From Anatilimnocola floriformis (GTDB lineage Bacteria > Planctomycetota > Planctomycetia > Pirellulales > Pirellulaceae): DNA of 64,000 nt. The notes beneath the pieces are model-generated. The model was given only the letters and a program-made list of their open reading frames with translations. It was not told the DNA's origin and did not search any database. Shown here piece by piece: positions 1 to 64,000 of this stretch. The stretch's first letter is position 1, and each line of letters starts with the position of its first letter. The stretch covers positions 4,650,001 to 4,714,000 of the forward strand of contig NZ_JAMLFW010000001.1 in the NCBI RefSeq assembly GCF_024256385.1, in the 5' to 3' direction. The translations under genes were made by a program, and so were the position numbers.

Positions 1-20
1 CTCGCTGTGCAAAACGATTC

Positions 21-60
21 GGGCGGGGGCGAAAGCCTCCGCCCGCATTCTTTTTTTCTT
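21..60 (+). terminator. Rho-independent terminator
   Basis: A 10-bp GC-rich stem (21-30 with 35-44, one G-T wobble) closed by a GAAA tetraloop is followed by a T-rich tract from 49 to 60. This is a textbook intrinsic terminator for a gene ending left of the window on the + strand. No gene is visible between it and 249. Confidence 0.8.
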
Positions 61-248
61 AGCTATTCCAATTATGTCACACCTATCAAATAGTCCGCGA
101 ATTGGCCCGACTGGATTGAAATCGTGACTCATATCAGCGTAAGCCCTTCGATTGCCCCTGCAGCAACCAATTGCCCGGCGTCATGCCACATGACGACATT
201 TCGTCGCACAAAAATCTACTTCGACTCGTTCCCGAACCTCGCTTCAAT

Positions 249-506
249 TCACGCCATAATGCTGGCTAGGTGCGGCTCGGCGACGGAGTAGTACACGAAC
301 CGACCTTCCTTTTCCGCCTTCAACAGCCCACAGCGTTGCATCAATCGCAAGTGTTCGGAGGCCATTGGGCTGGCAATCTCACACGCCTCAGCCTACTCGC
401 CAACCGTGTGGTGTCCCAACAACATCATCTGCACCATCCGCAAGCACTCCGCCGCTTGGCCAAGCGATTCCAAGCTGATCAGCTTTTTCTTCGTTTTGCT
501 ATTCAT
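249..506 (-). pseudogene. arsR: ArsR-family metalloregulator, interrupted by an in-frame TAG
   Basis: Reading the minus strand from the ATG at 506 gives an 85-codon winged-helix protein of the ArsR/SmtB type. The recognition-helix segment (SPMASEHLRLMQRCGLL) and the following beta-wing (KEGRFVYYSV) are both present. Codon 38 (393-395) is TAG where the family has a small or hydrophobic residue just before the helix-turn-helix; a single base change from TTG (Leu) would explain it. Members normally repress arsenite or metal resistance operons and release DNA on binding As(III) or metals. No paired metal-binding cysteines are visible in the short N-terminal part. An ACR3 pump remnant lies 100 bp away, so this is probably the dead regulator of a lost ars operon. 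Suppressed translation of the TAG is possible but nothing supports it. Confidence 0.75.
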
Positions 507-602
507 GTCTCTGACCTTTCCAGTCAAATATCGTAGAGTTACGACATGACAACCGCGCTCCATTAACTTTGGTACAACGAAGATTCGCCTCCGTCCACCA
601 CG

Positions 603-702
603 ATCCCGCTGTGCATCTACTTCCTCGTCATGTTCTTCGTCGACTTCTGGATGGGCAACGCGATCGGTGCCGACTATTCAAAGAAATTCACGATTGTGTT
701 CA
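603..702 (+). pseudogene. Remnant of ACR3-type arsenite efflux permease
   Basis: An uninterrupted stretch of about 33 codons reads [18 protein letters not shown] followed by GADYSKK and F-x-A-S. This matches the late transmembrane region of ACR3 arsenite permeases, where an IYF..MFF.SF.MG segment is followed by GADY and an FTAAS motif. The frame closes upstream at a TAA near 564, and the similarity ends before the ADH start at 727. Everything else of the roughly 350-residue permease is absent. It is the second piece of a decayed ars locus next to the broken arsR. Confidence 0.6.
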
Positions 703-726
703 ATGCTTCGATAAGGAAGTGCCCAC

Positions 727-1800
727 ATGTCGGAGAAAATGAAATGCTTCGCGATGCACGGTATTGGCAAGGTCGGCATGCTGGAAAAGCCCATCCCGCG
801 TGCTGGACCGAACGATGCCATCATCCGCACGACAGTTGCGCTGATTTGCACTTCCGACGTCCACACTGTGGCAGGTGCAATTGGCGACCGCCACGGCTTG
901 ACGCTCGGACATGAAGCGGTGGGCGTGATTCACGAGTTGGGCGAACTCGCGGCCGCCAGCGGTCTGTTTAAAATCGGCCAGCGCGTCGCGGTCAACGCCA
1001 TCACACCGTGCTATGCCTGCGACAATTGTCAGCGCGGCTATTCGAGCCAATGCGGCGAAATGCTCGGCGGTTGGAAATTCGCCAACCTCAAAGATGGTAG
1101 CTTCGCCGAGTTTTTCCACGTCAACAACGCGATGACCAACCTCGCACCGATTCCCGCCGGCCTCTCCGATGAGCAGGCAGCGTACTGCTGCGACATGCTC
1201 TCGACCGGATTCGTCGGGGCGGAGCATGCAAACATTCCGATCGGCGGCAGCGTCGCGATCTTTTCGCAAGGACCGGTTGGATTGATGGCGACTGTCGGCG
1301 CTCGTCTCCGCGGCGCGGGACTGATCATCGGTGTTGAGTCCATGCCTAACCGCGTCGCGTTGGCAAGGAAATATGGTTGTGACGTCGTTGTAGACTTCAC
1401 TCAGGATGACCCCGTCGAAGCAATTCTGAAACTCACAGGCGGCAAGGGCGTCGATTCATCGATTGAGGCGTTAGGTGCTGCACAAACTTTCTCGGCATGC
1501 GTGCGTGTCACGCGCCCTGGAGGAACGATCTCCAACATTGGCTACCACGGCGACGGGGACAATGTGCCGATCCCGCGCGTAGACTGGGGAGTGGGCATGA
1601 GCGACAAGACTATCCGAACGGGATTGTGTCCGGGTGGCGCGGAACGGATGGGCCGCCTCCTACGGCTCATCGAGAATGGTCGCGTCGACCCTCTTCCGCT
1701 GACAACGCATCGATTCCCATTCCACGACATTGAGAAGGCGTTCCGAATGATGCAAACCAAAGAGGACGGAATGATCAAGCCATTGATCTCGTTTCCGTAG
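727..1800 (+). CDS. Zinc-dependent medium-chain (secondary-type) alcohol dehydrogenase
   Basis: This 357-residue MDR enzyme closely resembles the thermophile NADP-dependent secondary alcohol dehydrogenases (TbADH/CbADH type), which interconvert secondary alcohols and ketones. The catalytic zinc ligands are visible as Cys41 (CTSDVHT), His62-Glu63 (GHEA) and Asp155 (CCDMLSTG). Unlike TbADH it also has the four structural-zinc cysteines (C94, C97, C100, C108). The Rossmann loop is QGPVGL at 180-185. After the second beta strand it reads VESMP where TbADH has VGSRP, so the Gly and Arg that contact the NADP phosphate are replaced by Glu203 and Met. I infer NAD(H) use. The start is supported by an AAGGAAG ribosome-binding site 9 bp upstream. 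It stands alone between the ars remnants and a gene-poor stretch. Confidence 0.85.
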
Positions 1801-2138
1801 TGCCTCGCGATAAAGAAGCGTCAACTATGAAATTGCTTATTGTTAGGCTGGTAGCAAGACTGAAGATGCGGCCGCGGTCACTCGTAACCGGCAGAAAACT
1901 CCCAGTTCATTCTCGTTGAGCGAGGCCGAGGTATCGTTCGCCAGCTGCGGACTATCCTATGTCATCGGCGGCGTGAGTGCCGAGCGGGAGAAACTGATCT
2001 CCATCAGGCGAAAGCGGATGAGTGTCCACTTTCAGCTTGATGTACGCACCCGGTCATCGACTCTCTGGTCGATCAAAACTGCGATCGCAGTCCCGAGCGT
2101 CCTGTCCGGCACTTCGGTTACCTGGCGGCTCATCAGAT
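1801..2138. other. Intergenic stretch with no recognisable gene
   Basis: This 338-bp stretch lies between two convergent genes (ADH on +, Dps on -). I see no coding pattern resembling a known family, no strong hairpin with a T-run and no repeat. A short frame opening near 1916 has no ribosome-binding site and no recognisable product. Confidence 0.5.
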
Positions 2139-2708
2139 TTATTGCATATGTTCAGCAACAAACCAGACTTGAAGTTCATTAGTGCGAATGACATCGGAGA
2201 CGATAATGTCATTGGTTCCAAAATCGCCCTTATCGGCAGAGTTTCGGGCCATCGTCCGAGCTTCCAAGAGGATGATCTCATGGGCCTGAAGCAAACGTAA
2301 AATCTGCGACTCAGTACCTTCGCGGTCTTTCGGAGCGCGTGGCACGAGCGTGACTTCAGCGATATCGTGAGCCATCGCGAGTGATACGCCCCCTAATGTT
2401 TGAACGCGCTCGGCGAGCAGATCAACAAGTCCGGCTTGCTCCGTAAAGTGCTTGTCAAACAGCAAATGAAGGCTGTAGAAGTTCGGCCCAGACGCCTGCC
2501 AGTGATGTTTCTTGTACAGATCTCTGAGTGTGCATGTGTCGGCGAGAAGTTGGTTCAGATTGTCGATGCTACCGGCAGCTACCGAAGCATCCAACGCCAG
2601 CGGATTTCGTCTTGAGACATTGAACGATTGAGTCTCGCCTCGCTTGGATGGCGTCACTGGCTCCTTGAGATTCGAGTCGACCGGCCGTGTGATAGTTGAG
2701 TTGGGCAT
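2139..2708 (-). CDS. dps: Dps/ferritin-like DNA-protecting protein
   Basis: This 189-residue protein belongs to the Dps family: dodecameric cages that oxidise Fe(II) with peroxide at an inter-subunit ferroxidase site and shield DNA in starvation or oxidative stress. The signature is clear: H68-H69-W70..GP.F..LH81..FD85KH, followed by an acidic E90. There is an N-terminal extension of about 45 residues before the four-helix core. The ATG at 2708 is preferred over the one at 2735 because AGGA lies 8 bp before it. The gene lies at the end of a minus-strand series of stress genes (BON proteins, dodecin, TraR), which fits a general stress role. Confidence 0.85.
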   Translation of the reverse strand: MPNSTITRPVDSNLKEPVTPSKRGETQSFNVSRRNPLALDASVAAGSIDNLNQLLADTCTLRDLYKKHHWQASGPNFYSLHLLFDKHFTEQAGLVDLLAERVQTLGGVSLAMAHDIAEVTLVPRAPKDREGTESQILRLLQAHEIILLEARTMARNSADKGDFGTNDIIVSDVIRTNELQVWFVAEHMQ

Positions 2709-2880
2709 TTGAATGGTCCTAAGATTGATTTCCACGAATGTGGCTCGGTGAAAATGTTACTCCGAGCCGCCAAAACCTACATTGATGCGGTTGGAGCGAA
2801 TGTCGTTCTTTGCGTTAAGCGATTACATCTGTCCGCGGGCCAGCTAGAAGCTGGCCCAAAGTTCATTAACGCGTAGGCGA

Positions 2881-3141
2881 CTAGGCTTTCCCCGCCGCCG
2901 GAACGTGTTTGCCCGAATCGATGGCAGTCGCTACGGTTTTGTCGTCTTTGTGTGTTGTCACGCGGACGGGGGTTCCAACCTTGAGGTCAGAAGCCTTGCA
3001 CACAGAACCATCGCAGGTGACTTTGGCGTCCTTGGCGACTGTGTGCTGGTGCTCTTTGCCTTCGCTGCAAGTTGTCGTGAGCTTGTCGCCCGCAACCTTG
3101 ACAACTTTGCCTTCATGGGCCTTGGTGGAAGTGTCTTTCAT
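2881..3141 (-). CDS. Small conserved-type hypothetical protein
   Basis: An 86-residue protein without signal peptide or membrane segment. It is rich in Lys, Thr, Val and Asp and begins HEGKVVKVAGDKLTTTC; it contains two short-spaced Cys (TCDGSVCKASDL) and several His. The alternating pattern suggests a small beta-barrel (OB or SH3-like) fold, possibly metal-responsive, but no family is recognised. An AAAAGAGAA purine tract precedes the ATG. Its place between a BON gene and dps on the same strand suggests membership of the stress group. Confidence 0.6.
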   Translation of the reverse strand: MKDTSTKAHEGKVVKVAGDKLTTTCSEGKEHQHTVAKDAKVTCDGSVCKASDLKVGTPVRVTTHKDDKTVATAIDSGKHVPAAGKA

Positions 3142-3275
3142 AATGTTCTCTTTTCAATGCTAAATGTGAAAACCAAACTCACGCAGACGCTACACGCGAC
3201 TGCCACTAACTTGTTGCCCACAGGGAGCAGCCAACTTTGGCCGCCTCAGAGTGATCAATCCCTCGGCGTCGATGT

Positions 3276-3926
3276 CTACACCGAAACGGTGAGATTGTTG
3301 ACCACGTCAGTCACGCCAGGAGCGCTACATGCAGCCGAACCGGCCTCTTCGCGTTCATTCCAAGAATGAACGGAGCCCGCGAGAGTAACTTTGCTGCCAT
3401 CGGCGGACACTTCAATTTGACCAGCATCGATCTCGGCATCCCGTTTGAGTGCCTTCTCGATCGCATCCTTTACTGCAGTCGGCTCGACAATGGGTTTCAA
3501 TGTGATGTTGTTGGATACACCCTTTACCCCCGACAGGTACTTCACAGCTTCCACAGCGGCTAACCGCTCAAAGCCCCAGGTGACGGTGCCTGTGAGGGTC
3601 ACCCAACCGCTTTCGATAGTAGCCTGGACCTGGCTCGGCACCCAAATATGCCACTTCAGTCCGCTCACCACCGCTTGGGCGAGTTCAGCGTCGGTACGCT
3701 TGTGAATTCCGGAGAGGTTGATCTCCATCTCTTCAACAATGGCTTTGACCCCTTCAACGCGCTGAACTGCCCGTTCGGCAGCGGCTTTTTCCGCATAGTG
3801 CGGAACACTACCGTTAAGCGTCACGATCCCATCCTTGGCAACGACGCTAATGTCCGTCGCAGTCACGGCAGGTTCCCAACGCAACGCCTCCATCACGTTT
3901 GCCTTCAGTTGTGCATCGGTCTTCAT
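3276..3926 (-). CDS. Triple BON-domain protein (OsmY-like)
   Basis: The 216 residues contain three BON domains (about 3-65, 78-140 and 150-214), each with the pattern of an alpha helix, '[11 protein letters not shown]' strand-turn-strand, and a final 'G V . . V . N . . .' strand. BON domains bind phospholipid or anionic ligands and occur in OsmY and other stress proteins. There is no obvious signal peptide, so it is probably cytoplasmic or exported by another route. It is a close paralogue of the protein at 6068-6718. Both are preceded by the same leader element, whose terminator-like hairpin ends 24 bp before this ATG; GGAAGG supplies the ribosome-binding site. Confidence 0.85.
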   Translation of the reverse strand: MKTDAQLKANVMEALRWEPAVTATDISVVAKDGIVTLNGSVPHYAEKAAAERAVQRVEGVKAIVEEMEINLSGIHKRTDAELAQAVVSGLKWHIWVPSQVQATIESGWVTLTGTVTWGFERLAAVEAVKYLSGVKGVSNNITLKPIVEPTAVKDAIEKALKRDAEIDAGQIEVSADGSKVTLAGSVHSWNEREEAGSAACSAPGVTDVVNNLTVSV

Positions 3927-3950
3927 TTCAAACCTTCCATCGCAAGGGCG

Positions 3951-4054
3951 AAAAAAATACCGACATGATCGAACACCACCAGGCGTTAGATCATGTCGGC
4001 TTACTCGTTAACGAGCCTCCCAGCATGCCTGGGATGCTCTTTATCTAGTCTTCC
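3951..4054 (-). promoter_or_regulatory. Leader element copy 1 (two hairpins, second followed by a U-run)
   Basis: Read on the minus strand: the conserved box GAAGACTAGATAAAGAGCA, a hairpin (TCCCAG-GCATG-CTGGGA), the palindrome GGCTCGTTAACGAGTAAG, then an 11-bp stem (3989-3999 with 3960-3970) and seven U (3957-3951), ending 24 bp before the BON gene. GAGC of the first box can pair with GCTC after hairpin 1. Three further copies lie at 6742, 9034 and 12842. Stem sequences differ while pairing is kept, so an RNA structure acting as a transcription attenuator or riboswitch is likely. The effector is unknown. Confidence 0.6.
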
Positions 4055-4136
4055 AACTACTCTGTTGTGCTCGCGAGAAGCGGTGGCTTACACGCGACGG
4101 AGCATTTGTAGCGTAGTCATCCGAGCGAACTGCAAT

Positions 4137-4772
4137 TCATGCGTCGGCGGTAACTGGTTCAGCATGAATTGTCGCGTTCGCGTGTGCCATTTCGAGTATG
4201 TCTTTGGCAAGAGCGACTTCGTCCGGCGTCCCATGAGCAACCAGAAGGAGTTTGCCGGTCTTCACTTCGGACTCGTATTGCACAACGCTGTCGTTAGGAA
4301 TTCCGATGCTGTAGAGCGCCGCGCCAAGGGCGCTGAGTCCACCCAGGACCACCGCTTCTTCCAGGGCACCAACAATCCACATCACGAGTGGTCCCCCGAC
4401 CAAAAGTGGCCCGATGCCTGGAACCCAGAAAAATCCCGAGCCGAGTAGCAATCCCCAAAAACCACCCCAGAATGCGCCCAGTTTGCCCCAATAAAGCATC
4501 CGGTCGCCAGTGTTGTAATAGCCGACGACATGCTCATTCGTGTGGTAGTCCTTGCCCACAACAGAAAGGTGCTTCATTTCAAAGTTGCCTTTCTCAAGCT
4601 TGCGGATCGCACTCTCCACTTGATCGTGTGTGTCAAAAGTCGCAACTACGGAATTCGTGTTGCGCTGCCTGGTGTTGCGACTCTGCGATGAGTTTCTCCG
4701 CAAAGGCATCTTACCTTCGCGTTCAGTTCGCGTTTCGGCATCGTACTTTTCCTCTGTCCAATCAGTCGTCAT
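4137..4772 (-). CDS. YflT-like general stress / low-temperature-type membrane protein
   Basis: A 211-residue protein. After about 40 low-complexity charged residues comes the pattern SVVATFDTHDQVESAIRKL, typical of the general-stress-protein 17M (YflT-like) domain. A glycine-rich hydrophobic hairpin follows (about 95-145, GKLGAFWGGFWGLLLGSGF and a second segment), then a C-terminal domain ending in a strand that reads GKLLLVAHGTPDEVALAKDIL. Such proteins are usually inner-membrane-associated and stress-induced; their biochemical role is not known. It lies between the BON leader and a release-factor-like gene in the stress block. Confidence 0.6.
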   Translation of the reverse strand: MTTDWTEEKYDAETRTEREGKMPLRRNSSQSRNTRQRNTNSVVATFDTHDQVESAIRKLEKGNFEMKHLSVVGKDYHTNEHVVGYYNTGDRMLYWGKLGAFWGGFWGLLLGSGFFWVPGIGPLLVGGPLVMWIVGALEEAVVLGGLSALGAALYSIGIPNDSVVQYESEVKTGKLLLVAHGTPDEVALAKDILEMAHANATIHAEPVTADA

Positions 4773-4803
4773 AAGTCACGGTCCTCCCGATCATTTTGCG
4801 TTT

Positions 4804-5508
4804 CTAAACAGCCTTGGAAGCGAAGAACTCACGGGCCTGCGCCAGCAAATGGTCGTCAGTCACGTGATGGGCATCGATTACGACAGAGCCCACTACATGC
4901 GCGGCGATATCGCGATGATTGCCTTTCAGTTCGGCAAGCAGCTCTGACATCGCACTGCTCTCGCCGGTGCCACTTCCGAAAATCAAGATCTGCTCAGCTC
5001 CCCGTAGTGTCGCGGCAACCGCTTCGTAAAAACTCTTGAGTTCAGGGCGGCGCTTTCCATCGCCCGCCTCCGAATTGTGCCTTAAGCGGCGACCGAACCC
5101 GTGCGGGTCGTAAGGCACTAACTGTTGCGGAATTGCCCCGTGTAATTCCGTGCGATAGACCTTTGCCTCTCGGTGTTCGATTACCACAAGCAAGTGAGTG
5201 CCGGGCGCGTTCGGCGGGAGAGCCTTTGCCTCGTCCGACAGTTCCAGGAAGCGGCGAATCACCAGCAGGTCTTCAACGGTGGCCACGTCTTTATGCCTGG
5301 GAGCATGAACGACTATCGAATGTCCGTTGCGCGTAAGATGGAGGGAACCGTTGTGCCCCTCGGACACTTCCGCCACGGCTTCTAGAAGTGACTTTACATC
5401 GCGCCATTCTAAGTTATGAGCCGCTGGGTGACGGAAAATCGCTTCGTAGGTGTGTCGATGGTGCTTTACCAGATCATCTAGAGCCTTAGTGTGATCTTGA
5501 GTCGTCAT
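4804..5508 (-). CDS. Hypothetical protein, HicA-like N-terminus and possible eRF1/baeRF-like C-terminus
   Basis: 234 residues, no signal peptide. The N-terminal half (30-90: LEWRDVKSLLEAV...GSLHLTRNGHSIVVHAP) resembles the double-stranded-RNA-binding-like fold seen in HicA-type proteins. The middle (LLVVIEHREAKVYRTELHG) and the end (ILIFGSGTGESSAMSELLAEL) recall bacterial relatives of archaeal/eukaryotic release factor 1 (baeRF), which are linked to ribosome stress. Both assignments rest on motif resemblance only. It sits 30 bp from the YflT-like gene and is probably co-transcribed with it. Confidence 0.45.
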   Translation of the reverse strand: MTTQDHTKALDDLVKHHRHTYEAIFRHPAAHNLEWRDVKSLLEAVAEVSEGHNGSLHLTRNGHSIVVHAPRHKDVATVEDLLVIRRFLELSDEAKALPPNAPGTHLLVVIEHREAKVYRTELHGAIPQQLVPYDPHGFGRRLRHNSEAGDGKRRPELKSFYEAVAATLRGAEQILIFGSGTGESSAMSELLAELKGNHRDIAAHVVGSVVIDAHHVTDDHLLAQAREFFASKAV

Positions 5509-5673
5509 ACGATTGTCCTTTAAAGTGCTTTCGGTACTTGCAGTATCGAGAGGGTCTGGCCGCTAGTCAGCCGGGTCGATGCTACGCCCGAGACTCATTC
5601 CGACCGGTCGCAGTCCGCCGTGATAATGTTCCGGGGTCCCGCGTCGTCTGCGTTTGCAGCGGCTAAACTCTAC

Positions 5674-5922
5674 TTAGTTTTCGATCTTGGCTGGCTTAGT
5701 GATGTACGCCAATTTGACATTGACGTGGTACTCGATGATTTTTCCATCGCTGATCGTGGCTGTGCTGTGCAGGATATCCAGCCCTGTAACGTGACGGTGA
5801 CTTGCGCAAGCGCGTTCGACCGCCTCGCGAGCGGCGTCGCTCCAGCTTTCCTTCGACACCCCTACCATTTCGACTATCTCAATGGTGGCGGGCGATTTGG
5901 CGTGATCGATAGTTTTGGACAT
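5674..5922 (-). CDS. Dodecin family flavin-binding protein
   Basis: The 82 residues match dodecin along their length: an N-terminal strand (IEIVEMVGVSKESW), the helix SDAAREAVERACAS and the strand pattern TGLDILHSTATISDGKIIEYHVNVKLAY. Dodecins form hollow dodecamers that bind and buffer flavin or CoA. The family length is 65-75, so this one carries a short N-terminal tail. It lies in the minus-strand stress group between the release-factor-like gene and the second BON gene. Confidence 0.85.
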   Translation of the reverse strand: MSKTIDHAKSPATIEIVEMVGVSKESWSDAAREAVERACASHRHVTGLDILHSTATISDGKIIEYHVNVKLAYITKPAKIEN

Positions 5923-6016
5923 ATTTCATGTTCCTGAAAAAGATGGGACAGACTGACAATGAGCGGAGCCGCTCACTTAACCGACGTCGGCCACTGAAGA
6001 AATGAAAGGGACAGTC

Positions 6017-6052
6017 GTCATGACGACAGGTATTGCGACCTGCCGTCATGAC
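6017..6052 (-). terminator. Strong hairpin downstream of the second BON gene
   Basis: A 15-bp stem (6017-6031 with 6038-6052, one A/G-type imperfection) with a 6-nt loop lies 16 bp after the BON stop codon. On the minus strand it is followed by a pyrimidine-rich tract (CTGTCCCTTTC). It probably ends or stabilises the BON transcript. Confidence 0.55.
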
Positions 6053-6067
6053 CTGTTCGAGTTGTTG

Positions 6068-6718
6068 CTAATACGCGATCGCGAGGTTGTTCTCGACTTC
6101 GGTTACTCCGGGAGCACTCCAAGCGGCCGCACCGGCTTCGTTTCGCTCATTCCAGGAATGTACTGAGCCGGCGAGCGTCACTTTGCTGCCGTCTGCCGAT
6201 ACCTTAATGTTCTTGGCATCGATTTCGGCATCACGCTTCAGCGCCTTTTCAATCGCATCCTTGACCGTCGTTGGTACGACAGTCGAAGTGAGGGTGATGT
6301 TGTTAGTGATTCCCTTAACACCACTTTGAAAACGCACGGAATCTTCAGCGGAGACACGCTGAAATCCCCAAGTAACGGTACCCGTGAGTGTCACCCAGCC
6401 GTTTTCAACGGTCGCCTGGACGTGGTCTGGCACCCAAACGTGCCACGCGAGGCTGTCCACGACGGATTGGGCTATCTCCGAATCCTTGCGTTTGTGGACA
6501 CCGCTGGGGTTCACTTCCATCGCTTCAGCAATGGCTTTGACCCCTTCGACACGCTGAGTCGCCCGCTCGGCGGCACATTTTTCCGCATAGTGCGGAACGC
6601 TACCGTTGAGCGTCACGATCCCATCCTTGGCAACGACGCTAATGTCTGTCGCAGTCACGGTTGGTTCCCAGCGCAATGCCTCTAACACGTCTGCCTTCAG
6701 TTGTGTATCAGTCTTCAT
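6068..6718 (-). CDS. Triple BON-domain protein, paralogue of the 3276-3926 protein
   Basis: A 216-residue protein with the same three-BON layout, and the same length, as its paralogue 2 kb away; the first 65 residues are nearly identical and divergence rises towards the C-terminus. The ATG at 6718 is preferred over 6757 because GAAAGG lies 6 bp upstream and the longer frame would begin inside the leader. Leader copy 2 ends 23 bp before the start. The pair looks like a tandem duplication of leader plus gene. The role is probably envelope stress or phospholipid binding, inferred from the family. Confidence 0.85.
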
Positions 6719-6741
6719 TTCAAACCTTTCATCGCATGGCG

Positions 6742-6853
6742 AAAAAAAAGCCGACATGATCCAACACCACTAGGTGTTCAATCATGTCGGCTTACTCGTT
6801 AATGAGCCTCCCCGCATGGCCGGGCTGCTCTTTATCTAGTCTTCCAACTACTC
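6742..6853 (-). promoter_or_regulatory. Leader element copy 2
   Basis: On the minus strand: box GAAGACTAGATAAAGAGCA (6854-6836), hairpin CCCG-loop-CGGG, GGCTCATTAACGAGTAAG, then an 11-bp stem (6791-6781 with 6760-6750) containing an inner 6-bp stem AACACC-ACTA-GGTGTT, then an eight-base U-run (6749-6742). The BON start codon is 23 bp further on. It is close to copy 1 in sequence but differs in hairpin 1 and the inner stem while keeping the pairing. Confidence 0.6.
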
Positions 6854-6872
6854 TTGCATCGCTAACTTCAAT

Positions 6873-7001
6873 TCAGAGAACGTCTTCAAGCAAACGGCAT
6901 ACCTCATCGCAAGTCTTGAGGCCGCTTAAACAGCCGACAATCACATCGTGTGGGATAAGTCGAACCAAATGCACTTCTTCGGAAATGTCATCATGATTCA
7001 C
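6873..7001 (-). CDS. Possible 42-residue small protein
   Basis: Starting at a GTG 8 bp after the TraR stop, a 42-codon frame reads NHDDISEEVHLVRLIPHDVIVGCLSG and so on to EDVL, with two Cys and an acidic character. It looks like a folded alpha/beta peptide rather than noise, and it ends just before the leader element. The only good Shine-Dalgarno (GGGAGG) sits on top of the start, so translation is uncertain. No family is recognised. Confidence 0.3.
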   Translation of the reverse strand: MNHDDISEEVHLVRLIPHDVIVGCLSGLKTCDEVCRLLEDVL

Positions 7002-7008
7002 CTCCCGC

Positions 7009-7410
7009 TCAACGGAAGCGCCGCGGTTCACCGCGTACCGGTTGATCGATCGCGTCGCGGTCACTGCGAGCGCAATCGATACAATGTGCTGCATAGGGAA
7101 TGGCCTGCAAACGCGCCTCGTCAATAAGTTTTCCACACTGCTCGCAAACGCCGTAGTTACCCGCCTCGATCCTCTGAATCGCAGCTTGAACTTGCTCCCA
7201 AAGCAACTCCTCATTTTGCGCAATCGCAATTTCGGCATCCAATCCTTCGACGTCTTGGTCGGCGGGATGCGTGGGCAGGCTTGTGTTTTCTCCTGGCTTT
7301 ACCACATCTTCGCGCAGCGATTCTGCTGCTAGTGCCGCTTCACGCTTCAGCCGCTTTCCTAGTTCGAGCAATTTCGATTTGATGTCGGCCTGCTCCGTCT
7401 TCGTCATCAA
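7009..7410 (-). CDS. TraR/DksA-type C4 zinc-finger protein
   Basis: 133 residues with an N-terminal helical hairpin (to about 85) and a C-terminal C4 zinc finger (YGVCEQCGKLIDEARLQAIP followed by CIDC). DksA/TraR proteins enter the RNA polymerase secondary channel and, with or without ppGpp, reset transcription under stress. Length and finger spacing fit the short YocK/TraR-like branch. It belongs to the same minus-strand block as the BON and response-regulator genes. Confidence 0.8.
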   Translation of the reverse strand: MMTKTEQADIKSKLLELGKRLKREAALAAESLREDVVKPGENTSLPTHPADQDVEGLDAEIAIAQNEELLWEQVQAAIQRIEAGNYGVCEQCGKLIDEARLQAIPYAAHCIDCARSDRDAIDQPVRGEPRRFR

Positions 7411-7485
7411 GTGAGTCCTTTAAAACATGGTTCAGCTGTGGTTTCTTCAGCCGCTGTACTCGACACCGATCTCGGCGCGATAGCG

Positions 7486-8103
7486 TCATTTCGGACCGTT
7501 CAGGTTACCCTCGCCAATGAGTCTGGCAGTCTTCGACGCAAGCAATCGCTGCGCCCTTACCATCTCCAGCAACAGCAAGGTTTCCACGAGAAACAGTTCG
7601 ATGGGCTTGATCAGCAACAGGTCAATGCCTGCCTGGATAGATTGACTTCGTCGTTCTGCATCGGTTCGCCACGTGACGCCGATGATGAAGCATTCCTCTT
7701 TAGGAAAGTCGAGTCGCAGTTGTCGGGTGACTTGGCACCCATCCATATGCGGCATTTCAAGATTCAGCAGCACAAGCTGAGGGTGAAGCTTTGCAGCCAT
7801 ACGAAGTGCGGTTTGGCCGTCATAAGCGATGCGAGGATTGTGTCCGCCGCAACGTAGCCACCTGCCGAGTTCGTCAGCCTGTTCTTGATCGTTGTCGACA
7901 ACCAGGACGTGAAGAGTTCGTAGCCGAAGTGGCAACGTGCGTCGTGTTCGACTTAATTCCCATCGAGTCGAAGGCTGCCGGCACTGAACGTGATTTGCTA
8001 CCGGGGCGGGAGTCGATAGTGCCGCATCCGCTGATAACCAAGCTTTGATTTGCTGGGTGTCCAATCTGTCTTCCTTAACGATGAGCGTTCCTGGTATGTG
8101 CAT
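7486..8103 (-). CDS. Atypical receiver-domain protein with Asn at the phosphoacceptor site
   Basis: 205 residues when started at the ATG 4 bp after the upstream MpsC-like gene; the open frame runs further up but overlaps that gene. After about 62 unassigned residues comes a receiver domain (65-180): VVDND acid pair, LNLEMPHMDG, a Thr at strand 4 and Lys166 (IKP). The position that is phosphorylated in ordinary response regulators is Asn114 (codon AAT), so it should not be activated by phosphotransfer to Asp. No output domain is present. It may be a constitutive or partner-binding pseudo-receiver acting with the MpsC protein encoded just before it. Confidence 0.7.
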   Translation of the reverse strand: MHIPGTLIVKEDRLDTQQIKAWLSADAALSTPAPVANHVQCRQPSTRWELSRTRRTLPLRLRTLHVLVVDNDQEQADELGRWLRCGGHNPRIAYDGQTALRMAAKLHPQLVLLNLEMPHMDGCQVTRQLRLDFPKEECFIIGVTWRTDAERRSQSIQAGIDLLLIKPIELFLVETLLLLEMVRAQRLLASKTARLIGEGNLNGPK

Positions 8104-8107
8104 TTGT

Positions 8108-8575
8108 TTAAGCACCGGCGTCGGGCACGGGGCGAAGTCCGTCGTCATCGGCTTGCCCAATCTGAAGGTCGTCGGCATTGCCTGGTGACTGACTCGCGGG
8201 TGTGTTCGGCGTGAGCAAGAACACCTGGACCATCGCTCCGGTTGTGAATGCGTGAACGACGGTTCCAGTTGCTGTTTCGACTTCTGTGGCCGCTTCACGC
8301 ACTTGTCGACCAGTGATCCGCTTGATCTCTTGTCGCATTTCCTCAACGGAACTCGCAAAAAGTTGTCGGTGAAAGTCTTGCACTTGGGCCGCTCCTTGCG
8401 GCGACTGGGAAAGTGCTTTCTCCGCCGGAGTAAGGGCCTCAAGTAACGTAATGACCAAAGTGTCCTCGCTAAGCACCACCGTTACGGATTGCGGGGCGTG
8501 CCCGGTTTGCCGCCGCTGAAAATCGCTAGCGATGAGCGCGACTTGTTTCGCCATTTCTGTTGCGGATTGTTTCAT
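8108..8575 (-). CDS. DUF2294 / MpsC-like protein
   Basis: 155 residues. The core SVTVVLSEDTLVITLLEAL.PAEKAL followed by a helix and the TGRQVREAATEVETATGTVVHAFT segment corresponds to the DUF2294 (MpsC) fold, with a divergent C-terminal tail rich in Asp and Pro. The first protein so named is part of the staphylococcal MpsABC cation/bicarbonate system; here no MpsA/B partner is nearby. Start 8575 is chosen because GGAG lies 7 bp before it; the upstream TTG at 8605 lacks a site. Two further relatives are at 9252 and in the C-terminal half of 15305-16159. Confidence 0.6.
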   Translation of the reverse strand: MKQSATEMAKQVALIASDFQRRQTGHAPQSVTVVLSEDTLVITLLEALTPAEKALSQSPQGAAQVQDFHRQLFASSVEEMRQEIKRITGRQVREAATEVETATGTVVHAFTTGAMVQVFLLTPNTPASQSPGNADDLQIGQADDDGLRPVPDAGA

Positions 8576-8601
8576 ACGTTCGCTCCGGTGTTGAACACCG
8601 T

Positions 8602-8988
8602 TCAAACAGCGTTTAATTCGCAGGCGGACGCTGCTTGCTCGAACGCTTCATTTACCCTGGCCTTTAGCAGCGCTAGCCCACATGGCTTCGTGAGACACGC
8701 GAATGCCCCCGCAGCTTTAGCTTCGGACGCGGGAACGTCGTGGCCGGATAAGAGGATGACTTGAAGGACTTCCTGGGTCCGCTTTAGTTGACGCATCAGT
8801 TGAATGCCGTCAATTTCCGGTAGGCTGAGGTCGAGCAGCGCGACTTGGAACTGTTGGAAACTCGCTGCTTCCAGTGCCTGCCGCGGATGGATAACGCCAA
8901 CCACGTGCCATCCGTCGAGGATGAACCAGCGAGCCAAAGAATCAACTTGATCAGGGTTGTCGTCAACGATCAAAATGGAACGGTTCAT
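8602..8988 (-). CDS. Single-domain (CheY-like) response regulator
   Basis: 128 residues that are almost entirely a receiver domain: D9-D10, phosphoacceptor Asp53 (LLDLSLPEIDG), Ser at strand 4 (LLSGHD) and the conserved Lys (TKP). There is no output domain, so it probably relays phosphate or binds a partner. The ATG at 8988 has AGGA 8 bp upstream, and the longer frame would start inside leader copy 3. It is the first gene of the minus-strand run that continues with the MpsC-like and pseudo-receiver genes. Confidence 0.8.
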   Translation of the reverse strand: MNRSILIVDDNPDQVDSLARWFILDGWHVVGVIHPRQALEAASFQQFQVALLDLSLPEIDGIQLMRQLKRTQEVLQVILLSGHDVPASEAKAAGAFACLTKPCGLALLKARVNEAFEQAASACELNAV

Positions 8989-9033
8989 ATTTTGCATCCT
9001 GAAATCTTCATGATCGAGCGAACTCAGTCCAAG

Positions 9034-9134
9034 AAAAAAACCGACCCGACAAGACACTCGATAGTGACTTGCCGGGTCGGTTTACTTGTTAACAAGCCCC
9101 CTGGCATGTGCCAAGGTGCTCTTTATCTAGTCAT
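9034..9134 (-). promoter_or_regulatory. Leader element copy 3 (compensatory changes in the stem)
   Basis: Minus strand: GACTAGATAAAGAGCA, hairpin TGGC-ACAT-GCCA, GGCTTGTTAACAAGTAAA, then a 13-bp stem (9080-9068 with 9053-9041) and seven U (9040-9034), 45 bp before the response-regulator ATG. Relative to copies 1 and 2 both arms of the stem are changed together (CCGACATGATC to CCGACCCGACAAG with matching partner), and the CTCGTTAACGAG palindrome became CTTGTTAACAAG. This double change argues for selection on RNA pairing. Confidence 0.6.
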
Positions 9135-9251
9135 CCGAATTACGTTTGCGTTGCCGAGCGGAGTTTGAACAGGACGCGCCACCCGACACCGTGTAGAATA
9201 CGCCTTCGCTTCGCAGAGACAAGGGGGCGGCCACGCCATGACCACGTTTTA

Positions 9252-9650
9252 ATGCCCGAAGGAGACGGTTTGAAGACCCTGGGAGAGATTGAAGCCGCTG
9301 TCTGTGAAGGCATCTCGCGTTTCGAGCAAGAGTACATGGGGCGTGGCCCGAAGCACATCTCTGCGCACTTGCTGGGCGATCTGCTAGTGATTCGCCTGCA
9401 AGGGGTTTTGACCTCCGCCGAACAACACCTCGTGACCACCTTGCCGCCTGAAAAGGGGCGAGATTTGCTCAAACAAGTTCGCACACAACTCATCGAGATC
9501 GCCAGGCCAAAGCTGGATACGATGATTCAAGGCATAGTCGGAGTCAGATCTCTGAGCTTGCACCACGATATAAGTACGATTACGGGCGAAGAAGTGGTGA
9601 TCTTCACGCTGAGTGAGGTGCCGCAATGTCGCGAAGCAAAGAAAAAGTGA
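9252..9650 (+). CDS. DUF2294 / MpsC family protein
   Basis: 132 residues if started at the ATG at 9252 (a longer frame reaches 9108 but the family match begins here). The match is full length: EGISRFEQEYMGRGPKHIS, LLVIRLQGVLTSAEQHL, GRDLLKQVRTQLIEIARP and the end DISTITGEEVVIFTL. No good Shine-Dalgarno precedes either start. It is transcribed away from the response-regulator run and is closely similar to the second half of the REC-MpsC fusion at 15305. Function is unproven; the family name comes from the Mps ion-transport system. Confidence 0.75.
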   Translation: MPEGDGLKTLGEIEAAVCEGISRFEQEYMGRGPKHISAHLLGDLLVIRLQGVLTSAEQHLVTTLPPEKGRDLLKQVRTQLIEIARPKLDTMIQGIVGVRSLSLHHDISTITGEEVVIFTLSEVPQCREAKKK

Positions 9651-9763
9651 GTCGGGATAGTCAGGTGTAACGCGAAATGCACCAAGTCTAAATTGCGAAC
9701 ATGATCCAGTGCCTCGACAGTCATTGTCGTTCGGCAATGGAAATTCCTGACGGAGTGACGCGC

Positions 9764-12436
9764 ATGCGTTCGACGAGCCACTCCCAAGTGTTGCCGAAAA
9801 AATTGCCCTCGACCATTCCACATCACAAACCACAGATCGAGGTCTCTCGGGCGCTTGTGGAAGCGGCCGCGCTGGACGTGGCGACTGTGTATCTCCGTGC
9901 AGCGACCCGACCGGCAGGACTCACAACAGAGGAAGCAGCCACGCGATTGGCGGACCATGGCCCCAACGTCTTGGCCAAGGACCGACGAGCTAGTCCTGGC
10001 AAGTTGCTCTATAACGCGGTGATCAATCCCTTGGTGATTTTGCTGCTGGTATTGGCAGGGGTCTCGTTTGCAACTGGAGATGTGCGTGCAGGGGTCGTCA
10101 TGTCGATGATGATTGCCCTGGGCGCTGGATTGAAACTCGTACAGGAAGCCCGCGCCGATAGCGCGGCAGCGAAGCTCAAGGCCATGATCTCGGTGACGGC
10201 GACCGTCGTACGCGATGGCCAACCGCGTGAACTCGCAATTGCGCAGATCGTACCCGGCGATGTGGTGAAGCTTGCCGCCGGAGATATGATTCCCGGTGAC
10301 GTGCGACTAACCGAGGCAAAAGATTTATTCGTGACTCAGGGGACGCTAACAGGCGAGAGCTTCCCAGTGGAGAAGTTTGCTGTCGAGAAGCACGCGGCGG
10401 CGGCGCCTCTGGAACTAACCAGCATCGCGTTCCTAGGAACCAGTGTCGAGAGTGGATCGGCAACCGCAGTGGTCGTCGGTACTGGGATGAAAACCTACCT
10501 GGGCGGCATGGCTCAACTATTGACCGAGCAGACGCCGCAGACTGCGTTTGACCATGGAATTACTCGCTTCACTTGGTTGATGCTGAGTTTCATCTTGGTC
10601 ATGGTGCCGCTTGTTTTTGTTATCAACGGGCTGACCAAAGGGACGTGGGGTAGCGCGTTTTTCTTCGCAGTGGCGGTGGCCGTCGGCCTAACGCCCGAGA
10701 TGCTTCCGATGATTGTGGCGGTCTGCTTGTCGAAGGGCGCGCTAACAATGAGCCGCAAGAAGGTGATCATGAAGCGGCTCAACGCCATCCAGAATCTTGG
10801 GGCGATGGACGTGCTGTGTACGGACAAGACCGGCACCCTGACCATGGATCATGTCATTTTAGAAAAGCACTGCGACGTAACGCTGAAGGAAGACGATGGC
10901 GTGCTGGCGCTGGCTTACATGAACAGTCATTTTCAGACCGGATTGAAGAACATCCTCGACCGCTCGATTCTTGCCCACACGGAGACGCACGCGCACGCCG
11001 CCATCCCCGAGTATGAGAAGGTGGACGAGATTCCGTTCGACTTCCAACGCCGCATCATGACCGTGGTGGTTCGCACGCCCAAAGATATGGATCTTGTTAT
11101 TAGTAAAGGAGCACCCGAGGAGATTTTCGCACGCTGTAACGAGTTCGAACTCGACGGGAAGCGGCTCTCGATGGACCACCTCTTCATCGAAGAACTCAAG
11201 GAGGAATACGAGCAGCTTAGTGCCGATGGCTTTCGGGTGCTCGCCATTGCCAGCAAATACGTGACGCCGCGAGGAGTTGTTGTGGGACACCCTACGCCTT
11301 ACTCGAAGGCGGACGAGTGCGATCTCACGCTGAATGGCTATGTGGCGTTCTTCGATCCGCCCAAGGAAACAGCAAAGTCGGCCATCAAAGCCTTAGAGGG
11401 CCACGGCATCAGCGTGAAAGTCGTGACTGGCGACAATGAGCGGGTAGCCTGTAAGGTCTGCAAGGACGTGGGGTTAGCGACCGAATTTGTTTTGCTTGGC
11501 AGTGAGGTCGAGAAGCTGACTGACGATCAACTCGCCGCTGCCGTGGATAAGACCACACTTTTCGCACGTGTCTCGCCTGCCCACAAGCAGCGCATCATCG
11601 CAGCGCTGCAATCCCGGCAGCACATCGTCGGCTTCATGGGTGATGGCATTAACGACGCGCCTGCCTTAAGGACAGCCGATATTGGCATCAGCGTCGATAC
11701 AGCTGTAGACATTGCCAAGGAATCGGCAGACATGATCCTGCTGGAGAAGTCGCTAATGGTCCTTGAAGAGGGCGTGGTTGAAGGGCGCAAGGTCTTCGTC
11801 AACATCGTCAAGTATGTTCGCATGGGGGCCAGCAGCAACTTCGGGAATATGTTCAGTGTGCTGGGTGCCAGCGTCTTTGTCCCATTCCTGCCGCTTGCGC
11901 CGATTCAGATTCTGGCGAATAACATGCTTTACGATATTAGTCAAACCGCCATCCCCACGGACAACGTGGATCCCGAGCAGATCGAAAAGCCGCGTCCCTG
12001 GGACATTCGGCAGTTAACTCGCTTTATTATCTTCATTGGCCCATGTTCCTCAATTTTCGACTATACCACCTTCTTCATGATGCTGTATCTGTTTGATTGC
12101 TGGGACGTTTCGACGCCTGAGGCCGCCGCGTACAGCGCGAGCCTCTTTCAAACGGGCTGGTTTGTGGAAAGCCTGCTGACGCAAACCGTCATCATCCATG
12201 TCATCCGCACCAATCGAATCCCGTTCCTACAAAGCATCGCATCGTGGCAGCTCCTTTTGGTGTCCGCGATTATCATCACCGTCGGCGTCGCTTTGCCGAA
12301 TACGCCCATTGGCAAGTATCTGGGATTTACCAGTCTGCCCGCCTTGTACTGGCCTCTATTGGGAATCACTCTGCTGTGCTACTTGTTCGTGACACAAATC
12401 GTAAAGATGTGGCTGCTGCGGCGAAAGTGGATCTGA
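9764..12436 (+). CDS. mgtA: MgtA/MgtB-type (P3B) cation-transporting P-type ATPase
   Basis: About 890 residues. It has the N-terminal cytoplasmic part of P2/P3 ATPases (TTEEAATRLADHGPN), the TGES actuator loop, phosphorylated Asp354 in CTDKTGTLT, the MTGDN-type hinge (VVTGDNE), GDGINDAPALR and a ten-helix membrane layout. Similarity is to the magnesium-importing MgtA family, which brings Mg2+ in with the gradient using ATP. The ATG at 9764 has GGAG 8 bp upstream; a longer start at 9701 has none. No MgtC or PhoPQ genes are near, and no Mg-sensing leader is recognised. Confidence 0.8.
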   Translation: MRSTSHSQVLPKKLPSTIPHHKPQIEVSRALVEAAALDVATVYLRAATRPAGLTTEEAATRLADHGPNVLAKDRRASPGKLLYNAVINPLVILLLVLAGVSFATGDVRAGVVMSMMIALGAGLKLVQEARADSAAAKLKAMISVTATVVRDGQPRELAIAQIVPGDVVKLAAGDMIPGDVRLTEAKDLFVTQGTLTGESFPVEKFAVEKHAAAAPLELTSIAFLGTSVESGSATAVVVGTGMKTYLGGMAQLLTEQTPQTAFDHGITRFTWLMLSFILVMVPLVFVINGLTKGTWGSAFFFAVAVAVGLTPEMLPMIVAVCLSKGALTMSRKKVIMKRLNAIQNLGAMDVLCTDKTGTLTMDHVILEKHCDVTLKEDDGVLALAYMNSHFQTGLKNILDRSILAHTETHAHAAIPEYEKVDEIPFDFQRRIMTVVVRTPKDMDLVISKGAPEEIFARCNEFELDGKRLSMDHLFIEELKEEYEQLSADGFRVLAIASKYVTPRGVVVGHPTPYSKADECDLTLNGYVAFFDPPKETAKSAIKALEGHGISVKVVTGDNERVACKVCKDVGLATEFVLLGSEVEKLTDDQLAAAVDKTTLFARVSPAHKQRIIAALQSRQHIVGFMGDGINDAPALRTADIGISVDTAVDIAKESADMILLEKSLMVLEEGVVEGRKVFVNIVKYVRMGASSNFGNMFSVLGASVFVPFLPLAPIQILANNMLYDISQTAIPTDNVDPEQIEKPRPWDIRQLTRFIIFIGPCSSIFDYTTFFMMLYLFDCWDVSTPEAAAYSASLFQTGWFVESLLTQTVIIHVIRTNRIPFLQSIASWQLLLVSAIIITVGVALPNTPIGKYLGFTSLPALYWPLLGITLLCYLFVTQIVKMWLLRRKWI

Positions 12437-12841
12437 TATAGCGATGTCCGAGAGCATTCGTCGTGTCGGATTTATGAATGGATCGGGGGTTAGCCACGCT
12501 GTTGCGGCGGTAGCGGGTTGCTGGTCTTTAACTATTGCTGCGTTTCGCAGCCACAAACAGAACGCGATGCTCGGTGTTCGCTATCCACGGCGTGCGGTGA
12601 TTCGCCCCACTCCGCAGTCCGGCCGTTCGCTCCGAGTTCGTCGCCGATCTTTTGAGCACGTCTCGGCACGGCGAACAACACTGGCCCGCGAAATGCGAAT
12701 CATGAACGAATCGTTCTGGGTGATGCAACTGCACTTTCGGTGGCGGCGGCCGAGCTAGTCATTGTGCCACCAAGTCGGTACTTCGCCTGCATTTACCACG
12801 GATGGTTAACTCAGCGGCAATCTGTAGAATGGTGGTTCACT

Positions 12842-12945
12842 CGGAAGATTAAATGAAGGGCAGTTCGGCAAATGCCGGTGGCCCGTCAGTGTATAAGCCG
12901 ATGTAGTCGATTGCCCAACGGGTGCGACCACATCGGCTTTTTTCG
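12842..12945 (+). promoter_or_regulatory. Leader element copy 4, upstream of the hybrid kinase
   Basis: This lies in the otherwise empty 613-bp gap 12437-13049. It has the same order as copies 1-3 but on the + strand: GGAAGATTAAATGAAGGGCA, hairpin CGGC-AAAT-GCCG, GGCCCGTCAGTGTATAAG, then stem GCCGATGTAGTCG (12897-12909) with CGACCACATCGGC (12925-12937) and six T (12938-12943). GGGC of the first box pairs with GCCC after hairpin 1, replacing GAGC/GCTC of copy 1. The kinase ATG is about 105 bp further on. The rest of the gap holds no gene that I can support. Confidence 0.55.
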
Positions 12946-13049
12946 TTTGATCAAGTGGGGTCACGAACGGCCGCAGATGGGTCGACGGCGGCGGCGAACA
13001 GGAGTCGTAGCGGCCCGTGGATTCACGCTGATCAACAGGAGAAAAATAA

Positions 13050-15305
13050 ATGTTTGATGCTTCACCGCGTTCGGCGCTGGTTGTCATTGCCGACGAAGGG
13101 AGGCGGCACGCACTCAACCAACCGCTCCAAAAAGTAGGCTTCAAAATCCGAAACGCAACCAATGGAGCTGAAGGACTTCGCTTTGCGATGGAAATGCCGG
13201 ACATCATCATCCTTGATCTCCAACTTCCCGACATGAGCGGCTTCGAGGTCTGCTGCCGCCTGAAAGCACACGCTTCGACCGCAGATATTCCGGTTGTGCA
13301 CCTGTCGGATTCCCCCGTCGTCGTCGATGAGTTCAAGGCACATCTGGAACGAGGTGACGAAGCCTATTTGACCCATCCGGTAGACGCCGTTGAACTGCTG
13401 GCGACGGTCGAGGCGTTGATTCAGGCCAGGCAATCCGAGCGACGGTTCGGGAGCTTTCTGGAAGCAGCCCCAGATGCGGTTGTCATTATTGATCAAAACG
13501 GCAAGATCGTGCGGGTAAATGGACAGGCCGAAAGAATGTTCGGTCAAGGACGGGATGATTTGTTGGGGCAGGTAGTTGAAACCCTTTTGCCGGAAAGCTA
13601 TCGCGACAAGCACCGAGAGCAGCGTGTCGGATATCTAGCGAATCCTGCCACTCGGCCAATGGGATCAGGTTTGAGGCTCCGAGGACTACGTAAAGATGGC
13701 ACCGAGTTCCCTGTCGAAATCAGCCTCAGCCCCATTTTTGAGCGTGAGGGCATTCTGGTCGCCAGCATTATCCGGGATGTTTCCGAACGCAGCCGAATTG
13801 AAGCTCTGTTACAGGAATCAGAATTGCGATATCGCCGGCTGTTCGAGACGGCTAAGGATGGCATTCTGATCCTCGACACAGAGAGTGGGAGAATTACTGA
13901 CGCCAATCAGTTCATGAGCGAAATGTTAGGGCATTCCCATGAGCATTTCTTGGGCAAGGAACTGTGGGAGATCGGAGTGTTTAGCGACAGAGCGGCCCTT
14001 GAAGCCGCTGTGCGAACACTTCAAGACAAGGGATACATTCGCTTCGAACACTTGCCATTAGAAACCGACCGTGGATCGCTAGTTGAAGTTGAGATCGTCG
14101 CCAATGCCTATCGAGAAGGCACGCACAAGGTTATCCAATGCAACATTCGAGATATCACAGAACGCAGCAAGTTGGAAAACTCGCTGGTCGACTTACACCG
14201 TCGCAAGGACGAGTTCTTGGCAATGCTCAGTCATGAACTGCGCAATCCGCTGGCCCCGATTATCAACGCTGTGCAACTGCTGAGTCTTCAGAAGCAGGAA
14301 GACAAACTCCAGCATCAGGCGCGCCAAATCATTGAGCGCCAAGTGGGACAATTGACTCGGCTCATTGATGATCTGCTCGAAGTCTCTCGAATCACCAGCG
14401 GAAGAATTCATCTTCAACGCGAACGAGTCGGGTTGAATGGTGTGGTGGAACGTGGTGTCGAGACGACCCGCCCACTGCTAGATCAGCACCATCATGAACT
14501 CACGGTTTCCCTTTCATCGCAGCCAATTTGGGTCAACGCCGACCCGGCCCGACTCGAACAAATCGTTGTCAATTTGCTGACAAATGCGGCGAAATACACT
14601 GCTGACGGTGGAGCAATTGTGATTACGGTTCACCGAGAGGGAGATAAAGCGGTGCTGCGAGTGCGGGATTCCGGCGTCGGCATCGCCCCAGAACTGCTCC
14701 CCCATATTTTCGAACTTTTTACTCAGGCCGAGCGATCCCTAGATCGTTCACAAGGCGGGCTGGGCATCGGCCTCTGCCTGGTGCAGCGACTGGTGGAAAT
14801 GCACGATGGCAAAGTGGAGGCTAGTAGCACATTGGGACAAGGAAGCGAATTTGTTGTGCATCTGCCGATCATCACGACTCCTGCAGTTCCACCGACGTCA
14901 ATAAATCACATCGCAGCCGAATCGGACGGAATAGCATTGCGAGTGCTGGTGGTGGACGACAATATGGACTCGGCCCAATCACTGGGCATGCTGCTGGAAG
15001 TTACGGGTCATGACGTGCAATTGGCTTACGACGGTCCAACCGGATTACAGGCCAGCATTGATTACCAACCAAACGTCGTGCTGTTGGATATCGGGTTGCC
15101 AGGCCTTGATGGGTTTGAAGTTGCCAAACGCATCCGTGAACTACCCGCACTCAAGAACATTGTCTTGGTCGCCATGACTGGCTATGGAAATGTGGCAGAC
15201 GTGCGGCGCTCGGATGATGCCGGGTTCAATCACCATTTGGTCAAACCCGCGAACTTCTTGAAGATCAAAGAGATTCTGGCGACTGTCTCAGAGAAAGTGA
15301 TCTGA
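13050..15305 (+). CDS. Hybrid histidine kinase (REC-PAS-PAS-HisKA-HATPase-REC)
   Basis: 751 residues, no transmembrane segment, so a cytoplasmic sensor. Domains in order: receiver 8-128 (Asp56 present, but the conserved Lys is replaced, reading LTHPVD), PAS 135-255, PAS 262-375, HisKA with His395 in HELRNPLAP, HATPase about 495-612 (N, G1 and G2 boxes visible: NLLTNAAKYT, DSGVGI, GLGIGL) and a complete C-terminal receiver 633-747 with Asp680. It would autophosphorylate on His395 and pass phosphate to Asp680 and probably to the next gene's receiver. Its stop codon overlaps the next start by one base. Leader copy 4 lies upstream. Confidence 0.88.
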   Translation: MFDASPRSALVVIADEGRRHALNQPLQKVGFKIRNATNGAEGLRFAMEMPDIIILDLQLPDMSGFEVCCRLKAHASTADIPVVHLSDSPVVVDEFKAHLERGDEAYLTHPVDAVELLATVEALIQARQSERRFGSFLEAAPDAVVIIDQNGKIVRVNGQAERMFGQGRDDLLGQVVETLLPESYRDKHREQRVGYLANPATRPMGSGLRLRGLRKDGTEFPVEISLSPIFEREGILVASIIRDVSERSRIEALLQESELRYRRLFETAKDGILILDTESGRITDANQFMSEMLGHSHEHFLGKELWEIGVFSDRAALEAAVRTLQDKGYIRFEHLPLETDRGSLVEVEIVANAYREGTHKVIQCNIRDITERSKLENSLVDLHRRKDEFLAMLSHELRNPLAPIINAVQLLSLQKQEDKLQHQARQIIERQVGQLTRLIDDLLEVSRITSGRIHLQRERVGLNGVVERGVETTRPLLDQHHHELTVSLSSQPIWVNADPARLEQIVVNLLTNAAKYTADGGAIVITVHREGDKAVLRVRDSGVGIAPELLPHIFELFTQAERSLDRSQGGLGIGLCLVQRLVEMHDGKVEASSTLGQGSEFVVHLPIITTPAVPPTSINHIAAESDGIALRVLVVDDNMDSAQSLGMLLEVTGHDVQLAYDGPTGLQASIDYQPNVVLLDIGLPGLDGFEVAKRIRELPALKNIVLVAMTGYGNVADVRRSDDAGFNHHLVKPANFLKIKEILATVSEKVI

Positions 15306-16159
15306 TGACACTGACCGAGTCAACATTACGGGTACTAATTGTTGACGACAACCGAGATGGCGCAGATGCGTTGGGCTTGGTGGTGGAAACCTTCGGCAAC
15401 CAAGTTCATGTGACCTACGGCGGGAGCCAGGCGCTCGACGTTGCAACTGCATTTCGGCCCGATCTGATGCTCATTGATCTCGCCATGCCCGACATGGATG
15501 GTTGCGTTCTTGCTAATCGCTTTCGGCAGGCTTCTGAATTTGCTCGCACCAGGATCGTTGCGATCACAGGTCATGCGGACGAAGGACATCGAACATTGGC
15601 GATGAAGGCAGGCTTCGATGCTGTGCTTGCCAAGCCAGTTGCTCTCAAAGATATTGAAGGAGTCTTGGACGGAGTAAAGGGTGTCTTTACAGGCCAGTCG
15701 CGAAAGCCCCGAAGCGAAAGTGGAAACCTCGGAACACGCTCCCGATTGCCCATCGGCGAAGCCCGACGAATCCGAAGCGAACGCCCGTCGAAAGCTCTAA
15801 CGCAGACAGAAAGTCAAGCAGCAATCTGTGAAGGGATCATCAACTTTCAAGAGGAATACATGGGATTGCGGTCGGAGCAGATTCACTCCCACTTCATCAA
15901 AGACCTCTTGGTTGTACGCATTCACGGGACGTTGACATTAGCCGAGCGACAACTGGGCAAAGCATTGTCTCCAGAGAAAGGCCGTGATCTTATCAAACAG
16001 ACACGGAAGCAACTTGTGGAATTGGCTCGCCCGATGTTGGAATCGCTGGTCCACGAGGTCACGGGCGTAAAAGTGCGGAGTATGCACCATGACATCAGTA
16101 CCGTGACTGGCGAAGAGGTGATCCTCTTTACGTTGGTTGACCCGCCACGTTTTGGATAG
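15305..16159 (+). CDS. Response regulator fused to a DUF2294/MpsC domain
   Basis: 284 residues. Residues 8-125 are a complete receiver (DD at 14-15, phosphoacceptor Asp58 in LIDLAMPDMDG, Thr-like strand 4, Lys110). A basic, Ser/Arg-rich linker (130-160) leads to a full DUF2294/MpsC domain (163-280: EGIINFQEEYMGL, LLVVRIHGTLTLAERQLG, KGRDLIKQTRKQLVELARP, DISTVTGEEVILFTL). The DUF2294 domain therefore appears as an output module under phosphorylation control, with the overlapping hybrid kinase as the obvious donor. I do not know of an established role for such a fusion. Domain calls are firm; the signalling role is inference. Confidence 0.8.
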   Translation: MTLTESTLRVLIVDDNRDGADALGLVVETFGNQVHVTYGGSQALDVATAFRPDLMLIDLAMPDMDGCVLANRFRQASEFARTRIVAITGHADEGHRTLAMKAGFDAVLAKPVALKDIEGVLDGVKGVFTGQSRKPRSESGNLGTRSRLPIGEARRIRSERPSKALTQTESQAAICEGIINFQEEYMGLRSEQIHSHFIKDLLVVRIHGTLTLAERQLGKALSPEKGRDLIKQTRKQLVELARPMLESLVHEVTGVKVRSMHHDISTVTGEEVILFTLVDPPRFG

Positions 16160-16661
16160 AAGAAACTGCTGCGAAGAGATTTCGTTCAATTCTGGAGGGG
16201 ATTTGTATTCAGCCGTGTGTCGGCTGAGAAGGCAATTAGCAATTCCGGACTTACGACGTTCTCAACGCTCGAATGGGAGTAACGGTTATCGCTAGCGGGC
16301 ATCGTTCGGGCTTTAGGATTTCCGACACGGTTGTAATGGTTCGCCAGTTGGAGCCTATCCGCCGAATTTGCAGTTCGCAATTAATCTGTCGCATCGGACC
16401 TGGATCGACAAAGTCGGCAATTGTTGGCCGATGCATGATACGCATGTTCACAATTCGCTTCCGTCTTGGATTGCGTTGGAAATCAGCGCGTGAAGAGACA
16501 AAATGCTGTGTAAGCCAACTGGGCGGCAGATCACCCGCGAACGCGCGATCGCACTGTCGCCTAATCTCGATTGCTATCGACCTAAATTACCAATTCTGAA
16601 ACAATCTGGAAGTCGAACTGAATCCAGGCCTGTTAGACCGTTGGCATGATTGCTTCGTCAG
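16160..16661. other. Intergenic gap, no gene seen
   Basis: About 500 bp between the REC-MpsC gene and the SppA-like gene. A short hairpin (CAGCCG-TGTGT-CGGCTG, 16210-16226) follows the upstream stop by about 50 bp but has no T-run. I see no coding frame with a ribosome-binding site and no copy of the leader element. Confidence 0.5.
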
Positions 16662-17711
16662 ATGCAAACTCGCGGAATCAAATCACTGGTGATCTCCGCC
16701 ATCGCATTTTTCTTGGCTCTGGCCGCCGGTTGTCATGGCCGGCCTGTCGTCATGACTGGTTCCGGGAATGTGGGCGTTGACCTGGCGCCGACGCCGCGCA
16801 AATTGCCTGTCATCCCGATGGCGACATCGCAGCGCGCCTTGGCAAACAACGAGTGCCTGGTCGCGGTCATCGATGTCGATGGCATTTTGACCAATGCTGA
16901 AGCCACCGGCGTGGGATCGTGGGGCGAAAATCCGGTCGCTCTCTTTCGCGAGCGCCTCGACGCCGTGGCGAAAGACGGCCGCATTCAGGCAATCGTCGTG
17001 CGGATCAACACTCCCGGCGGCAGCGTGACGGCCAGCGACATCATGCGGCGGGATCTCAATCGATTTAAAGAAAAGACCAAGCTGCCGGTCGTCGCCTGCC
17101 TGATGGATGTCGGCGCGGGAGGCGGATATTACTTGGCGACGGCTGCGGATCAGATCGTGGCTCATCCCACTTCGGTCACGGGCGCCATCGGCTGTTCGCT
17201 GAACTTATACAACCTGCAAGACTTGCTGGCCCAGTTCAACATCGCGAGCGTTCCCATCCTCGCGGGCAAGAACGTTGACTTGGGCTCACCCCTAAAGCCG
17301 CTGGATGATGAACGCCGTCACATGCTGCAAGCGATGGCGGACGAATTTCATCAGCGATTTCGCAATCTGGTGGTGCAATCGCGGCCGGAAGTCGAGAATC
17401 TCGACACCACCTTCGATGGCCGGGTGTTCACCGCGAAGCAGGCGTTGGAACTGAAGCTGGTCGACGATCTTGGTTATCTCGACGATGCGGTCGCCATCGC
17501 GCGTGAAATGGCGAATGTGCCGCGGGCCGATGTGGTGTTCTTCCACCGCCCGGGCGATCCCGCCCTTTCTCCGTATGCGATCACTCCGAACAAGCCGCTG
17601 CAAAACACGCTCGTGCCGGTTAGCATTCCGGGCATGGACCGGAGCCGACTGCCGGCGTTTCTCTACATGTGGCAAATTGACCCAGCGGCCGAAACCATCG
17701 GCGGAAAATAA
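16662..17711 (+). CDS. SppA-like (S49) lipoprotein lacking the nucleophilic Ser
   Basis: 349 residues from the ATG at 16662. A lipoprotein signal ends in LAAGC (Cys about 23). The rest matches signal-peptide peptidase A: INTPGGSVTASD, the GGYY helix, HPTSVTGAIG, and the downstream Lys-containing loop (KNVDLGSPLKPLDDERR). In active SppA the nucleophile is Ser in an A-S-G-G-Y-Y setting; here the sequence is VGAGGGYY with Gly153 (codon GGA). The general-base Lys seems kept. It may be a non-proteolytic membrane-anchored scaffold. The next gene follows after 4 bp and is also exported, suggesting a pair. Confidence 0.75.
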   Translation: MQTRGIKSLVISAIAFFLALAAGCHGRPVVMTGSGNVGVDLAPTPRKLPVIPMATSQRALANNECLVAVIDVDGILTNAEATGVGSWGENPVALFRERLDAVAKDGRIQAIVVRINTPGGSVTASDIMRRDLNRFKEKTKLPVVACLMDVGAGGGYYLATAADQIVAHPTSVTGAIGCSLNLYNLQDLLAQFNIASVPILAGKNVDLGSPLKPLDDERRHMLQAMADEFHQRFRNLVVQSRPEVENLDTTFDGRVFTAKQALELKLVDDLGYLDDAVAIAREMANVPRADVVFFHRPGDPALSPYAITPNKPLQNTLVPVSIPGMDRSRLPAFLYMWQIDPAAETIGGK

Positions 17712-17715
17712 GATC

Positions 17716-18597
17716 ATGCAGATCCGACTGTCGGCCGTTCTTGTTCTGCTCTGCCTGGCGAGTTCCCACCTCACCGCGCAGGAAACATTGCCCGCCCGTT
17801 TGTTGCGCGAGGGTGTGCTCATCAGTCCGCGCGAAGTGGCTAAACTTCCGCAACCCACACTGACCGATGAAATGACGCCAGCGCAGCAGCGAAAGGCGAT
17901 CGAAACGTTGCTGGAGGGCAAATACGCCTGGGAAGTCTTCACGCGGAACTCCGTCGTGGCTCCCTTCCTGATCAAGATTGCCGACAACGATGCTCCCGGC
18001 GGCAAGAACATCGGCCGCCGCGTGGATGTGTCGTTTGTGGCGTATGGCAGTTTGCAAAAAATCCAGAGCGACGAATTCCTCAATTCCCGCTTTCAAGGAT
18101 CCGATCTGCAGGATGCTGAAACGGGCAGCCGCGCGCTCGTGCTGAAGGATGAGGAACTCACCGCGCGAAAACTACCGGCTCCGCAGCGCGACACCGATCC
18201 GCGCTGGGTGGCTGTCGATATGACTCTCTTCGAAAAGGTCCGCATCAGTTCGACAACTCGCAATGAAAAGGTCTCGAACGAAAAGTCAGTCTTCGTGGCT
18301 TCGCTGCTCGATCCTAAGTTCGATGCGGATGTGGCCTATCCCAACTCCTGGCGTGCGATCAGCCGCGACGACAAGGGGCAGAAGCAACTCAGCCGACCGC
18401 AGGCTTATGCAGGACTGGGATCTTATGTGAAGGTGACCAAACTGGCGGAACCGGCAGGCAGCCTGTTTGTGGAGTATCACGTTGCGTTTGCTGAACCGGA
18501 GGGGTGGTTTCAAGGGGCGAATCTGTTGCGCTCGAAATTACCGATCGCCGCGCAAGACAGCGTGCGCCGCTTTCGCCGCAGTCTCGGTGAAAAGTAA
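17716..18597 (+). CDS. Secreted hypothetical protein
   Basis: 293 residues with a clear Sec signal (MQIRLSAVLVLLCLASSHLTAQE). The mature part starts with LPARLLREGVLI and has mixed alpha/beta character with no Cys and no known motif. Its ATG lies 4 bp after the SppA-like stop, so the two are almost certainly co-translated. No family is recognised; a role as partner or substrate of the SppA-like protein is a guess from position. Confidence 0.65.
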   Translation: MQIRLSAVLVLLCLASSHLTAQETLPARLLREGVLISPREVAKLPQPTLTDEMTPAQQRKAIETLLEGKYAWEVFTRNSVVAPFLIKIADNDAPGGKNIGRRVDVSFVAYGSLQKIQSDEFLNSRFQGSDLQDAETGSRALVLKDEELTARKLPAPQRDTDPRWVAVDMTLFEKVRISSTTRNEKVSNEKSVFVASLLDPKFDADVAYPNSWRAISRDDKGQKQLSRPQAYAGLGSYVKVTKLAEPAGSLFVEYHVAFAEPEGWFQGANLLRSKLPIAAQDSVRRFRRSLGEK

Positions 18598-18619
18598 ATC
18601 GCCGCTGCAGGCAGGCTGC

Positions 18620-19747
18620 TCACAAACCGCGCATCGCAGTCGCCGGCGCTACATTTGCGGCTTGATAAGCAGGCACGATCGCGCCGACAACGGCCATCAG
18701 CAGCGCCATGAATGCTCCTGTGAGCCAGGCAGAGAGTGAGAGATCACCCTGCACCAGGTTCGATGTCATTTGCCAGTGAGCCAATCCCCAAATCACGCTC
18801 GTCCCCACCGCAATTCCCAACACGCTGGCTATGCTGGCGAGCATGATTGCTTCGGTCACAATGAGCATCATGACGCGTCGCCGCGGCCAACCCATCGCGC
18901 GGAGCGCGCCCAGTTCGCCGCGCCGCTCCAGCACGCTGATCACCATCGTGTTCAACACGCCGCTGGCGCCGATCACGAGCGCAATCGCCGAAACAATCTG
19001 CGACATCAAATGGGCGACCCGCATTTGACTCAGGCCCGCGACAAATTCCGCGCACGGCACCGCGGCCACTTCGGCATCGAGCGCTTCAATCTTCTGCCGC
19101 AGTTCCTGTATCGCCCGCGGATTACCATGCTGCCGAGCTTGCACCACAAAGCCCGTCACTTGCCCGGGCCGATCCATTTGCCGCTGCAGTTCATCCAGCA
19201 GCATGAACACCGCGCCGTTTTCAAACACACTGAAGCTCTCGAAGATACCGACGACCTCGAACGGCTGCGCATAGATCTCGATCGTGTCTCCCACCGATTT
19301 CTGCAAGTTCTCCGCGAGAATCCGCCCCAGCATGACCTGCCGTCGATCACCGACTTGCAAGCGGCGGCCCTTGGTTAAAGTCACACGATCGAGCACCGGA
19401 CAATCAGGCTCCCAGCCATTCACAATCACCATGAACAGGCCGGCGTCTTCAAAGGCCACCATGTCCATCAAGCCCGCAATCACTTCTTTGGTTTGCTCCA
19501 GCCCGCGGATTTGCTCGCCGAGCGCGAGAGGAATCCCCTTCGACAACTGCACCGCGCCATTCCGCCGCTGCACCACCAGATCTGCTCCCCGCCGGTCATA
19601 GAGCGACAGAAAAGAAGACTCAAGCGACTCGGCCACACCCACCAGCGCGACGATCGCAGCGACGGCGATCGCAATGCCCGCGATCGTGAGCGTCGAGCGC
19701 GAACGGCGGCGTTGCAGATTGCGATAAGCGACGACAAGCAGGTTCAT
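18620..19747 (-). CDS. ABC transporter permease, FtsX/MacB type
   Basis: 375 residues: an N-terminal transmembrane helix (RSTLTIAGIAIAVAAIVALVG), a large periplasmic domain (about 45-250) and three C-terminal helices, with the GALRAMGWPRRRVMMLI loop of the FtsX/MacB family. Such permeases work mechanically on lipoproteins, toxins or peptides rather than channelling solutes. It ends 22 bp from the convergent secreted-protein gene and follows the ATPase gene by 16 bp. Confidence 0.8.
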   Translation of the reverse strand: MNLLVVAYRNLQRRRSRSTLTIAGIAIAVAAIVALVGVAESLESSFLSLYDRRGADLVVQRRNGAVQLSKGIPLALGEQIRGLEQTKEVIAGLMDMVAFEDAGLFMVIVNGWEPDCPVLDRVTLTKGRRLQVGDRRQVMLGRILAENLQKSVGDTIEIYAQPFEVVGIFESFSVFENGAVFMLLDELQRQMDRPGQVTGFVVQARQHGNPRAIQELRQKIEALDAEVAAVPCAEFVAGLSQMRVAHLMSQIVSAIALVIGASGVLNTMVISVLERRGELGALRAMGWPRRRVMMLIVTEAIMLASIASVLGIAVGTSVIWGLAHWQMTSNLVQGDLSLSAWLTGAFMALLMAVVGAIVPAYQAANVAPATAMRGL

Positions 19748-19763
19748 AAGCGTCTCGCGGGCG

Positions 19764-20447
19764 TTAGCGCGGGGACAAGCGGCCGTCGCGGATGGTCAAA
19801 ATTCGTTCGGCTCGCGCGGCAACCTCGGCCCCGTGCGTGATCACAACCAGCGTCAAGCCTTGCTCCGCATGCAACCGCGCGAAGAGATCGAGCACGGCCG
19901 CTCCCGATTCCGAATCGAGGTTGCCCGTTGGCTCATCGGCCAGCAGCAGTTGCGGACCATTGGCCAGCGCGCGGGCAATCGCCACGCGCTGCCGTTCGCC
20001 CACCGAAAGTTTCGCCGGCAGATGCTTCGCGCGGTGTGCCAGTCCCACGGAAGCGAGCAACGCTTCCGCCCGGCCGCGCCATTCCCGTCGCGGAAAAGGC
20101 CCTTCGAACATCGGAATTTGCACGTTCTCGACGGCTGTCAGCGTAGGGAGCAAGTGAAACGACTGAAAGACAAATCCCAGCGTGCGAGCGCGAAAGCGAT
20201 CCAGGTTCGCGATCTTCCGCAACGGAGTTCCTGCAAACAGGATTTCGCCGGTCGACGGATGATCAAGCGCGCCGAGCAAATTTAGCAGCGTCGATTTTCC
20301 GCTACCGCTGGGTCCCATGATGGCGATGTACTCGCCTCGTTGAATGTCGAAGGAAACACCCTGCAGCGCGCGCACCTGGCCGTCGTCGTACGTGCGCGTG
20401 ACATCGACGAGCTGATAGAGCGGGCCTTCCTGTGCCGGATCACTCAT
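19764..20447 (-). CDS. ABC transporter ATPase, LolD/MacB type
   Basis: 227 residues: Walker A GPSGSGKST, Q-loop, signature LSVGERQR (a Gly-Gly to Val-Gly variant of LSGGQ), Walker B LLLADEPTGNLD and H-loop ITHG. The ATG at 20447 overlaps the stop of the upstream permease gene by 8 bp, which fixes the start better than the longer frame to 20519. With the two different permeases on either side it forms a heteromeric exporter or extractor of the LolCDE/MacB class. Confidence 0.85.
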   Translation of the reverse strand: MSDPAQEGPLYQLVDVTRTYDDGQVRALQGVSFDIQRGEYIAIMGPSGSGKSTLLNLLGALDHPSTGEILFAGTPLRKIANLDRFRARTLGFVFQSFHLLPTLTAVENVQIPMFEGPFPRREWRGRAEALLASVGLAHRAKHLPAKLSVGERQRVAIARALANGPQLLLADEPTGNLDSESGAAVLDLFARLHAEQGLTLVVITHGAEVAARAERILTIRDGRLSPR

Positions 20448-21594
20448 AGCGAAGTGCCTCCGTGGCTGGAATCGACGCCGCATGCCAGGCAGGATAAAAA
20501 CCGCCGAGCAGAATCGCAACCGCGGCCGGCACTGCGCCGCAGAGCAATGCTTGCCAGGTGATCAATGGCCCAGTGATTTCGCGAATTGCCGGAAAGCGCG
20601 AGATGATCACCGCAGTAAACACTGCCAAAACCGCGCCACTCACAATCGCCAGCAGTCCCAGCGCGAACGACTCCAACAGAATCATCCGCAGCACTCTGGT
20701 TCGCGGCCAACCGAGGGCCCGCAGCACGCCGATTTCGCGCGTCCGCTCCTGAACCGAAACCAGCAGCGTGTTCAAAATCCCCAAACTCGCCAGCACCATC
20801 GCGATCGAAGTAGTTCCCCAAGCCATCGCGGTTGCCAGCCGATTACGTGTGCCGCTGCCGACGAATTCGCGCACCGGCAGCGCTTGCAGTCCCAGCGATT
20901 GATCGGCGTCATCACGCAAAGCTTCGATCTGCTGACACAGCGCGCGAATCACATCGGCATTTGCGTGTGACTTATCAACTTGCACTTCGAACTGAGTCAC
21001 CTGCCCTAGGCGATCCATCAGTTCCTGCAAATCGGCTAGCGGCGCAATGAGCAAATTGGTCTCGACCGGATTCTCGCTGAGAAAAATTCCGGCTATGCGA
21101 AATTTTCGCCCCTCGATTTCAATCGACTCGTTCAACTTCTCGGCGAGCGATTCAGCGAGTCCCACGCCAATCAGCACGCAGCCGCGGTCCTCGGCCGCCA
21201 GTGTTTGCCCCGCTTGAATCTGCAAAGACTGCAGAGTGAAGCCGCGCGGATCTTGCCCCAGTAGCAGATGCGGGTGATCGGCAATACCTTTGGTCTTCAG
21301 CGATACCGTTTCCTGTAACGTGCCATCGACGGCGGCGACGCCAGGGAGCTTGCTCAAAATGTGTGCCTGATCGGCTCGTAAACTGCTGTTTGCCCGCTCT
21401 ACAACGCCGGAACGCGTTACCACGATATCGACTCCGCGTCCCTCCAACGACGCCGTCGAAGCGTCGGCAAAACCCCAGGCGGCACCGAACAGCAGAATGG
21501 TCGCCGCGACCGCGATGGCGAGGGTCAAAATGGTCAGCGCTGCGTGCACTTGTCGCCCGGCCAGATTTCGAATCACAAGTTGCACGAACAGCAT
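20440..21594 (-). CDS. ABC transporter permease, FtsX/MacB type (second subunit)
   Basis: 384 residues with the same layout as the 18620 permease: one N-terminal helix, a periplasmic domain (about 50-260) and three C-terminal helices with GVLRALGWPRTRVLRMILLE. The two permeases are diverged paralogues. First gene of a three-gene minus-strand operon (permease, ATPase, permease). The substrate cannot be told from sequence. Confidence 0.8.
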   Translation of the reverse strand: MLFVQLVIRNLAGRQVHAALTILTLAIAVAATILLFGAAWGFADASTASLEGRGVDIVVTRSGVVERANSSLRADQAHILSKLPGVAAVDGTLQETVSLKTKGIADHPHLLLGQDPRGFTLQSLQIQAGQTLAAEDRGCVLIGVGLAESLAEKLNESIEIEGRKFRIAGIFLSENPVETNLLIAPLADLQELMDRLGQVTQFEVQVDKSHANADVIRALCQQIEALRDDADQSLGLQALPVREFVGSGTRNRLATAMAWGTTSIAMVLASLGILNTLLVSVQERTREIGVLRALGWPRTRVLRMILLESFALGLLAIVSGAVLAVFTAVIISRFPAIREITGPLITWQALLCGAVPAAVAILLGGFYPAWHAASIPATEALRYE

Positions 21595-21839
21595 CGCAGG
21601 CGATCACTCCGGGAATCATATAACTGCCGCGATTGTCCCCGAAGGTTCCGGGTTAGCCTATGCCAATGAGCGCCGAACCTAACGGTCAGATTACCGGTTC
21701 GTTAGAAACTACGGCTGCGGTTTGAAGCAAAGCGATCTGTAGAGGCGTGTGCTGGCGTGAACTCGAATTGTTCCGCCTTCCGCGATGCGATAAGCTGCGG
21801 CCGCGAATGAAATTCGGAATCGGAAGGAAGGAGTCCTCC

Positions 21840-22514
21840 ATGTCTCGCAATCGCTGGACGGTCGGCGTTGTTCTCGCTCTGCTCGGCTGTGGTCTCGTGC
21901 TGCACGCCGTGAGCGCTCAGCAGTTTGCTCAACCTGCCCGGCAGGTGCGCGTCGGCGATGTTGATCTCGTGAACAGTCGCGTCTACATGCTGGTCGGCAA
22001 AACCGGCCTCGGCCACGAGCATGGCGTGGTCGGACAATTGCAGAGTGGGCACATCCTGCTCGGCCAGCCGCAGAACGCCGGCGAACTCGTGTTCGATATG
22101 AAATCGTTCGCCGCCGATGACGACGCCGCGCGGAAGTATGTAGGCCTGAAGGGAAGCACAGACAACAACACCCGCCAGCAAGTGAATGACAACATGCTCG
22201 GTGCCGCGGTGCTGAATGTCGCTCGCTTTGCGACGGCGATTTACACCATCGACTCGGCGCTGCCGCTGCAGGCGCAACCCGGCGACAAGGTTGCCTACTA
22301 TCAGTTCAAAGGAACGTTGACTTTGGCGGGCGTTGCTCGGCCGGTACAGTTGAAGTGCGAAGTCATTCCGGTTGGCGATGCCGTGCGCGTCCGCACCGGC
22401 TTTCTGCTCAAACAGACCGACTACGGCATCAAGCCCTTTTCCAAAGCCTTTGGTGCTGTGGGTGTGGCGGACGAAATGAAAGTTTACGGCGAACTCGTGA
22501 TTGCCAACAAATAA
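21840..22514 (+). CDS. YceI-like periplasmic protein
   Basis: 224 residues with a signal peptide (VGVVLALLGCGLVLHAVSA). The mature part follows the YceI pattern: a first strand with K..GLGHEHGV, FDMKSFAADD, a helix containing NNMLGAAVL and the strand GTLTLAGVARPVQLKCEV. YceI proteins are lipocalin-like barrels that bind isoprenoids or other long lipids. A strong GGAAGGAAGGAG site 7 bp upstream sets the start. It directly precedes a tocopherol-type methyltransferase gene, so binding an isoprenoid or polyketide product is plausible. Confidence 0.8.
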   Translation: MSRNRWTVGVVLALLGCGLVLHAVSAQQFAQPARQVRVGDVDLVNSRVYMLVGKTGLGHEHGVVGQLQSGHILLGQPQNAGELVFDMKSFAADDDAARKYVGLKGSTDNNTRQQVNDNMLGAAVLNVARFATAIYTIDSALPLQAQPGDKVAYYQFKGTLTLAGVARPVQLKCEVIPVGDAVRVRTGFLLKQTDYGIKPFSKAFGAVGVADEMKVYGELVIANK

Positions 22515-22529
22515 GGTTGCTGGAGCAAA

Positions 22530-23372
22530 ATGATTTCCATCGAGACGGTCAACAAACAGTCCATTCAGTGGCATTACGATTTGTCCACGGTCTTCTACCG
22601 CGTGTTGTGGGGGCCGCACATTCATCATGGCCTGTGGTCCGGCGATGAGTCGTCCGAGTCGGCTCAGTTGAAACTGACGCAGACGTTGGCGCGACTGGCG
22701 CAGATTCCCGCTGCGGGTTGCGATGTGGTCGATGTCGGTTGCGGCATGGGTGGCTCTTCGATTCACCTGGCGAAACACTTTGGCTGTCGCGTGACCGGCG
22801 TCACGCTCAGCCCCGTGCAGCGGTGGTGGGCGACGGCTGGCGCGCTGTGGCATGGCATGCGTTCGCGGACGAAGTTCATCGCCGCTGACGCAGAGAAGTT
22901 GACGTTTGCCGCCGAATCATTCGACTTGCTCTGGAGTGTGGAATGCACTGAGCACTTATTCGATAAGGCTGCTTTCTTTGCGAAGGCCGCGACCTGGTTG
23001 CGGCCCGGTGGCAAAGTGGCGATCTGTGCGTGGCTGTCGAAGGAAGATCCTTGCGACGCGCAGGATCAACACTTGCTGGAAGATGTTTGTCGCGGCATGC
23101 TCTGCCCATCGCTCGGCAGCCGCCGCGACTATGCCGATTGGTTCGCCGCTGCGGGATTGCGCTTGAGTCATTACGAAGATTGGTCCGATCGCGTTGCCCG
23201 CACTTGGAAGATTTGTCAGGAACGCGTGCAACGCTGGCGGTTGCAGCATGTGGCCCGGATTGTCGATCGGAGCTCGGTCGACTTTCTCGAGAAGTTTCAG
23301 ACCATGATCGATGCCTATGCCCGCGGCTCGCTGCGGTATGGTTGCTTGATCGCTGAAAAAGTTGCGAGCTGA
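22530..23372 (+). CDS. SAM-dependent methyltransferase, tocopherol/cyclopropane-type
   Basis: 280 residues. The N-terminal HYDLSTVFYRVLWGPHIHHGLW segment and motif I VVDVGCGMGGSS are characteristic of gamma-tocopherol methyltransferase-like and related small-molecule methyltransferases. Motifs II and III follow (FDLLWSVECTEHL, LRPGGKVAI). The substrate is probably a lipidic phenol or quinone; this is inference. It starts 15 bp after the YceI gene with a GGAG site and is followed after 5 bp by an ICMT-like gene. Confidence 0.8.
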   Translation: MISIETVNKQSIQWHYDLSTVFYRVLWGPHIHHGLWSGDESSESAQLKLTQTLARLAQIPAAGCDVVDVGCGMGGSSIHLAKHFGCRVTGVTLSPVQRWWATAGALWHGMRSRTKFIAADAEKLTFAAESFDLLWSVECTEHLFDKAAFFAKAATWLRPGGKVAICAWLSKEDPCDAQDQHLLEDVCRGMLCPSLGSRRDYADWFAAAGLRLSHYEDWSDRVARTWKICQERVQRWRLQHVARIVDRSSVDFLEKFQTMIDAYARGSLRYGCLIAEKVAS

Positions 23373-23377
23373 AACGG

Positions 23378-24199
23378 ATGAGCGCTCTGCCACAGGCCAC
23401 GGCGATCACTGCACGCTGGGGAGGAATTCTCTTCGGCCTGGGAACGCATGCTCTGTTCGGCCTCACCGTCTGGCGGTTGTTTCTCTTTCTGCAATCGCCG
23501 GCCGACGGCCTCTGGGCCGGCAACCAGGCGACTAACTTGCTCCTATCGCTACTGTTTGTCGTTCCCCACAGCCTGCTGCTGCACCCATCGATCCGCGACC
23601 GCCTGACTTGGATTGCCGGTCCGTTCTATGGCTGCTTCTACACGCTGGTGACCATCGCTTGCTTGTGGTGCTGCTTCTTGGGCTGGCGAAAAGATCCGCT
23701 CGTCCTCTGGCAAGTGCCAGGAGTCGCGGCATACATGATTCAAGCTTGCTTCTTAGGATCGTGGGTCGCCCTCTTCTACAGCATTCGATTGACCGGCTTT
23801 GGTTGGCAGACCGGCTGGACTCCGTGGCTGGCCTGGTTCCGAGGGGAGCCACCGCCGCGCCGCGGTTTCAATCCGACAGGCGCGTATCGCTACTTCCGCC
23901 ATCCCGTTTATCTCAGCTTCCTCGGCCTACTCTGGTTCTCGCCCGTAATGACGCTCGACCGGGCCATCCTGGTCGGTACATGGACGGTGTATATCTTCGC
24001 GGGAAGCCTGCTCAAAGATCAGCGGCTGCACTTCTACCTGGGTGACCGCTACCGTGATTATCAGCAGCAAGTCCCCGGCTATCCCTTGCTTGGCTTTGGC
24101 CCGTGGGGAAGACTGGCGAAAGATGAAGAGAAACCAAGCACAGCTGACGCGGCCGTGCACACGAAGCCTGCAGCAGAAGTTCACCGTCGCGCTGCATGA
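23378..24199 (+). CDS. Membrane methyltransferase, ICMT/NnrU-like
   Basis: 273 residues with five or six hydrophobic helices. The C-terminal part has the isoprenylcysteine-carboxyl-methyltransferase/phospholipid-methyltransferase hallmark: PTGAYRYFRHPVYLSFLG and later KDQRLHFYLGDRYRDYQQQVP. This family methylates sulfur, nitrogen or carboxyl groups of lipophilic molecules at the membrane. The tail after about 250 is charged and probably disordered. It is third in a + strand set facing the PKS operon, its stop lying 18 bp from the PKS stop. Confidence 0.75.
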   Translation: MSALPQATAITARWGGILFGLGTHALFGLTVWRLFLFLQSPADGLWAGNQATNLLLSLLFVVPHSLLLHPSIRDRLTWIAGPFYGCFYTLVTIACLWCCFLGWRKDPLVLWQVPGVAAYMIQACFLGSWVALFYSIRLTGFGWQTGWTPWLAWFRGEPPPRRGFNPTGAYRYFRHPVYLSFLGLLWFSPVMTLDRAILVGTWTVYIFAGSLLKDQRLHFYLGDRYRDYQQQVPGYPLLGFGPWGRLAKDEEKPSTADAAVHTKPAAEVHRRAA

Positions 24200-24217
24200 T
24201 ACAGCCGGGCGACGCTA

Positions 24218-25306
24218 CTAGTCGATCACCATGGCTTCGACACTCATGCCAGGGCCGAAACCGAGGGCCACGATGGGTCGCGGGGCCGGTTGCTTGCGAA
24301 GGCGATCGAGGACAAAGAAGATCGTCGCTGAGGACATGTTGCCATGCTCGGCGAGGACCTCGCGGCAGGTGGATAGTTTCTCTTCGGCCAGCCCGAGCGA
24401 TTTGCGACAGGCGTCGAGGATGCGCGGGCCACCGGGATGAATGGCCCAACTGCCGACGCTGTCCAGCGTCAGTCCTTCCTGGGCGAGGAAGTTTGTCAGC
24501 CAGTCGCCAGCGTGGCGTTCGATGATCGCGGGGACTTCTTGCGATAGGGTCATCTCGAAACCGTAATCGCCGATGTTCCAGGTCATGGCTTCTGCCGTGT
24601 TGTCGATCAGCACCGAACCTTGCCGCACGATGCGGAGTTGCTCGTCAGGCGAACCGACTTGGCAGATCGCGGCCCCCGCGCCATCGGCAAACAGGGCGTT
24701 GGCGACGACCTTTTCGACATCCCAGCCGTAGAAATGATGCAGGCTGCAAAGTTCGACTGCACACACCAGCACAACCGCCGTGTTGTCGGCATTCAGAATC
24801 GACGAGGCCACATCCAAGGCATTGAAGCCGCCGTGACATCCCATGAAGCCGATGAGGGTTCGCTTGGTTGTCGGCCGTAGTTTCATCTGTTGCACCAGGC
24901 CGATGTCGATGCCCGGGGCACTAAAACCGCTGCAGGACGCCACGACCACATGCGTGACGTCGCGGGCAGCACAATCGGCTTCGCTGAGGGCGTGCCGCGC
25001 GGCGTGCAGGGCCAGGGGAAGTGCTTCACGCTGATAGATCTGCATGCGGGCCGCAGTGCCCGGGCCGCGATCGAGCGGATGTTGTCGCGGCTGAAAAAAG
25101 ATTTCCCGCTCAGCGAGCGAGCCGGCCGCAGCGTGCAGCAAGACGCTCCCGCGAGTTTGCACTCCCGAATGGCGATAGATGAGTGACATCAAATCGCGCT
25201 GCTCGGCAGAATCGCACGAGAAGTCGCTGGTAAGTTCTGCCGCATCGCGCTGAGAAATCTGATATCGCGGCGTAGCCAGGCCGAGGCCTGTAATCCCCAG
25301 AGTCAT
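24218..25306 (-). CDS. Type III polyketide synthase (chalcone/stilbene synthase family)
   Basis: 362 residues with the full catalytic triad: Cys157 (GFMGCHGG), His290 (AIHPGG) and Asn323 (EHGNMSS). The C-terminal ALGFGPGMSVEAM motif is also present. These homodimers extend an acyl-CoA with malonyl-CoA and cyclise the product to pyrones, resorcinols or phloroglucinols. Its ATG overlaps the stop of the FAD oxidoreductase gene (ATGA). With a methyltransferase and an oxidoreductase in the same operon and two more methyltransferases converging on it, it is the core of a small natural-product cluster. Confidence 0.9.
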   Translation of the reverse strand: MTLGITGLGLATPRYQISQRDAAELTSDFSCDSAEQRDLMSLIYRHSGVQTRGSVLLHAAAGSLAEREIFFQPRQHPLDRGPGTAARMQIYQREALPLALHAARHALSEADCAARDVTHVVVASCSGFSAPGIDIGLVQQMKLRPTTKRTLIGFMGCHGGFNALDVASSILNADNTAVVLVCAVELCSLHHFYGWDVEKVVANALFADGAGAAICQVGSPDEQLRIVRQGSVLIDNTAEAMTWNIGDYGFEMTLSQEVPAIIERHAGDWLTNFLAQEGLTLDSVGSWAIHPGGPRILDACRKSLGLAEEKLSTCREVLAEHGNMSSATIFFVLDRLRKQPAPRPIVALGFGPGMSVEAMVID

Positions 25307-26514
25307 ATCGAAACCTGATCAGCCGACGGGCAACCGTTCATCAGCCAAGCTAACAAGACCGCGGCCCGAGGCATGGCATTCAAAGCTCGAATGCTCCAAC
25401 GGGTCAGTCTTGGCATCCGCAAAAGCGTGGTGACCAGGCGAGCCGTTTTGGTTTTGGTGCGCAGAAACTTTCGGTGTCGCTCTTGCCACTCTAGCTCTGC
25501 TTGGCCGTTTGACCAAGTACCGGCAGTCGCTAGCAAAGATGACAAATTCGCAGCCGATTGGAGCGCCCAGTAGATTCCCTCGCCGGTGAAAGGCTCGACA
25601 TAGCCGGCCGAATCGCCGACCACAAACACGCCATCGGCCGCCACACAGTGCATTCGGTGCGACAACCGCGGCGTGCCGCTCCAGTTGGCAGCGCACCAGG
25701 TCACGCGCGAACGCTCGGCCCAAGTCAACTGTCCTGACTCGGTCAGAATGTTGGCAACAACAGCATTGAGTGCCGATTCCTGAGCAAGCAGCGCCGGAGC
25801 AACCGCAGCCGCCACATGCAGTTGGCCCGCAGTGGACCGCGCGAGTCCGACGTAGCCTTGTCGACCAACGGCCATCTGCACGATTCCCGGTGCAAGGCCT
25901 GCTTCGTTCAGCCAGGCTTCGTCCTCGTGGATGATGGCTCCGATGCCAATGTGCGACACATCGGCAACCTTGTCGGGCAGGTTGTGCAGTCGACTCAAAC
26001 TGCTGTGCGAAAGTCCGTCGGCAGCGACCACCAGCTTAGACGCGATTTCGAAGGATCCATGTTGAGGTTCACGACACTCGATCGTGCGCGAGGCAGCCTG
26101 GCGTTCACCGATCACCGCACTTGTTTGACAGAGGAAAGCGGCGCCAGCAGTGACGGCTGCGTTGACGAGATATTCGTCGAACGTTGCTCGCGAGACAATG
26201 CTCACTGGGGCCATGGGAATGCAAGTTGACTGGCCACCAGCGATGAGTCGCAAGCGATCGGCGGTTCCGTGTTTCAACTGTTCAGACCAAGGCTCGAGGC
26301 CCTGTTGCTGCAATAACCGAGTTGCCTTCCAACTGACGCAGCCGCCACAAACTTTTTCGCGCGGAAAAGAACTCTTCTCCAGGAGCAAGACGCGTTTCCC
26401 TGCAAGCGCCAGTTGCCGCGCGGAGAACGTACCGGCTGGGCCCGCGCCGATCACAACCACGTCCCAGCTTGACCCGGCAGCAGCGGCGGGAGTGATGGTA
26501 GAAGCGTTCTTCAA
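25303..26514 (-). CDS. FAD-dependent oxidoreductase, geranylgeranyl-reductase / PHBH-like
   Basis: 403 residues from a TTG at 26514, chosen because GGAGG lies 6 bp upstream and it overlaps the methyltransferase stop; the longer frame to 26682 would lie within that gene. FAD motifs: VVVIGAGPAGTFSARQLA, then the KVCGGCVS cluster typical of geranylgeranyl-reductase-like enzymes, and GDSAGYVEPFTGEGIYWAL. It probably oxidises, hydroxylates or reduces the polyketide made by the next gene. C-terminal helices (about 360-395) may touch the membrane. Confidence 0.8.
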   Translation of the reverse strand: MKNASTITPAAAAGSSWDVVVIGAGPAGTFSARQLALAGKRVLLLEKSSFPREKVCGGCVSWKATRLLQQQGLEPWSEQLKHGTADRLRLIAGGQSTCIPMAPVSIVSRATFDEYLVNAAVTAGAAFLCQTSAVIGERQAASRTIECREPQHGSFEIASKLVVAADGLSHSSLSRLHNLPDKVADVSHIGIGAIIHEDEAWLNEAGLAPGIVQMAVGRQGYVGLARSTAGQLHVAAAVAPALLAQESALNAVVANILTESGQLTWAERSRVTWCAANWSGTPRLSHRMHCVAADGVFVVGDSAGYVEPFTGEGIYWALQSAANLSSLLATAGTWSNGQAELEWQERHRKFLRTKTKTARLVTTLLRMPRLTRWSIRALNAMPRAAVLLAWLMNGCPSADQVSI

Positions 26515-27230
26515 GCGCGCCTCCAATCTAACAGCCAACGCTGAGGCCAGCGTGACTCGACTTTCGCCTGGCGCAAGTCTGCCTGCTCGGCGAGGGCCTG
26601 AACTTCGGCAATCGTGAAGGCACCTGCCACAGAAACCGGGCCGTCGTAATGCACGACGCTCGACCGCGAGAGAAGCCGGCAAGCTGCTTGCGCTAGAACA
26701 TATCCGATGCGACTCCGTTTCAAATCGTTGATCAGAACTTGCTGTCTGGCTTCACTCCCCATGCGAGTCAACAAAGCGAGGGCCTGAGTTTCATCGAGAT
26801 GATGGAGAAACAGCGAGCACATAACCACATCGCAATTTCTCGGCCAATCACCATGCAGCACGTCGGCCTGAATGAATTCAACTGGCAAGTCGAGTCGCCT
26901 CACTTGTTCGCGGGCATGAGCTACCGCCACTTCGCTGATGTCGAGTCCGGTCCATTCAATCTTCCGGCCCAGTCGTTGCATCTGCCGCGCCAGCGACAAC
27001 AACACGTCGCCGCCGCCACAAGCGAGATCAAGAACCCGCAGCGGCCGACTCCCCGTGTGCATTGCTGCCGTTTGTCGAATCGGCCCGGCCAGAATCTGGC
27101 CGCTACGGCTGAACCAATTCAAGCGTGCCAGCGAAGCGAGTGCAGCGCGGTGATCAGCGGCCGGCAGATCAACCTGATCCATCTGTTCTGGCAGTCGATG
27201 ACGCTCCTGCAAATTGAAAACACGCCACAA
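26511..27230 (-). CDS. SAM-dependent methyltransferase, UbiE-like
   Basis: 239 residues. Motif I reads VLDLACGGGDVLLSLA; later motifs are FIQADVL, DVVMCSLFLHHL and a C-terminal strand pair. The start is uncertain: TTG at 27230 keeps the conserved RLPEQMD segment, while the first ATG (27182) would remove it. It is the first gene of the overlapping operon methyltransferase, FAD oxidoreductase, type III PKS. O- or C-methylation of the polyketide is the likely role. Confidence 0.75.
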   Translation of the reverse strand: MWRVFNLQERHRLPEQMDQVDLPAADHRAALASLARLNWFSRSGQILAGPIRQTAAMHTGSRPLRVLDLACGGGDVLLSLARQMQRLGRKIEWTGLDISEVAVAHAREQVRRLDLPVEFIQADVLHGDWPRNCDVVMCSLFLHHLDETQALALLTRMGSEARQQVLINDLKRSRIGYVLAQAACRLLSRSSVVHYDGPVSVAGAFTIAEVQALAEQADLRQAKVESRWPQRWLLDWRRA

Positions 27231-27458
27231 AGCATTATTCGCCGCCGGATAGAAGGACTGGAAGGGAAGAGTGAATTGATCTTATCGTGCCGGTCTCATT
27301 CCACCAACCGACCGACGATCAGGTTTTGTCTTTGGAGCAGGGAATTTGGCGATCGTTGAATACTTCCTCAATGCGCAGGCGGCTCGCTGGGTGACGCCAC
27401 TCACGCGACCACTTCGGGACTAACCGTGGGACGAGAGCGGGCGTCGGGATTCAAGAAT

Positions 27459-27481
27459 GCCCCAGTGACCAGCACCGGGGC
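27459..27481 (-). terminator. Hairpin after the surface-protein gene
   Basis: A GC-rich hairpin (GCCCC at 27459-27463 with GGGGC at 27477-27481, plus GTG/CAC inside) lies 25 bp beyond the stop of the 27506 gene; on the minus strand ATTCTTG follows. It is a weak to moderate intrinsic terminator candidate. On the + strand GATTTT follows, so it could act both ways. The remainder of the gap 27231-27505 shows nothing else. Confidence 0.4.
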
Positions 27482-27505
27482 CTCGATTTTCGACATCCGA
27501 CCAAC

Positions 27506-28447
27506 TTAGCGGCTTGTCTTCGCAATCGCGGCGAAGGTCGCATTCGTGATTGGCGTCACCGTGACCGATCCATCCGTTGCGGTTGAAACCGTCGACAAGG
27601 TAATGACTGAAGTTGCAGTGACTGCCGGCGCAGTCTTATTCAACTTGAGCTTCCCCGTACCATCGGCGCCGATGGTGATTTTGCCAATCGACGTGGCGGG
27701 GCTTGTTCCGTCAAGCGAAATCGACACATCAATCACTGCACCTGGAGTTCCCCCCTTGAGTTGCACGCTCAACTCACTGACCACCAACCCACGTTCGGTT
27801 TCGCTCTCGAAGCAGGCCGAACCAGTGAGTTTGCTAGACGGATCGACCAGACTTGCGGCGAGTTTTGTTTCGGTGTGATCACCGCTCGAATCGTGCCCTG
27901 AACCCGAGCCATTGGTGGGAACGGCAAAGATGCCGCTGGCGAGCGTGGTGACAGCGCCGGCTGCATCCGTGGCATTTAGTGAGATGCTCGAACCCGCCAG
28001 AATGTCTGGCGACTTGGCAGTCAACTTCAGCTTTCCCGAGCCGTCGGCTTTGACGGTAATCGAGCCCAGCACACTCACAGTGCCTTTGGCATCGGTCGCC
28101 GTTACTTGGATCACCGATCCAGCTGTCGCGCCCTTCACTTCGACACTTAGTTCACGAACCGCAACTCCCTTTTCCAATTCTGATTCGAATTTTGCGGTGC
28201 CGGTCACCTTACTCGCGCCCGTCGCGTCAGCCAAGTTCGCGACCAAATGCGTTTCACTGGAACTACTCGCAGATTTCGCCGTTACCGCTGTCGATTTGGC
28301 CGCAACAGTGCTCACGATCGCCGGTGAATGGTCGGCGACGTGCGTCGTCGCAGCGCCGTGGATTCCGGAGAGCAGGCTTCGAGATTCCAGTGACTCCAGC
28401 GTGAGCCGTGATTGTTCGATCCAGGCCTTACGTTTTCCAAACGTCAT
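27506..28447 (-). CDS. Planctomycete-type exported protein with two tandem beta repeats
   Basis: 313 residues. The N-terminus carries RLTLESLESRSLLSG, the 'LE.LE.R.LL' sequence common at the start of planctomycete surface proteins. Two repeats of about 110 residues follow (about 70-180 and 195-305), each starting ETxLxA.L and containing G.A.FE.E.E.G and GxGKLKL; these look like Ig-like sandwiches. Ser/Thr/Ala-rich, no Cys. GGAG stands 7 bp before the ATG. Function unknown; cell-surface or matrix location is inferred from the N-terminal motif. Confidence 0.65.
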   Translation of the reverse strand: MTFGKRKAWIEQSRLTLESLESRSLLSGIHGAATTHVADHSPAIVSTVAAKSTAVTAKSASSSSETHLVANLADATGASKVTGTAKFESELEKGVAVRELSVEVKGATAGSVIQVTATDAKGTVSVLGSITVKADGSGKLKLTAKSPDILAGSSISLNATDAAGAVTTLASGIFAVPTNGSGSGHDSSGDHTETKLAASLVDPSSKLTGSACFESETERGLVVSELSVQLKGGTPGAVIDVSISLDGTSPATSIGKITIGADGTGKLKLNKTAPAVTATSVITLSTVSTATDGSVTVTPITNATFAAIAKTSR

Positions 28448-28726
28448 TGCAATTCTCCTTCGACGGCAGCGCCGTCAAATGTCTCGGTCGCAGAGAGGTT
28501 CCGTAGAAAAGAAGTGATCCGCGTGCAAGGTCGCGACCGCACCCGTGCACTTGTTTCACTACGCTGAATGGTAGGGAGGCGAGTTATGTGTCGTATGCGA
28601 GGGAAAACCCTGATCGCAGGATGAATTTTGCAACAGGACATATACTTTCGGCTGGGATTCAGCCCCAGCCTGACGGTCACAGTTACAATCGAGGTAGCCG
28701 CTCACTATTACCCGTGGAGAAATCGC

Positions 28727-29164
28727 ATGCGCCGCGCAATAAAGTTCAGTCATTCGCTCACAGCGTGTCTGCTCGTTGGACTGCTGGCCTGCAGTTTCCT
28801 GCCGCAACGAGCGGCCTTTGCAGATAAGGATGAAGATGAAAAAGTCCACGAGTTGATGGAAAAGACGCATGAAGGAAAAAAGTCGCCTTGGAAGAAAGCA
28901 GTGCAAGCGTCCCAGGCAAATCCCATCGATTGGGTCACTATCAATCAGGCGCTACCTCGCCTAGCAGACATGAGCAAGGCACTCGCAACAGCCAAAGATA
29001 AAGACGTGCGCGACGCGGCAGATGGCTATGTCACTGCGGTCAAGGATCTCGCTATTCAAGCGAACAAGCGCGATGCTGTTCGCGCTCGTGTAGCACTTAC
29101 GGCCCTCTCCAACTCATGCATTGATTGCCATTACAAAGGCGGCCCAGGAGGCAAATTGGACTAG
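28727..29164 (+). CDS. Exported monohaem cytochrome c
   Basis: 145 residues. Signal peptide at 1-32 (LTACLLVGLLACSFLPQRAAFA); a single haem site CIDCH at 131-135 near the C-terminus, preceded by a helical bundle. A C-terminal CxxCH after helices is the class II (cytochrome c-prime/c556-like) arrangement. GGAGA lies 6 bp before the ATG. It is a periplasmic electron carrier or gas-binding protein; partner unknown. It converges on the metal ATPase gene with 14 bp between the stops. Confidence 0.75.
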   Translation: MRRAIKFSHSLTACLLVGLLACSFLPQRAAFADKDEDEKVHELMEKTHEGKKSPWKKAVQASQANPIDWVTINQALPRLADMSKALATAKDKDVRDAADGYVTAVKDLAIQANKRDAVRARVALTALSNSCIDCHYKGGPGGKLD

Positions 29165-29178
29165 TCGATCTTGCGGGC

Positions 29179-31140
29179 TCAAGTAAACTTTGGCGTCTTC
29201 TCCCAGAGAATCCGCAAGCCGTTGAAAACCACGATTACTGTGCTCCCTTCATGCCCCAATACGCCTAACCACAGGGGTAGATCGAAAAACGTTGAAATCA
29301 CCAGCACCGCGATCATCGAAAACGCGAAGATCATGTTCTGGCGAACGCGTCTGCGGGCCAGATGACTAATCCAAACGGCGAGCGGCAGCGCTCGCAAGTC
29401 ATCTCGCATCAGCACCACATCGGCCACTTCTAACGCGACGTCCGTGCCAGCACCTCCCATCGCAATTCCCACGCTCGCTGCGGCCAACGCAGGGGCGTCG
29501 TTGACCCCGTCACCCACCATGGCCACCATTCCGCCATTTTCGGCGAGCCGGCGGAGTTCAACGACTTTTTGATCGGGCATCAAGCCCGCGCGAACGTCAT
29601 CTGCATGCAACGTGGCTGCAATCGAGCGGGCAACTCGCTCATGATCGCCGGTCAGAACCACGATCTTGCGAATTCCCAGGCGCTTCAGCGCGTCCATAGT
29701 CATCATAGCTTCCGGACGAATCTGATCAGCCACGCCGATGATGCCGCAGAGCGATTCCTGATCGGTCACAATCAGCAAGGCGGTCTGCCCAGCTTCGCGG
29801 ATGCGTTGTGCCTGTTCGGCGAGCGCCCCAGGAACCTGAATGCCATGAGTCTCGAACAGTCCCTCGCGGCCGGCGCCAACCCAGATTCCATCAATCCGGG
29901 CATGAACGCCGAGGCCCGTGTGGCTGTGAAAATCTCCCAGCGGCGATTCCGACAAACCCACTCCGCGTTTGCGGGCTTCATCGACGACCGGTACTCCTAA
30001 CGGATGCTCGCTACGTTGTTCAACGGTCGCAACCAGGCTGAGCAACCGAGCCACATCGACACCCGCCGGAGTCCAAATTTCCGTGACACCCGGTTTGCCA
30101 ATCGTCACGGTCCCGGTCTTATCGAAGGCAATCACATCGACTTGTCCCAGCGACTCCAGGTGAATGCCCCCTTTAAAGAGCACTCCATGCCGGCCGGCCC
30201 GCGCAATCGCCGAGAGCAGAACCGCGGGTGCGCTGACCACCACCGCGCAGGGGGAAGCTGCTACGAGTATCACCATCGCATGATAGAACGCATCGTACCA
30301 ACTGGCCGTGTGTACGATTTTGGCACCTACGAACACGAGCGTCGCAACGAGCAGGACGCCCATCACATACGGCTGTTGCCATGATTCGACAAAGCGTTGC
30401 GTCGGCGTCTTTTGCGCCTGCGATTCCTGCACCATCTTGACGATCCGCTCCAGCGTGGTGTCGGCAACCGCCTTCGTCATTCGCACCAGCACACTTCCCT
30501 GGCCGTTGATCGTGCCGGAAAACACCGTCGCGCCGAGCGGCTTGTGGATTGGTTCGCTCTCGCCGGTCAAAGTCGCTTCGTCTGCCCAAGTCTCTCCATC
30601 AGTTACCACGCCATCGACCGCAAAGCGTTCACCGGGTCGGACCCGAATGACATCGCCAATTTGCAGAAATTCCACGGGGACTCTTTTATCGTCGGCAACG
30701 CCTAGCTGCACTAACATGGCTTCGCGTGGTAGAAGTTGAATGAGTGACTCAATGGAACGAGTCGTCCGATACATGGCAAACGCTTCGAGGGTGCCGCTAA
30801 GTGAGAACAGAAAGAGCAGCACCACCCCTTCCAGCCAATCGTCAATCGTGGCTGCACCAATCGCGGCGAGAATCATCAGCAGATCGACATTGAGTTCGCG
30901 TTTCCGCAACGCAGCCAGTGCATTGGCGGTCGGCCCTAGTCCGCCCGCCAAGTAGGCGCCGACACAGGCCGCGATTGACCATGTCGGCGCGCTCGAAAAC
31001 TCCAGCGAGTGGAAAACAGCGCCGACAATTCCCAATGCCGCACAAATGGCGGTTGCGATGGCTCCGAATATCGGCGGCGAAGCTTTCGCGGCAGTTGGTG
31101 GGATGGAAGAAGTGGAACTGGTGGCAGGCGAATTTGGCAA
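29179..31140 (-). CDS. P1B-4-type heavy-metal-transporting ATPase
   Basis: About 650 residues. Motifs: TGES, the membrane motif SPC, DKTGT, GDGVNDAPAL and, in the last helices, HEGST. SPC plus HEG(G/S)T marks the P1B-4 subgroup, which exports Co, Zn or Fe(II). There is no N-terminal metal-binding domain, as usual for this subgroup. The frame stays open to a TTG at 31206 that overlaps the regulator gene; TTG at 31140 has GAGAG 7 bp before it and is preferred, without certainty. It follows the NarL-type regulator and NarX-type kinase, so metal export may be under two-component control. Confidence 0.82.
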   Translation of the reverse strand: MPNSPATSSTSSIPPTAAKASPPIFGAIATAICAALGIVGAVFHSLEFSSAPTWSIAACVGAYLAGGLGPTANALAALRKRELNVDLLMILAAIGAATIDDWLEGVVLLFLFSLSGTLEAFAMYRTTRSIESLIQLLPREAMLVQLGVADDKRVPVEFLQIGDVIRVRPGERFAVDGVVTDGETWADEATLTGESEPIHKPLGATVFSGTINGQGSVLVRMTKAVADTTLERIVKMVQESQAQKTPTQRFVESWQQPYVMGVLLVATLVFVGAKIVHTASWYDAFYHAMVILVAASPCAVVVSAPAVLLSAIARAGRHGVLFKGGIHLESLGQVDVIAFDKTGTVTIGKPGVTEIWTPAGVDVARLLSLVATVEQRSEHPLGVPVVDEARKRGVGLSESPLGDFHSHTGLGVHARIDGIWVGAGREGLFETHGIQVPGALAEQAQRIREAGQTALLIVTDQESLCGIIGVADQIRPEAMMTMDALKRLGIRKIVVLTGDHERVARSIAATLHADDVRAGLMPDQKVVELRRLAENGGMVAMVGDGVNDAPALAAASVGIAMGGAGTDVALEVADVVLMRDDLRALPLAVWISHLARRRVRQNMIFAFSMIAVLVISTFFDLPLWLGVLGHEGSTVIVVFNGLRILWEKTPKFT

Positions 31141-31180
31141 CGTAATTCTCTCGATAATCCTGAGGTATAGGTATCGCAAT

Positions 31181-31849
31181 TCAATCCTGTCCGCCGCTGC
31201 CTGCAAGCAAGCCAGCTTCCATGGCGAGTTGCGTGAGTTCGGCCCGATTATGCAGGCCCAATTTCGTCATCAGTCGCGCGCGATACGATTCGACTGTCTT
31301 CACACTCAAGTCGAGCCGATCGGCAATCGCCTGGTTAGTGTGTCCCTGCGCGACCATAGTGAGCACTTCGCGCTCACGTTCGCTGAGCGTGTCAATCAAG
31401 CTTGTCGGTCCGTTCGGCGGAGCTGGCGCGATCGCAGGCCGATCTGATGCTGCCGCGAGCAGAACTTGTGTGTAAATCTTCCCTCGCGCTACGCAGCGAA
31501 TAGCGTCGAGTAATTCGGTATCGGCCGACTGCTTGACAACGTAGCCAAACGCACCGGCGGCCATCGCCACCCGGAAGTAGGCAGCATCGTCGTGCATCGT
31601 TAGCACCACGACACGGGTCTGCGGACATTCGCGTGACAGTGATTCGATGACGTGCACTCCCGTGCCGCCGGGCATGGTCAGATCGAGAGTCATCACGTCA
31701 GGCTTGAGTTCGCGGGCCTTGCGCAGTGCTTCGTCGTGGCTGCCAGCTTCGCCTACAATCTGCATATCCGGTTGTGAGTTGATCAGCAACTTCAGCCCAC
31801 TGCGGAGTACGGCGTGGTCGTCCGCGACGATAATTCGAGTCCTAGCCAT
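31181..31849 (-). CDS. NarL/FixJ-family response regulator
   Basis: 222 residues: receiver 4-120 with D10-D11, phosphoacceptor Asp56 and the strand-5 Lys (VVKQ), a short Pro/Ala linker and a LuxR-type helix-turn-helix (LSEREREVLTMVAQGHTNQAIADRL, TVESYRARLMTKLGL) at about 152-210. It binds DNA as a dimer when phosphorylated. Its ATG overlaps the kinase stop by 8 bp, so the kinase is its partner. Confidence 0.9.
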   Translation of the reverse strand: MARTRIIVADDHAVLRSGLKLLINSQPDMQIVGEAGSHDEALRKARELKPDVMTLDLTMPGGTGVHVIESLSRECPQTRVVVLTMHDDAAYFRVAMAAGAFGYVVKQSADTELLDAIRCVARGKIYTQVLLAAASDRPAIAPAPPNGPTSLIDTLSEREREVLTMVAQGHTNQAIADRLDLSVKTVESYRARLMTKLGLHNRAELTQLAMEAGLLAGSGGQD

Positions 31850-32750
31850 CGCTTGCCACCAATTCTTGCAAAGGAAAGGTCACTCGGATCTGAGTTCCCC
31901 GGCCAGGCTGAGAAGTGATCTGAGCTTCCCCTCCTAACAATCCAGCCCGCTCGTGAATGCTCAACAGACCGAAAGGGCTATTCACTTGATCCAGCCGCAG
32001 CGCTGCAGCGACCTCAAAGCCCACACCATCATCGGAAACTGCAATCGTCAGCTTTCGTGGACTGCAAGTCAGTTTAATTTGCACGTGCTTTGCCTTACCG
32101 TGCCTGACTGCATTGGTAGCTGCTTCCTGCACGATGCGATATACGGCCGTTTGCAGGTCGTCGGGCAGCCTGGCTCCCTGCTCGCAATCGCGTTCGAACG
32201 TGGCTTCGATTTGGTGCGAGGCTGCGAGATCTTCAACCAGGCGCTCCAGGGCTGGAACCAACCCTAGATCATCCAACACGGCCGGACGCAATCCCCGGGC
32301 TAACCTACGGATTTCGTCGTGCATATCACTCCCAATCTGGCGCAATTCCCTCGCTTGTTGTTGCAAAGCGGCTATCTGTGTCAGGCTTTCCATTGTCTTT
32401 AGACCGATCATCAGGCCGGTCAACGATTGCCCCACGCTGTCGTGTAAATCCCTGGCATTGCGCCCGCGTTCGCTCTCGTGGGCGGACAGAGTGAGCGCCA
32501 ACAGTCGCTGGCGGGTTGCCGCAAGTTTCTGGAGCGGCTTCACAATCAGGTACCAGAGCAACGGCGCGAGCACGCCGGTCAGCAAACAAGCGTCAATGAG
32601 TGCCTCGACGATTTTTGTCCCATCGTGTGGCAGGAGATGCGGCAGAACCAGCATCACCAGGACTTCGATCGTGAACAGCAACACCAGGATGATGACAAAC
32701 AGCCGCAGAGGTCGGATGGTGTCCAGTTCGAGATTTTGTCGGGTTGGCAT
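31842..32750 (-). CDS. NarX/DegS-type sensor histidine kinase
   Basis: 302 residues from the ATG at 32750. Two transmembrane helices (about 14-36 and 60-80) enclose a very short external loop, so no large periplasmic sensor exists. Next comes a HisKA_3 dimerisation helix with the phospho-His in ARDLHDSVGQSL, then an HATPase with VQEAATNAVRHG and DDGVGF. The gene overlaps its regulator. Start choice is moderate; the frame is open to 32816. Confidence 0.85.
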   Translation of the reverse strand: MPTRQNLELDTIRPLRLFVIILVLLFTIEVLVMLVLPHLLPHDGTKIVEALIDACLLTGVLAPLLWYLIVKPLQKLAATRQRLLALTLSAHESERGRNARDLHDSVGQSLTGLMIGLKTMESLTQIAALQQQARELRQIGSDMHDEIRRLARGLRPAVLDDLGLVPALERLVEDLAASHQIEATFERDCEQGARLPDDLQTAVYRIVQEAATNAVRHGKAKHVQIKLTCSPRKLTIAVSDDGVGFEVAAALRLDQVNSPFGLLSIHERAGLLGGEAQITSQPGRGTQIRVTFPLQELVASDG

Positions 32751-32849
32751 GGATTGCGATCGGCAAATTTTCGGCAAGTAATCAATTGCGAGTGTAGCCA
32801 CCCAGGGCAAACGCATATCTCAACGGTATGCCAGGCGCGCCAAAGTGAC

Positions 32850-32868
32850 TGCCGGGGAAACCCCGGCA
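32850..32868. repeat. Perfect hairpin in the divergent promoter region
   Basis: TGCCGGGG-AAA-CCCCGGCA, an 8-bp perfect inverted repeat, lies between the divergent kinase gene and the giant surface-protein gene. No T-run follows on either strand, so it is not a classic terminator; an operator or mRNA 5' hairpin is possible. Confidence 0.4.
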
Positions 32869-32982
32869 AGAATTATTTCACATGGGAAAAATCCCGGCAT
32901 TCTTAAAAAGTGAGTCCCCATATTCTTCGAGTCTAACCGTTCGTAAGTCGAGCGAATCAACTCAATTCCTCTCTCTTCAACC

Positions 32983-33160
32983 GTGTCACAAGGATCTCAC
33001 CATGAATGCCCCCACTTCTCTGTTGATGAATGGCAGTCAAAAGGAAACCGAGTTGCGAAGTCCAAAGCCCGCAGCAACCACCAGCGGCGGCGGTTTCTGA
33101 CGGTAGAGAATCTGGAGGGACGCTCGTTGCTCGCCATGCTGGTGGCCGATGTGGTCCGCG
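32983..33160 (+). pseudogene. N-terminal piece of the giant surface protein (frame 1)
   Basis: This frame holds the export motif RRRFLTVENLEGRSLLAMLV, equivalent to the 'LE.R.LL' N-terminus of the other surface proteins here. The best start codon, ATG 33002 (MNAPTSLL), is in a different frame that stops at 33100, and the continuing SdrB repeats are in the third frame from about 33162. At least one and perhaps two single-base shifts are therefore needed to connect the start, the export motif and the body. Exact break points cannot be fixed without a homologue. Confidence 0.5.
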
Positions 33161-34160
33161 GGACATCGAACAGAACGGCGTGGCCGGCTGGACGGTGTAT
33201 CTCGACCTGGATAACAGCGGAACACTGAATAATGATGCTGCAGGCACGGCCGAACCTTCGGCAGTCACCAACCGGGACGGCTTTTATTCGATCAACCGGC
33301 TCGTGCCGAATACCTACCGCGTCGGCGGAGTGATGCAGAGCGGTTGGACCGCGACAGCGCCCGTTTTGCAGGACGTCATCGTCACCGCGGGTCGGTCAAC
33401 CCGAAGCGATTTCTTCAATTTCAGTGGCGGTGACATCGTCGGAACCGTTTGGAATGACCTCAATCAAGACAACATCCGCGCCACTGATCCCACTTCAGGC
33501 ACCTTCACGGAACCGGGGCTGGCAGGCTGGACGGTGTTCCTGGATCTCAACAACGATCGACTCCCCGGCGTCGATGAGCCAGCCACGATCGCGGCAGCCG
33601 ATGGCAGCTACTCGTTCGTAGGGCTACCACCGGGCGATTATGAATTGACGGAAGTTCTCCCCACGGGTTGGGATGTCCCGTCGCGCTTCGACATTCGTCA
33701 GTCGGCAGGTGTTGCCGCCCGGCAGCAGGTAGTGCAGGACTTTGCCAACTTCAGCCTGACCAACGGTTCCATTCAAGGCGTAATTTGGAACGACGCCAAT
33801 GCTAATGGGGTGCGCGAAACCGATCCAGCGACAGGTGAATTTGCGGAGCCAGGACTCGCCGATTGGACTGTCTTTCTCGACACCAACAACAATCGCGCAC
33901 TCGATGCTGGCGAGCTATCGACCCTGACCGACGCCAACGGCAACTATGCCTTCATCAGTCTGGACGCCGGTGATTATGAAGTCACGGAAGTCCTGCCAGA
34001 TGGCTGGGACGTTTCCCCTACGTTCGATTCCCGCCAGACGGTCGCGGTCGCTGGCGGCGAAGTTTCAACGCCGGTGATTTCGCGAATTTCACCGTGCAGA
34101 ACGGTTCAATTCGCGGCACCGTGTGGAACGACCTCAATCGCAACGGATTGCGGGATGTGA
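33030..34160 (+). pseudogene. Giant surface protein, SdrB repeats 1-3 (frame 3)
   Basis: From 33162 on, this frame encodes three SdrD-B-like (Cna-B-type) repeats, each with GxVWNDxN, GLAGWTVFLDxNN, DG.Y.F..L.PGDY.LTEVLP.GW. Such beta-sandwich units stack into stalks and often bind calcium. The frame fails at about 34068-34075: the expected text after GGEVS appears in the frame of the next piece as GDFANFTVQNGS, and one inserted base would restore it. Codons before 33162 in this frame are not part of the protein. Confidence 0.65.
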
Positions 34161-37100
34161 ACACGCTCACCGGAGCCTACCTCGATGCGGGACTTGCCAA
34201 CTGGACGATCTATCTCGATCTCAACCGCAACCGGTTAGCAGATCCGGCCGAGCCGACGACTCTGACCGACGCCAGCGGTGATTATGCGTTCGCCGACTTG
34301 CAAGTGGGTGAGTACGACGTGATCGAGGTGCTTCCCACGGGGTGGGAAGCATCGACAACCTTCAGCGACAATCAATCGGTTATCGTTTACTCAGGTGCTG
34401 ACTCTATCGCCCCTGATTTTGCCAATTACAACGTCGCCGTTTCAACGCCAGGCTCGGTCAGCGGCGTCGTGTGGAACGACCTCAATGCGAACGGCGTACG
34501 CGATGCCGGCGATTCGGGCCTGGCTGGCTGGAAAGTGTTTGTCGATGTCAACTCCGCCCGGCTCCTGAGCGCCGACGAACCGCAGGCCACGTCCGTAGCC
34601 GATGGCAGTTACACCTTGACGGGAGTGCTGCCGGGCACTGTCACGATTTTGGTGCAGCCCACCTCGGGCTGGCGGGCCACGGCACCCCTGACGAACTCCC
34701 GAACGATCGCGCTCCGCAGCGGCGATACCGCGAGCGGCCTCGACTTTGGCGAAGCAGAAATCAAAGACTCTAGCATTCGTGGAACTGTGTTCGCCGACAC
34801 CAATCGCAATCAAACTCGAGATGCTGGTGAGAAAGGACTGGGTGGCATCACCGTCTACCTTGATTTGAACAACAATGCTGTGTTTGATGCAGATGAACCG
34901 CAGGTCCAGACTTCAGCGGATCTGTATTACACTCCTGGAGTCGACGAGGCGGGTACCTACAGCTTCACGCACCTGGCCAGCGGCACCTACACCGTGCGGC
35001 AAGTAGTCTCCGCAACGCTAAGTGCTACACCCGATGCACAGCGCTCCCATGCCGCAACCATCAACGCCGCCGTGGGTCAAACGGGAGTCGACTTTGCCGA
35101 CGTCTATCGGGACAACGAGATCCATGGCGTCAAATTCGATGATGCTAACGGCAACCATACGCGCGATGCGGGTGAATCAGGCGTCGGCGGAGCAACCATC
35201 TTCATCGACCTGAATCGGGACAACATCCAAAACGCTGACGAGCCCAGCACCGTAACACTGGCCAATGGATCCTATTCCTTTACGAACTTGTCGCCGGGCG
35301 CTTACGTCGTACGAGAGGTTGCGTCAGCGGGCTACTCGCAGACATCACCAACCACCGTCGGTGGGATTCTCTGGCCCAGTGGCGTCAGCAATCCGGCTGT
35401 CGGTAACGTGAACCCCTTGAGCATCACGACATCACTGGCCACCGGTGGTAGTTATCGCCAGTCGGTTAGCTTGACACTACCCAACACGGGCGCGCTGACG
35501 AACCTGGTCGATGTGTTCCTGCTGTTTGACGATACCGGCAGCTTCGTGAATAACTGTCCGATCATACGGGCTGCCTTTCCTGACATCATCTCGCAGTTAC
35601 AAACATCGCTGCCCGGGATTGATCTCGGGTTCGGTGTCGGACGACAGGAGGAATATGCCAATTTTGCCTGGGAATATGCAACGGGTCGCCCCTTCATCCT
35701 CAATCAACCAATTGTGGCCGCTAGTTCGAGCGGTTACCTCGCGGCGATTCAAGCGGCCCTCAATCGCACCACGCCAGGTTATGGCGGCGATCAACCCGAA
35801 ACAGACATCGAAGCTCTGTATCAACTGGTGACCGGCCGCGGTTTCGATGGCAACAACAATGGCTCGGTGCTCGATAGCGGCCCGGCTGGACTCGCGGCCA
35901 CGCAACTCAATCCGGGGAGCAGCGGCGATGTTCCTTCGTTCGCCTCGTTCGTGGCCGACCCTGCCAACAACGTCATGTCCGCCGCGGGCAGCATCGGTGG
36001 TGCTGGTTTCCGCGCTGGCGCCCTGCCGATCATTCTGCTGGCAACCGATACGGGCTTTGCTTATCAACCACAGGGTGAAACCACCGTCACGGGATTGGGC
36101 GGCGTCTCCGTTCCTGTTTCGTCATTGACTGAAACCTCCCGCCCCGAGACGCCCTTCAACTACGGCGCTGGATTGCAGCAGACGATCACCGGCTTGAACG
36201 CCCTGGGTGCGCTGGTGATTGGACTGGGAACGAATACGGAAGCCACATTGGACCCACGGCAAGGATTGGAAGCGATTTCCAAGCTGACTGGTGCCACAAA
36301 TCAATCGACCGGGACGATCGCGAATGGCACAGCCGACCCGATCGCACCCGGAGATCCCTTGTACTTCCAGATTGCCTCCGGCTTCGGCGCCAGCGTGGCG
36401 AATGGTGTGACCAACGCCATTCAGAACGCCGTGACCAACGTTGCCGTTGATATTGAAGTGCAAGCGTCCGATCCGCGCGTCCGCATCATCAATCACACTG
36501 GCACGCTCCATAGCATTGGAGCCGGCAGCACTGCGACGTTCGATATCGAATTCGTTGGCGACGGCATCCCGCATCGCTTTGATCTGCAATTCGTGCGGGC
36601 TGGGACCAACGTCGTACTGGGTTCGATTCCGGTCGTCATCGGCACGCCCATTCCTGGCAACGGCTATGAGTTCGACGACCTGGATCCTGGCGAAATCGAA
36701 GTCGAAGACAACTTCGGCGGTGTTACTTCGAGTGTTGAATTGGCGAACGCAGCACCTTCGTTCATCAGCAGCGGGAATGTATCCGTTGCTGAAGACGCGA
36801 GTGCTCAATCCATTGCAGCCTGGGCAAGCGCGATTAGTGCCGGTCCTGCCAGCGAAGCGAGTCAGTTGGTGAATTTCCTGGTCAGCAATAACCAGAGTTC
36901 GCTCTTCAGCGTTCAACCCACTATCTCAGCCGACGGCACGCTATCCTTCACACCAGCAGCGAACGCGTTTGGCACCGCAATCGTGACCGTGGCGCTGCAT
37001 GATAACGGCGGCACTGCCAATGGAGGTGTCGACACAAGTGCCGCCCAATCGTTCACCATTACCGTCACGAGTGTCGAGGATGCCCCCGTCGCAGTGCCGG

Positions 37101-38473
37101 ACTCGTACACGACGGCAGAGAATGTTTCGCTGTCGATTTCCGCAAACGGTGTGCTGAATAACGATAACGATAACGATACCGATAGTGGCGCACTGACTGC
37201 AACTCTAGTGAACAATCCCAGCCATGGTACGTTGACGCTCAATGCCAACGGATCGTTCATCTATCCACCGAGTGCGACTTACAACGGCACGGATAGCTTC
37301 AGCTACAAAGCCAACGATGGCGTTCTGGATTCGAATGTGGTCACTGTGAGCCTGGCCATCACTTCCGTGAACGATGTGCCGGTTGCGGTTGCCAACGCAT
37401 ATTCGACTGCCGAAGATACTCCATTGCTGATCACAGCCAACGGTGTTTTGGCAAATGACACCGACGCCGACGCCGACCCGTTATCGGCTAGACTCGTGAC
37501 TAGCCCCAGCCACGGCACGTTGATCTTGAATCCGGACGGTATGTTTTCGTATTCACCCAGTGCCAATTACAACGGCCCGGACAGTTTCGCGTATCGGGCA
37601 AACGATGGCTTGCTGGACTCAGGGATCACCACCGTCAGCCTCACCATCGCCGCAGTCAACGACGCCCCCCTGGCATTGGGCGAATCGTTCGCGACACCCG
37701 AAGGCGCTATTTTGTCCGTGATGCCCGGTGGTGTGCTGGGCAATGACGTTGACGTTGACGTAGATGGTGATTCGCTGCGTGCGACTCTGGTGAGTGGTCC
37801 TAGCCACGGCTCGTTGTCGCTGAATGCTGACGGCTCGTTCGTCTATGTCCCGATCGCCTACAATAACGGGCCCGATGCCTTCACCTACCGCGCGAACGAT
37901 GGCTTGACCAATTCGAACGTCGTCACCGTGGCCATCACGGTGACGCCAGTCAACGATCCGCCAGTCGGAACGATAGACGCCTATCAGACCAACCAGGGGG
38001 TTGCGCTCACGGTAACTGCCGCCAACGGTGTGTTAGCCAATGACCGCGATGTTGACGGCGATTTGCTGTCAGCGGCGGTAGTGACGAACCCGGTCAACGG
38101 AACCCTGTCTTTCAATTCGAATGGATCATTCAACTATACCCCACAGGCGGCATATGCCGGGTTCGATTCATTCACCTACCTGGCCAGCGATGGGCTGCTG
38201 AACAGCAGTTTGGTGACGGTCACGATCGAAGTGAAAGCAGTTCCCACGCCAAGCGGAACCAAGTTCATCGTGGTCGATGCAACGGCCGACCAGACATTCA
38301 ACTACGATGCCGCAGGCAATCTGGTTGTTCGTCACTCGCTGAACAAGGAAGCCCAGGAGTCGCGGGGAGTTGCCGCGAACAAAGACGGCTCGGTGTATTG
38401 GATCGTCGATAAAGGACGGCAAGGTGTATGTACACGACCAGAGTGGACGACTGCTCGGCCAATGGAAGGTTGA
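34094..38473 (+). CDS. Giant surface protein, main body: SdrB repeats, VWA-like domain, cadherin-like repeats (frame 2)
   Basis: 1,459 codons without interruption. Residues 1-430 hold SdrB-like repeats 4-7. About 450-800 is a von Willebrand A-like domain with a MIDAS-type FDDTGSF (one residue off the usual DxSxS), later reading LLATDTGFAY. A sandwich linker (about 800-980) follows, then four cadherin/VCBS-like repeats of about 95 residues with the DAPVA..D.Y.T.E, NGVL.ND.D.D, GTL.LN.DGSF.Y.P, NG.DSF.Y.ANDG pattern. This is an adhesive cell-surface or matrix protein. The reading is correct to about codon 1,440; an extra G near 38415 then throws it into an early stop. Confidence 0.7.
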   Translation: MQNGSIRGTVWNDLNRNGLRDVNTLTGAYLDAGLANWTIYLDLNRNRLADPAEPTTLTDASGDYAFADLQVGEYDVIEVLPTGWEASTTFSDNQSVIVYSGADSIAPDFANYNVAVSTPGSVSGVVWNDLNANGVRDAGDSGLAGWKVFVDVNSARLLSADEPQATSVADGSYTLTGVLPGTVTILVQPTSGWRATAPLTNSRTIALRSGDTASGLDFGEAEIKDSSIRGTVFADTNRNQTRDAGEKGLGGITVYLDLNNNAVFDADEPQVQTSADLYYTPGVDEAGTYSFTHLASGTYTVRQVVSATLSATPDAQRSHAATINAAVGQTGVDFADVYRDNEIHGVKFDDANGNHTRDAGESGVGGATIFIDLNRDNIQNADEPSTVTLANGSYSFTNLSPGAYVVREVASAGYSQTSPTTVGGILWPSGVSNPAVGNVNPLSITTSLATGGSYRQSVSLTLPNTGALTNLVDVFLLFDDTGSFVNNCPIIRAAFPDIISQLQTSLPGIDLGFGVGRQEEYANFAWEYATGRPFILNQPIVAASSSGYLAAIQAALNRTTPGYGGDQPETDIEALYQLVTGRGFDGNNNGSVLDSGPAGLAATQLNPGSSGDVPSFASFVADPANNVMSAAGSIGGAGFRAGALPIILLATDTGFAYQPQGETTVTGLGGVSVPVSSLTETSRPETPFNYGAGLQQTITGLNALGALVIGLGTNTEATLDPRQGLEAISKLTGATNQSTGTIANGTADPIAPGDPLYFQIASGFGASVANGVTNAIQNAVTNVAVDIEVQASDPRVRIINHTGTLHSIGAGSTATFDIEFVGDGIPHRFDLQFVRAGTNVVLGSIPVVIGTPIPGNGYEFDDLDPGEIEVEDNFGGVTSSVELANAAPSFISSGNVSVAEDASAQSIAAWASAISAGPASEASQLVNFLVSNNQSSLFSVQPTISADGTLSFTPAANAFGTAIVTVALHDNGGTANGGVDTSAAQSFTITVTSVEDAPVAVPDSYTTAENVSLSISANGVLNNDNDNDTDSGALTATLVNNPSHGTLTLNANGSFIYPPSATYNGTDSFSYKANDGVLDSNVVTVSLAITSVNDVPVAVANAYSTAEDTPLLITANGVLANDTDADADPLSARLVTSPSHGTLILNPDGMFSYSPSANYNGPDSFAYRANDGLLDSGITTVSLTIAAVNDAPLALGESFATPEGAILSVMPGGVLGNDVDVDVDGDSLRATLVSGPSHGSLSLNADGSFVYVPIAYNNGPDAFTYRANDGLTNSNVVTVAITVTPVNDPPVGTIDAYQTNQGVALTVTAANGVLANDRDVDGDLLSAAVVTNPVNGTLSFNSNGSFNYTPQAAYAGFDSFTYLASDGLLNSSLVTVTIEVKAVPTPSGTKFIVVDATADQTFNYDAAGNLVVRHSLNKEAQESRGVAANKDGSVYWIVDKGRQGVCTRPEWTTARPMEG

Positions 38474-39140
38474 CGGCATCGACAAGCCCGAAGGAATCGC
38501 CACGAACGGCACGGATATGTGGATCGTTGACCGCGAAACGGATCGGGTCTTCTTCTTCGCCGGTGGCGCCGTGCGGCGTACTGGCAGTGTGAAGGCAACG
38601 TCGAGCTTCGCTCTGGCTGCGAGCAATCACGATCCGTACGATGTGACGACCGATGGCGCACATCTCTGGGTGGTGAACGATACCAGTTCGGTTGACAAGG
38701 TATTCCGCTACTCGCTCGGTGGCGTTTTGCAGGGGAGTTGGCAGATCGACGCTGCCAATCGCACGCCAACCGGCCTAACCATCGACCCAAATGACGTCAA
38801 TCACATTTGGATCGTCGATGCCGGTACCGATCGTGTTTATGAATACTCGGGCGCATCGAACCGTTTGACTCGCCAACAGTCCGCAGCGAGAAGTTTCGCT
38901 CTCATTTCGGCGGACGGGAATCCACAAGGAATCGCTGATCCGCGGCAGGCGATTCAGTTGAGCAAGGTGGATGACGAAACCCTGACGGCGGTGGCCAAGA
39001 CCCACCATACCGCAGCGGACGACGCGTGGACCGCCGCCTTGCAAGCCGTCATGGCGGAACTAGATCGGAGCCTGCGGAGCGTCGGCAGTGGTATCATGCA
39101 AACCGCGGCGAAACCGCAATTCCGATACCGCGGGAAGTAA
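38370..39140 (+). pseudogene. Giant surface protein, C-terminal piece (frame 3)
   Basis: From about 38416 this frame continues the protein: DGKVYVHDQSGRLLGQWKVDG, then three more blocks with 'ATNGTDMWIVDRETDRVF', 'DGAHLWVVNDTSSVDKVFRY' and 'NHIWIVDAGTDRVYEYSG', a beta-propeller-like repeat that starts in the previous piece. Removing one G from GATAAAGGACGG joins both frames seamlessly (IVDK-DGKVY). The last 70 residues are helical and charged, without a sortase or other anchor signal. Confidence 0.65.
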
Positions 39141-39187
39141 CCAAACGCCGCGGCATCAAAGTGGCATCGTGGGGAGATGTACGAATC

Positions 39188-39883
39188 GTGAGGTCTTTAC
39201 ATCGCGAATTGCACCGCACCGATCGCATCGGTTGGCTTCGAGCAGCGGTACTCGGGGCCAACGATGGAATCGTTTCCACTGCCAGCCTCGTCGTCGGCGT
39301 AGCTTCTTCGCAGGCCGCTTCCAGTGAGATTCTCGTAGCCGGAATGGCGGGATTAGTCGCAGGCGCTATGTCCATGGCTGCAGGCGAATATGTCTCTGTC
39401 AGTTCGCAGTCCGATACGGAGCAGGCAGACTTGGCGCGGGAGCGTAAGGAGCTCGCTTCCGATCACATCGGTGAGAAACGCGAATTGACGGCGATCTATG
39501 TCCAGCGAGGACTCGACGAAGCGTTGGCCGAACAAGTCGCCTCGCAATTAATGGCTCACGACGCCCTGGCCACTCATGCCCGCGATGAATTGGGAATTTC
39601 TGAGTTGACGACGGCTCGGCCTTTGCAGGCGGCACTTGCTTCCGCAGCCACGTTTGCCGTCGGCGCCGCGATGCCGTTGCTCATTGCGATCACCGTCCCA
39701 TCACAGGCGTTGATTCCTGTCGTGATGGGGACTTCGGTTGTATTCCTGGCATTGCTGGGAGGAGTTAGCGCCTATGTAGGCGGTGCTCCTGTGCTCAAAG
39801 CTTCTCTGCGAGTGACATTCTGGGGCGTATTAGCAATGGCGCTCACGGCGGGAGTCGGTGCGCTTTTCGGGACACGAGTCTAG
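39188..39883 (+). CDS. VIT1/CCC1-family (DUF125) Fe/Mn transporter
   Basis: 231 residues from a GTG at 39188 with GGGGAG about 11 bp upstream. The family is recognised by GWLRAAVLGANDGIVSTASLVVGVA in helix 1, the MSMAAGEYVSVSSQ segment in helix 2, a charged cytoplasmic helical hairpin (80-140) with metal-binding Glu residues, and three C-terminal helices. These proteins move Fe(II) or Mn(II) out of the cytoplasm. It starts 47 bp after the surface protein. The metal ATPase at 29179 is a second metal exporter in the window. Confidence 0.85.
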   Translation: MRSLHRELHRTDRIGWLRAAVLGANDGIVSTASLVVGVASSQAASSEILVAGMAGLVAGAMSMAAGEYVSVSSQSDTEQADLARERKELASDHIGEKRELTAIYVQRGLDEALAEQVASQLMAHDALATHARDELGISELTTARPLQAALASAATFAVGAAMPLLIAITVPSQALIPVVMGTSVVFLALLGGVSAYVGGAPVLKASLRVTFWGVLAMALTAGVGALFGTRV

Positions 39884-40146
39884 TGTGAAACGTAGCAGGT
39901 GCCATTCGCTGGCATGCTCGACACCGATAAGGAACCTTCGACCGCCGCTGAAGTGACCACAGCCCCGCGACAACAACCAGCGACGAACGTCTCCGCGACC
40001 ACTACCGATCCTTCCGCTGTCAAACGTTCAGCCGCGAGCGTTGGTCCGTAATCGCCATACTGCTCCGCATTTCGAGAAAGCACCTGCGGCAGCAACAATG
40101 CTCGATCAACGCCGATCCTGCATTTGAACGTCGGGGGATGCTTCAT
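39880..40146 (-). pseudogene. Transposase remnant (ISNCY-like)
   Basis: In an 88-codon minus-strand frame, only the middle (QVLSRNAEQYGDYGPTLAAERL) is recognisable. It corresponds to the 'Y.D.GPTLAAE.L' segment found in ISNCY-type and related transposases just before the catalytic domain. What follows is off-pattern, and neither catalytic acids nor terminal repeats are visible. It overlaps the VIT1 stop by 4 bp, so it is a scar rather than a gene. Confidence 0.45.
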
Positions 40147-41144
40147 CAGTTAGGCAATGAAACGAGCGCTGTGCTGATGGCAGCCTGTATCAGGGTTGTA
40201 TTCGTCGCGCCCGAGATATTGGAGTAGCTTGTTCCGCCGTTGGTGCTGACTTGCCATTGCACCGTGGGTGGAGGGTTGCCCGAGGCGCCGGCGGTGAAGG
40301 TCACGTTCGTTCCCGCAACGACGGTTTGACTCACAGGATTGGTGGTCACTGACGGCGCCACTTGCACCGTTAGTGTGGCGGCGGTGGTCGCGACAGTCCC
40401 AACGCTGTTGGTATACACCGCGCGATACAGATTGCCATTCTGACTGGATGATGTCGTGAACTGATAAGTATTGCTTATCGCCCCAGAAATGTTGGTGAAA
40501 GTCAAGCCGCCATTAGCGCTGACTTGCCATTGCACTGTAGGCGTTGGGTTGCCTGCGGCGGCAGCGGTAAAGGTTACGTTGTTGCCCAAGCGAATCGCTT
40601 GACTGACTGGCTGAGTGGAAATCGTGGGAGCCGATTGAACGGTCAACGTGGCCGCTGATGTCGTCGCTGAGCCCACGCTGTTCGTAAAGACGGCTCGATA
40701 GCGAGCGCCATTTTGCGTCGCGGCCGCAGTGAGAGTCAACGTTGTTCCGGTTGCGCCGGATATGTTCGAATAGGAGGTTCCGCCATTCGTGCTGACTTGC
40801 CATTGCACCGTCGGCGTTGGGTTTCCATTCGCGGCTGCGGTGAAAGTGACATTGTTTCCAGCAATCACCGTTTGTGAAGATGGAGTGCTCGTGATCGACG
40901 GAGCGACGAGCGCGGAAATTACCCTTAGTGTCCCAGCACCATTGGCGGCGGCGTTGAACCCAATCACGTCGCCCGCGAACGCGTATCGGATCGCGTAGGA
41001 GCCGACCGTGAGGGCGGTCGATGCGGTGCTCCGGTTGGATTTGAACAAAGCGATTAATCCTTGCTGTGCCGAACCGCTGGTGAAAGCGTCGGTCGAAGCA
41101 TGTAGGTTCATTGTTCCCTTTGGCGCCTTCGCGCAGCAGAGCAA
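40146..41144 (-). pseudogene. Fragment of a secreted Ig-repeat protein
   Basis: 332 codons. About 40 residues of unassigned sequence are followed by three near-identical Ig-like repeats of about 90 residues (each: P..T..P.SQTV..G.NVTFTA.A.GNP.PTVQWQVS.NGGTS). The third breaks off after GATNTTL, where the sequence changes and stops. There is no signal peptide, and the 5' end runs into an unrelated + strand coding fragment at about 41130. Both ends are therefore missing; it was part of a larger adhesin-like protein. Confidence 0.6.
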
Positions 41145-41514
41145 TCCGGGCGTTTATCGCACCGTTTCCAAACCACTGATCTATAACATGGGGCTGCGGG
41201 TCCGGGACGGCGACTTGGGAGATCCGGTGTTACCAATGCCTTATTCCGACGAAGGTTCGGTTCTTAGCCTCGGCGCGCTCGTCGCCGGTGACACGTACGT
41301 GAATTGGGATTCGTACGTCGTGAATGGTTTATGGGCTGGGATCGATGGAATCGATTTCGATCTAAGCCGCGATTACGTCGATAACAACAACAAACCGGCG
41401 GTCGGCACCCGGGTGACGCTCGGAAGTCAGATGCTGAAGTTCGGCGGCTCGGTGATGTCTGGACAATCGTCGCCGACTGCACGTCGAACCTGCCACCCGG
41501 TGGTTGACAGCTGA
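41130..41514 (+). pseudogene. Coding fragment, possible outer-membrane barrel protein
   Basis: About 115 codons on the + strand read like a beta-barrel or secreted protein: QSNPGVYRTVSKPLIYNMG, RVRDGDLGDPVLPMPY, WAGIDGIDFDLSRDYVDNN, RVTLGSQMLKFGGSVMSG. The start lies in sequence antisense to the Ig fragment, and after about 41465 the similarity-like pattern is lost. I recognise the style (planctomycete porin-like) but not a named family. It is most likely the middle of a deleted gene. Confidence 0.4.
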
Positions 41515-41628
41515 AAATGCAACTAACACTTTATGACGGTTCTCTGAAGAAGATGTCTCCAAAACCTTTGTCTCGAAATCTACGCACAACCACTTGCAGC
41601 GTGAGCGTTTGTGCAGGAGCAAGGTGTC

Positions 41629-41700
41629 GGCTCTTATCTGTACCAGCAGAGCATCTGACTCTTTATCAGAGGGTTCTCGGATCGAGTCCGAGCGGAGCCA
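41629..41700 (+). tRNA. Degenerate tRNA-Lys(CUU)-like sequence, possible att remnant
   Basis: The 3' two-thirds are tRNA-like: anticodon arm TCTGA-CTCTTTA-TCAGA (anticodon CUU), T-arm CTCGG-ATCGAGT-CCGAG, and acceptor strand CGGAGCC plus A73. The 5' strand pairs only partly (GGCTCTT), and the D-arm cannot form (CTGT against GAGC). Position 37 is T and position 54 is A, both unusual. An intact 3' part with a lost 5' part is what integration into, or excision from, a tRNA gene leaves behind. Confidence 0.45.
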
Positions 41701-41706
41701 CTAGAG

Positions 41707-41735
41707 GAAAGCCCTGTTTTACGGGGCTTTTCTCG
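41707..41735 (+). terminator. Terminator after the tRNA-like sequence
   Basis: AAAGCCC (41708-41714) pairs with GGGCTTT (41724-41730) around a short loop, followed by TCTCGTTT. It stands 7 bp after the tRNA-like 3' end, as for a genuine tRNA transcript, which supports the view that the 3' part of a real tRNA gene is present. Sequence from 41735 to 42026 contains a short repeated TTTGGCACCC and no gene I can support. Confidence 0.6.
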
Positions 41736-42026
41736 TTTCGTGGCTATGCTCTTCGCCGTCTAAAATTTCCACGAATTCCACGATTTGGCACCCTTTTGGA
41801 CGAATTTGGCACCCGATAAGGCATCCCGCAAAGTTGCCGGGGACCGTGAACATCCGCGCATTCATAGAAATCGTCGGAAGTAAGCCGGTGAAGGCAGGCC
41901 AATTCTCGCAATTTCACCGCCTATGCCGTCAAGAGTTTACCGCTTCGGCGTGTCCCTCTTGACCGCGGCGTCTCATTGTGGCCAAACCGCTGCCTTCACG
42001 GCGTATACTTCCTCCCACTCTTCTCT

Positions 42027-42320
42027 ATGGAGCACTCGCTTCCCGTTCTCAAGCAGCAGGAAATCCCGTTCGACTCGCCGGAGTTTCGGTACCTGTTCCA
42101 GCCATTGGGCGAAAAGCCGTTCGTGGCGACCACAGCGGCAATCGCCGAGTACACGGCCGAGACAATCGAGCGCTGTCTAACTCTGCTGCCGGGCCGCGCT
42201 GCCCTTCATAGCGGCCTCGATTATCTCCAGGTCTTCGAGCAAGCAGGCTCTGAACCTCTCTGATTTATCGAAGACGATGCCGGAGGGGCGATAACTGCTC
42301 TCCTGCCATTCGACTACTGA
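42027..42320 (+). pseudogene. Small hypothetical gene with an internal TGA
   Basis: From the ATG at 42027 the frame encodes 78 residues (EHSLPVLKQQEIPFDSPEFR, ATTAAIAEYTAETIERCL, LDYLQVFEQAGSEPL), then TGA at 42261-42263. It continues in frame for another 18 codons (FIEDDAGGAITALLPFDY) to a second TGA. The second part fits so naturally (EPL-W-FIEDD) that TGG to TGA is the simple explanation. No ribosome-binding site is visible and no family is recognised. Genes of this look are common in phage-derived regions. Confidence 0.45.
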
Positions 42321-42323
42321 CCG

Positions 42324-42470
42324 TCAGGGGAGTCGTTCTCTTAGAGCAAGGACAGCGAAGAGTTTCGGCGTTGGGATTGCGGCGGGGAACTTCTGGCAAA
42401 GTCTTTCAGCTTCCTTGGTAAGCTCTTCTGTGGACTCCCAGAGGCCGTCGATGGTGAGTTGGTGACTCAT
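42324..42470 (-). CDS. Possible small protein of 48 residues
   Basis: ATG at 42470, stop at 42324. The product SHQLTIDGLWESTEELTKEA, ERLCQKFPAAIPTPKLFAV, LALRERLP has a plausible helical, amphipathic character. Its ATG overlaps the stop of the minus-strand fragment before it (ATGA), as in a real operon. No family is recognised. As the upstream gene is truncated, expression is doubtful. Confidence 0.35.
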   Translation of the reverse strand: MSHQLTIDGLWESTEELTKEAERLCQKFPAAIPTPKLFAVLALRERLP

Positions 42471-42589
42471 TCGCTCTGGAGCAGGAAGCATCCGATGGCG
42501 TCACTCGCAGCTATTGCCGCGTGAGCTGCATTGACGTAGCTCTCGGCTTCTTTTGCCCGATGGTACGCTTCGCCGGCTACGGCATCATG
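42467..42589 (-). pseudogene. 3' fragment of a small helical (HEPN-like?) gene
   Basis: About 40 codons without a start: HDAVAGEAYHRAKEAESYVN, AAHAAIAASDAIGCFLLQSE. The 'AAHAAIAASDAI' helix resembles the first core helix of HEPN-type proteins, but this is weak. The 5' end is cut at about 42589, exactly where a + strand HNH fragment starts on the other side. The stop overlaps the ATG of the 48-residue gene. Confidence 0.35.
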
Positions 42590-42732
42590 TTAAACGACGA
42601 CGGCACTTGGAAGAGAGATACGAGGAACAAAACACGTTGAAGCTCTGTTTGAAATGCCATTCAGACGGACACGCGAAGGGAGCCAGGTGGTTCTTCCGGA
42701 CGTTCGGGCTTTCATTCGACGGGAGAGATTGA
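42583..42732 (+). pseudogene. HNH endonuclease fragment
   Basis: About 49 codons: HHVKRRRHLEERYEEQNTLK, LCLKCHSDGHAKGARWFFRT, FGLSFDGRD, stop. This is the second half of an HNH nuclease (HH ... LC..CH ... GH) of the type found beside phage recombination genes. The first half is missing, including the first zinc Cys pair. It lies 40 bp before a RusA-like fragment, and both suggest a lost prophage module. Confidence 0.5.
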
Positions 42733-42771
42733 TTGGCTGGCTAGACCGTTGCTTGCTACGCTCGAAACCGT

Positions 42772-43056
42772 TTGCTCATCACCTTCACCCTCCCCGGCGT
42801 CACCCTTTCCCAGAACAAGCTCGTCGGAAAGCACTGGACGATAAAGCACGAGCAAAAAACATTCTGGCATCAGCTCGTCATGGCGACGTGTGGCAGGCCT
42901 GAAGAGGACGTCGTGCCGACAATCCAAGGCGGCAAGGCGCGAGTTCACGTCGTCAGAGTGTCCAAGAGGTTTATCGATCCTTTGAACGTTCCTGCGGGCT
43001 GCCAAATCGCCGTACAAAAGATCGGACAGGTATTCCAGCATGCCCACCCCCAATAA
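42772..43056 (+). pseudogene. RusA-like Holliday-junction resolvase fragment
   Basis: Residues 1-78 (LITFTLPGVTLSQNKLVGKHW, then VHVVRVSKRFIDPLNVPAGC) fit the start and central 'S.R..D.DN...G.K' motif of RusA-type resolvases, which cut four-way DNA junctions in phages; the second Asp of D.DN is Leu here. After the GC the expected text is lost, so a frameshift or deletion near 43005 removed the C-terminal half. Next to the HNH fragment it points to phage ancestry. Confidence 0.4.
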
Positions 43057-43113
43057 GTTGAAACAAACTAGGGACATTCTAGAATCCACGCTGGTTCACG
43101 TCGAAATGCGAGA

Positions 43114-43806
43114 TTGCCCTTGTTCACATTATTCCTGCTTTTCTGGATGCTCGATTCCGACCTCCTCCCGAAGAACGAGGGCGTTGAGAAGGTTGAAACC
43201 GTCGTCCCGGGTGAAAAGCTCATTATCCGCATCCTCGATTACCACATCGTGAACAAGGAACTTTTGGGAAAGAACCTGGAACTCTCCGGGGAGAAGCTCG
43301 ACGCCGAATTCGCCCAGGTCCTGAAGGATTCGTCAGCCGTCCACGCATCGAAACTGAAATTGCTGGCTGGCGCCAAGGAAGTCTTTATCGAAGGGCTGAC
43401 GGACAAGACGAACCCGATCTTCAAAGCGGAGATCAAGGCGTTGAAGAAGTATCACGCCGATCTGAAGGAAGTCTCGCCCGACGACGGGCAGGATGCGAAA
43501 GAACTGATCGACGAGCACAAACTGAAACTCCTCCGATTAAATGCACCTGGTGAACTCCTGCTCGACGGCGTGAAGCTGAAGGTCATTCTTGCCGAGGGAC
43601 CGGAGTACGAGTTAGCCCGGCCGAAGGATGGACAGATCGACGACGAGACGCACCTCAAACGGGAGGAAGCGATCGTCAAACGAATCGTCAAGCGAGGCAA
43701 AACCTCGTTGCTCATTCTCGGCGGAGGACACGACCTCACCGAGATTATCAAGAAGCACGAGGGATGGGGATTCGTCAGGGTGAAACCGAAGGGGTATCCC
43801 GACTGA
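43114..43806 (+). pseudogene. C-terminal part of a TraB/TIKI-like hypothetical protein
   Basis: 230 codons, coding-like throughout (VVPGEKLIIRILDYHIVNKE, later KTSLLILGGGHDLTEIIKKH). The late GGGH motif followed by a helix and a short strand recalls the Tiki/TraB/EreA superfamily, where it belongs to the catalytic core; this is a weak match. The N-terminus (TTG start, hydrophobic LFTLFLLFWML) looks like a cut-in stretch and not a natural beginning. Lys/Glu-rich middle. Confidence 0.4.
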
Positions 43807-43807
43807 C

Positions 43808-44098
43808 CTAGCGAAGCTGGATCGAGATCGGATTAGTTCCCGTTACCTTCTTCAACGCCCCGCCAACACTGCTTCCATCATCGTAGTAAATCTGCAGAAA
43901 ATAATCACCAGCAGGCGACGAGAAGGATGACTTTGTGAACCGAAGGCTTGTCTGCATACCCGGCGAGATGTTAAACGTGATTCCGGCGTCGTCGACTTTT
44001 CCAACAAATTGTAAACCTTCTCGATCACGGGTCATCACGAGGTAAATGTTTCCCCGCATATCTTCGGAACCCAAACTTCGAAAATGGCGAGCGACCAC
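43808..44098 (-). pseudogene. C-terminal fragment of an unknown secreted-type protein
   Basis: 96 codons: NIYLVMTRDREGLQFVGKVD, ITFNISPGMQTSLRFTKSSF, GDYFLQIYYDDGSSVGGALK, ending NPISIQLR. The strand-rich pattern fits the last domain of a beta-structured exported protein. Its 5' end stops where HerA coding begins on the other strand (44101), so it is a remnant. No family assigned. Confidence 0.35.
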
Positions 44099-44100
44099 TT

Positions 44101-45315
44101 AACATTCCGTTTTGGGCATTAAATTCGGAGGAGCTGATAGCCCTTACGTTTGGTACCATCAGCGGCACAGCTGTCGGCAACATCCTGGATCAAATTACCG
44201 AGCTGAAACGGCAGTCCCAACCGAGCGGAACTCCCAGCGGCTACCCGGAATCAAGCATTACCGCCGATACACCGCTGCCTTTTTGCATTCATACGCTGTG
44301 GTACGATCTCCACTGTCACCATTACGCGACTCATACCGCGAGCCTAAACCAGAACCAGTCCGTCGCGACCCGGGCGTACGAGATTAATGGCGTAGGACAG
44401 TCGCTCAAAGGCAATTCATTAACCATTGAACGTCCACGGTTTAAACCGATTTCGCAAAGTCAGATCTATAAGAGTGCCGCTGCTGACCATCCCAAGAGTC
44501 ACGTTGATTTGCTGGAAGCAAAACTGAAGGATCCCCGACTAGAGTTCTTGTTCCGTCCCGGCGAATGGCAGGTCAATGATAAAGGGGCTACGGAGCACGA
44601 CCTCGATTCTCTTCTTAAATCCTGGCTCGGCACGGGCCGTCCGATTACCGTTTTCGATCTTTCAGGAATCCCTTCGACGATCCTCGACGATCTGGTCGGC
44701 GCGCTGCTGCGAATACTTTACGATGCCGCTTTTTGGGGACGGGCAAAGCCCGAGGGTGCTCGGACGCGTCCATTAATGGTGGTGTTGGAAGAAGCGCACG
44801 TGTATCTGAACGCCCAATCCAAGAGCCGCGCGTCCGCAGCTGCAAGGCGAATTGCAAAGGAAGGGCGAAAGTATGGCGTTGGGCTGATGCTCGTGAGCCA
44901 ACGACCGTCTGAAATCGACAGCACCGTACTTGCACAATGCGGGACTATCTTCGCGCTTCGCTTGACCAACGAAACAGACCGAGGTCAGATCCGCTCGTGC
45001 TCGTCGGACAATCTTGAGGGGCTTTTCTCGATGCTTCCGATTCTACGCACAGGTGAAGCATTAATCGTGGGCGAAGCGGTAAGCCTGCCTGTCCGTGCGC
45101 TAATCGATTTGCCGCCGATTGGGCGGCGACCGGATAGCGAGGATCCGGAAGTCGTTGTACGTCGTGGTCCAGACGGTAAACGCGTTCGCCCTGGCGGTTG
45201 GACCGAGCCTACGACTTCGGAAGATTATGCTCCGTTAGTTCATGCGTGGCGTTTGCAAAATCCATACGCAATTTCTGAATCTCCGCCCGAAGGCGATGAT
45301 TCGAGCCAGGAGTGA
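44101..45315 (+). pseudogene. HerA-like ATPase lacking its N-terminal P-loop half
   Basis: An open frame without a start codon from 44101: NIPFWALNSEELIALTFG, FLFRPGEW, then Walker B LMVVLEEAHVYL, the sensor block GLMLVSQRPSEIDSTVLAQC and the C-terminal EALIVGEAV..P. These are HerA/FtsK-family features. HerA forms hexameric DNA-loading ATPases and in anti-phage systems partners nucleases or sirtuins. The Walker A region and the HAS-barrel that should lie before the NIPFW segment are missing: the sequence to the left codes for something else on the other strand. Translation could start at ATG 44509, giving about 268 residues with Walker B but no P-loop. Confidence 0.65.
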
Positions 45316-45318
45316 TTT

Positions 45319-45528
45319 GTGGAACGTATTCCGGTGACGTCGACGAGCTTTACTTCGATTGGTTATGAACCAGATTCACGAATACTCGAAGTAGAGTTCA
45401 CCAGAGGAGCAGTCTTCCGTTATTACGACGTACCCGTCGAGGAATACAACGCTTTAATGGCGCATGATTCCATAGGCCGCGGCTTTAATGCCATTATCAA
45501 GAACCGATACGAATTTACACAAGAGTGA
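45319..45528 (+). CDS. KTSC-domain protein
   Basis: 69 residues. SFTSIGYEPDSRILEVEFTRG, VFRYYDVPVEEYNALMAHDS and GRGFNAIIKNRYEF follow the KTSC-domain pattern from end to end, so it appears complete. GTG start with GGAG 6 bp upstream, 3 bp after the HerA stop. KTSC domains occur alone or next to nucleases and helicases; their role is unknown. It may be the only intact gene left from the HerA operon. Confidence 0.75.
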   Translation: MERIPVTSTSFTSIGYEPDSRILEVEFTRGAVFRYYDVPVEEYNALMAHDSIGRGFNAIIKNRYEFTQE

Positions 45529-45549
45529 GGACGCGATACGCTACATTTT

Positions 45550-45722
45550 GAAGCGGTATCACCCAAGTACGAATCGGGCTGTCCCTTGATGCTCTCCCCA
45601 CGGTCGTTTAGTCCGTGAGTACGAAGACGCCGGTATCGGACTTCGACCCTGCGTAGCAAGTGGTCACCCAGGCGGTGGAATTGGCCGTCCGATAGTCCTT
45701 GAATCTCTTCAATCGCGCCCAT
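45550..45722 (-). pseudogene. 5' fragment of a gene that followed the STAND gene
   Basis: ATG at 45722 with GGAG 9 bp upstream opens a convincing protein start: GAIEEIQGLSDGQFHRLGDH, LLRRVEVRYRRLRTHGLNDR, GESIKGQPDSYLGD. After about 57 codons the frame runs into the antisense of the KTSC gene, so the gene is cut there. It lies 28 bp after the STAND stop and was probably its operon partner. Family not recognised; similar starts are seen in restriction-type enzymes. Confidence 0.45.
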
Positions 45723-45750
45723 TAGAACTGGCTCCAGACGCCTGCTCCCT

Positions 45751-48700
45751 CTAATCGCTTTCGAAGTATTTGGTGCGATTCACAGGATCTCGGTTCTCAA
45801 AGACCTCTCGCGTGATGGCGCAGACTCGCTTGAGCGGACCAATCCGGGCTTCGATCTGATGTAGCGCATCTTCACTTGCGACAACCAACCACCCTTCGCC
45901 AACTTCCAGTTTGCGGTAGAACGGCATCGCGTGATCCAAACAGCCGTCGTTCCACCACATTGTCTCGACCATCAATTCACCATCCCGCTCCCAAGCCAGA
46001 TAACCCTTATCTGAAGGTTGCCACCCTAAGGACCTTGCGAGGCCAGGATCGAACGCCACCCATCCCTCGCCAGGCGTGTCGTATCCATAGCCCAAGTGAA
46101 CAACTGCGGGAAAACCATCCGTCTCCGACGAGGAATCGTGGTATGTTTTTACCAACTGGCGAACTAGACAAGGAAAGAAACGTGACTTATCCGCACTCGG
46201 CCTTGGAGTTTTCACCGATTTTGGAAAGAGGCTACTCGCTCGTTTCTCACTCGGCATTGCATTGCCCGCGGGTTTCAGAGACGTTAACTCGGCAACGACC
46301 GTTCGACCGCCGATCGTAGTGCAGAGTTCCCCGATCCCGAGGCTCTGACCTTCGGATACCCAGGTGGTATTGAACTCGTTGTACTTTGGACAAATCGTCG
46401 ATCGGATTACTGAGGGACGAGTTAGGGGGCGCCGAAACACCAAATCTGCATCGTATCTACGAAGGATCTCTTCAAATACGTTCAGCCCCTCAGCCGGAAG
46501 CCGACCACCATCAGATAACTCAGCAAGCACATGAAAGATGGCCCGTCGGCCTTGAGTCCAACGAGGACGCCTGTATGGAAATGCAAGTTTCGCATTATCC
46601 ATTTGCCGTCGTAGTATCTTTTCTGCCTCTGAGTTCCAAGTTGACTCTGCAGAAATCTTGCGCATGAACTCAATGATGCGCATCAAAACTCCTTCGAACT
46701 GTAGACCAGCAGCCTTTGCGATCGTTTCAACTTCAAGTCTCCAAGGCGACACTAAATCGTATGGGTCCAGAGAATCAGGGAAAATGCCGAAGGAGCTTGG
46801 TTTCGTGCCACCGTCCAGTTCAACAGTGCCAGGCACAATTGCTCTACCTTGATAACCGGAGTGCAGGCTAACGGCTTGATGCGACTCGATTGGCGCAAGT
46901 CCCAGCCGCCGCGAGATACGGATAGCAGTCCAGCGAATTGATTGATCTGCTGAATTTCGTAGAATGCCGATCTGTGAAGTAAACGCTTGAACTCGTGAAA
47001 CATCTATCGCACTCACTGCATCAAGTGCGATCAGAGTATCTGCAACTTGTATACTTCCGCTAGTAAGTATCTGCTGCAATGGCCCGCGAATCTCAATGTT
47101 GTCCGATATTAGCAAGTCAGCGCACGCACGGATTGCCCCCTCGGCCAACAGCTGCGCGGGATGCCCCAAGAATTCGCAGATTAGATCCGTAATCGCCCGA
47201 TGAACAGTGTCGTTGCCTGGTTCATAAATTCCGACATAGGTCCGGCGCAATTCGGGAGAGTGGAAAAAAATAGCGTGCAGATAGCTTTCTATGATTATCC
47301 AAATTTCCAGCGTCGGCACACTATCGCACACAATTGGCGCTATTTCGTCGAGACTCATCGCAACATGAAGCGGATACCAGCCGTCGCTGGTCAGAAAGTC
47401 AACAAGTGACTTAAACGCCATTTCGCGAGCCTTCTCAGCATCCACACTTACCAGCGACCTAAATGCTGCTTGAGTAGTGCCTCCATCATAGAACCTGATC
47501 CACCCTTTCTTGTGTGAACTCTCAACCGCCCTGATTCCCAGTTCCCAAGCACGTTCCTTATCACCGAGCTCGCAAATCCGCTCCGCTAGTGCCCCGAGGC
47601 CCATAGCCTCGCCTCGGCGAAGTTGAAGCTGGTCGGCAAGAGAATACACATCATCTGCATTCAGACTTTTCGCAAGTTCGCGTATTTGCGGCGTCCAATC
47701 AAAATATGAATCGCCCGCCTCAGCATCAATCAGCGAAAAAAAATCATCAGTCGAGCGAATGCGCTCGGAGATTTCATAGCGAGATAATTGACTGCCATCC
47801 TTTAAATTCAAGATGCTCCGTGGTTCTTCAGCGGACTCAGTGATGGCGTCAAGGTGGTCAATTGGTAGTCCTAGCCCCTGAAGCCCCATCGCAATTCCTC
47901 TAAGCCACCCACTTCTTGATTCTGGAAATCCATAAATCTTGACGCTCCTTGCGAGGATGTCGGCTGCGCGCTGCGCCGACTCGTTCCCACCATTCTTGCC
48001 GCATCGCCCAACAATCGCTGTAGCGAGTGAATCCTCGGAATCCGTGCTGATTGGAATGAGAACACTTGCACTGTAATTCAAGCAAAGTTCGCACGGCGGG
48101 TTTTCTGAGTGAAGCGCGCGTTCCGCGATGATTGCGGCCCCGCTTTCATAGTCAATTGCACCTGATTCTGAAAGAATGCGACATAGTTCCACCGCTCGCC
48201 GGGGACTCCAATCGAATGTCGCGTTCAACAGGGCCGCCGCGGCAGTCTTCGCTGCGCGCCCCTCCGTGCTTTCTACAAGGCTAATGACCGCCGAAGCGAG
48301 GAGGTTAGTGCGATCTTCGGCACCTTCGGGTTGACTTGAATTTACCTCCCGCATCCATTCAATCCAAGAGTCAAGCTGGTAGTCTTTCCGATACTCGACA
48401 CCAGCCGACCCTTCGAGAATCTGAGTAAGCAACTTCTGCGCGCGTGCGGATTCGCCAATCAGTATCCAGCACTCTGCTTGACCTGCGCGCCACGATACGC
48501 GACCACTTACGTCCGTGTCGTCGCTACTCAACGATTCTGTCCGCGCAAACACGTTATTGCACCACGTCTTGTCGGCGCCAGAACGGAACAGTTGCTTAGT
48601 TATTTCGCGGATATCACTAGCCGGCCAGAAGTTGGAGCGCTCGCCTTCGAACCACTCACGTTCGAGCGTGACTCCCAGTTCGCGTACCGCTGCAACTCCG

Positions 48701-50403
48701 TGGTCCTGAGCAGCGCGGACGAGCAGTTCGTAAAAGTCCGATCGGAGATGCGTTAGTAATCTCCAATGGCTGCGCCCTTCTTCTGTATTCCAATCACGAC
48801 AAAAGAGAAGCAACAATGGCTTCGCTTCCATCGTGAACGTTGTACCGTCAAGTTCGATTCCTCGCCACGCCATTGCCCATAGACGCCCAATCTCTGATAG
48901 GCCTCGCTCGAAGTAGACGGCTCCTCGCTGATGTCCTTCGACTCCATCGGGAATCAGGTCCGTCGCGGTCCGCTTATCTCCAAAGGTATACAGCAACCGA
49001 CTATATCGGATTCTTTGTAAGTATGGCCCAATTCGATCTCCCATTCCCGGATCGGAAGTAAGTGTCGGCGGCGCGATCTTTGAAAACACCTCCTTCGCAC
49101 GCACTTTATCACCAATTATTCGAAACAGCCCTTCTGATAAGTGTGTTCGTTCATCATCGCCTAGGTCGCTCGAATCAACCGAGGTTAGTGCGCGCTCAAC
49201 ATACCGCCGTGCTCTTGAAGTCTCCCCGATCTCGCGACACTCTTTCCAAGCGCGAACGTAAAGCGAAAACTGTTTGTGTCCCTTTAGGCTTGTTTCCTTC
49301 AGCTCCTCAATTAGCAGGTCTAGGTCGTCCCACTTATGCGATGCAATTAGACCATAGCCCGCCTGAGTCAACATGTTGTCCTGGAAACGCAGGATCTTTT
49401 CCGACGGATCTGCATTGCGATCCCAAGTGTTCCCGTGCTGCCTTGCGCCACGTATCAGCTTTACAATGTCGACAATAGACCGAAACGATACTGCGACATT
49501 TGCCCATGCCTTCAGAACTTCGATCTGGTTACTGACTAACTCACGGTCGGTCTGAGCACCCTTGAGCAGTCCAATCGGCTCGGCGAGTTCAAAAATAATG
49601 CGTGCCTCTTGATTAAGCCCAATCGCTAATAATTCACAACTAAACTCAAGAGCGCTGCTGTCGCTGATTCGCAACAGCCTGCCGTGACGGATTCGAGCGC
49701 AAGCCTTTTCGACATCACCATTTCCGAGGAGTAATTCATGCAAAGAGACTGTGGACAATGACTGGCCACGGGACGAAAACTCCGCCCCGACGAAAAGCAA
49801 CCGCGTCAGCGCAACAAAGTCGCGAAGCGCACCAGCAGATGCGATCGCTAATCGGATGTCTCCTTGAATTGCGTCAATATCTCGGAACGCGAGTAGTTGG
49901 CCCCTCAAACGATCGACGTTGACAGCTGCAACCGATTTCGCATGCTCGCCCGCGCGATGTCGGTGATACGCCTCTTCCCAGCTCCAATGACTTGAGGGCA
50001 ACTCCGCTGCGCAAAGGTCAGCAATTTCAGAATGAATTCGATTGTCGCGAGACTCATCGAATCCATCAGGCGGTGACTCTGCCGTACGACGCAGCAGGAA
50101 CTGGCGAAAGCTATTGTGAAAGACATACCAACGATCACGACTCTCTCTGCGGAATAAGTGGAAAAGACTGCGGCGCAAGCGATCAACGACTGCCGCACCG
50201 GCCCAAGATTCGACCCAGCGCAGGTCGATTGCCGGTCTTAGTCGAGCGATTTTGCCGAGAAGTATCGCCAAATCACTGTCTTCTCGTTCGTCAATTACAT
50301 GACGCCAATGACTGTGGTAACTCTCCTCGATCTGTCCTCCAAACGGTTCTATGCGGGAAAGTATTTCCTCTATTGGGTCACTGGCCTCATCTCTCAGCTT
50401 CAC
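45751..50403 (-). pseudogene. STAND-type (AVAST-like) giant protein lacking its NTPase half
   Basis: 1,550 uninterrupted codons. The first 110 residues (LGKIARLRPAIDLRWVESW, LRRSLFHLFRRESRDRWYVF, HNSFRQFLLRRT) match the winged-helix end of a STAND ATPase, the part that normally follows P-loop, Walker B and ARC helices; none of those is present. The remainder is a long helical (TPR/HEAT-like) array, then a final alpha/beta domain (about 1,330-1,550). In defence STAND proteins the array senses a phage protein and the N-terminus carries the effector; here sensor without engine remains. The GTG at 50403 lacks a ribosome-binding site and the upstream 120 bp belong to the next gene. Confidence 0.6.
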
Positions 50404-50526
50404 GAAATTTAATTGACAACCACAGCACCAACGCTAACACTACGTCACTCGTTACCCCAACGTGATTGTTTGAGCAGCAACATCTTTGCAACGCCGCTTG
50501 AGCCTAAATCTACCAAGGTGCGCCCT

Positions 50527-51048
50527 ATGAATCAGGACTGGCTGTGGTCATGGCTAAAAACTCGTGGATCACAATCACGGAAAGGCTCCCGAGGTTTATT
50601 TCGTAGACTGCTAAGATCTGAACAACTCGAGAAGCGTTACCTCCTGACGGGTGGCTCAGGTTGCGGAATCGGCGGCGATCCGGGTAGCCCCAAAATAAAT
50701 ATTGAGAAAATCAATGAGCTCTACGAAGACGAAACTAAGCCCGTGTTTCGGGTCACTCGCGGTGCTGGCGGCCCCGATACACTGACGGTGAACATTACCT
50801 ATTCCGGAACTGCAGTTGCCGGGACAGACTTTACAGGAGCCGCCACCGTTTACTTCGCGAGTGGAGAGACATCCGTTGAACTACCGCTGTCAGGAATTGT
50901 TGACGAGTTGCCAGAAATTTCAGAGAAGGTTGTCGCGAAGGTTGAGGCAACAACAGACCTGAACTGCGCAGGGAATCCGGTTTATGTGCCAGGTAACAGA
51001 CGCTCGAGCACCGCGGGAAATATCAATCGACGATGTCAGCGTGTCTGA
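50527..51048 (+). CDS. RHS giant, N-terminal piece with export motif and Calx-beta domain
   Basis: ATG 50527 (AAGGTG upstream) starts NQDWLWSWLK, a basic stretch and RRLLRSEQLEKRYLLTG, the planctomycete 'LE.R.LL' export motif. A Calx-beta domain follows (about 60-155: FRVTRGAGGPDTLTVNITYS, GTDFTGAATVYFASGE). At about 50990-51005 the frame must shift by one base to continue as ARAPREISIDDVSVSEPEAG; in the present frame it ends at 51048 with unrelated residues. Confidence 0.6.
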   Translation: MNQDWLWSWLKTRGSQSRKGSRGLFRRLLRSEQLEKRYLLTGGSGCGIGGDPGSPKINIEKINELYEDETKPVFRVTRGAGGPDTLTVNITYSGTAVAGTDFTGAATVYFASGETSVELPLSGIVDELPEISEKVVAKVEATTDLNCAGNPVYVPGNRRSSTAGNINRRCQRV

Positions 51049-54000
51049 ACCAGAGGCTGGGGTATACATTGTTCGCTTCAAAGTAACTGCCTCTGGAGCT
51101 TCGAGTGACGCTCCCGCCGTGAGTGTAGACTATACGACTTCAGACATCACAGCAGTAGCTGGCGCAGACTACAATTACGAATCCGGAACGCTAGATTTCT
51201 CCAGTTTGGACTCCGAGATAGAGATTTGTATTGAGGTTCGCGCGGACAATGTATACCTTGAGGGCGATGAGTTTTTTGAAGTATTGTTGAGCGGGGTAAC
51301 AACAGGCGCAGAGATCAGTGGTGGCGTAGGTACTGGAAAAATCCTCGATCGAACCAACCCAGATGGGGAACTTAGCCTAAAGCTTGGTCGTACGACTTAC
51401 GTGTGTGCCTGCAATTGCTGCGGCGAGGTTCCGGTCGATACCGCTCAGGGACGACAATTTGTTCCAACTCGTCCATTTCAGCCCGCGTATCGCGCCGATG
51501 GCGCAACAGGCTCGAACGGCGTCATTAATGTCGCGGCGCAGTTTGATCCCAATCGGGAACTGAATAGCGCTGAAGTAAGCGTGAAAATCGATGGCACTTG
51601 GTTTGGGCCCGTCTCGTATTACGGCGAAGACAGTGAAATCGACGATTGGCTGGTCTTTACGCAGCAGGTTGATTTGTCTTCATTTGCTGCCTCGGGAGGG
51701 TATCCGCTAGAAATTAAGGTCAAGGCCAACTACGCGGATGGAACTACGACTCGGAGCAAATCCGGATATACCTATATCCTGGACAAAGAATCAGAGAGCG
51801 GCTTTGGAGAGCGATGGCACCTGACAGATGTGAGTCGTCTGGTGGTGACTGACTCCGGTGCGCACCAAGGCGCGGCCCTGCTGCATGGTGATGGCCTCGC
51901 CTATTGGTATCCGGAGTCGGGCTCAGACTATCTGACACCTGAAGGTACATTTGGCGAACTAACAGCCGAAGGCACTGGCTATGCATTAACGCAACCGAAC
52001 GGCGCCGTCGATCACTTTGATCTGAATGGCCTTTTAGTCAAGCGAACAGACGAAAATCTCAACTCCACTATATTCGAATACATAGATGCAGATGGAGACA
52101 GCAAGGCTGATGAAATTTCGCAAATCACCGACCCGTTTCACCGCACCACGAAGTACGAATACGATAATGTGACTGGTGAACTGGAGACGGTGACTGACTA
52201 TGCAGGAAGAGAAACGAAATACACATACACCAATGGGCTTATTTCAAAGATTGAGCACCCAGATCCCGATGGCGGATCGCCAAGTTATCCTACCGAGACA
52301 TTTTCTTACGACGCAGTAAGCGGTCGCTTGACGGAATACAAAGATGCCCTGTCGCGGGTGACGGAGTACGAGTACGACGTTGGTGGTAGGATCGAAACAA
52401 TAACACTTCCTGATTCAACGACGCGAGAAATTGTATCGGTCGCAACCAAGGGCCTAAAGACAGGAGCAACCGGGAAGCTACAAAATGCCCTGCACGAGGA
52501 GCAACTCTTTGGTGTCATGACGGACGGACGCGGCAACTCGACGGATGTGTACACCGATGACTTCGGCAACGAGATAAAACGAGTTGACTCCGAAGGCAAT
52601 ACGGTGATTACCGAGCGCGATGTCAACGGCCTTCCGATTGTAATCACTCAAAAAGGCGGTGGCGGAGATTCGGATCGCGTTACGAGGCTCTTTTACAATA
52701 GCGACGGCTATCTCGTCGGCAAGGTCCTGCCAGACCTTTCAAGGCAGGCCTGGGAATATGATTCCCACAACAAGACTCTCTCGCGATTTACTGATGAGCT
52801 AGGCCGCACAACTGACTACGAGTACGACGCGCTCGGAAACGTCACGAATGAAACTCGCTACCTCGCCGGCCAGAGCCTGGAGCCAAATTCACCAGCCACG
52901 CCTAATGAGCCTCAACGGAGCCTCTACAACGTACTAGACGTCGATTCAAACTTCAGAATTGACGCCTTTGACATGATCATCATGATCAATTGGTTTAATC
53001 TTAATGACTGGAAGGACTCTGTCGTAAGTGGCCCAGCCATGGATGAGTTTAATCGCGACATCAATGGTGATGGGCACATCAATACCTGGGATTACATTAC
53101 ACTCATCAACTATAATCACGCGCCGGATCCAGCCGTAGTCACGTCGTTCGTCTACACTTCGCCAGATGACGCCGGAGACCTGGCGAATTTGCCCAACGGC
53201 CTGCTTTTGACCATGACCGACGCTCTGGGCCGTGTCACGCAGTATACGTACGAGACCAATAAGTCGGACCCCGCTTTCGGCCGACTGCTGTCTGTAACAG
53301 AAGCGTATGGACTTGATGAGGAAGCAACAACTAGTTACGAGTATGACATAGCAGGCAATGTCACGGCGGTCGTCAATCCGCTCGGCGTGCCCACGAAGTT
53401 CGATTACGACAATCTCGATCGCAAGATCAAAATGACCGAGGCTCATCCTACAAATCCAGCCCTCGAAGGTGCAGTCACGGAGTATGAATACGATGCCGTA
53501 GGGAACATGACCAAGATGACGGACCCGTCGTTGTATGTCACGCTATATGAATATGATGCGCGAGACAGGCTAGAAAAGGTGACACAGCCAATCCCCGTCG
53601 GCGCTAATCCGCTCGATGCGCCGGTGAGTCTATATACCTACGACGGAAACGGAAATGTGGCATCGTTTTCGGACCCTCTCGAGTATGTGACGCTCTATGA
53701 ATACGATGAAGCTGATCGGCTCGTATTGACGAAGTATCCTAATCAAACGCAAGAGGAACTAGTATACAACCGTTTTGGCGAGGTGGTCGAGCGGACTGCC
53801 ATCGGTTACGGGATTGGCAGCGGCTCTTCTACAACTCAATATGACTATGATCTTCGTGGAAGGCTGGTCTCCACCACGCTTCCGGCCACTGATAAGGTGT
53901 CTGGTTCAAAGCTTGACGATCTGTCGGTATATGACGCGGCAGGTCAGTTGATCAGCTATACTGATCGCCAGGGCACCAAAACCAACTATAAATACGACAG

Positions 54001-57000
54001 TTTTGGCCGCGTCGCGTCAATAACAAGCCCCGAGCCCATCAGCGGCGCAGGACGGCCGATACTGCGGATCGCCTACGATCTAGTCGGAAACGTCGTCGCA
54101 GAGATTGACGCACTTGGCAACTTCACTGAACGACGGTACGACGGTCTCAACCGTACAGTCCAAGTCATCGAGATGGACCCTGATGGCTCCGGAAATCAGA
54201 CTCCCGGTGTGACGAACTTTACCTATGATGATGCGGGCCAGCTAATCCTGGTTCAGAGTCCTCGCAATCAATATACAGAATATATTTACGACCGCATCGG
54301 ACGCAACACACAGGTGACCGAAGCCTATGGAACGGCGCTTTCCGCCGTATCGCAGTTCATCTATGACGAAGCGGGCGATCTAGTTCAAACCAAGGATCCA
54401 CTCGGTCGAGTTGTGTCGATGGGGTACGACCGGCTGCATCGTCAGCTCGATCGCGTCGGCGACACTGACGAAGAAGCCTACGCGTATGACAAGGCTGGCA
54501 ATTTGCTGACCTTTACCGATGGACTGTCGCGTGTGACGAAATACGAATACGACTCAATGGGGCGAGTCACGAGCATTCTCTATCCAGCACCAGGCGGTGG
54601 GGCGACGCAACCAGAGATCACCTACGCCTACCAGGACCTCGGGACTTCGTCGACGATCACCTCCGAAGACAACGACAATGATGGACTTGTTCAAACCTTC
54701 AATGCATGGGGCTGGTTGATCGAAGAAGACCGTGAGGGCTCGGTTACGTCGTATGAGTACGACCTGAACGGCAACTTGCTACACGCAACCGATCCCATGG
54801 GCCGCGTTACGTCGTACGATTACGACAAGCTTGATCGGCAGATCAAAGTCATCGCTCCGGATCCGGATGGTAGCGGCGGAGTCGATGCCTCAGAAACGGC
54901 TTATGAATACGATCTAGCGGGCAATCTCCTCAAGGTCATCGATCCTCTCGGAAACGAAACAACATATACCTTCGATAGTCGCTATCGGCAGATGTCCTCA
55001 AAGGACGCGCTAGGTGGCGAGACTTCCTTTACTTACGACGCAGTAGGCAATCTGCTCACGCTGACCGATCCCGTTGGAAATCAAACTGCGTGGGAATACG
55101 ACATTCGAGACCGAGTCACCGAAGAAACAAACGAGTTAGGCAAGAGCAGGGAGTTTGAGTACGACAAAGTAGGCAATCTGCTCGGCAAAAAGGATCGTTT
55201 GGGACGGCTTACTACTTACGCTTATGACGATATGAATCGCGTCGTAAGCGAACGATGGTGGGGTACTGCGCCTGCAATAATCAATAGCAGTCTGTACAGC
55301 GAACGGCTTTACTATGATGAGTACCAGGGTGGGATTGGCTACTCCACGATGGGGACGATCACCGCGGGCAGTTTTACGCTTACTTTTGACGGGCAGACCA
55401 CCGCGCCGATCGCCTGGGATGCGTCAGATTTGGACATTCTGAGCGCACTCGAAGATCTCAGTAACCTAGCTCCCGGCGATATCGTGACGGTCTATTCCAG
55501 CGCCGGCGCCAGCTATCGCGATATGTCATTTACATTCGGTGGGAGCCTCTCGGGAATTAATGTCCCGCAAATCACGGTCGATGCGACGGGGATTTACGAC
55601 GGCTACGGAGGTGCGAGTTCGTACCCGGGCAGTTCAATGGACGGCTATTCCTGGGGCGAGACGCAGGAAATTCCTGATCACAATGCTGGCGGCTGGACGG
55701 GCGGGACATTCACTCTGACCTTTGATGGCCAAACCACCGTGCCAATCGCCTGGAACGCCAGTAGCAACGATGTCGAAGCGGCCCTCGAGGCCTTATCGAA
55801 CATTGACGATGTTAGTGTCACCGGTGGCATGAGCAGTTACATGATCACCTTCGCTGGGGCACTGGCAAGTATTGACGTCGATCCGATCACCGTGGACGGC
55901 TCTGCGCTCGTTGTCCCAGGATTTGACCCATTCCCGAGCATCACGAATACGCATATCAGCGACAATAGTCACTGGGATGAATATCAGGGCGGAATCGGCT
56001 TCTTAACAACCGACCCAATTATATCAGGAACTTTTACGCTGACGTTCGATGGCCAGACAACGGCTCCGATTGCCTGGGATGCATCGGATATGGATATCCA
56101 AGAGGCGCTAGAGGACCTCAGCAACATTGAACCAGGTGATGTCACAGTCTCCGGTATGCGCGGCTCAAGCATTGTGGATCTTAGCTTCCAGTTCGGCGGT
56201 AACTTGTCGGGAATCGATCTTCCAATGATCGAAGCCGACCCGTCTGGAATATACGACGGCTACGGTCCCGCCACTGCGTTGACTGGCGGAGCTATGGAGG
56301 GTTACGCGTACGGAGAAGTCCAAGAAGTAACCGACTATTTGGTTGGCAGTTGGTCCGGCGGTACCTTCACTCTTTCCTTCGAGGGCCAAACTACGGCGCC
56401 AATAGCCTGGAATGCAAGCAACTACGATGTTGAAAGTGCTCTAGAAGCCCTCTCGAACATTGTCGACGTTAGCGTGACCACAGGTACAAACGGTTACCAG
56501 ATCACATTTAATGGTGCCCTTGCTTTGAGGGATGTCGGTGCCGTGACCGGCGATGCTTCGAATCTGCTGAGCGCCAATGCCGTCAATACTTTGGCGTTCG
56601 AATACGATGATGCCGGCCAGCTTGTGTACGCCGGGGACCAGTTTGGAGAGTACGAATACGATTACGACGGCATGGGGCGGTTGAAGGAAGAGACGCAGAA
56701 CTTGGCTGGCCTGCCGGAAGTGATTTTTGGCAGCGCCTACAACGTGAAGAGTGGGCGGACCTCGCTTTCGGCGACTGTGGGTGGCACGGATGACTTTTTG
56801 CGAACGTACACGCGAGACGAGTGGAACCGAGTGACGGAACTGCTCGATGCCGGCCAGGTCGGCGGCAACGGCGTGGTGAGGAAGGAAGTTGATTTCGCTT
56901 ACAACGCGGCACACCAACATGAGTCTATCGAGCGCAAAGAGGGGGCGAGCCCGACCACAATCGCGACCACATCGTTTACTTACGACGGCATGGGCAGGCT

Positions 57001-58546
57001 AAACGATCTGTGGCATAAGCACAGTTCGACGACGCTCGCGCGGTATCAGTACGACTACGACTTGGCGAGTCGCATCCAGCAGATCTCGTCGTACGTTGAT
57101 GGCGTATCGCACTACGATTACGACGATACGAACCAGCTGGTCGGCGCCGACCACGATGGCAGCGGTCCACCAGATGAGGACTATGAATACGACGCCAACG
57201 GTAATCGGAATAGCTCGGGGTTCGACGTTGACTCGAACAACCAGATTGTGACCGATGGGACGTACAGTTATACCTACGATGGCGAGGGGAATCGGGCATC
57301 CAAGACACTGATCTCAACCGGCGAAAAGGAAGAGTACGCTTGGGACCACCGTAATCGCCTCGTGTCGATCACGTTCAAGGACGGCTCGGGCAACATCGTG
57401 AAGACGGTCGGCCAGACCTATGACGTCTGGAATCAATGGATCAAACGCTCTGTCGATGCCGATGGCGCGGGAGCGGATGGCGACGTCGACACCTATTTCG
57501 CCTACGAGTCTGGCCAAATCACCTTCCAGTGGGAAGATTCCGACGGCGCGGGCGGCAGTGCCCCTACGATGTCGCATCGCTACACCTGGGCCGAAGGGGT
57601 TGATCAGTTTCTCGCCGACGAGCAGATTTCGACGCCCGGCACGGCGGGCAACGTCCTCTGGGGCCTCGGCGACCACCTGGGCAGCTTGCGAGACATCGCA
57701 GACCTCGTCGTCTCCACCGTTTCCGTCACCAACCACCGCGACTACGATACATTCGGCTCTTTGACAAGCGAAACGAACTCGGCTGTCGACCTGCTCTATG
57801 GCTATACGAGCAAACCGTGGGACGATGCTTCTGGATTGCAGAACAACCTGAACCGGTGGCTGGATGTTTGGCTGAAGCAGTGGATGAGTGAAGACCCGAT
57901 TGGGTTTGCTGCTGGTGATGAAAACCTTTATCGTTATGTGGGCAATGCTGTCACAACTACAATAGATCCTATTGGGCTGGCTGGCACGCCATCAATACAT
58001 AATCTAGATGTTGGCGGCACCGGCAGTGGAGGGCGCGGTGGCGGCCGACCAACGGGAGGCCTTGGTGGAAGCGGGGGTACCGGTGGTTTGAGTGGTGGAC
58101 GGCCTACAGGTGGTATCGGAGGCGGTGGCACTGGGACGGGGGGCATCGGAGCTGGCCGGCCAACTGGTGGAATTGGGGCCGGCCGAGGCCCAGCAAGTGG
58201 TGCCACTGTAAAACCCGCGGGCGCGCAGTCGCCAGGCGCTGCTAAACCTCCCGCTGCTAAACCTCCCACTGTAAAGCAACCTGCAACAAAGCCTCAGCCT
58301 TCCAAACCGAGCACTTCAAAACCATCAGTTACTCAATACAAAAAACGAAAGCCGGGCCTGACTGAAAAGGAAGCCTCAAAAGATTGCCCCAGCTGGGCAA
58401 AAGGACAGCCGCCCAAAGTAGGTGAAGATGGGAAGACATTTGCGAAGCGATTGTGCGAGGGGAAGTATGGGCCAGGGAACTATGCAAAGGGGGCTGGGAG
58501 TGAATTTAGTAAGATCCAAAAATACGGAGATCGCGCATTTGAATAG
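50984..58546 (+). CDS. Giant RHS/YD-repeat protein with inserted dockerin and GTFTLTF modules
   Basis: 2,520 codons. A second Calx-beta domain (15-125) leads to a long YD-repeat shell (about 360-1,430 and 1,865-2,260; hallmark YEYD..G, T.Y.YD) that wraps into a cocoon. Insertions: a dockerin-like EF-hand pair (about 645-710: DVDSNFRIDAFD, DINGDGHINTWD) and a block of four FTLTFDGQTTAPIAW domains (about 1,445-1,865). The RHS core ends in MSEDPIGFAAGDENLYRYVG and DPIGL (about 2,300-2,335). Then come a Gly-rich linker, a Pro/Lys-rich linker and a 60-residue tip (CPSWAKGQPPKVGEDGKTFA, GPGNYAKGAGSEFSKI). The tip is probably the variable toxin-like part. Confidence 0.75.
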   Translation: MCQVTDARAPREISIDDVSVSEPEAGVYIVRFKVTASGASSDAPAVSVDYTTSDITAVAGADYNYESGTLDFSSLDSEIEICIEVRADNVYLEGDEFFEVLLSGVTTGAEISGGVGTGKILDRTNPDGELSLKLGRTTYVCACNCCGEVPVDTAQGRQFVPTRPFQPAYRADGATGSNGVINVAAQFDPNRELNSAEVSVKIDGTWFGPVSYYGEDSEIDDWLVFTQQVDLSSFAASGGYPLEIKVKANYADGTTTRSKSGYTYILDKESESGFGERWHLTDVSRLVVTDSGAHQGAALLHGDGLAYWYPESGSDYLTPEGTFGELTAEGTGYALTQPNGAVDHFDLNGLLVKRTDENLNSTIFEYIDADGDSKADEISQITDPFHRTTKYEYDNVTGELETVTDYAGRETKYTYTNGLISKIEHPDPDGGSPSYPTETFSYDAVSGRLTEYKDALSRVTEYEYDVGGRIETITLPDSTTREIVSVATKGLKTGATGKLQNALHEEQLFGVMTDGRGNSTDVYTDDFGNEIKRVDSEGNTVITERDVNGLPIVITQKGGGGDSDRVTRLFYNSDGYLVGKVLPDLSRQAWEYDSHNKTLSRFTDELGRTTDYEYDALGNVTNETRYLAGQSLEPNSPATPNEPQRSLYNVLDVDSNFRIDAFDMIIMINWFNLNDWKDSVVSGPAMDEFNRDINGDGHINTWDYITLINYNHAPDPAVVTSFVYTSPDDAGDLANLPNGLLLTMTDALGRVTQYTYETNKSDPAFGRLLSVTEAYGLDEEATTSYEYDIAGNVTAVVNPLGVPTKFDYDNLDRKIKMTEAHPTNPALEGAVTEYEYDAVGNMTKMTDPSLYVTLYEYDARDRLEKVTQPIPVGANPLDAPVSLYTYDGNGNVASFSDPLEYVTLYEYDEADRLVLTKYPNQTQEELVYNRFGEVVERTAIGYGIGSGSSTTQYDYDLRGRLVSTTLPATDKVSGSKLDDLSVYDAAGQLISYTDRQGTKTNYKYDSFGRVASITSPEPISGAGRPILRIAYDLVGNVVAEIDALGNFTERRYDGLNRTVQVIEMDPDGSGNQTPGVTNFTYDDAGQLILVQSPRNQYTEYIYDRIGRNTQVTEAYGTALSAVSQFIYDEAGDLVQTKDPLGRVVSMGYDRLHRQLDRVGDTDEEAYAYDKAGNLLTFTDGLSRVTKYEYDSMGRVTSILYPAPGGGATQPEITYAYQDLGTSSTITSEDNDNDGLVQTFNAWGWLIEEDREGSVTSYEYDLNGNLLHATDPMGRVTSYDYDKLDRQIKVIAPDPDGSGGVDASETAYEYDLAGNLLKVIDPLGNETTYTFDSRYRQMSSKDALGGETSFTYDAVGNLLTLTDPVGNQTAWEYDIRDRVTEETNELGKSREFEYDKVGNLLGKKDRLGRLTTYAYDDMNRVVSERWWGTAPAIINSSLYSERLYYDEYQGGIGYSTMGTITAGSFTLTFDGQTTAPIAWDASDLDILSALEDLSNLAPGDIVTVYSSAGASYRDMSFTFGGSLSGINVPQITVDATGIYDGYGGASSYPGSSMDGYSWGETQEIPDHNAGGWTGGTFTLTFDGQTTVPIAWNASSNDVEAALEALSNIDDVSVTGGMSSYMITFAGALASIDVDPITVDGSALVVPGFDPFPSITNTHISDNSHWDEYQGGIGFLTTDPIISGTFTLTFDGQTTAPIAWDASDMDIQEALEDLSNIEPGDVTVSGMRGSSIVDLSFQFGGNLSGIDLPMIEADPSGIYDGYGPATALTGGAMEGYAYGEVQEVTDYLVGSWSGGTFTLSFEGQTTAPIAWNASNYDVESALEALSNIVDVSVTTGTNGYQITFNGALALRDVGAVTGDASNLLSANAVNTLAFEYDDAGQLVYAGDQFGEYEYDYDGMGRLKEETQNLAGLPEVIFGSAYNVKSGRTSLSATVGGTDDFLRTYTRDEWNRVTELLDAGQVGGNGVVRKEVDFAYNAAHQHESIERKEGASPTTIATTSFTYDGMGRLNDLWHKHSSTTLARYQYDYDLASRIQQISSYVDGVSHYDYDDTNQLVGADHDGSGPPDEDYEYDANGNRNSSGFDVDSNNQIVTDGTYSYTYDGEGNRASKTLISTGEKEEYAWDHRNRLVSITFKDGSGNIVKTVGQTYDVWNQWIKRSVDADGAGADGDVDTYFAYESGQITFQWEDSDGAGGSAPTMSHRYTWAEGVDQFLADEQISTPGTAGNVLWGLGDHLGSLRDIADLVVSTVSVTNHRDYDTFGSLTSETNSAVDLLYGYTSKPWDDASGLQNNLNRWLDVWLKQWMSEDPIGFAAGDENLYRYVGNAVTTTIDPIGLAGTPSIHNLDVGGTGSGGRGGGRPTGGLGGSGGTGGLSGGRPTGGIGGGGTGTGGIGAGRPTGGIGAGRGPASGATVKPAGAQSPGAAKPPAAKPPTVKQPATKPQPSKPSTSKPSVTQYKKRKPGLTEKEASKDCPSWAKGQPPKVGEDGKTFAKRLCEGKYGPGNYAKGAGSEFSKIQKYGDRAFE
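55318..56580 (+). repeat. Duplicated two-domain module inside the RHS gene
   Basis: Four related units of about 80-110 codons carry the core F-T-L-T-F-D-G-Q-T-T-A-P-I-A-W followed by a helix (ALEALSNI-type). They alternate as A-B-A-B: units starting at about 55318 and 55975 share YQGGIGxxxT (A type), and those at about 55685 and 56340 share GGWTGGTF or SWSGGTF (B type). The period is about 656 bp, showing that a two-domain block was duplicated as one piece. The block interrupts the YD repeats between two tyrosine-aspartate units. Confidence 0.7.
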
Positions 58547-58772
58547 AAATATAAGTCACAACAGTGTTTACATCCTTTTTCATGTTCGAGAACAAGCAGG
58601 CAATGAGGACTCGAAGCTATGTGGGGTATTCTCGACTGAAATGAAGGCAATGGATGCCTCTCAGCAGCTTCAAGTTGTGCCAGGTTTTAGGGATTTTCCG
58701 AACGGATTCATCATTGATGAGTATTTAGTTGACAAAGTTTTTTGGACTGAAGGATTCGGATTTGAAGACTAA
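58539..58772 (+). CDS. Putative immunity protein for the RHS tip (DUF7336-like)
   Basis: 77 residues from a TTG at 58539 with GGAG 9 bp upstream, overlapping the RHS stop by 8 bp. The product VYILFHVREQAGNEDSKLCG, VFSTEMKAMDASQQLQVVPG, FRDFPNGFIIDEYLVDKVFW, TEGF matches a small family of proteins (VYxLxH ... KLxGVYSxE ... QPGFRDxPxxFxIDEYxxD ... WTEGF) often found just after RHS-type genes. Position and overlap fit an immunity protein. Cytoplasmic, no signal. The family link is from memory of the pattern and is not tested. Confidence 0.6.
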   Translation: MNRNISHNSVYILFHVREQAGNEDSKLCGVFSTEMKAMDASQQLQVVPGFRDFPNGFIIDEYLVDKVFWTEGFGFED

Positions 58773-58992
58773 CGTTAGTCGGGCTCCTTTCAGTTGCGGT
58801 CCACTTAATGTGCCAATACCTATAAACTTGGTTCGTTTGGGAGTAATAATGTGACGGGAAAATCGGACACTCTTGGCGTAAGTGTTTGTGACATAAAGGC
58901 ATGGAGTGGTTTTCGAATCGATATTGCCTGTCATGCCACGCCCATAATTTGAGGGGGTGGTGGCTAGTGATGCGAAACTAGGGTAAACGGCT

Positions 58993-60558
58993 GTGGATGT
59001 GGTGATTCCCTTCCGACATTCTCCGCATGAGGACGAAGAGCTGCGGTATGTGCTGCGGAGCATGGAGCGTCACTTTATAGCTGCGGGTGCACCGGGTACT
59101 CCCGGCAACAAACCGGCGGCCGAGGCGGGGAAGGTTTGGATTTTGGGTGACCGGCCGGCGTGGCTGACCGCGGATCGCCGGGTAGCGGAGCACGTGCCCC
59201 ATGAAGCCCTGAGCAAGCCGTTCCGGTTTCGGACGCCGGTGCGGAACTATTTTTTGCTAACGTTTTTGGGGGCGGTAATTCCCGAGTTGTCGGCTGAGTA
59301 TGTGCAGGCGACGGATGACTCGGTGCTGCTCGCACCAGTGAACGCGGAGTTTCTCCGGCGACCTCGTGCCTTTGAGGATTTGGCCAAGGCGACGACTCGC
59401 GGGCGGGGGCTTTGGAGGGATTCGCTGTGGCGGACGTACGATACGCTGCTGCGGTTGGGGTATCCAGGAGTCAATTATGAGTCGCACATCCTGCACGTGT
59501 TGCAGCGTAAGTGGGTCTGGAGCGCCTACCGTGATTTCGCCGATTTCGCGAGCGAGGACCCGCACTTTGGGCTCGTGGGGCCAACTGCGATTTTCAATTA
59601 CCGGATGAAGCACGAGCCGTTCGAGCCCACCTGGCTGCTGAAGGAAGGGAAGTTCATTGGGTTTTATCAACACGGAGTGACCGGGGCGGATCCTGGTTGC
59701 GAAGTTCCAGGCTTATCGCGAGACATCCCCGTTCCTCCGGCAACGCAGTTGCTTACCGAACAAATTCGAGCGTTGTGCGCGGGAAAGACGTTTCTGAACT
59801 TCGATGATGCCTCGTTCACTATCGCCATGCACGCATTTCTGGATGAGGAGTTTTCCGAACCGAGCCGTTTTGAGAAAGAAGAAGCGTCTGTAGCTGGTTG
59901 GGGAGATCTCGATTCTCTGGCGATTGATACGTCGGACCTCGCCGATGAATGGAGCTCGTGGGCCGCATCCTGGCCAGAAATCATCATGCGCACGCGTGAT
60001 CAACTTCCGCAGATCCTCAATCACTTGCAACTAGTAGGTGAAGGCGTGGAGCTTGGTACCGTGCGAGGAGAGTTCGCCGACTCGCTTTTGCAAAACTGGA
60101 AAGGGAAACGGCTGCAGTGCATCGCACCCTGGTTAGAAGGGGAGCAGAATTATTCAGACGCCGGCTACCTGCCTCAATCAATTCACGATCAGAACTGTCT
60201 AGCGGCTTTCGATCGGCTGTCGAAACATGGTAATCGCTGCCAGGTTCGCCGACTTGATTCTTCGACAGCTGTTGCTTTGTTCGTAGATGCGTCTTTGGAC
60301 TTCGTTTACGTTGATGCGAGTTACTCCGGCGCCAACCTGAAAGAAGACCTCCGTATCTGGGCACCCAAGATTCGCCCCGGCGGACTTCTATGCGGGAACA
60401 ATTATCTCGACGGCGTACTCCCCTCGGGCCGCTTTGAAGTAAAGAGCACGGTGGACGCCTGGGCAGAGGCAAGCGGCTTGGAAATCAAGACCTCGGGCGA
60501 GCCTGACTGGCGTTCCTGGTTCATCCGGCTACCACTCGTCGAGTCTCGTGGTAGCTGA
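58993..60558 (+). CDS. Glycosyltransferase-like domain fused to a SAM methyltransferase
   Basis: 521 residues from a GTG. The N-terminal half (1-235) begins DVVIPFRHSPHEDEELRYVL and has KVWILGDRPAWL and VQATDDSVLLAP, where a DD pair sits as in the DxD motif of GT-A or Stealth-like sugar-phosphate transferases. The C-terminal half (about 345-515) is a class I methyltransferase of the Methyltransf_24 type: VELGTVRGEFADSLL, IAPWLEG, LDFVYVDASYSGANLKEDL, RPGGLLCGNNYLDG. Probably builds and methylates a surface glycan. Stands alone; no promoter recognised. GC is higher than in the RHS gene before it. Confidence 0.5.
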   Translation: MDVVIPFRHSPHEDEELRYVLRSMERHFIAAGAPGTPGNKPAAEAGKVWILGDRPAWLTADRRVAEHVPHEALSKPFRFRTPVRNYFLLTFLGAVIPELSAEYVQATDDSVLLAPVNAEFLRRPRAFEDLAKATTRGRGLWRDSLWRTYDTLLRLGYPGVNYESHILHVLQRKWVWSAYRDFADFASEDPHFGLVGPTAIFNYRMKHEPFEPTWLLKEGKFIGFYQHGVTGADPGCEVPGLSRDIPVPPATQLLTEQIRALCAGKTFLNFDDASFTIAMHAFLDEEFSEPSRFEKEEASVAGWGDLDSLAIDTSDLADEWSSWAASWPEIIMRTRDQLPQILNHLQLVGEGVELGTVRGEFADSLLQNWKGKRLQCIAPWLEGEQNYSDAGYLPQSIHDQNCLAAFDRLSKHGNRCQVRRLDSSTAVALFVDASLDFVYVDASYSGANLKEDLRIWAPKIRPGGLLCGNNYLDGVLPSGRFEVKSTVDAWAEASGLEIKTSGEPDWRSWFIRLPLVESRGS

Positions 60559-60801
60559 ATTCGAAGGCTATGTTTACATAGACCGAGGCTTTTTAGCCTG
60601 AGAACTTCACAGGGCCGACCGGTTCCGCTGTAAAACGTGGTGCTTGATAGCTCGCGAGCCCGCTGCCCCATCGGACTGGTGCCTTCTCGGCTGGACCATA
60701 AGGCTTTGAATGAAACAGTACGACTAGTGCGTTTCCACGATCCATCTAGCGCCAGCTAGGTAAGGTCGGTAATTTAGAGACCATCTTCAGGAGGTGGTCT
60801 G

Positions 60802-60888
60802 ATGGAACCAATTGCGGTGGAAATTCGCGCGGAGATTCTTGCCGCGTGTGATGCGGGTAACTACTTTGCCCTTGAATCGCTTGACTAA
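60802..60888 (+). mobile_element. IS630-like transposase remnant (start only)
   Basis: With AGGAGG 7 bp upstream, ATG 60802 opens EPIAVEIRAEILAACDAG, the usual first residues of an IS630-type transposase (helix-turn-helix start). After about 19 residues it continues NYFALESLD and stops. The other 300 or so residues and the far end are missing. The region before it (60559-60801) has no gene; the left end of the element probably lies there but I could not define an inverted repeat. Confidence 0.5.
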
Positions 60889-60991
60889 CATGTGGCGCTG
60901 CTTCAAACGAGGTTTGCCGTGCAGATGTAGAGAGGGCGAGGCGAGCACGCCCCCGGCCAGACAGTCGCTATGCACCATGGAAGGCGCTGCG

Positions 60992-61840
60992 ATGTCAGCG
61001 ACGAAAGTCATTCAAGTGGAAGGATGCCCTATCTGTGGCCAAGTCTATGAGAATTCGTTCAAAGAGCGATTTGACATCGCGGCCGATGAAGATCGTTGTC
61101 GCGATTTGCTGCTTGACCTGAAAGAAGAGCTTCGCGCAGTAGAGACTAAGCTTGAGGAACGCCAGCGGAAAGTCAGCGAACTGAGCAGCGAGCTATCAGA
61201 GATTGCTGCTACTCTCAACCAGAAGCAGGGAGAGGTTCAGCTTTACGATATTGTTAAGTCGGAAGGGCGGAAAGAAATGCGCCGCGTACTAGACAAGGAC
61301 GTTGCCGAGAGAAACTCAATAATCGGTGACATTGATCGGCGTATCGTGCGAGCAACGCAAGACCTCAAGGACATTGAAGACAAGGAACGAAGTAAGCAGA
61401 TCAACGCAGAATTCCGGGCATTCATGCGGACATCCCTTTCAAAGCTCGCTCTTTTGAATGTTTCAGAGAGTAGTTACAAAACCGTTTACTTTTCAATCAA
61501 GGAGTCAGGCAGCAAGCTGCCCAGAGCGTTGCTCGCGTATTACTACGCCATCCTAAACACGATTGCCAAGCGATCGACCTCATGCTTTTGCCCGATCGTC
61601 ATCGACTCTCCGAAGCAACAAGATCAGGACGATGCCAATTGGGAAAAGATCATCGAGTTCACGAGAGACTTCTTGCCGACCGATTCACAGCTTGTGCTGG
61701 GCCTTGTGGACGACATGGGTATCAACTTCGGCGGTAATGTCATCGAATTGAAGGAAAAGTTTTCGGTAATGAACAAGGAAAGCTACGAAGAGGTAGCGAG
61801 CATTGTTCGTCCGTTGATTGACGCCAGTTTAGTGGATTAG
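60992..61840 (+). pseudogene. C-terminal half of a coiled-coil (Rad50/SMC-like) ATPase
   Basis: 282 codons. A zinc-hook-like CPICG with one visible pair leads to a coiled coil (about 35-140, heptads of Leu/Glu/Lys) and the C-terminal ATPase lobe: SKLPRALLAYYYAILNTIAK (signature region) and CPIVIDSPKQQDQDDANW (Walker B and following acid), then LVLGLVDD. Walker A, which lies at the N-terminus of such proteins, is missing along with the first coil. ATG 60992 has GGAAGG 7 bp upstream but the setting is next to the IS remnant, so truncation by the insertion is likely. Such ATPases often sit in defence operons. Confidence 0.55.
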
Positions 61841-62041
61841 GCCGCTAAAAAGCCCTGTCAGCAACGGCGATGATGATCCGCAAGCTTCCTAGAATCGCCG
61901 TATCTCAAGTGAGTAAACGAAGTCGCGAAAACTCGCGCTAATAGCACAATTTCAGCTGTTGGCCGCCCGCTGTACGGTCGGCTTCGCTTCAAACCCGTAC
62001 CGCGATTTCAAACGTCGAAGAGTAGGTGTCTAAATGCTGCG

Positions 62042-62304
62042 TCAAGTCAGGGTGCTTTGTTCGCGCAGGTTGTGGCCGCGCGCCTTGGAGTGTGTTGAGA
62101 CAAGGCAAGTTTCATCGTCAATCTTCCAACGGGAATTGGGTGACTTTAGGTAGAGTTCGATTGCGAATGCTGCATTGACGCGAAGCGGCGACGGCGCTAC
62201 ACGCCGGGCATGTTTTTGACCAGCAGTTCCGCAGTAGCAAGGAACTGATCGGCCAAATGGAAAACGTGCTGGTCTGGCACTTCTGCTGGCTGGTCGTTTG
62301 TCAT
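62042..62304 (-). pseudogene. Small HEPN-like protein gene with a frameshift
   Basis: ATG 62304 overlaps the DUF5677 stop (ATGA). The first 35 codons (TNDQPAEVPDQHVFHLADQF, LATAELLVKNMPGV) end at TAG 62199-62197. In another frame the protein continues: PLRVNAAFAIELYLKS, then STHSKARGHNLRE, stop at 62042. The NAAFA.ELYLK helix and 'GHNLRE' are typical of HEPN-like toxin or nucleic-acid-processing proteins. One or two bases must be changed at about 62197-62200 to join them. The end after HNLRE also looks cut short. The 200 bp between this and the ATPase fragment hold nothing recognisable. Confidence 0.45.
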
Positions 62305-63196
62305 TTTACGGCCGGAAAGCCTTTCAAGTATTCTGTCGCGATCTCGTCAACCGTCTTCTCACCTGCCTCCCCAAAACCGATCTGATTCTGAAGCACGCTC
62401 ATGCAGCATAGAAAAACTTGGCAGGCCGCTGAAAGCGCCCCGCCGATTTCTTCCGGTGTCGAAAGCCACTGCGCGCCCACCTGCCCGCCTACGCTCCGGG
62501 AATAGCGAATCCCGTCCGACGAATGCGCCGACCGTGAAAGGTAGTGATACATGGTTTCGTAGTACGTTTCGAGATTGTTTCCAAGGGCGTGCGCGAGGGC
62601 CGCCAACTTCAGCCCGGAATACGTCCTTGGCTGATTTCTAAGGATATAGGACCACTCCGCGCCAAGCTCTCTTTCAGCGGCTGCGATATTCGCAGGGTCT
62701 GGCTTAATCTCTTGCGCAGCTGCGCGTGGTCCTCGTGATGTTCCCATCTAGCGAAGCGGTTCTCATCATTGAAAACGTTGATCGCAAGATACATCGCGGC
62801 CCGCTTCCGACTGGCTAGATTCGCGTCGATAGACTTCGTGGAAACTTTCCAGGCATCCGTTTTTCCCAGCACTGGTTCAAACCCCAAGTTCACACTTGGC
62901 GCGAGTATCCACTGAAGCGCCACGGCAGTTTCGTAGATGCTGCGTGCCACAATTAGCGCGTTACCTGCTTCACAGGCTTCGCACAGCAAAATCACACTTC
63001 GCATCTGCCGGCAGGCTTGAACATTCAATGTCATTGCTACGCTGCCTGCCATCGGGTCGAGTTTCGACGCAAAAACGAATGGCTCTTTCGGCAAGTGCAT
63101 CCAAGCATCCCACATGCGATGCGCAAAATCGAAATCGCGGCCGACAGTCGCCTTTACGGTAGCCAAGTGTTCTTCAAAATCTGGAATTTCGCGCAT
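62301..63196 (-). pseudogene. DUF5677-like protein gene with one frameshift
   Basis: Start ATG 63196 (GAGGG 6 bp upstream). First part to about 62712: REIPDFEEHLATVKATVGRD, LLCEACEAGNALIVARSIYE, NVFNDENRFARWEHHEDHAQ. Second part in another frame: EIKPDPANIAAAERELGAEW, YSGLKLAALAHALGNNLETY, YLSRSAHSSDG. Adding one G after CGCAAG near 62710 fuses them to one protein of about 297 residues. 'AR.IYET...L' and 'YHYLSRSAHSS' are the hallmarks of the DUF5677 helical family, often in defence or toxin loci. Confidence 0.6.
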
Positions 63197-63256
63197 AGTG
63201 TCCCTCAACTAAAACGACACGGGGTTACCCCATAGGTTCACCGACGTCGCTAGAAA

Positions 63257-63874
63257 CTAACTGCGTTTCAGAAGCTCATCGGCTATGGCGAAGCCAGCCG
63301 AAGTCAGATTGCGAACTTGGCCCGAACGCGAAACCAGGTTGCGGTCTTCAAGCTCTTCAAGCGCTGCCTTGTACCGCTGTGCGGCGCGAGCATCGTCCGG
63401 GGCGTACAGTTTTTCCCGATGGCCGGGCGAGATGCTGAGCACTTCGTTTAGTACGTTATCAACAACGGAGATGACACCGGCGTGAACTCCCGGCACATTG
63501 GCTGCTTTGGTCAAGAGTTCTTCCGCCTCTTGCGAAAGAGGGGCCGGCGGCGCGGGCGCGTTCCAAGTCAGAACTACGGACTGCTGCCCGCCTGTCTTCC
63601 CTTCGGCAACCAACTTGAACCATTGGTCTCGCAGCTGCCGTAGTTCCTTCGCTCGATACTTGCGCCCTTTCGGGTGATTGTCATTGTATGAATTGACATC
63701 CGCGTGGCAGTCGAAGCAAACGGGCAACCCGTTGTCGGCAGTGTTCTCGCCGCCGTCCGCTTCCTGGTCGATATGGTGAATTTCCATTTTCTGCCCCTTG
63801 TGCTGGCGGCAGAGACAGCAGAAGCGGGCACACTTAACCAGCAATTCATCGACGACTCTGGCAGGGAATGGCAT
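63257..63874 (-). CDS. HNH endonuclease with C-terminal winged-helix-like domain
   Basis: 205 residues. HNH module 12-65: zinc pair C19/C22, catalytic HH at 33-34, Asn48, second zinc pair C53/C56 and His57. After a basic helix (70-90) and a Pro-rich linker come residues 115-205, mostly helical, ending in LEELEDRNLVSRSGQVRNLT, which looks like a winged helix-turn-helix. It appears complete. It is probably a restriction-type or defence nuclease; the frameshifted DUF5677 gene is 60 bp away on the same strand. From 63875 to 64000 nothing else is seen. Confidence 0.75.
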   Translation of the reverse strand: MPFPARVVDELLVKCARFCCLCRQHKGQKMEIHHIDQEADGGENTADNGLPVCFDCHADVNSYNDNHPKGRKYRAKELRQLRDQWFKLVAEGKTGGQQSVVLTWNAPAPPAPLSQEAEELLTKAANVPGVHAGVISVVDNVLNEVLSISPGHREKLYAPDDARAAQRYKAALEELEDRNLVSRSGQVRNLTSAGFAIADELLKRS

Positions 63875-64000
63875 GACTTTGTTCTCCGGCCAGTGATTAT
63901 AGCGAATGGTGGGCGGCGTCTTATTCTGCCGTTGGAGGCCGCGCGGGCAGATAGAGATTTAGGGTGCGAAGCCGCTCAATCTTCGGTGACAACTGATTGC

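Follow-up and report, generated by a model that had tools for sequence, protein, structure and literature searches.

A probable transcription attenuator family in planctomycete stress and signalling leaders and its putative control by DUF2294 proteins

In the RAT systems (BglG/LicT/SacY), the leader RNA is described in PMC3369936 as an antiterminator stem with internal loops that is mutually exclusive with a terminator and is stabilised by a dimeric protein. ANTAR proteins (EutV, NasR, AmiR) provide antitermination coupled to a response regulator, in which one factor acts at several leaders of a gene cluster, and the RNA motif is depicted in the same source as two small hairpins with hexaloops carrying A1 and G4 (PMC7496416). 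Here we describe an element that resembles the RAT RNA in having one loop-interrupted antiterminator stem predicted to exclude a terminator, but that differs from it in a sensor of 61–62 nt (in the window copies) with several A.G/G.A mismatches; its targets are stress and signalling genes, whereas those of RAT are sugar genes. As in the ANTAR systems, a receiver fusion is encoded in the same cluster as the leaders; its partner domain is DUF2294, a Pfam family distinct from ANTAR, and the partner protein that we propose belongs to this MpsC/DUF2294 family (PF10057). MpsC was named after an operon of Staphylococcus aureus, where deletion of mpsC is reported to have left growth unimpaired, and outside staphylococci mpsC reportedly does not lie beside mpsAB (PMC6689103). 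With terminator-type riboswitches the element shares an aptamer-like domain and an intrinsic terminator in a 5′ leader, but it is matched by no Rfam family.

We propose, by analogy, that the element may work in the manner of the ANTAR and LicT/RAT systems. A CAT-domain system was rejected, as the genome contains no CAT_RBD protein by a search that was positive in four of 14 control genomes. The ANTAR two-hairpin motif was also rejected, none of 149 apical loops being six bases long as the model draws them. An ANTAR protein was sought in the genome and none was found; this search was positive in no control genome.

Leader elements and their distribution

The window is the whole 64,000-nt stretch of Anatilimnocola floriformis DNA that was analysed. 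An earlier note on it had claimed four copies of a structured leader, placed before two BON genes, a CheY-like regulator gene and a hybrid kinase gene. All four were found where it had put them, and both the measured spacing and domain searches agree with the distances and gene types that it gave. The elements, each about 105 nt long, and the genes around them are as follows (scores of elements are those of the covariance model, scores of DUF2294 genes those of Pfam, and other protein assignments come from domain searches).

3276..3926, minus strand: BON-domain protein under copy 1
3951..4056, minus strand: element copy 1, leader of the BON gene 3276–3926, 109.8 bits; predicted antiterminator arm 4053–4056 (UUGG), sensor hairpin to about 4003, CCGA 3996–3999 (within the terminator 5′ arm), U-run 3951–3957
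6068..6718, minus strand: BON-domain protein under copy 2
6742..6847, minus strand: element copy 2, leader of the BON gene with ATG at 6718, 116.8 bits; arm 6844–6847 (UUGG), CCGA 6787–6790, U-run 6742–6749
8108..8575, minus strand: DUF2294 type B gene, second gene under copy 3, behind the receiver gene, 81.4 bits
8602..8988, minus strand: CheY-like receiver protein under copy 3
9034..9138, minus strand: element copy 3, leader of the receiver gene 8602–8988, 110.5 bits; arm 9135–9138 (UCGG), CCGA 9077–9080, U-run 9034–9040
9270..9650, plus strand: DUF2294 (MpsC, PF10057) type A gene, divergent from copy 3, 119 bits
12841..12943, plus strand: element copy 4, leader of the PAS hybrid histidine kinase gene 13050–15305, 96.0 bits; arm 12841–12844 (UCGG), CCGA 12898–12901, U-run 12938–12943
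13050..15305, plus strand: PAS-HisKA-HATPase-receiver hybrid kinase under copy 4
15305..16159, plus strand: receiver fused to a type A-like DUF2294 domain, adjoining the hybrid kinase under copy 4, 99.9 bits

From U-run to start codon the distances are 24, 23, 45 and 106 nt for copies 1 to 4. The cluster further encodes a 234-residue protein without a Pfam match (4804–5508) and, by Pfam, a dodecin (5674–5922) and a DksA/TraR-type zinc-finger protein (7009–7410).

A pattern search with the core GAYTARATRAAGRGCA gave four exact matches in the window, which are the four copies, and two more with three mismatches each. Eight exact matches were obtained in the 8.9-Mb genome, namely those in the window and four others that lie within a paralogous stress cluster. 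When two mismatches were allowed, the genome gave 27 matches, compared with 28 for the reversed pattern; only exact matches were therefore counted. With a covariance model built from 150 copies, the same eight sites were the only strong matches, and the seven remaining ones were weaker and lay on the opposite strand of these sites. In the paralogous cluster (G000:C1:3.14–3.16 Mb; locus L028, G000:C1:3138001-3158000), BON, receiver and hybrid kinase genes stand behind its own four elements. Two BON leaders of this locus (5758–5870 and 10707–10819) are identical over the 125 nt compared, and it contains an ORF of 234 residues (8724–9428) that is like the window protein 4804–5508 by length alone.

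The four leaders belong to a larger RNA family, which is real and more extensive than first noted. We examined 168 distinct copies of the element, all from Planctomycetota. The seed comprised eleven copies, seven of the eight from the own genome (the eighth duplicates another) and four that a pattern search had picked out in relatives. Model R1 had matches in 34 of 117 relatives at E ≤ 0.01; many of the weak ones were opposite-strand echoes and were discarded, and 28 of the 117 relatives are counted as carriers (E 1.1e-9 or better). With a minimum score of 42 bits, the set from the relatives comprises 71 copies. Since the sole relative of the same genus (G001) gave weak matches only, the best at 2.5e-7, the family is patchily distributed. 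In a draw of genomes from the phylum the element was present in 11 of 392 at E ≤ 1e-6, within the same order, the same class and beyond; this figure is a lower bound because the filters were strict.

The covariance model, the comparison with Rfam and the search of planctomycete genomes that the earlier note had suggested thus yield a covarying family, negative in Rfam and with matches across the phylum. At gathering scores, no Rfam 15 family matched anywhere in the window. At E values up to 1 none matched at any element of 12 element-bearing loci, where the lone match was a tmRNA fragment away from the elements (L061, 3085–3114; 16 bits against a cut-off of 47). The RNA family is uncatalogued in that it matches no Rfam 15 family, and the statement that the leader fits no known class holds. 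A literature search on DUF2294/MpsC, planctomycete riboswitches, antitermination and stress RNAs, which covered few subscription journals, gave no description of the element among the matches listed.

Conserved fold and the predicted switch

As judged from the alignments, the family shares a fold made up of a single long, imperfect hairpin, its short helices parted by A.G/G.A mismatches, with the terminator directly behind it. RNAalifold returned the same fold when given 11 sequences aligned with MAFFT without constraint; it comprised 35 pairs, 18 of them with changes on both sides. The larger alignment A5 contains 149 distinct sequences from the best 150 of 159 matches and, being fitted to the model, is biased towards it. 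The 5′ half of the element in A5 runs UCGG, A-N-G, ACU, A-R-A, URA, A, GRGC, A and a variable hairpin; the 3′ half runs G, GCYY, G, UYA, R-Y-G, AGU and A-A-G, followed by the CCGA that opens the terminator. Compensatory changes occur in the ACU/AGU, URA/UYA and GRGC/GCYY pairings. Across the sensor and antiterminator structure 91.4% of cells were paired as opposed to 84.7% after shuffling, a level equalled by none of 500 shuffles, and 19 of the 22 pairs had changes on both sides, while a control in which partners were slid by 1–3 columns reached at most 14 pairs and 43.2%. The terminator likewise covaries, with 95.2% of cells paired and changes on both sides of 9 of its 14 pairs.

The covariation that the earlier note had read from four copies, in the GRGC/GCYY stem and in the terminator, was therefore confirmed on 149 distinct sequences. 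Its proposal that CTCGTTAACGAG forms an internal hairpin was rejected, since 73.9% of cells were paired compared with 73.6% for shuffled letters. The UUA half of CTCGTTAACGAG pairs with the UAA just 5′ of GAGC, and these become UGA/UCA in other copies. G-U combinations far exceed A-C in the sensor cells (223 and 22, respectively), so that the strand described is the RNA strand.

The mismatches are themselves conserved: A11.G96 in 115 of 148 sequences, A17.G90 in 98 of 148, A24.G83 in 122 of 149 and A29.G77 in 136 of 149, together with G13.A94 in the reverse orientation (139 of 146). The A.G mismatches are asymmetric, A occupying the 5′ strand of the stem and G the 3′ strand, and it looks as though the stem is probably read through them. 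The apical loop measures 3–4 nt in 119 of 149 sequences; it is unconserved and at times carries inserts.

The UCGG at the 5′ end (columns 7–10) is 93–98% conserved in the 149 sequences and is complementary to the CCGA near the base of the terminator 5′ arm. Because CCGA belongs to both structures, the predicted UCGG/CCGA helix and the terminator are mutually exclusive. In predicted folding of transcripts cut before the terminator 3′ arm, the probability of this helix averaged 0.90 and was above 0.5 in 138 of 148 cases; in full transcripts it was 0.002, with the terminator base at 0.983. Scrambling the 5′ end lowered the predicted value to 0.076, a control that demonstrates dependence but not significance, as it destroys the complementarity by design. 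Taken one by one, the four base pairs of the helix are present in 138, 148, 145 and 145 of 148 sequences. No covariation above that of shuffles was detected in the UCGG/CCGA helix, and since its pairs hardly vary, covariation neither supports nor rejects it. An antiterminator extended beyond UCGG/CCGA was rejected, columns 6–101 and 5–102 pairing no better than shuffled ones.

In three diverged copies (L251 1232–1358, L256 1077–1194 and L256 2039–2156) CCGA has become CCAA without a matching change, which is evidence against a strict requirement for UCGG/CCGA. These copies combine a rebuilt stem (e.g. CAA/UUG) with CCAA at the terminator base. An apparent further copy in L256 starts right behind that at 2039–2156.

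Gene context and co-occurrence with DUF2294 type A

Genes were called with a simple codon-usage gene caller. In 155 of the 168 distinct copies, element and next gene shared a strand; eight copies faced a gene on the opposite strand, at least one of them because the caller had missed a gene (L112/L162), and five had no called gene. The median distance from element to gene was 81 nt, with 124 copies within 300 nt, and 104 of the 155 same-strand copies stood within 150 nt. The 121 distinct proteins encoded within 300 nt included 42 DUF2294/MpsC, 7 receiver, 5 BON and 5 histidine-kinase domains (E ≤ 0.001), three desaturases, and CsrA, CsbD, sigma-70 and KaiC-like domains twice each; the DUF2294 share is inflated because DUF2294 type A was the query by which about half of the loci were collected. 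YflT-, GlsB- and DnaK-like products were recognised by eye alone. Matches thus precede stress or two-component genes, as the earlier note had asked to see, in the shape of receiver, BON, kinase, CsbD and DUF2294 genes. At other loci, type B is the most frequent direct target, in a collection where DUF2294 loci are over-represented. In the set from the relatives, which was not chosen by DUF2294, type B lay downstream of 18 of 71 copies and type A lay divergently upstream of 20 of 71.

Boxes resembling a −10 element were found upstream in 86 of 148 leaders, compared with 38 of 148 in one shuffle, and were concentrated 48–69 nt upstream of UCGG; this excess is suggestive only of a promoter upstream of the element. 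By eye, csrA-like genes stand behind or near elements at L108 3722–3949, L122 8553–8783 and L123 2701–2928, hinting that the attenuator may extend to this post-transcriptional regulator.

We counted a type A match as close at 165 bits or more, a cut chosen after the gap in scores had been seen. Among the relatives, the element occurred in 18 of 18 genomes with close type A and in 10 of 99 without (Fisher 2e-14, ancestry ignored), and in the phylum draw in nine of nine and 2 of 383, respectively (Fisher 1e-16, ancestry ignored). The two draws share three genomes, and there are 24 distinct close-type-A genomes overall. The next best type A score in the phylum draw was 154.6 bits (G383), and no element was found in that genome. 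When any DUF2294 was considered, the element was present in 23 of 34 relatives with and 5 of 83 without, leaving 11 of the 34 with no strong element. Conversely, 10 of the 28 element-bearing relatives were without close type A, and five of the 28 (G016, G063, G083, G104, G111) had no detectable DUF2294 in their assemblies; in the phylum draw, two of the 11 genomes with the element (G149, G333) gave no type A match. Two further genomes (G457, G483) have distant DUF2294 only (44% identity), with the diverged elements of L251 and L256 beside it that the phylum draw had missed; counting them, 4 of 383 genomes without close type A carry the element. Around 20 distant DUF2294 genes the model gave 17 weak matches, of which three, in L251 and L256, were counted. 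Most of the others resemble ordinary terminators to which the terminator part of the model responded, and none of them displays the conserved 5′ half by eye.

We also examined the best 80 of 259 type A loci from Planctomycetota, selected partly by a KGRDL motif and representing fewer than 80 genomes, as some gave two. An element lay within the flanks of up to 5 kb at 69 of these loci, one of them cut off by a contig end, and at 61 element and type A were divergently oriented less than 1 kb apart, in every case at 557 bp or less (median 215 bp). Of the other 11 type A genomes, nine carried an element elsewhere in the assembly (best E 1.7e-25 to 1.2e-11), whereas those of L134 and L181 had none detected (2 of 80). 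In all, the element accompanies type A for 78 of the 80 loci, 69 nearby and nine elsewhere, where ‘elsewhere’ is not always proven distance because the assemblies are drafts and, at L178, a contig edge cuts the flank off within a possible element. The co-occurrence is partly due to linkage.

Candidate factor and alternative explanations

The three DUF2294 proteins of the window all exceed the Pfam cut-off of 23 bits, and the DUF2294 domain of the receiver fusion is 52% identical to type A. Residues K62, R64, K68, R71 and R79 are invariant across type A (42 aligned sequences) and are retained in the receiver fusion, whereas type B does not conserve them (H at 71). K68 and R71 are not specific for the element RNA, since all 20 distant DUF2294 proteins that were compared have them as well. 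The conserved basic residues suggest, at most, nucleic-acid binding by the family, and the receiver–DUF2294 architecture suggests that DUF2294 serves as an output domain. A search for a relative of solved structure found none (one match, E 0.42), and among the literature matches listed, with subscription journals mostly outside their coverage, there was no report of RNA binding by DUF2294.

We consider it very likely that the elements are transcription attenuators. The earlier reading of an attenuating riboswitch or protein-bound leader is supported by covariation, by placement 5′ of genes on the same strand and by the mutually exclusive predicted folds. Each element would act in cis on the stress or signalling gene whose 5′ leader contains it. 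As it emerges, the RNA would first fold into the long imperfect hairpin closed by UCGG/CCGA, the putative antiterminator. When a factor is absent, the terminator 3′ arm would displace UCGG, the terminator would form and transcription would stop before the gene, giving an ‘off’ state by default; a factor clamping the hairpin would keep the antiterminator in place and allow polymerase to pass into the gene. The clamping factor would most likely be DUF2294 type A or the receiver–DUF2294 fusion, reading the purine mismatches. The type A product of 9270–9650 is accordingly cast as a candidate trans-acting RNA-binding factor, and the fusion of 15305–16159 as a candidate version under phosphorelay control. 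Taken as a whole, the statement that one of these proteins stabilises the antiterminator and brings the genes into expression seems to us somewhat more probable than its negation. We infer binding of the RNA by DUF2294, activation of the genes by that binding, and phosphorylation as the signal; which signal acts, and type B as a feedback partner, are conjecture.

A protein-bound leader is favoured over a ligand because close type A and the RNA co-occur almost without exception. A small-molecule or ion riboswitch, whose purine-rich internal loops would bind the ligand while DUF2294 genes would merely be frequent members of the regulon, is unlikely in our estimate. The unpaired and mismatched residues are very highly conserved, a mixed stress regulon (BON, CsbD, CsrA, KaiC-like proteins and kinases) could answer one second messenger, and DUF2294 is missing in five of the 28 element-bearing relatives. 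Yet the sensor is predicted to be one hairpin without branches (in a fold search without pseudoknots), its apical loop varies in length and sequence, and a ligand alone leaves the pairing of type A with the element at 78 of 80 loci unexplained. That same pairing bears on whether another RNA-binding protein switches the attenuator, with DUF2294 co-inherited along with the regulon. Linkage accounts for part of the co-occurrence, DUF2294 is the only protein family that was profiled across the relatives, and the 10 element-bearing relatives without close type A would fit such a protein; we nevertheless regard it as rather improbable, as co-occurrence persists where elements lie outside the type A flanks (9 of 11 genomes, in draft assemblies and with the contig edge of L178) and the own genome holds no CAT-type antiterminator.

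A conserved RNA sequence followed by a strong terminator could belong to a free-standing small RNA acting in trans. This we judge very improbable given the predicted fold that competes with the terminator and the same-strand gene following 155 of 168 copies, in 104 of the 155 within 150 nt. Scarcely credible is a combination of ordinary terminators of upstream genes with a DNA operator of dyad symmetry: inverted repeats could serve as operators, but G-U far exceeds A-C, the mismatches are asymmetric between the two sides, and at 61 of 80 type A loci the element and type A diverge no more than 557 bp apart, so that an upstream gene would have little space in which to end.

Overall, the comparative data point to a new attenuator family that controls a stress regulon and is probably switched by DUF2294 proteins, the receiver fusion of the window included. 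A broader proposal is that DUF2294/MpsC is an unrecognised RNA-binding antiterminator domain, that type A and the receiver fusions bind the new RNA family, which is present in several classes of Planctomycetota, and in this way run a general stress regulon through regulated termination, and that type B is a frequent target and possibly a feedback partner; here we see the case for and against as evenly balanced. The RNA family is uncatalogued, covaries strongly and occurs in several copies per genome, with a coherent list of targets (DUF2294, BON, CsbD, CsrA and receiver proteins, PAS kinases and sigma factors), and it offers a concrete candidate function for DUF2294, an orphan domain. If DUF2294 binds the element RNA, it would join CAT and ANTAR as a signal-responsive antiterminator family, and if the proposal is true, the general stress response of Planctomycetota would be set through controlled transcription termination.
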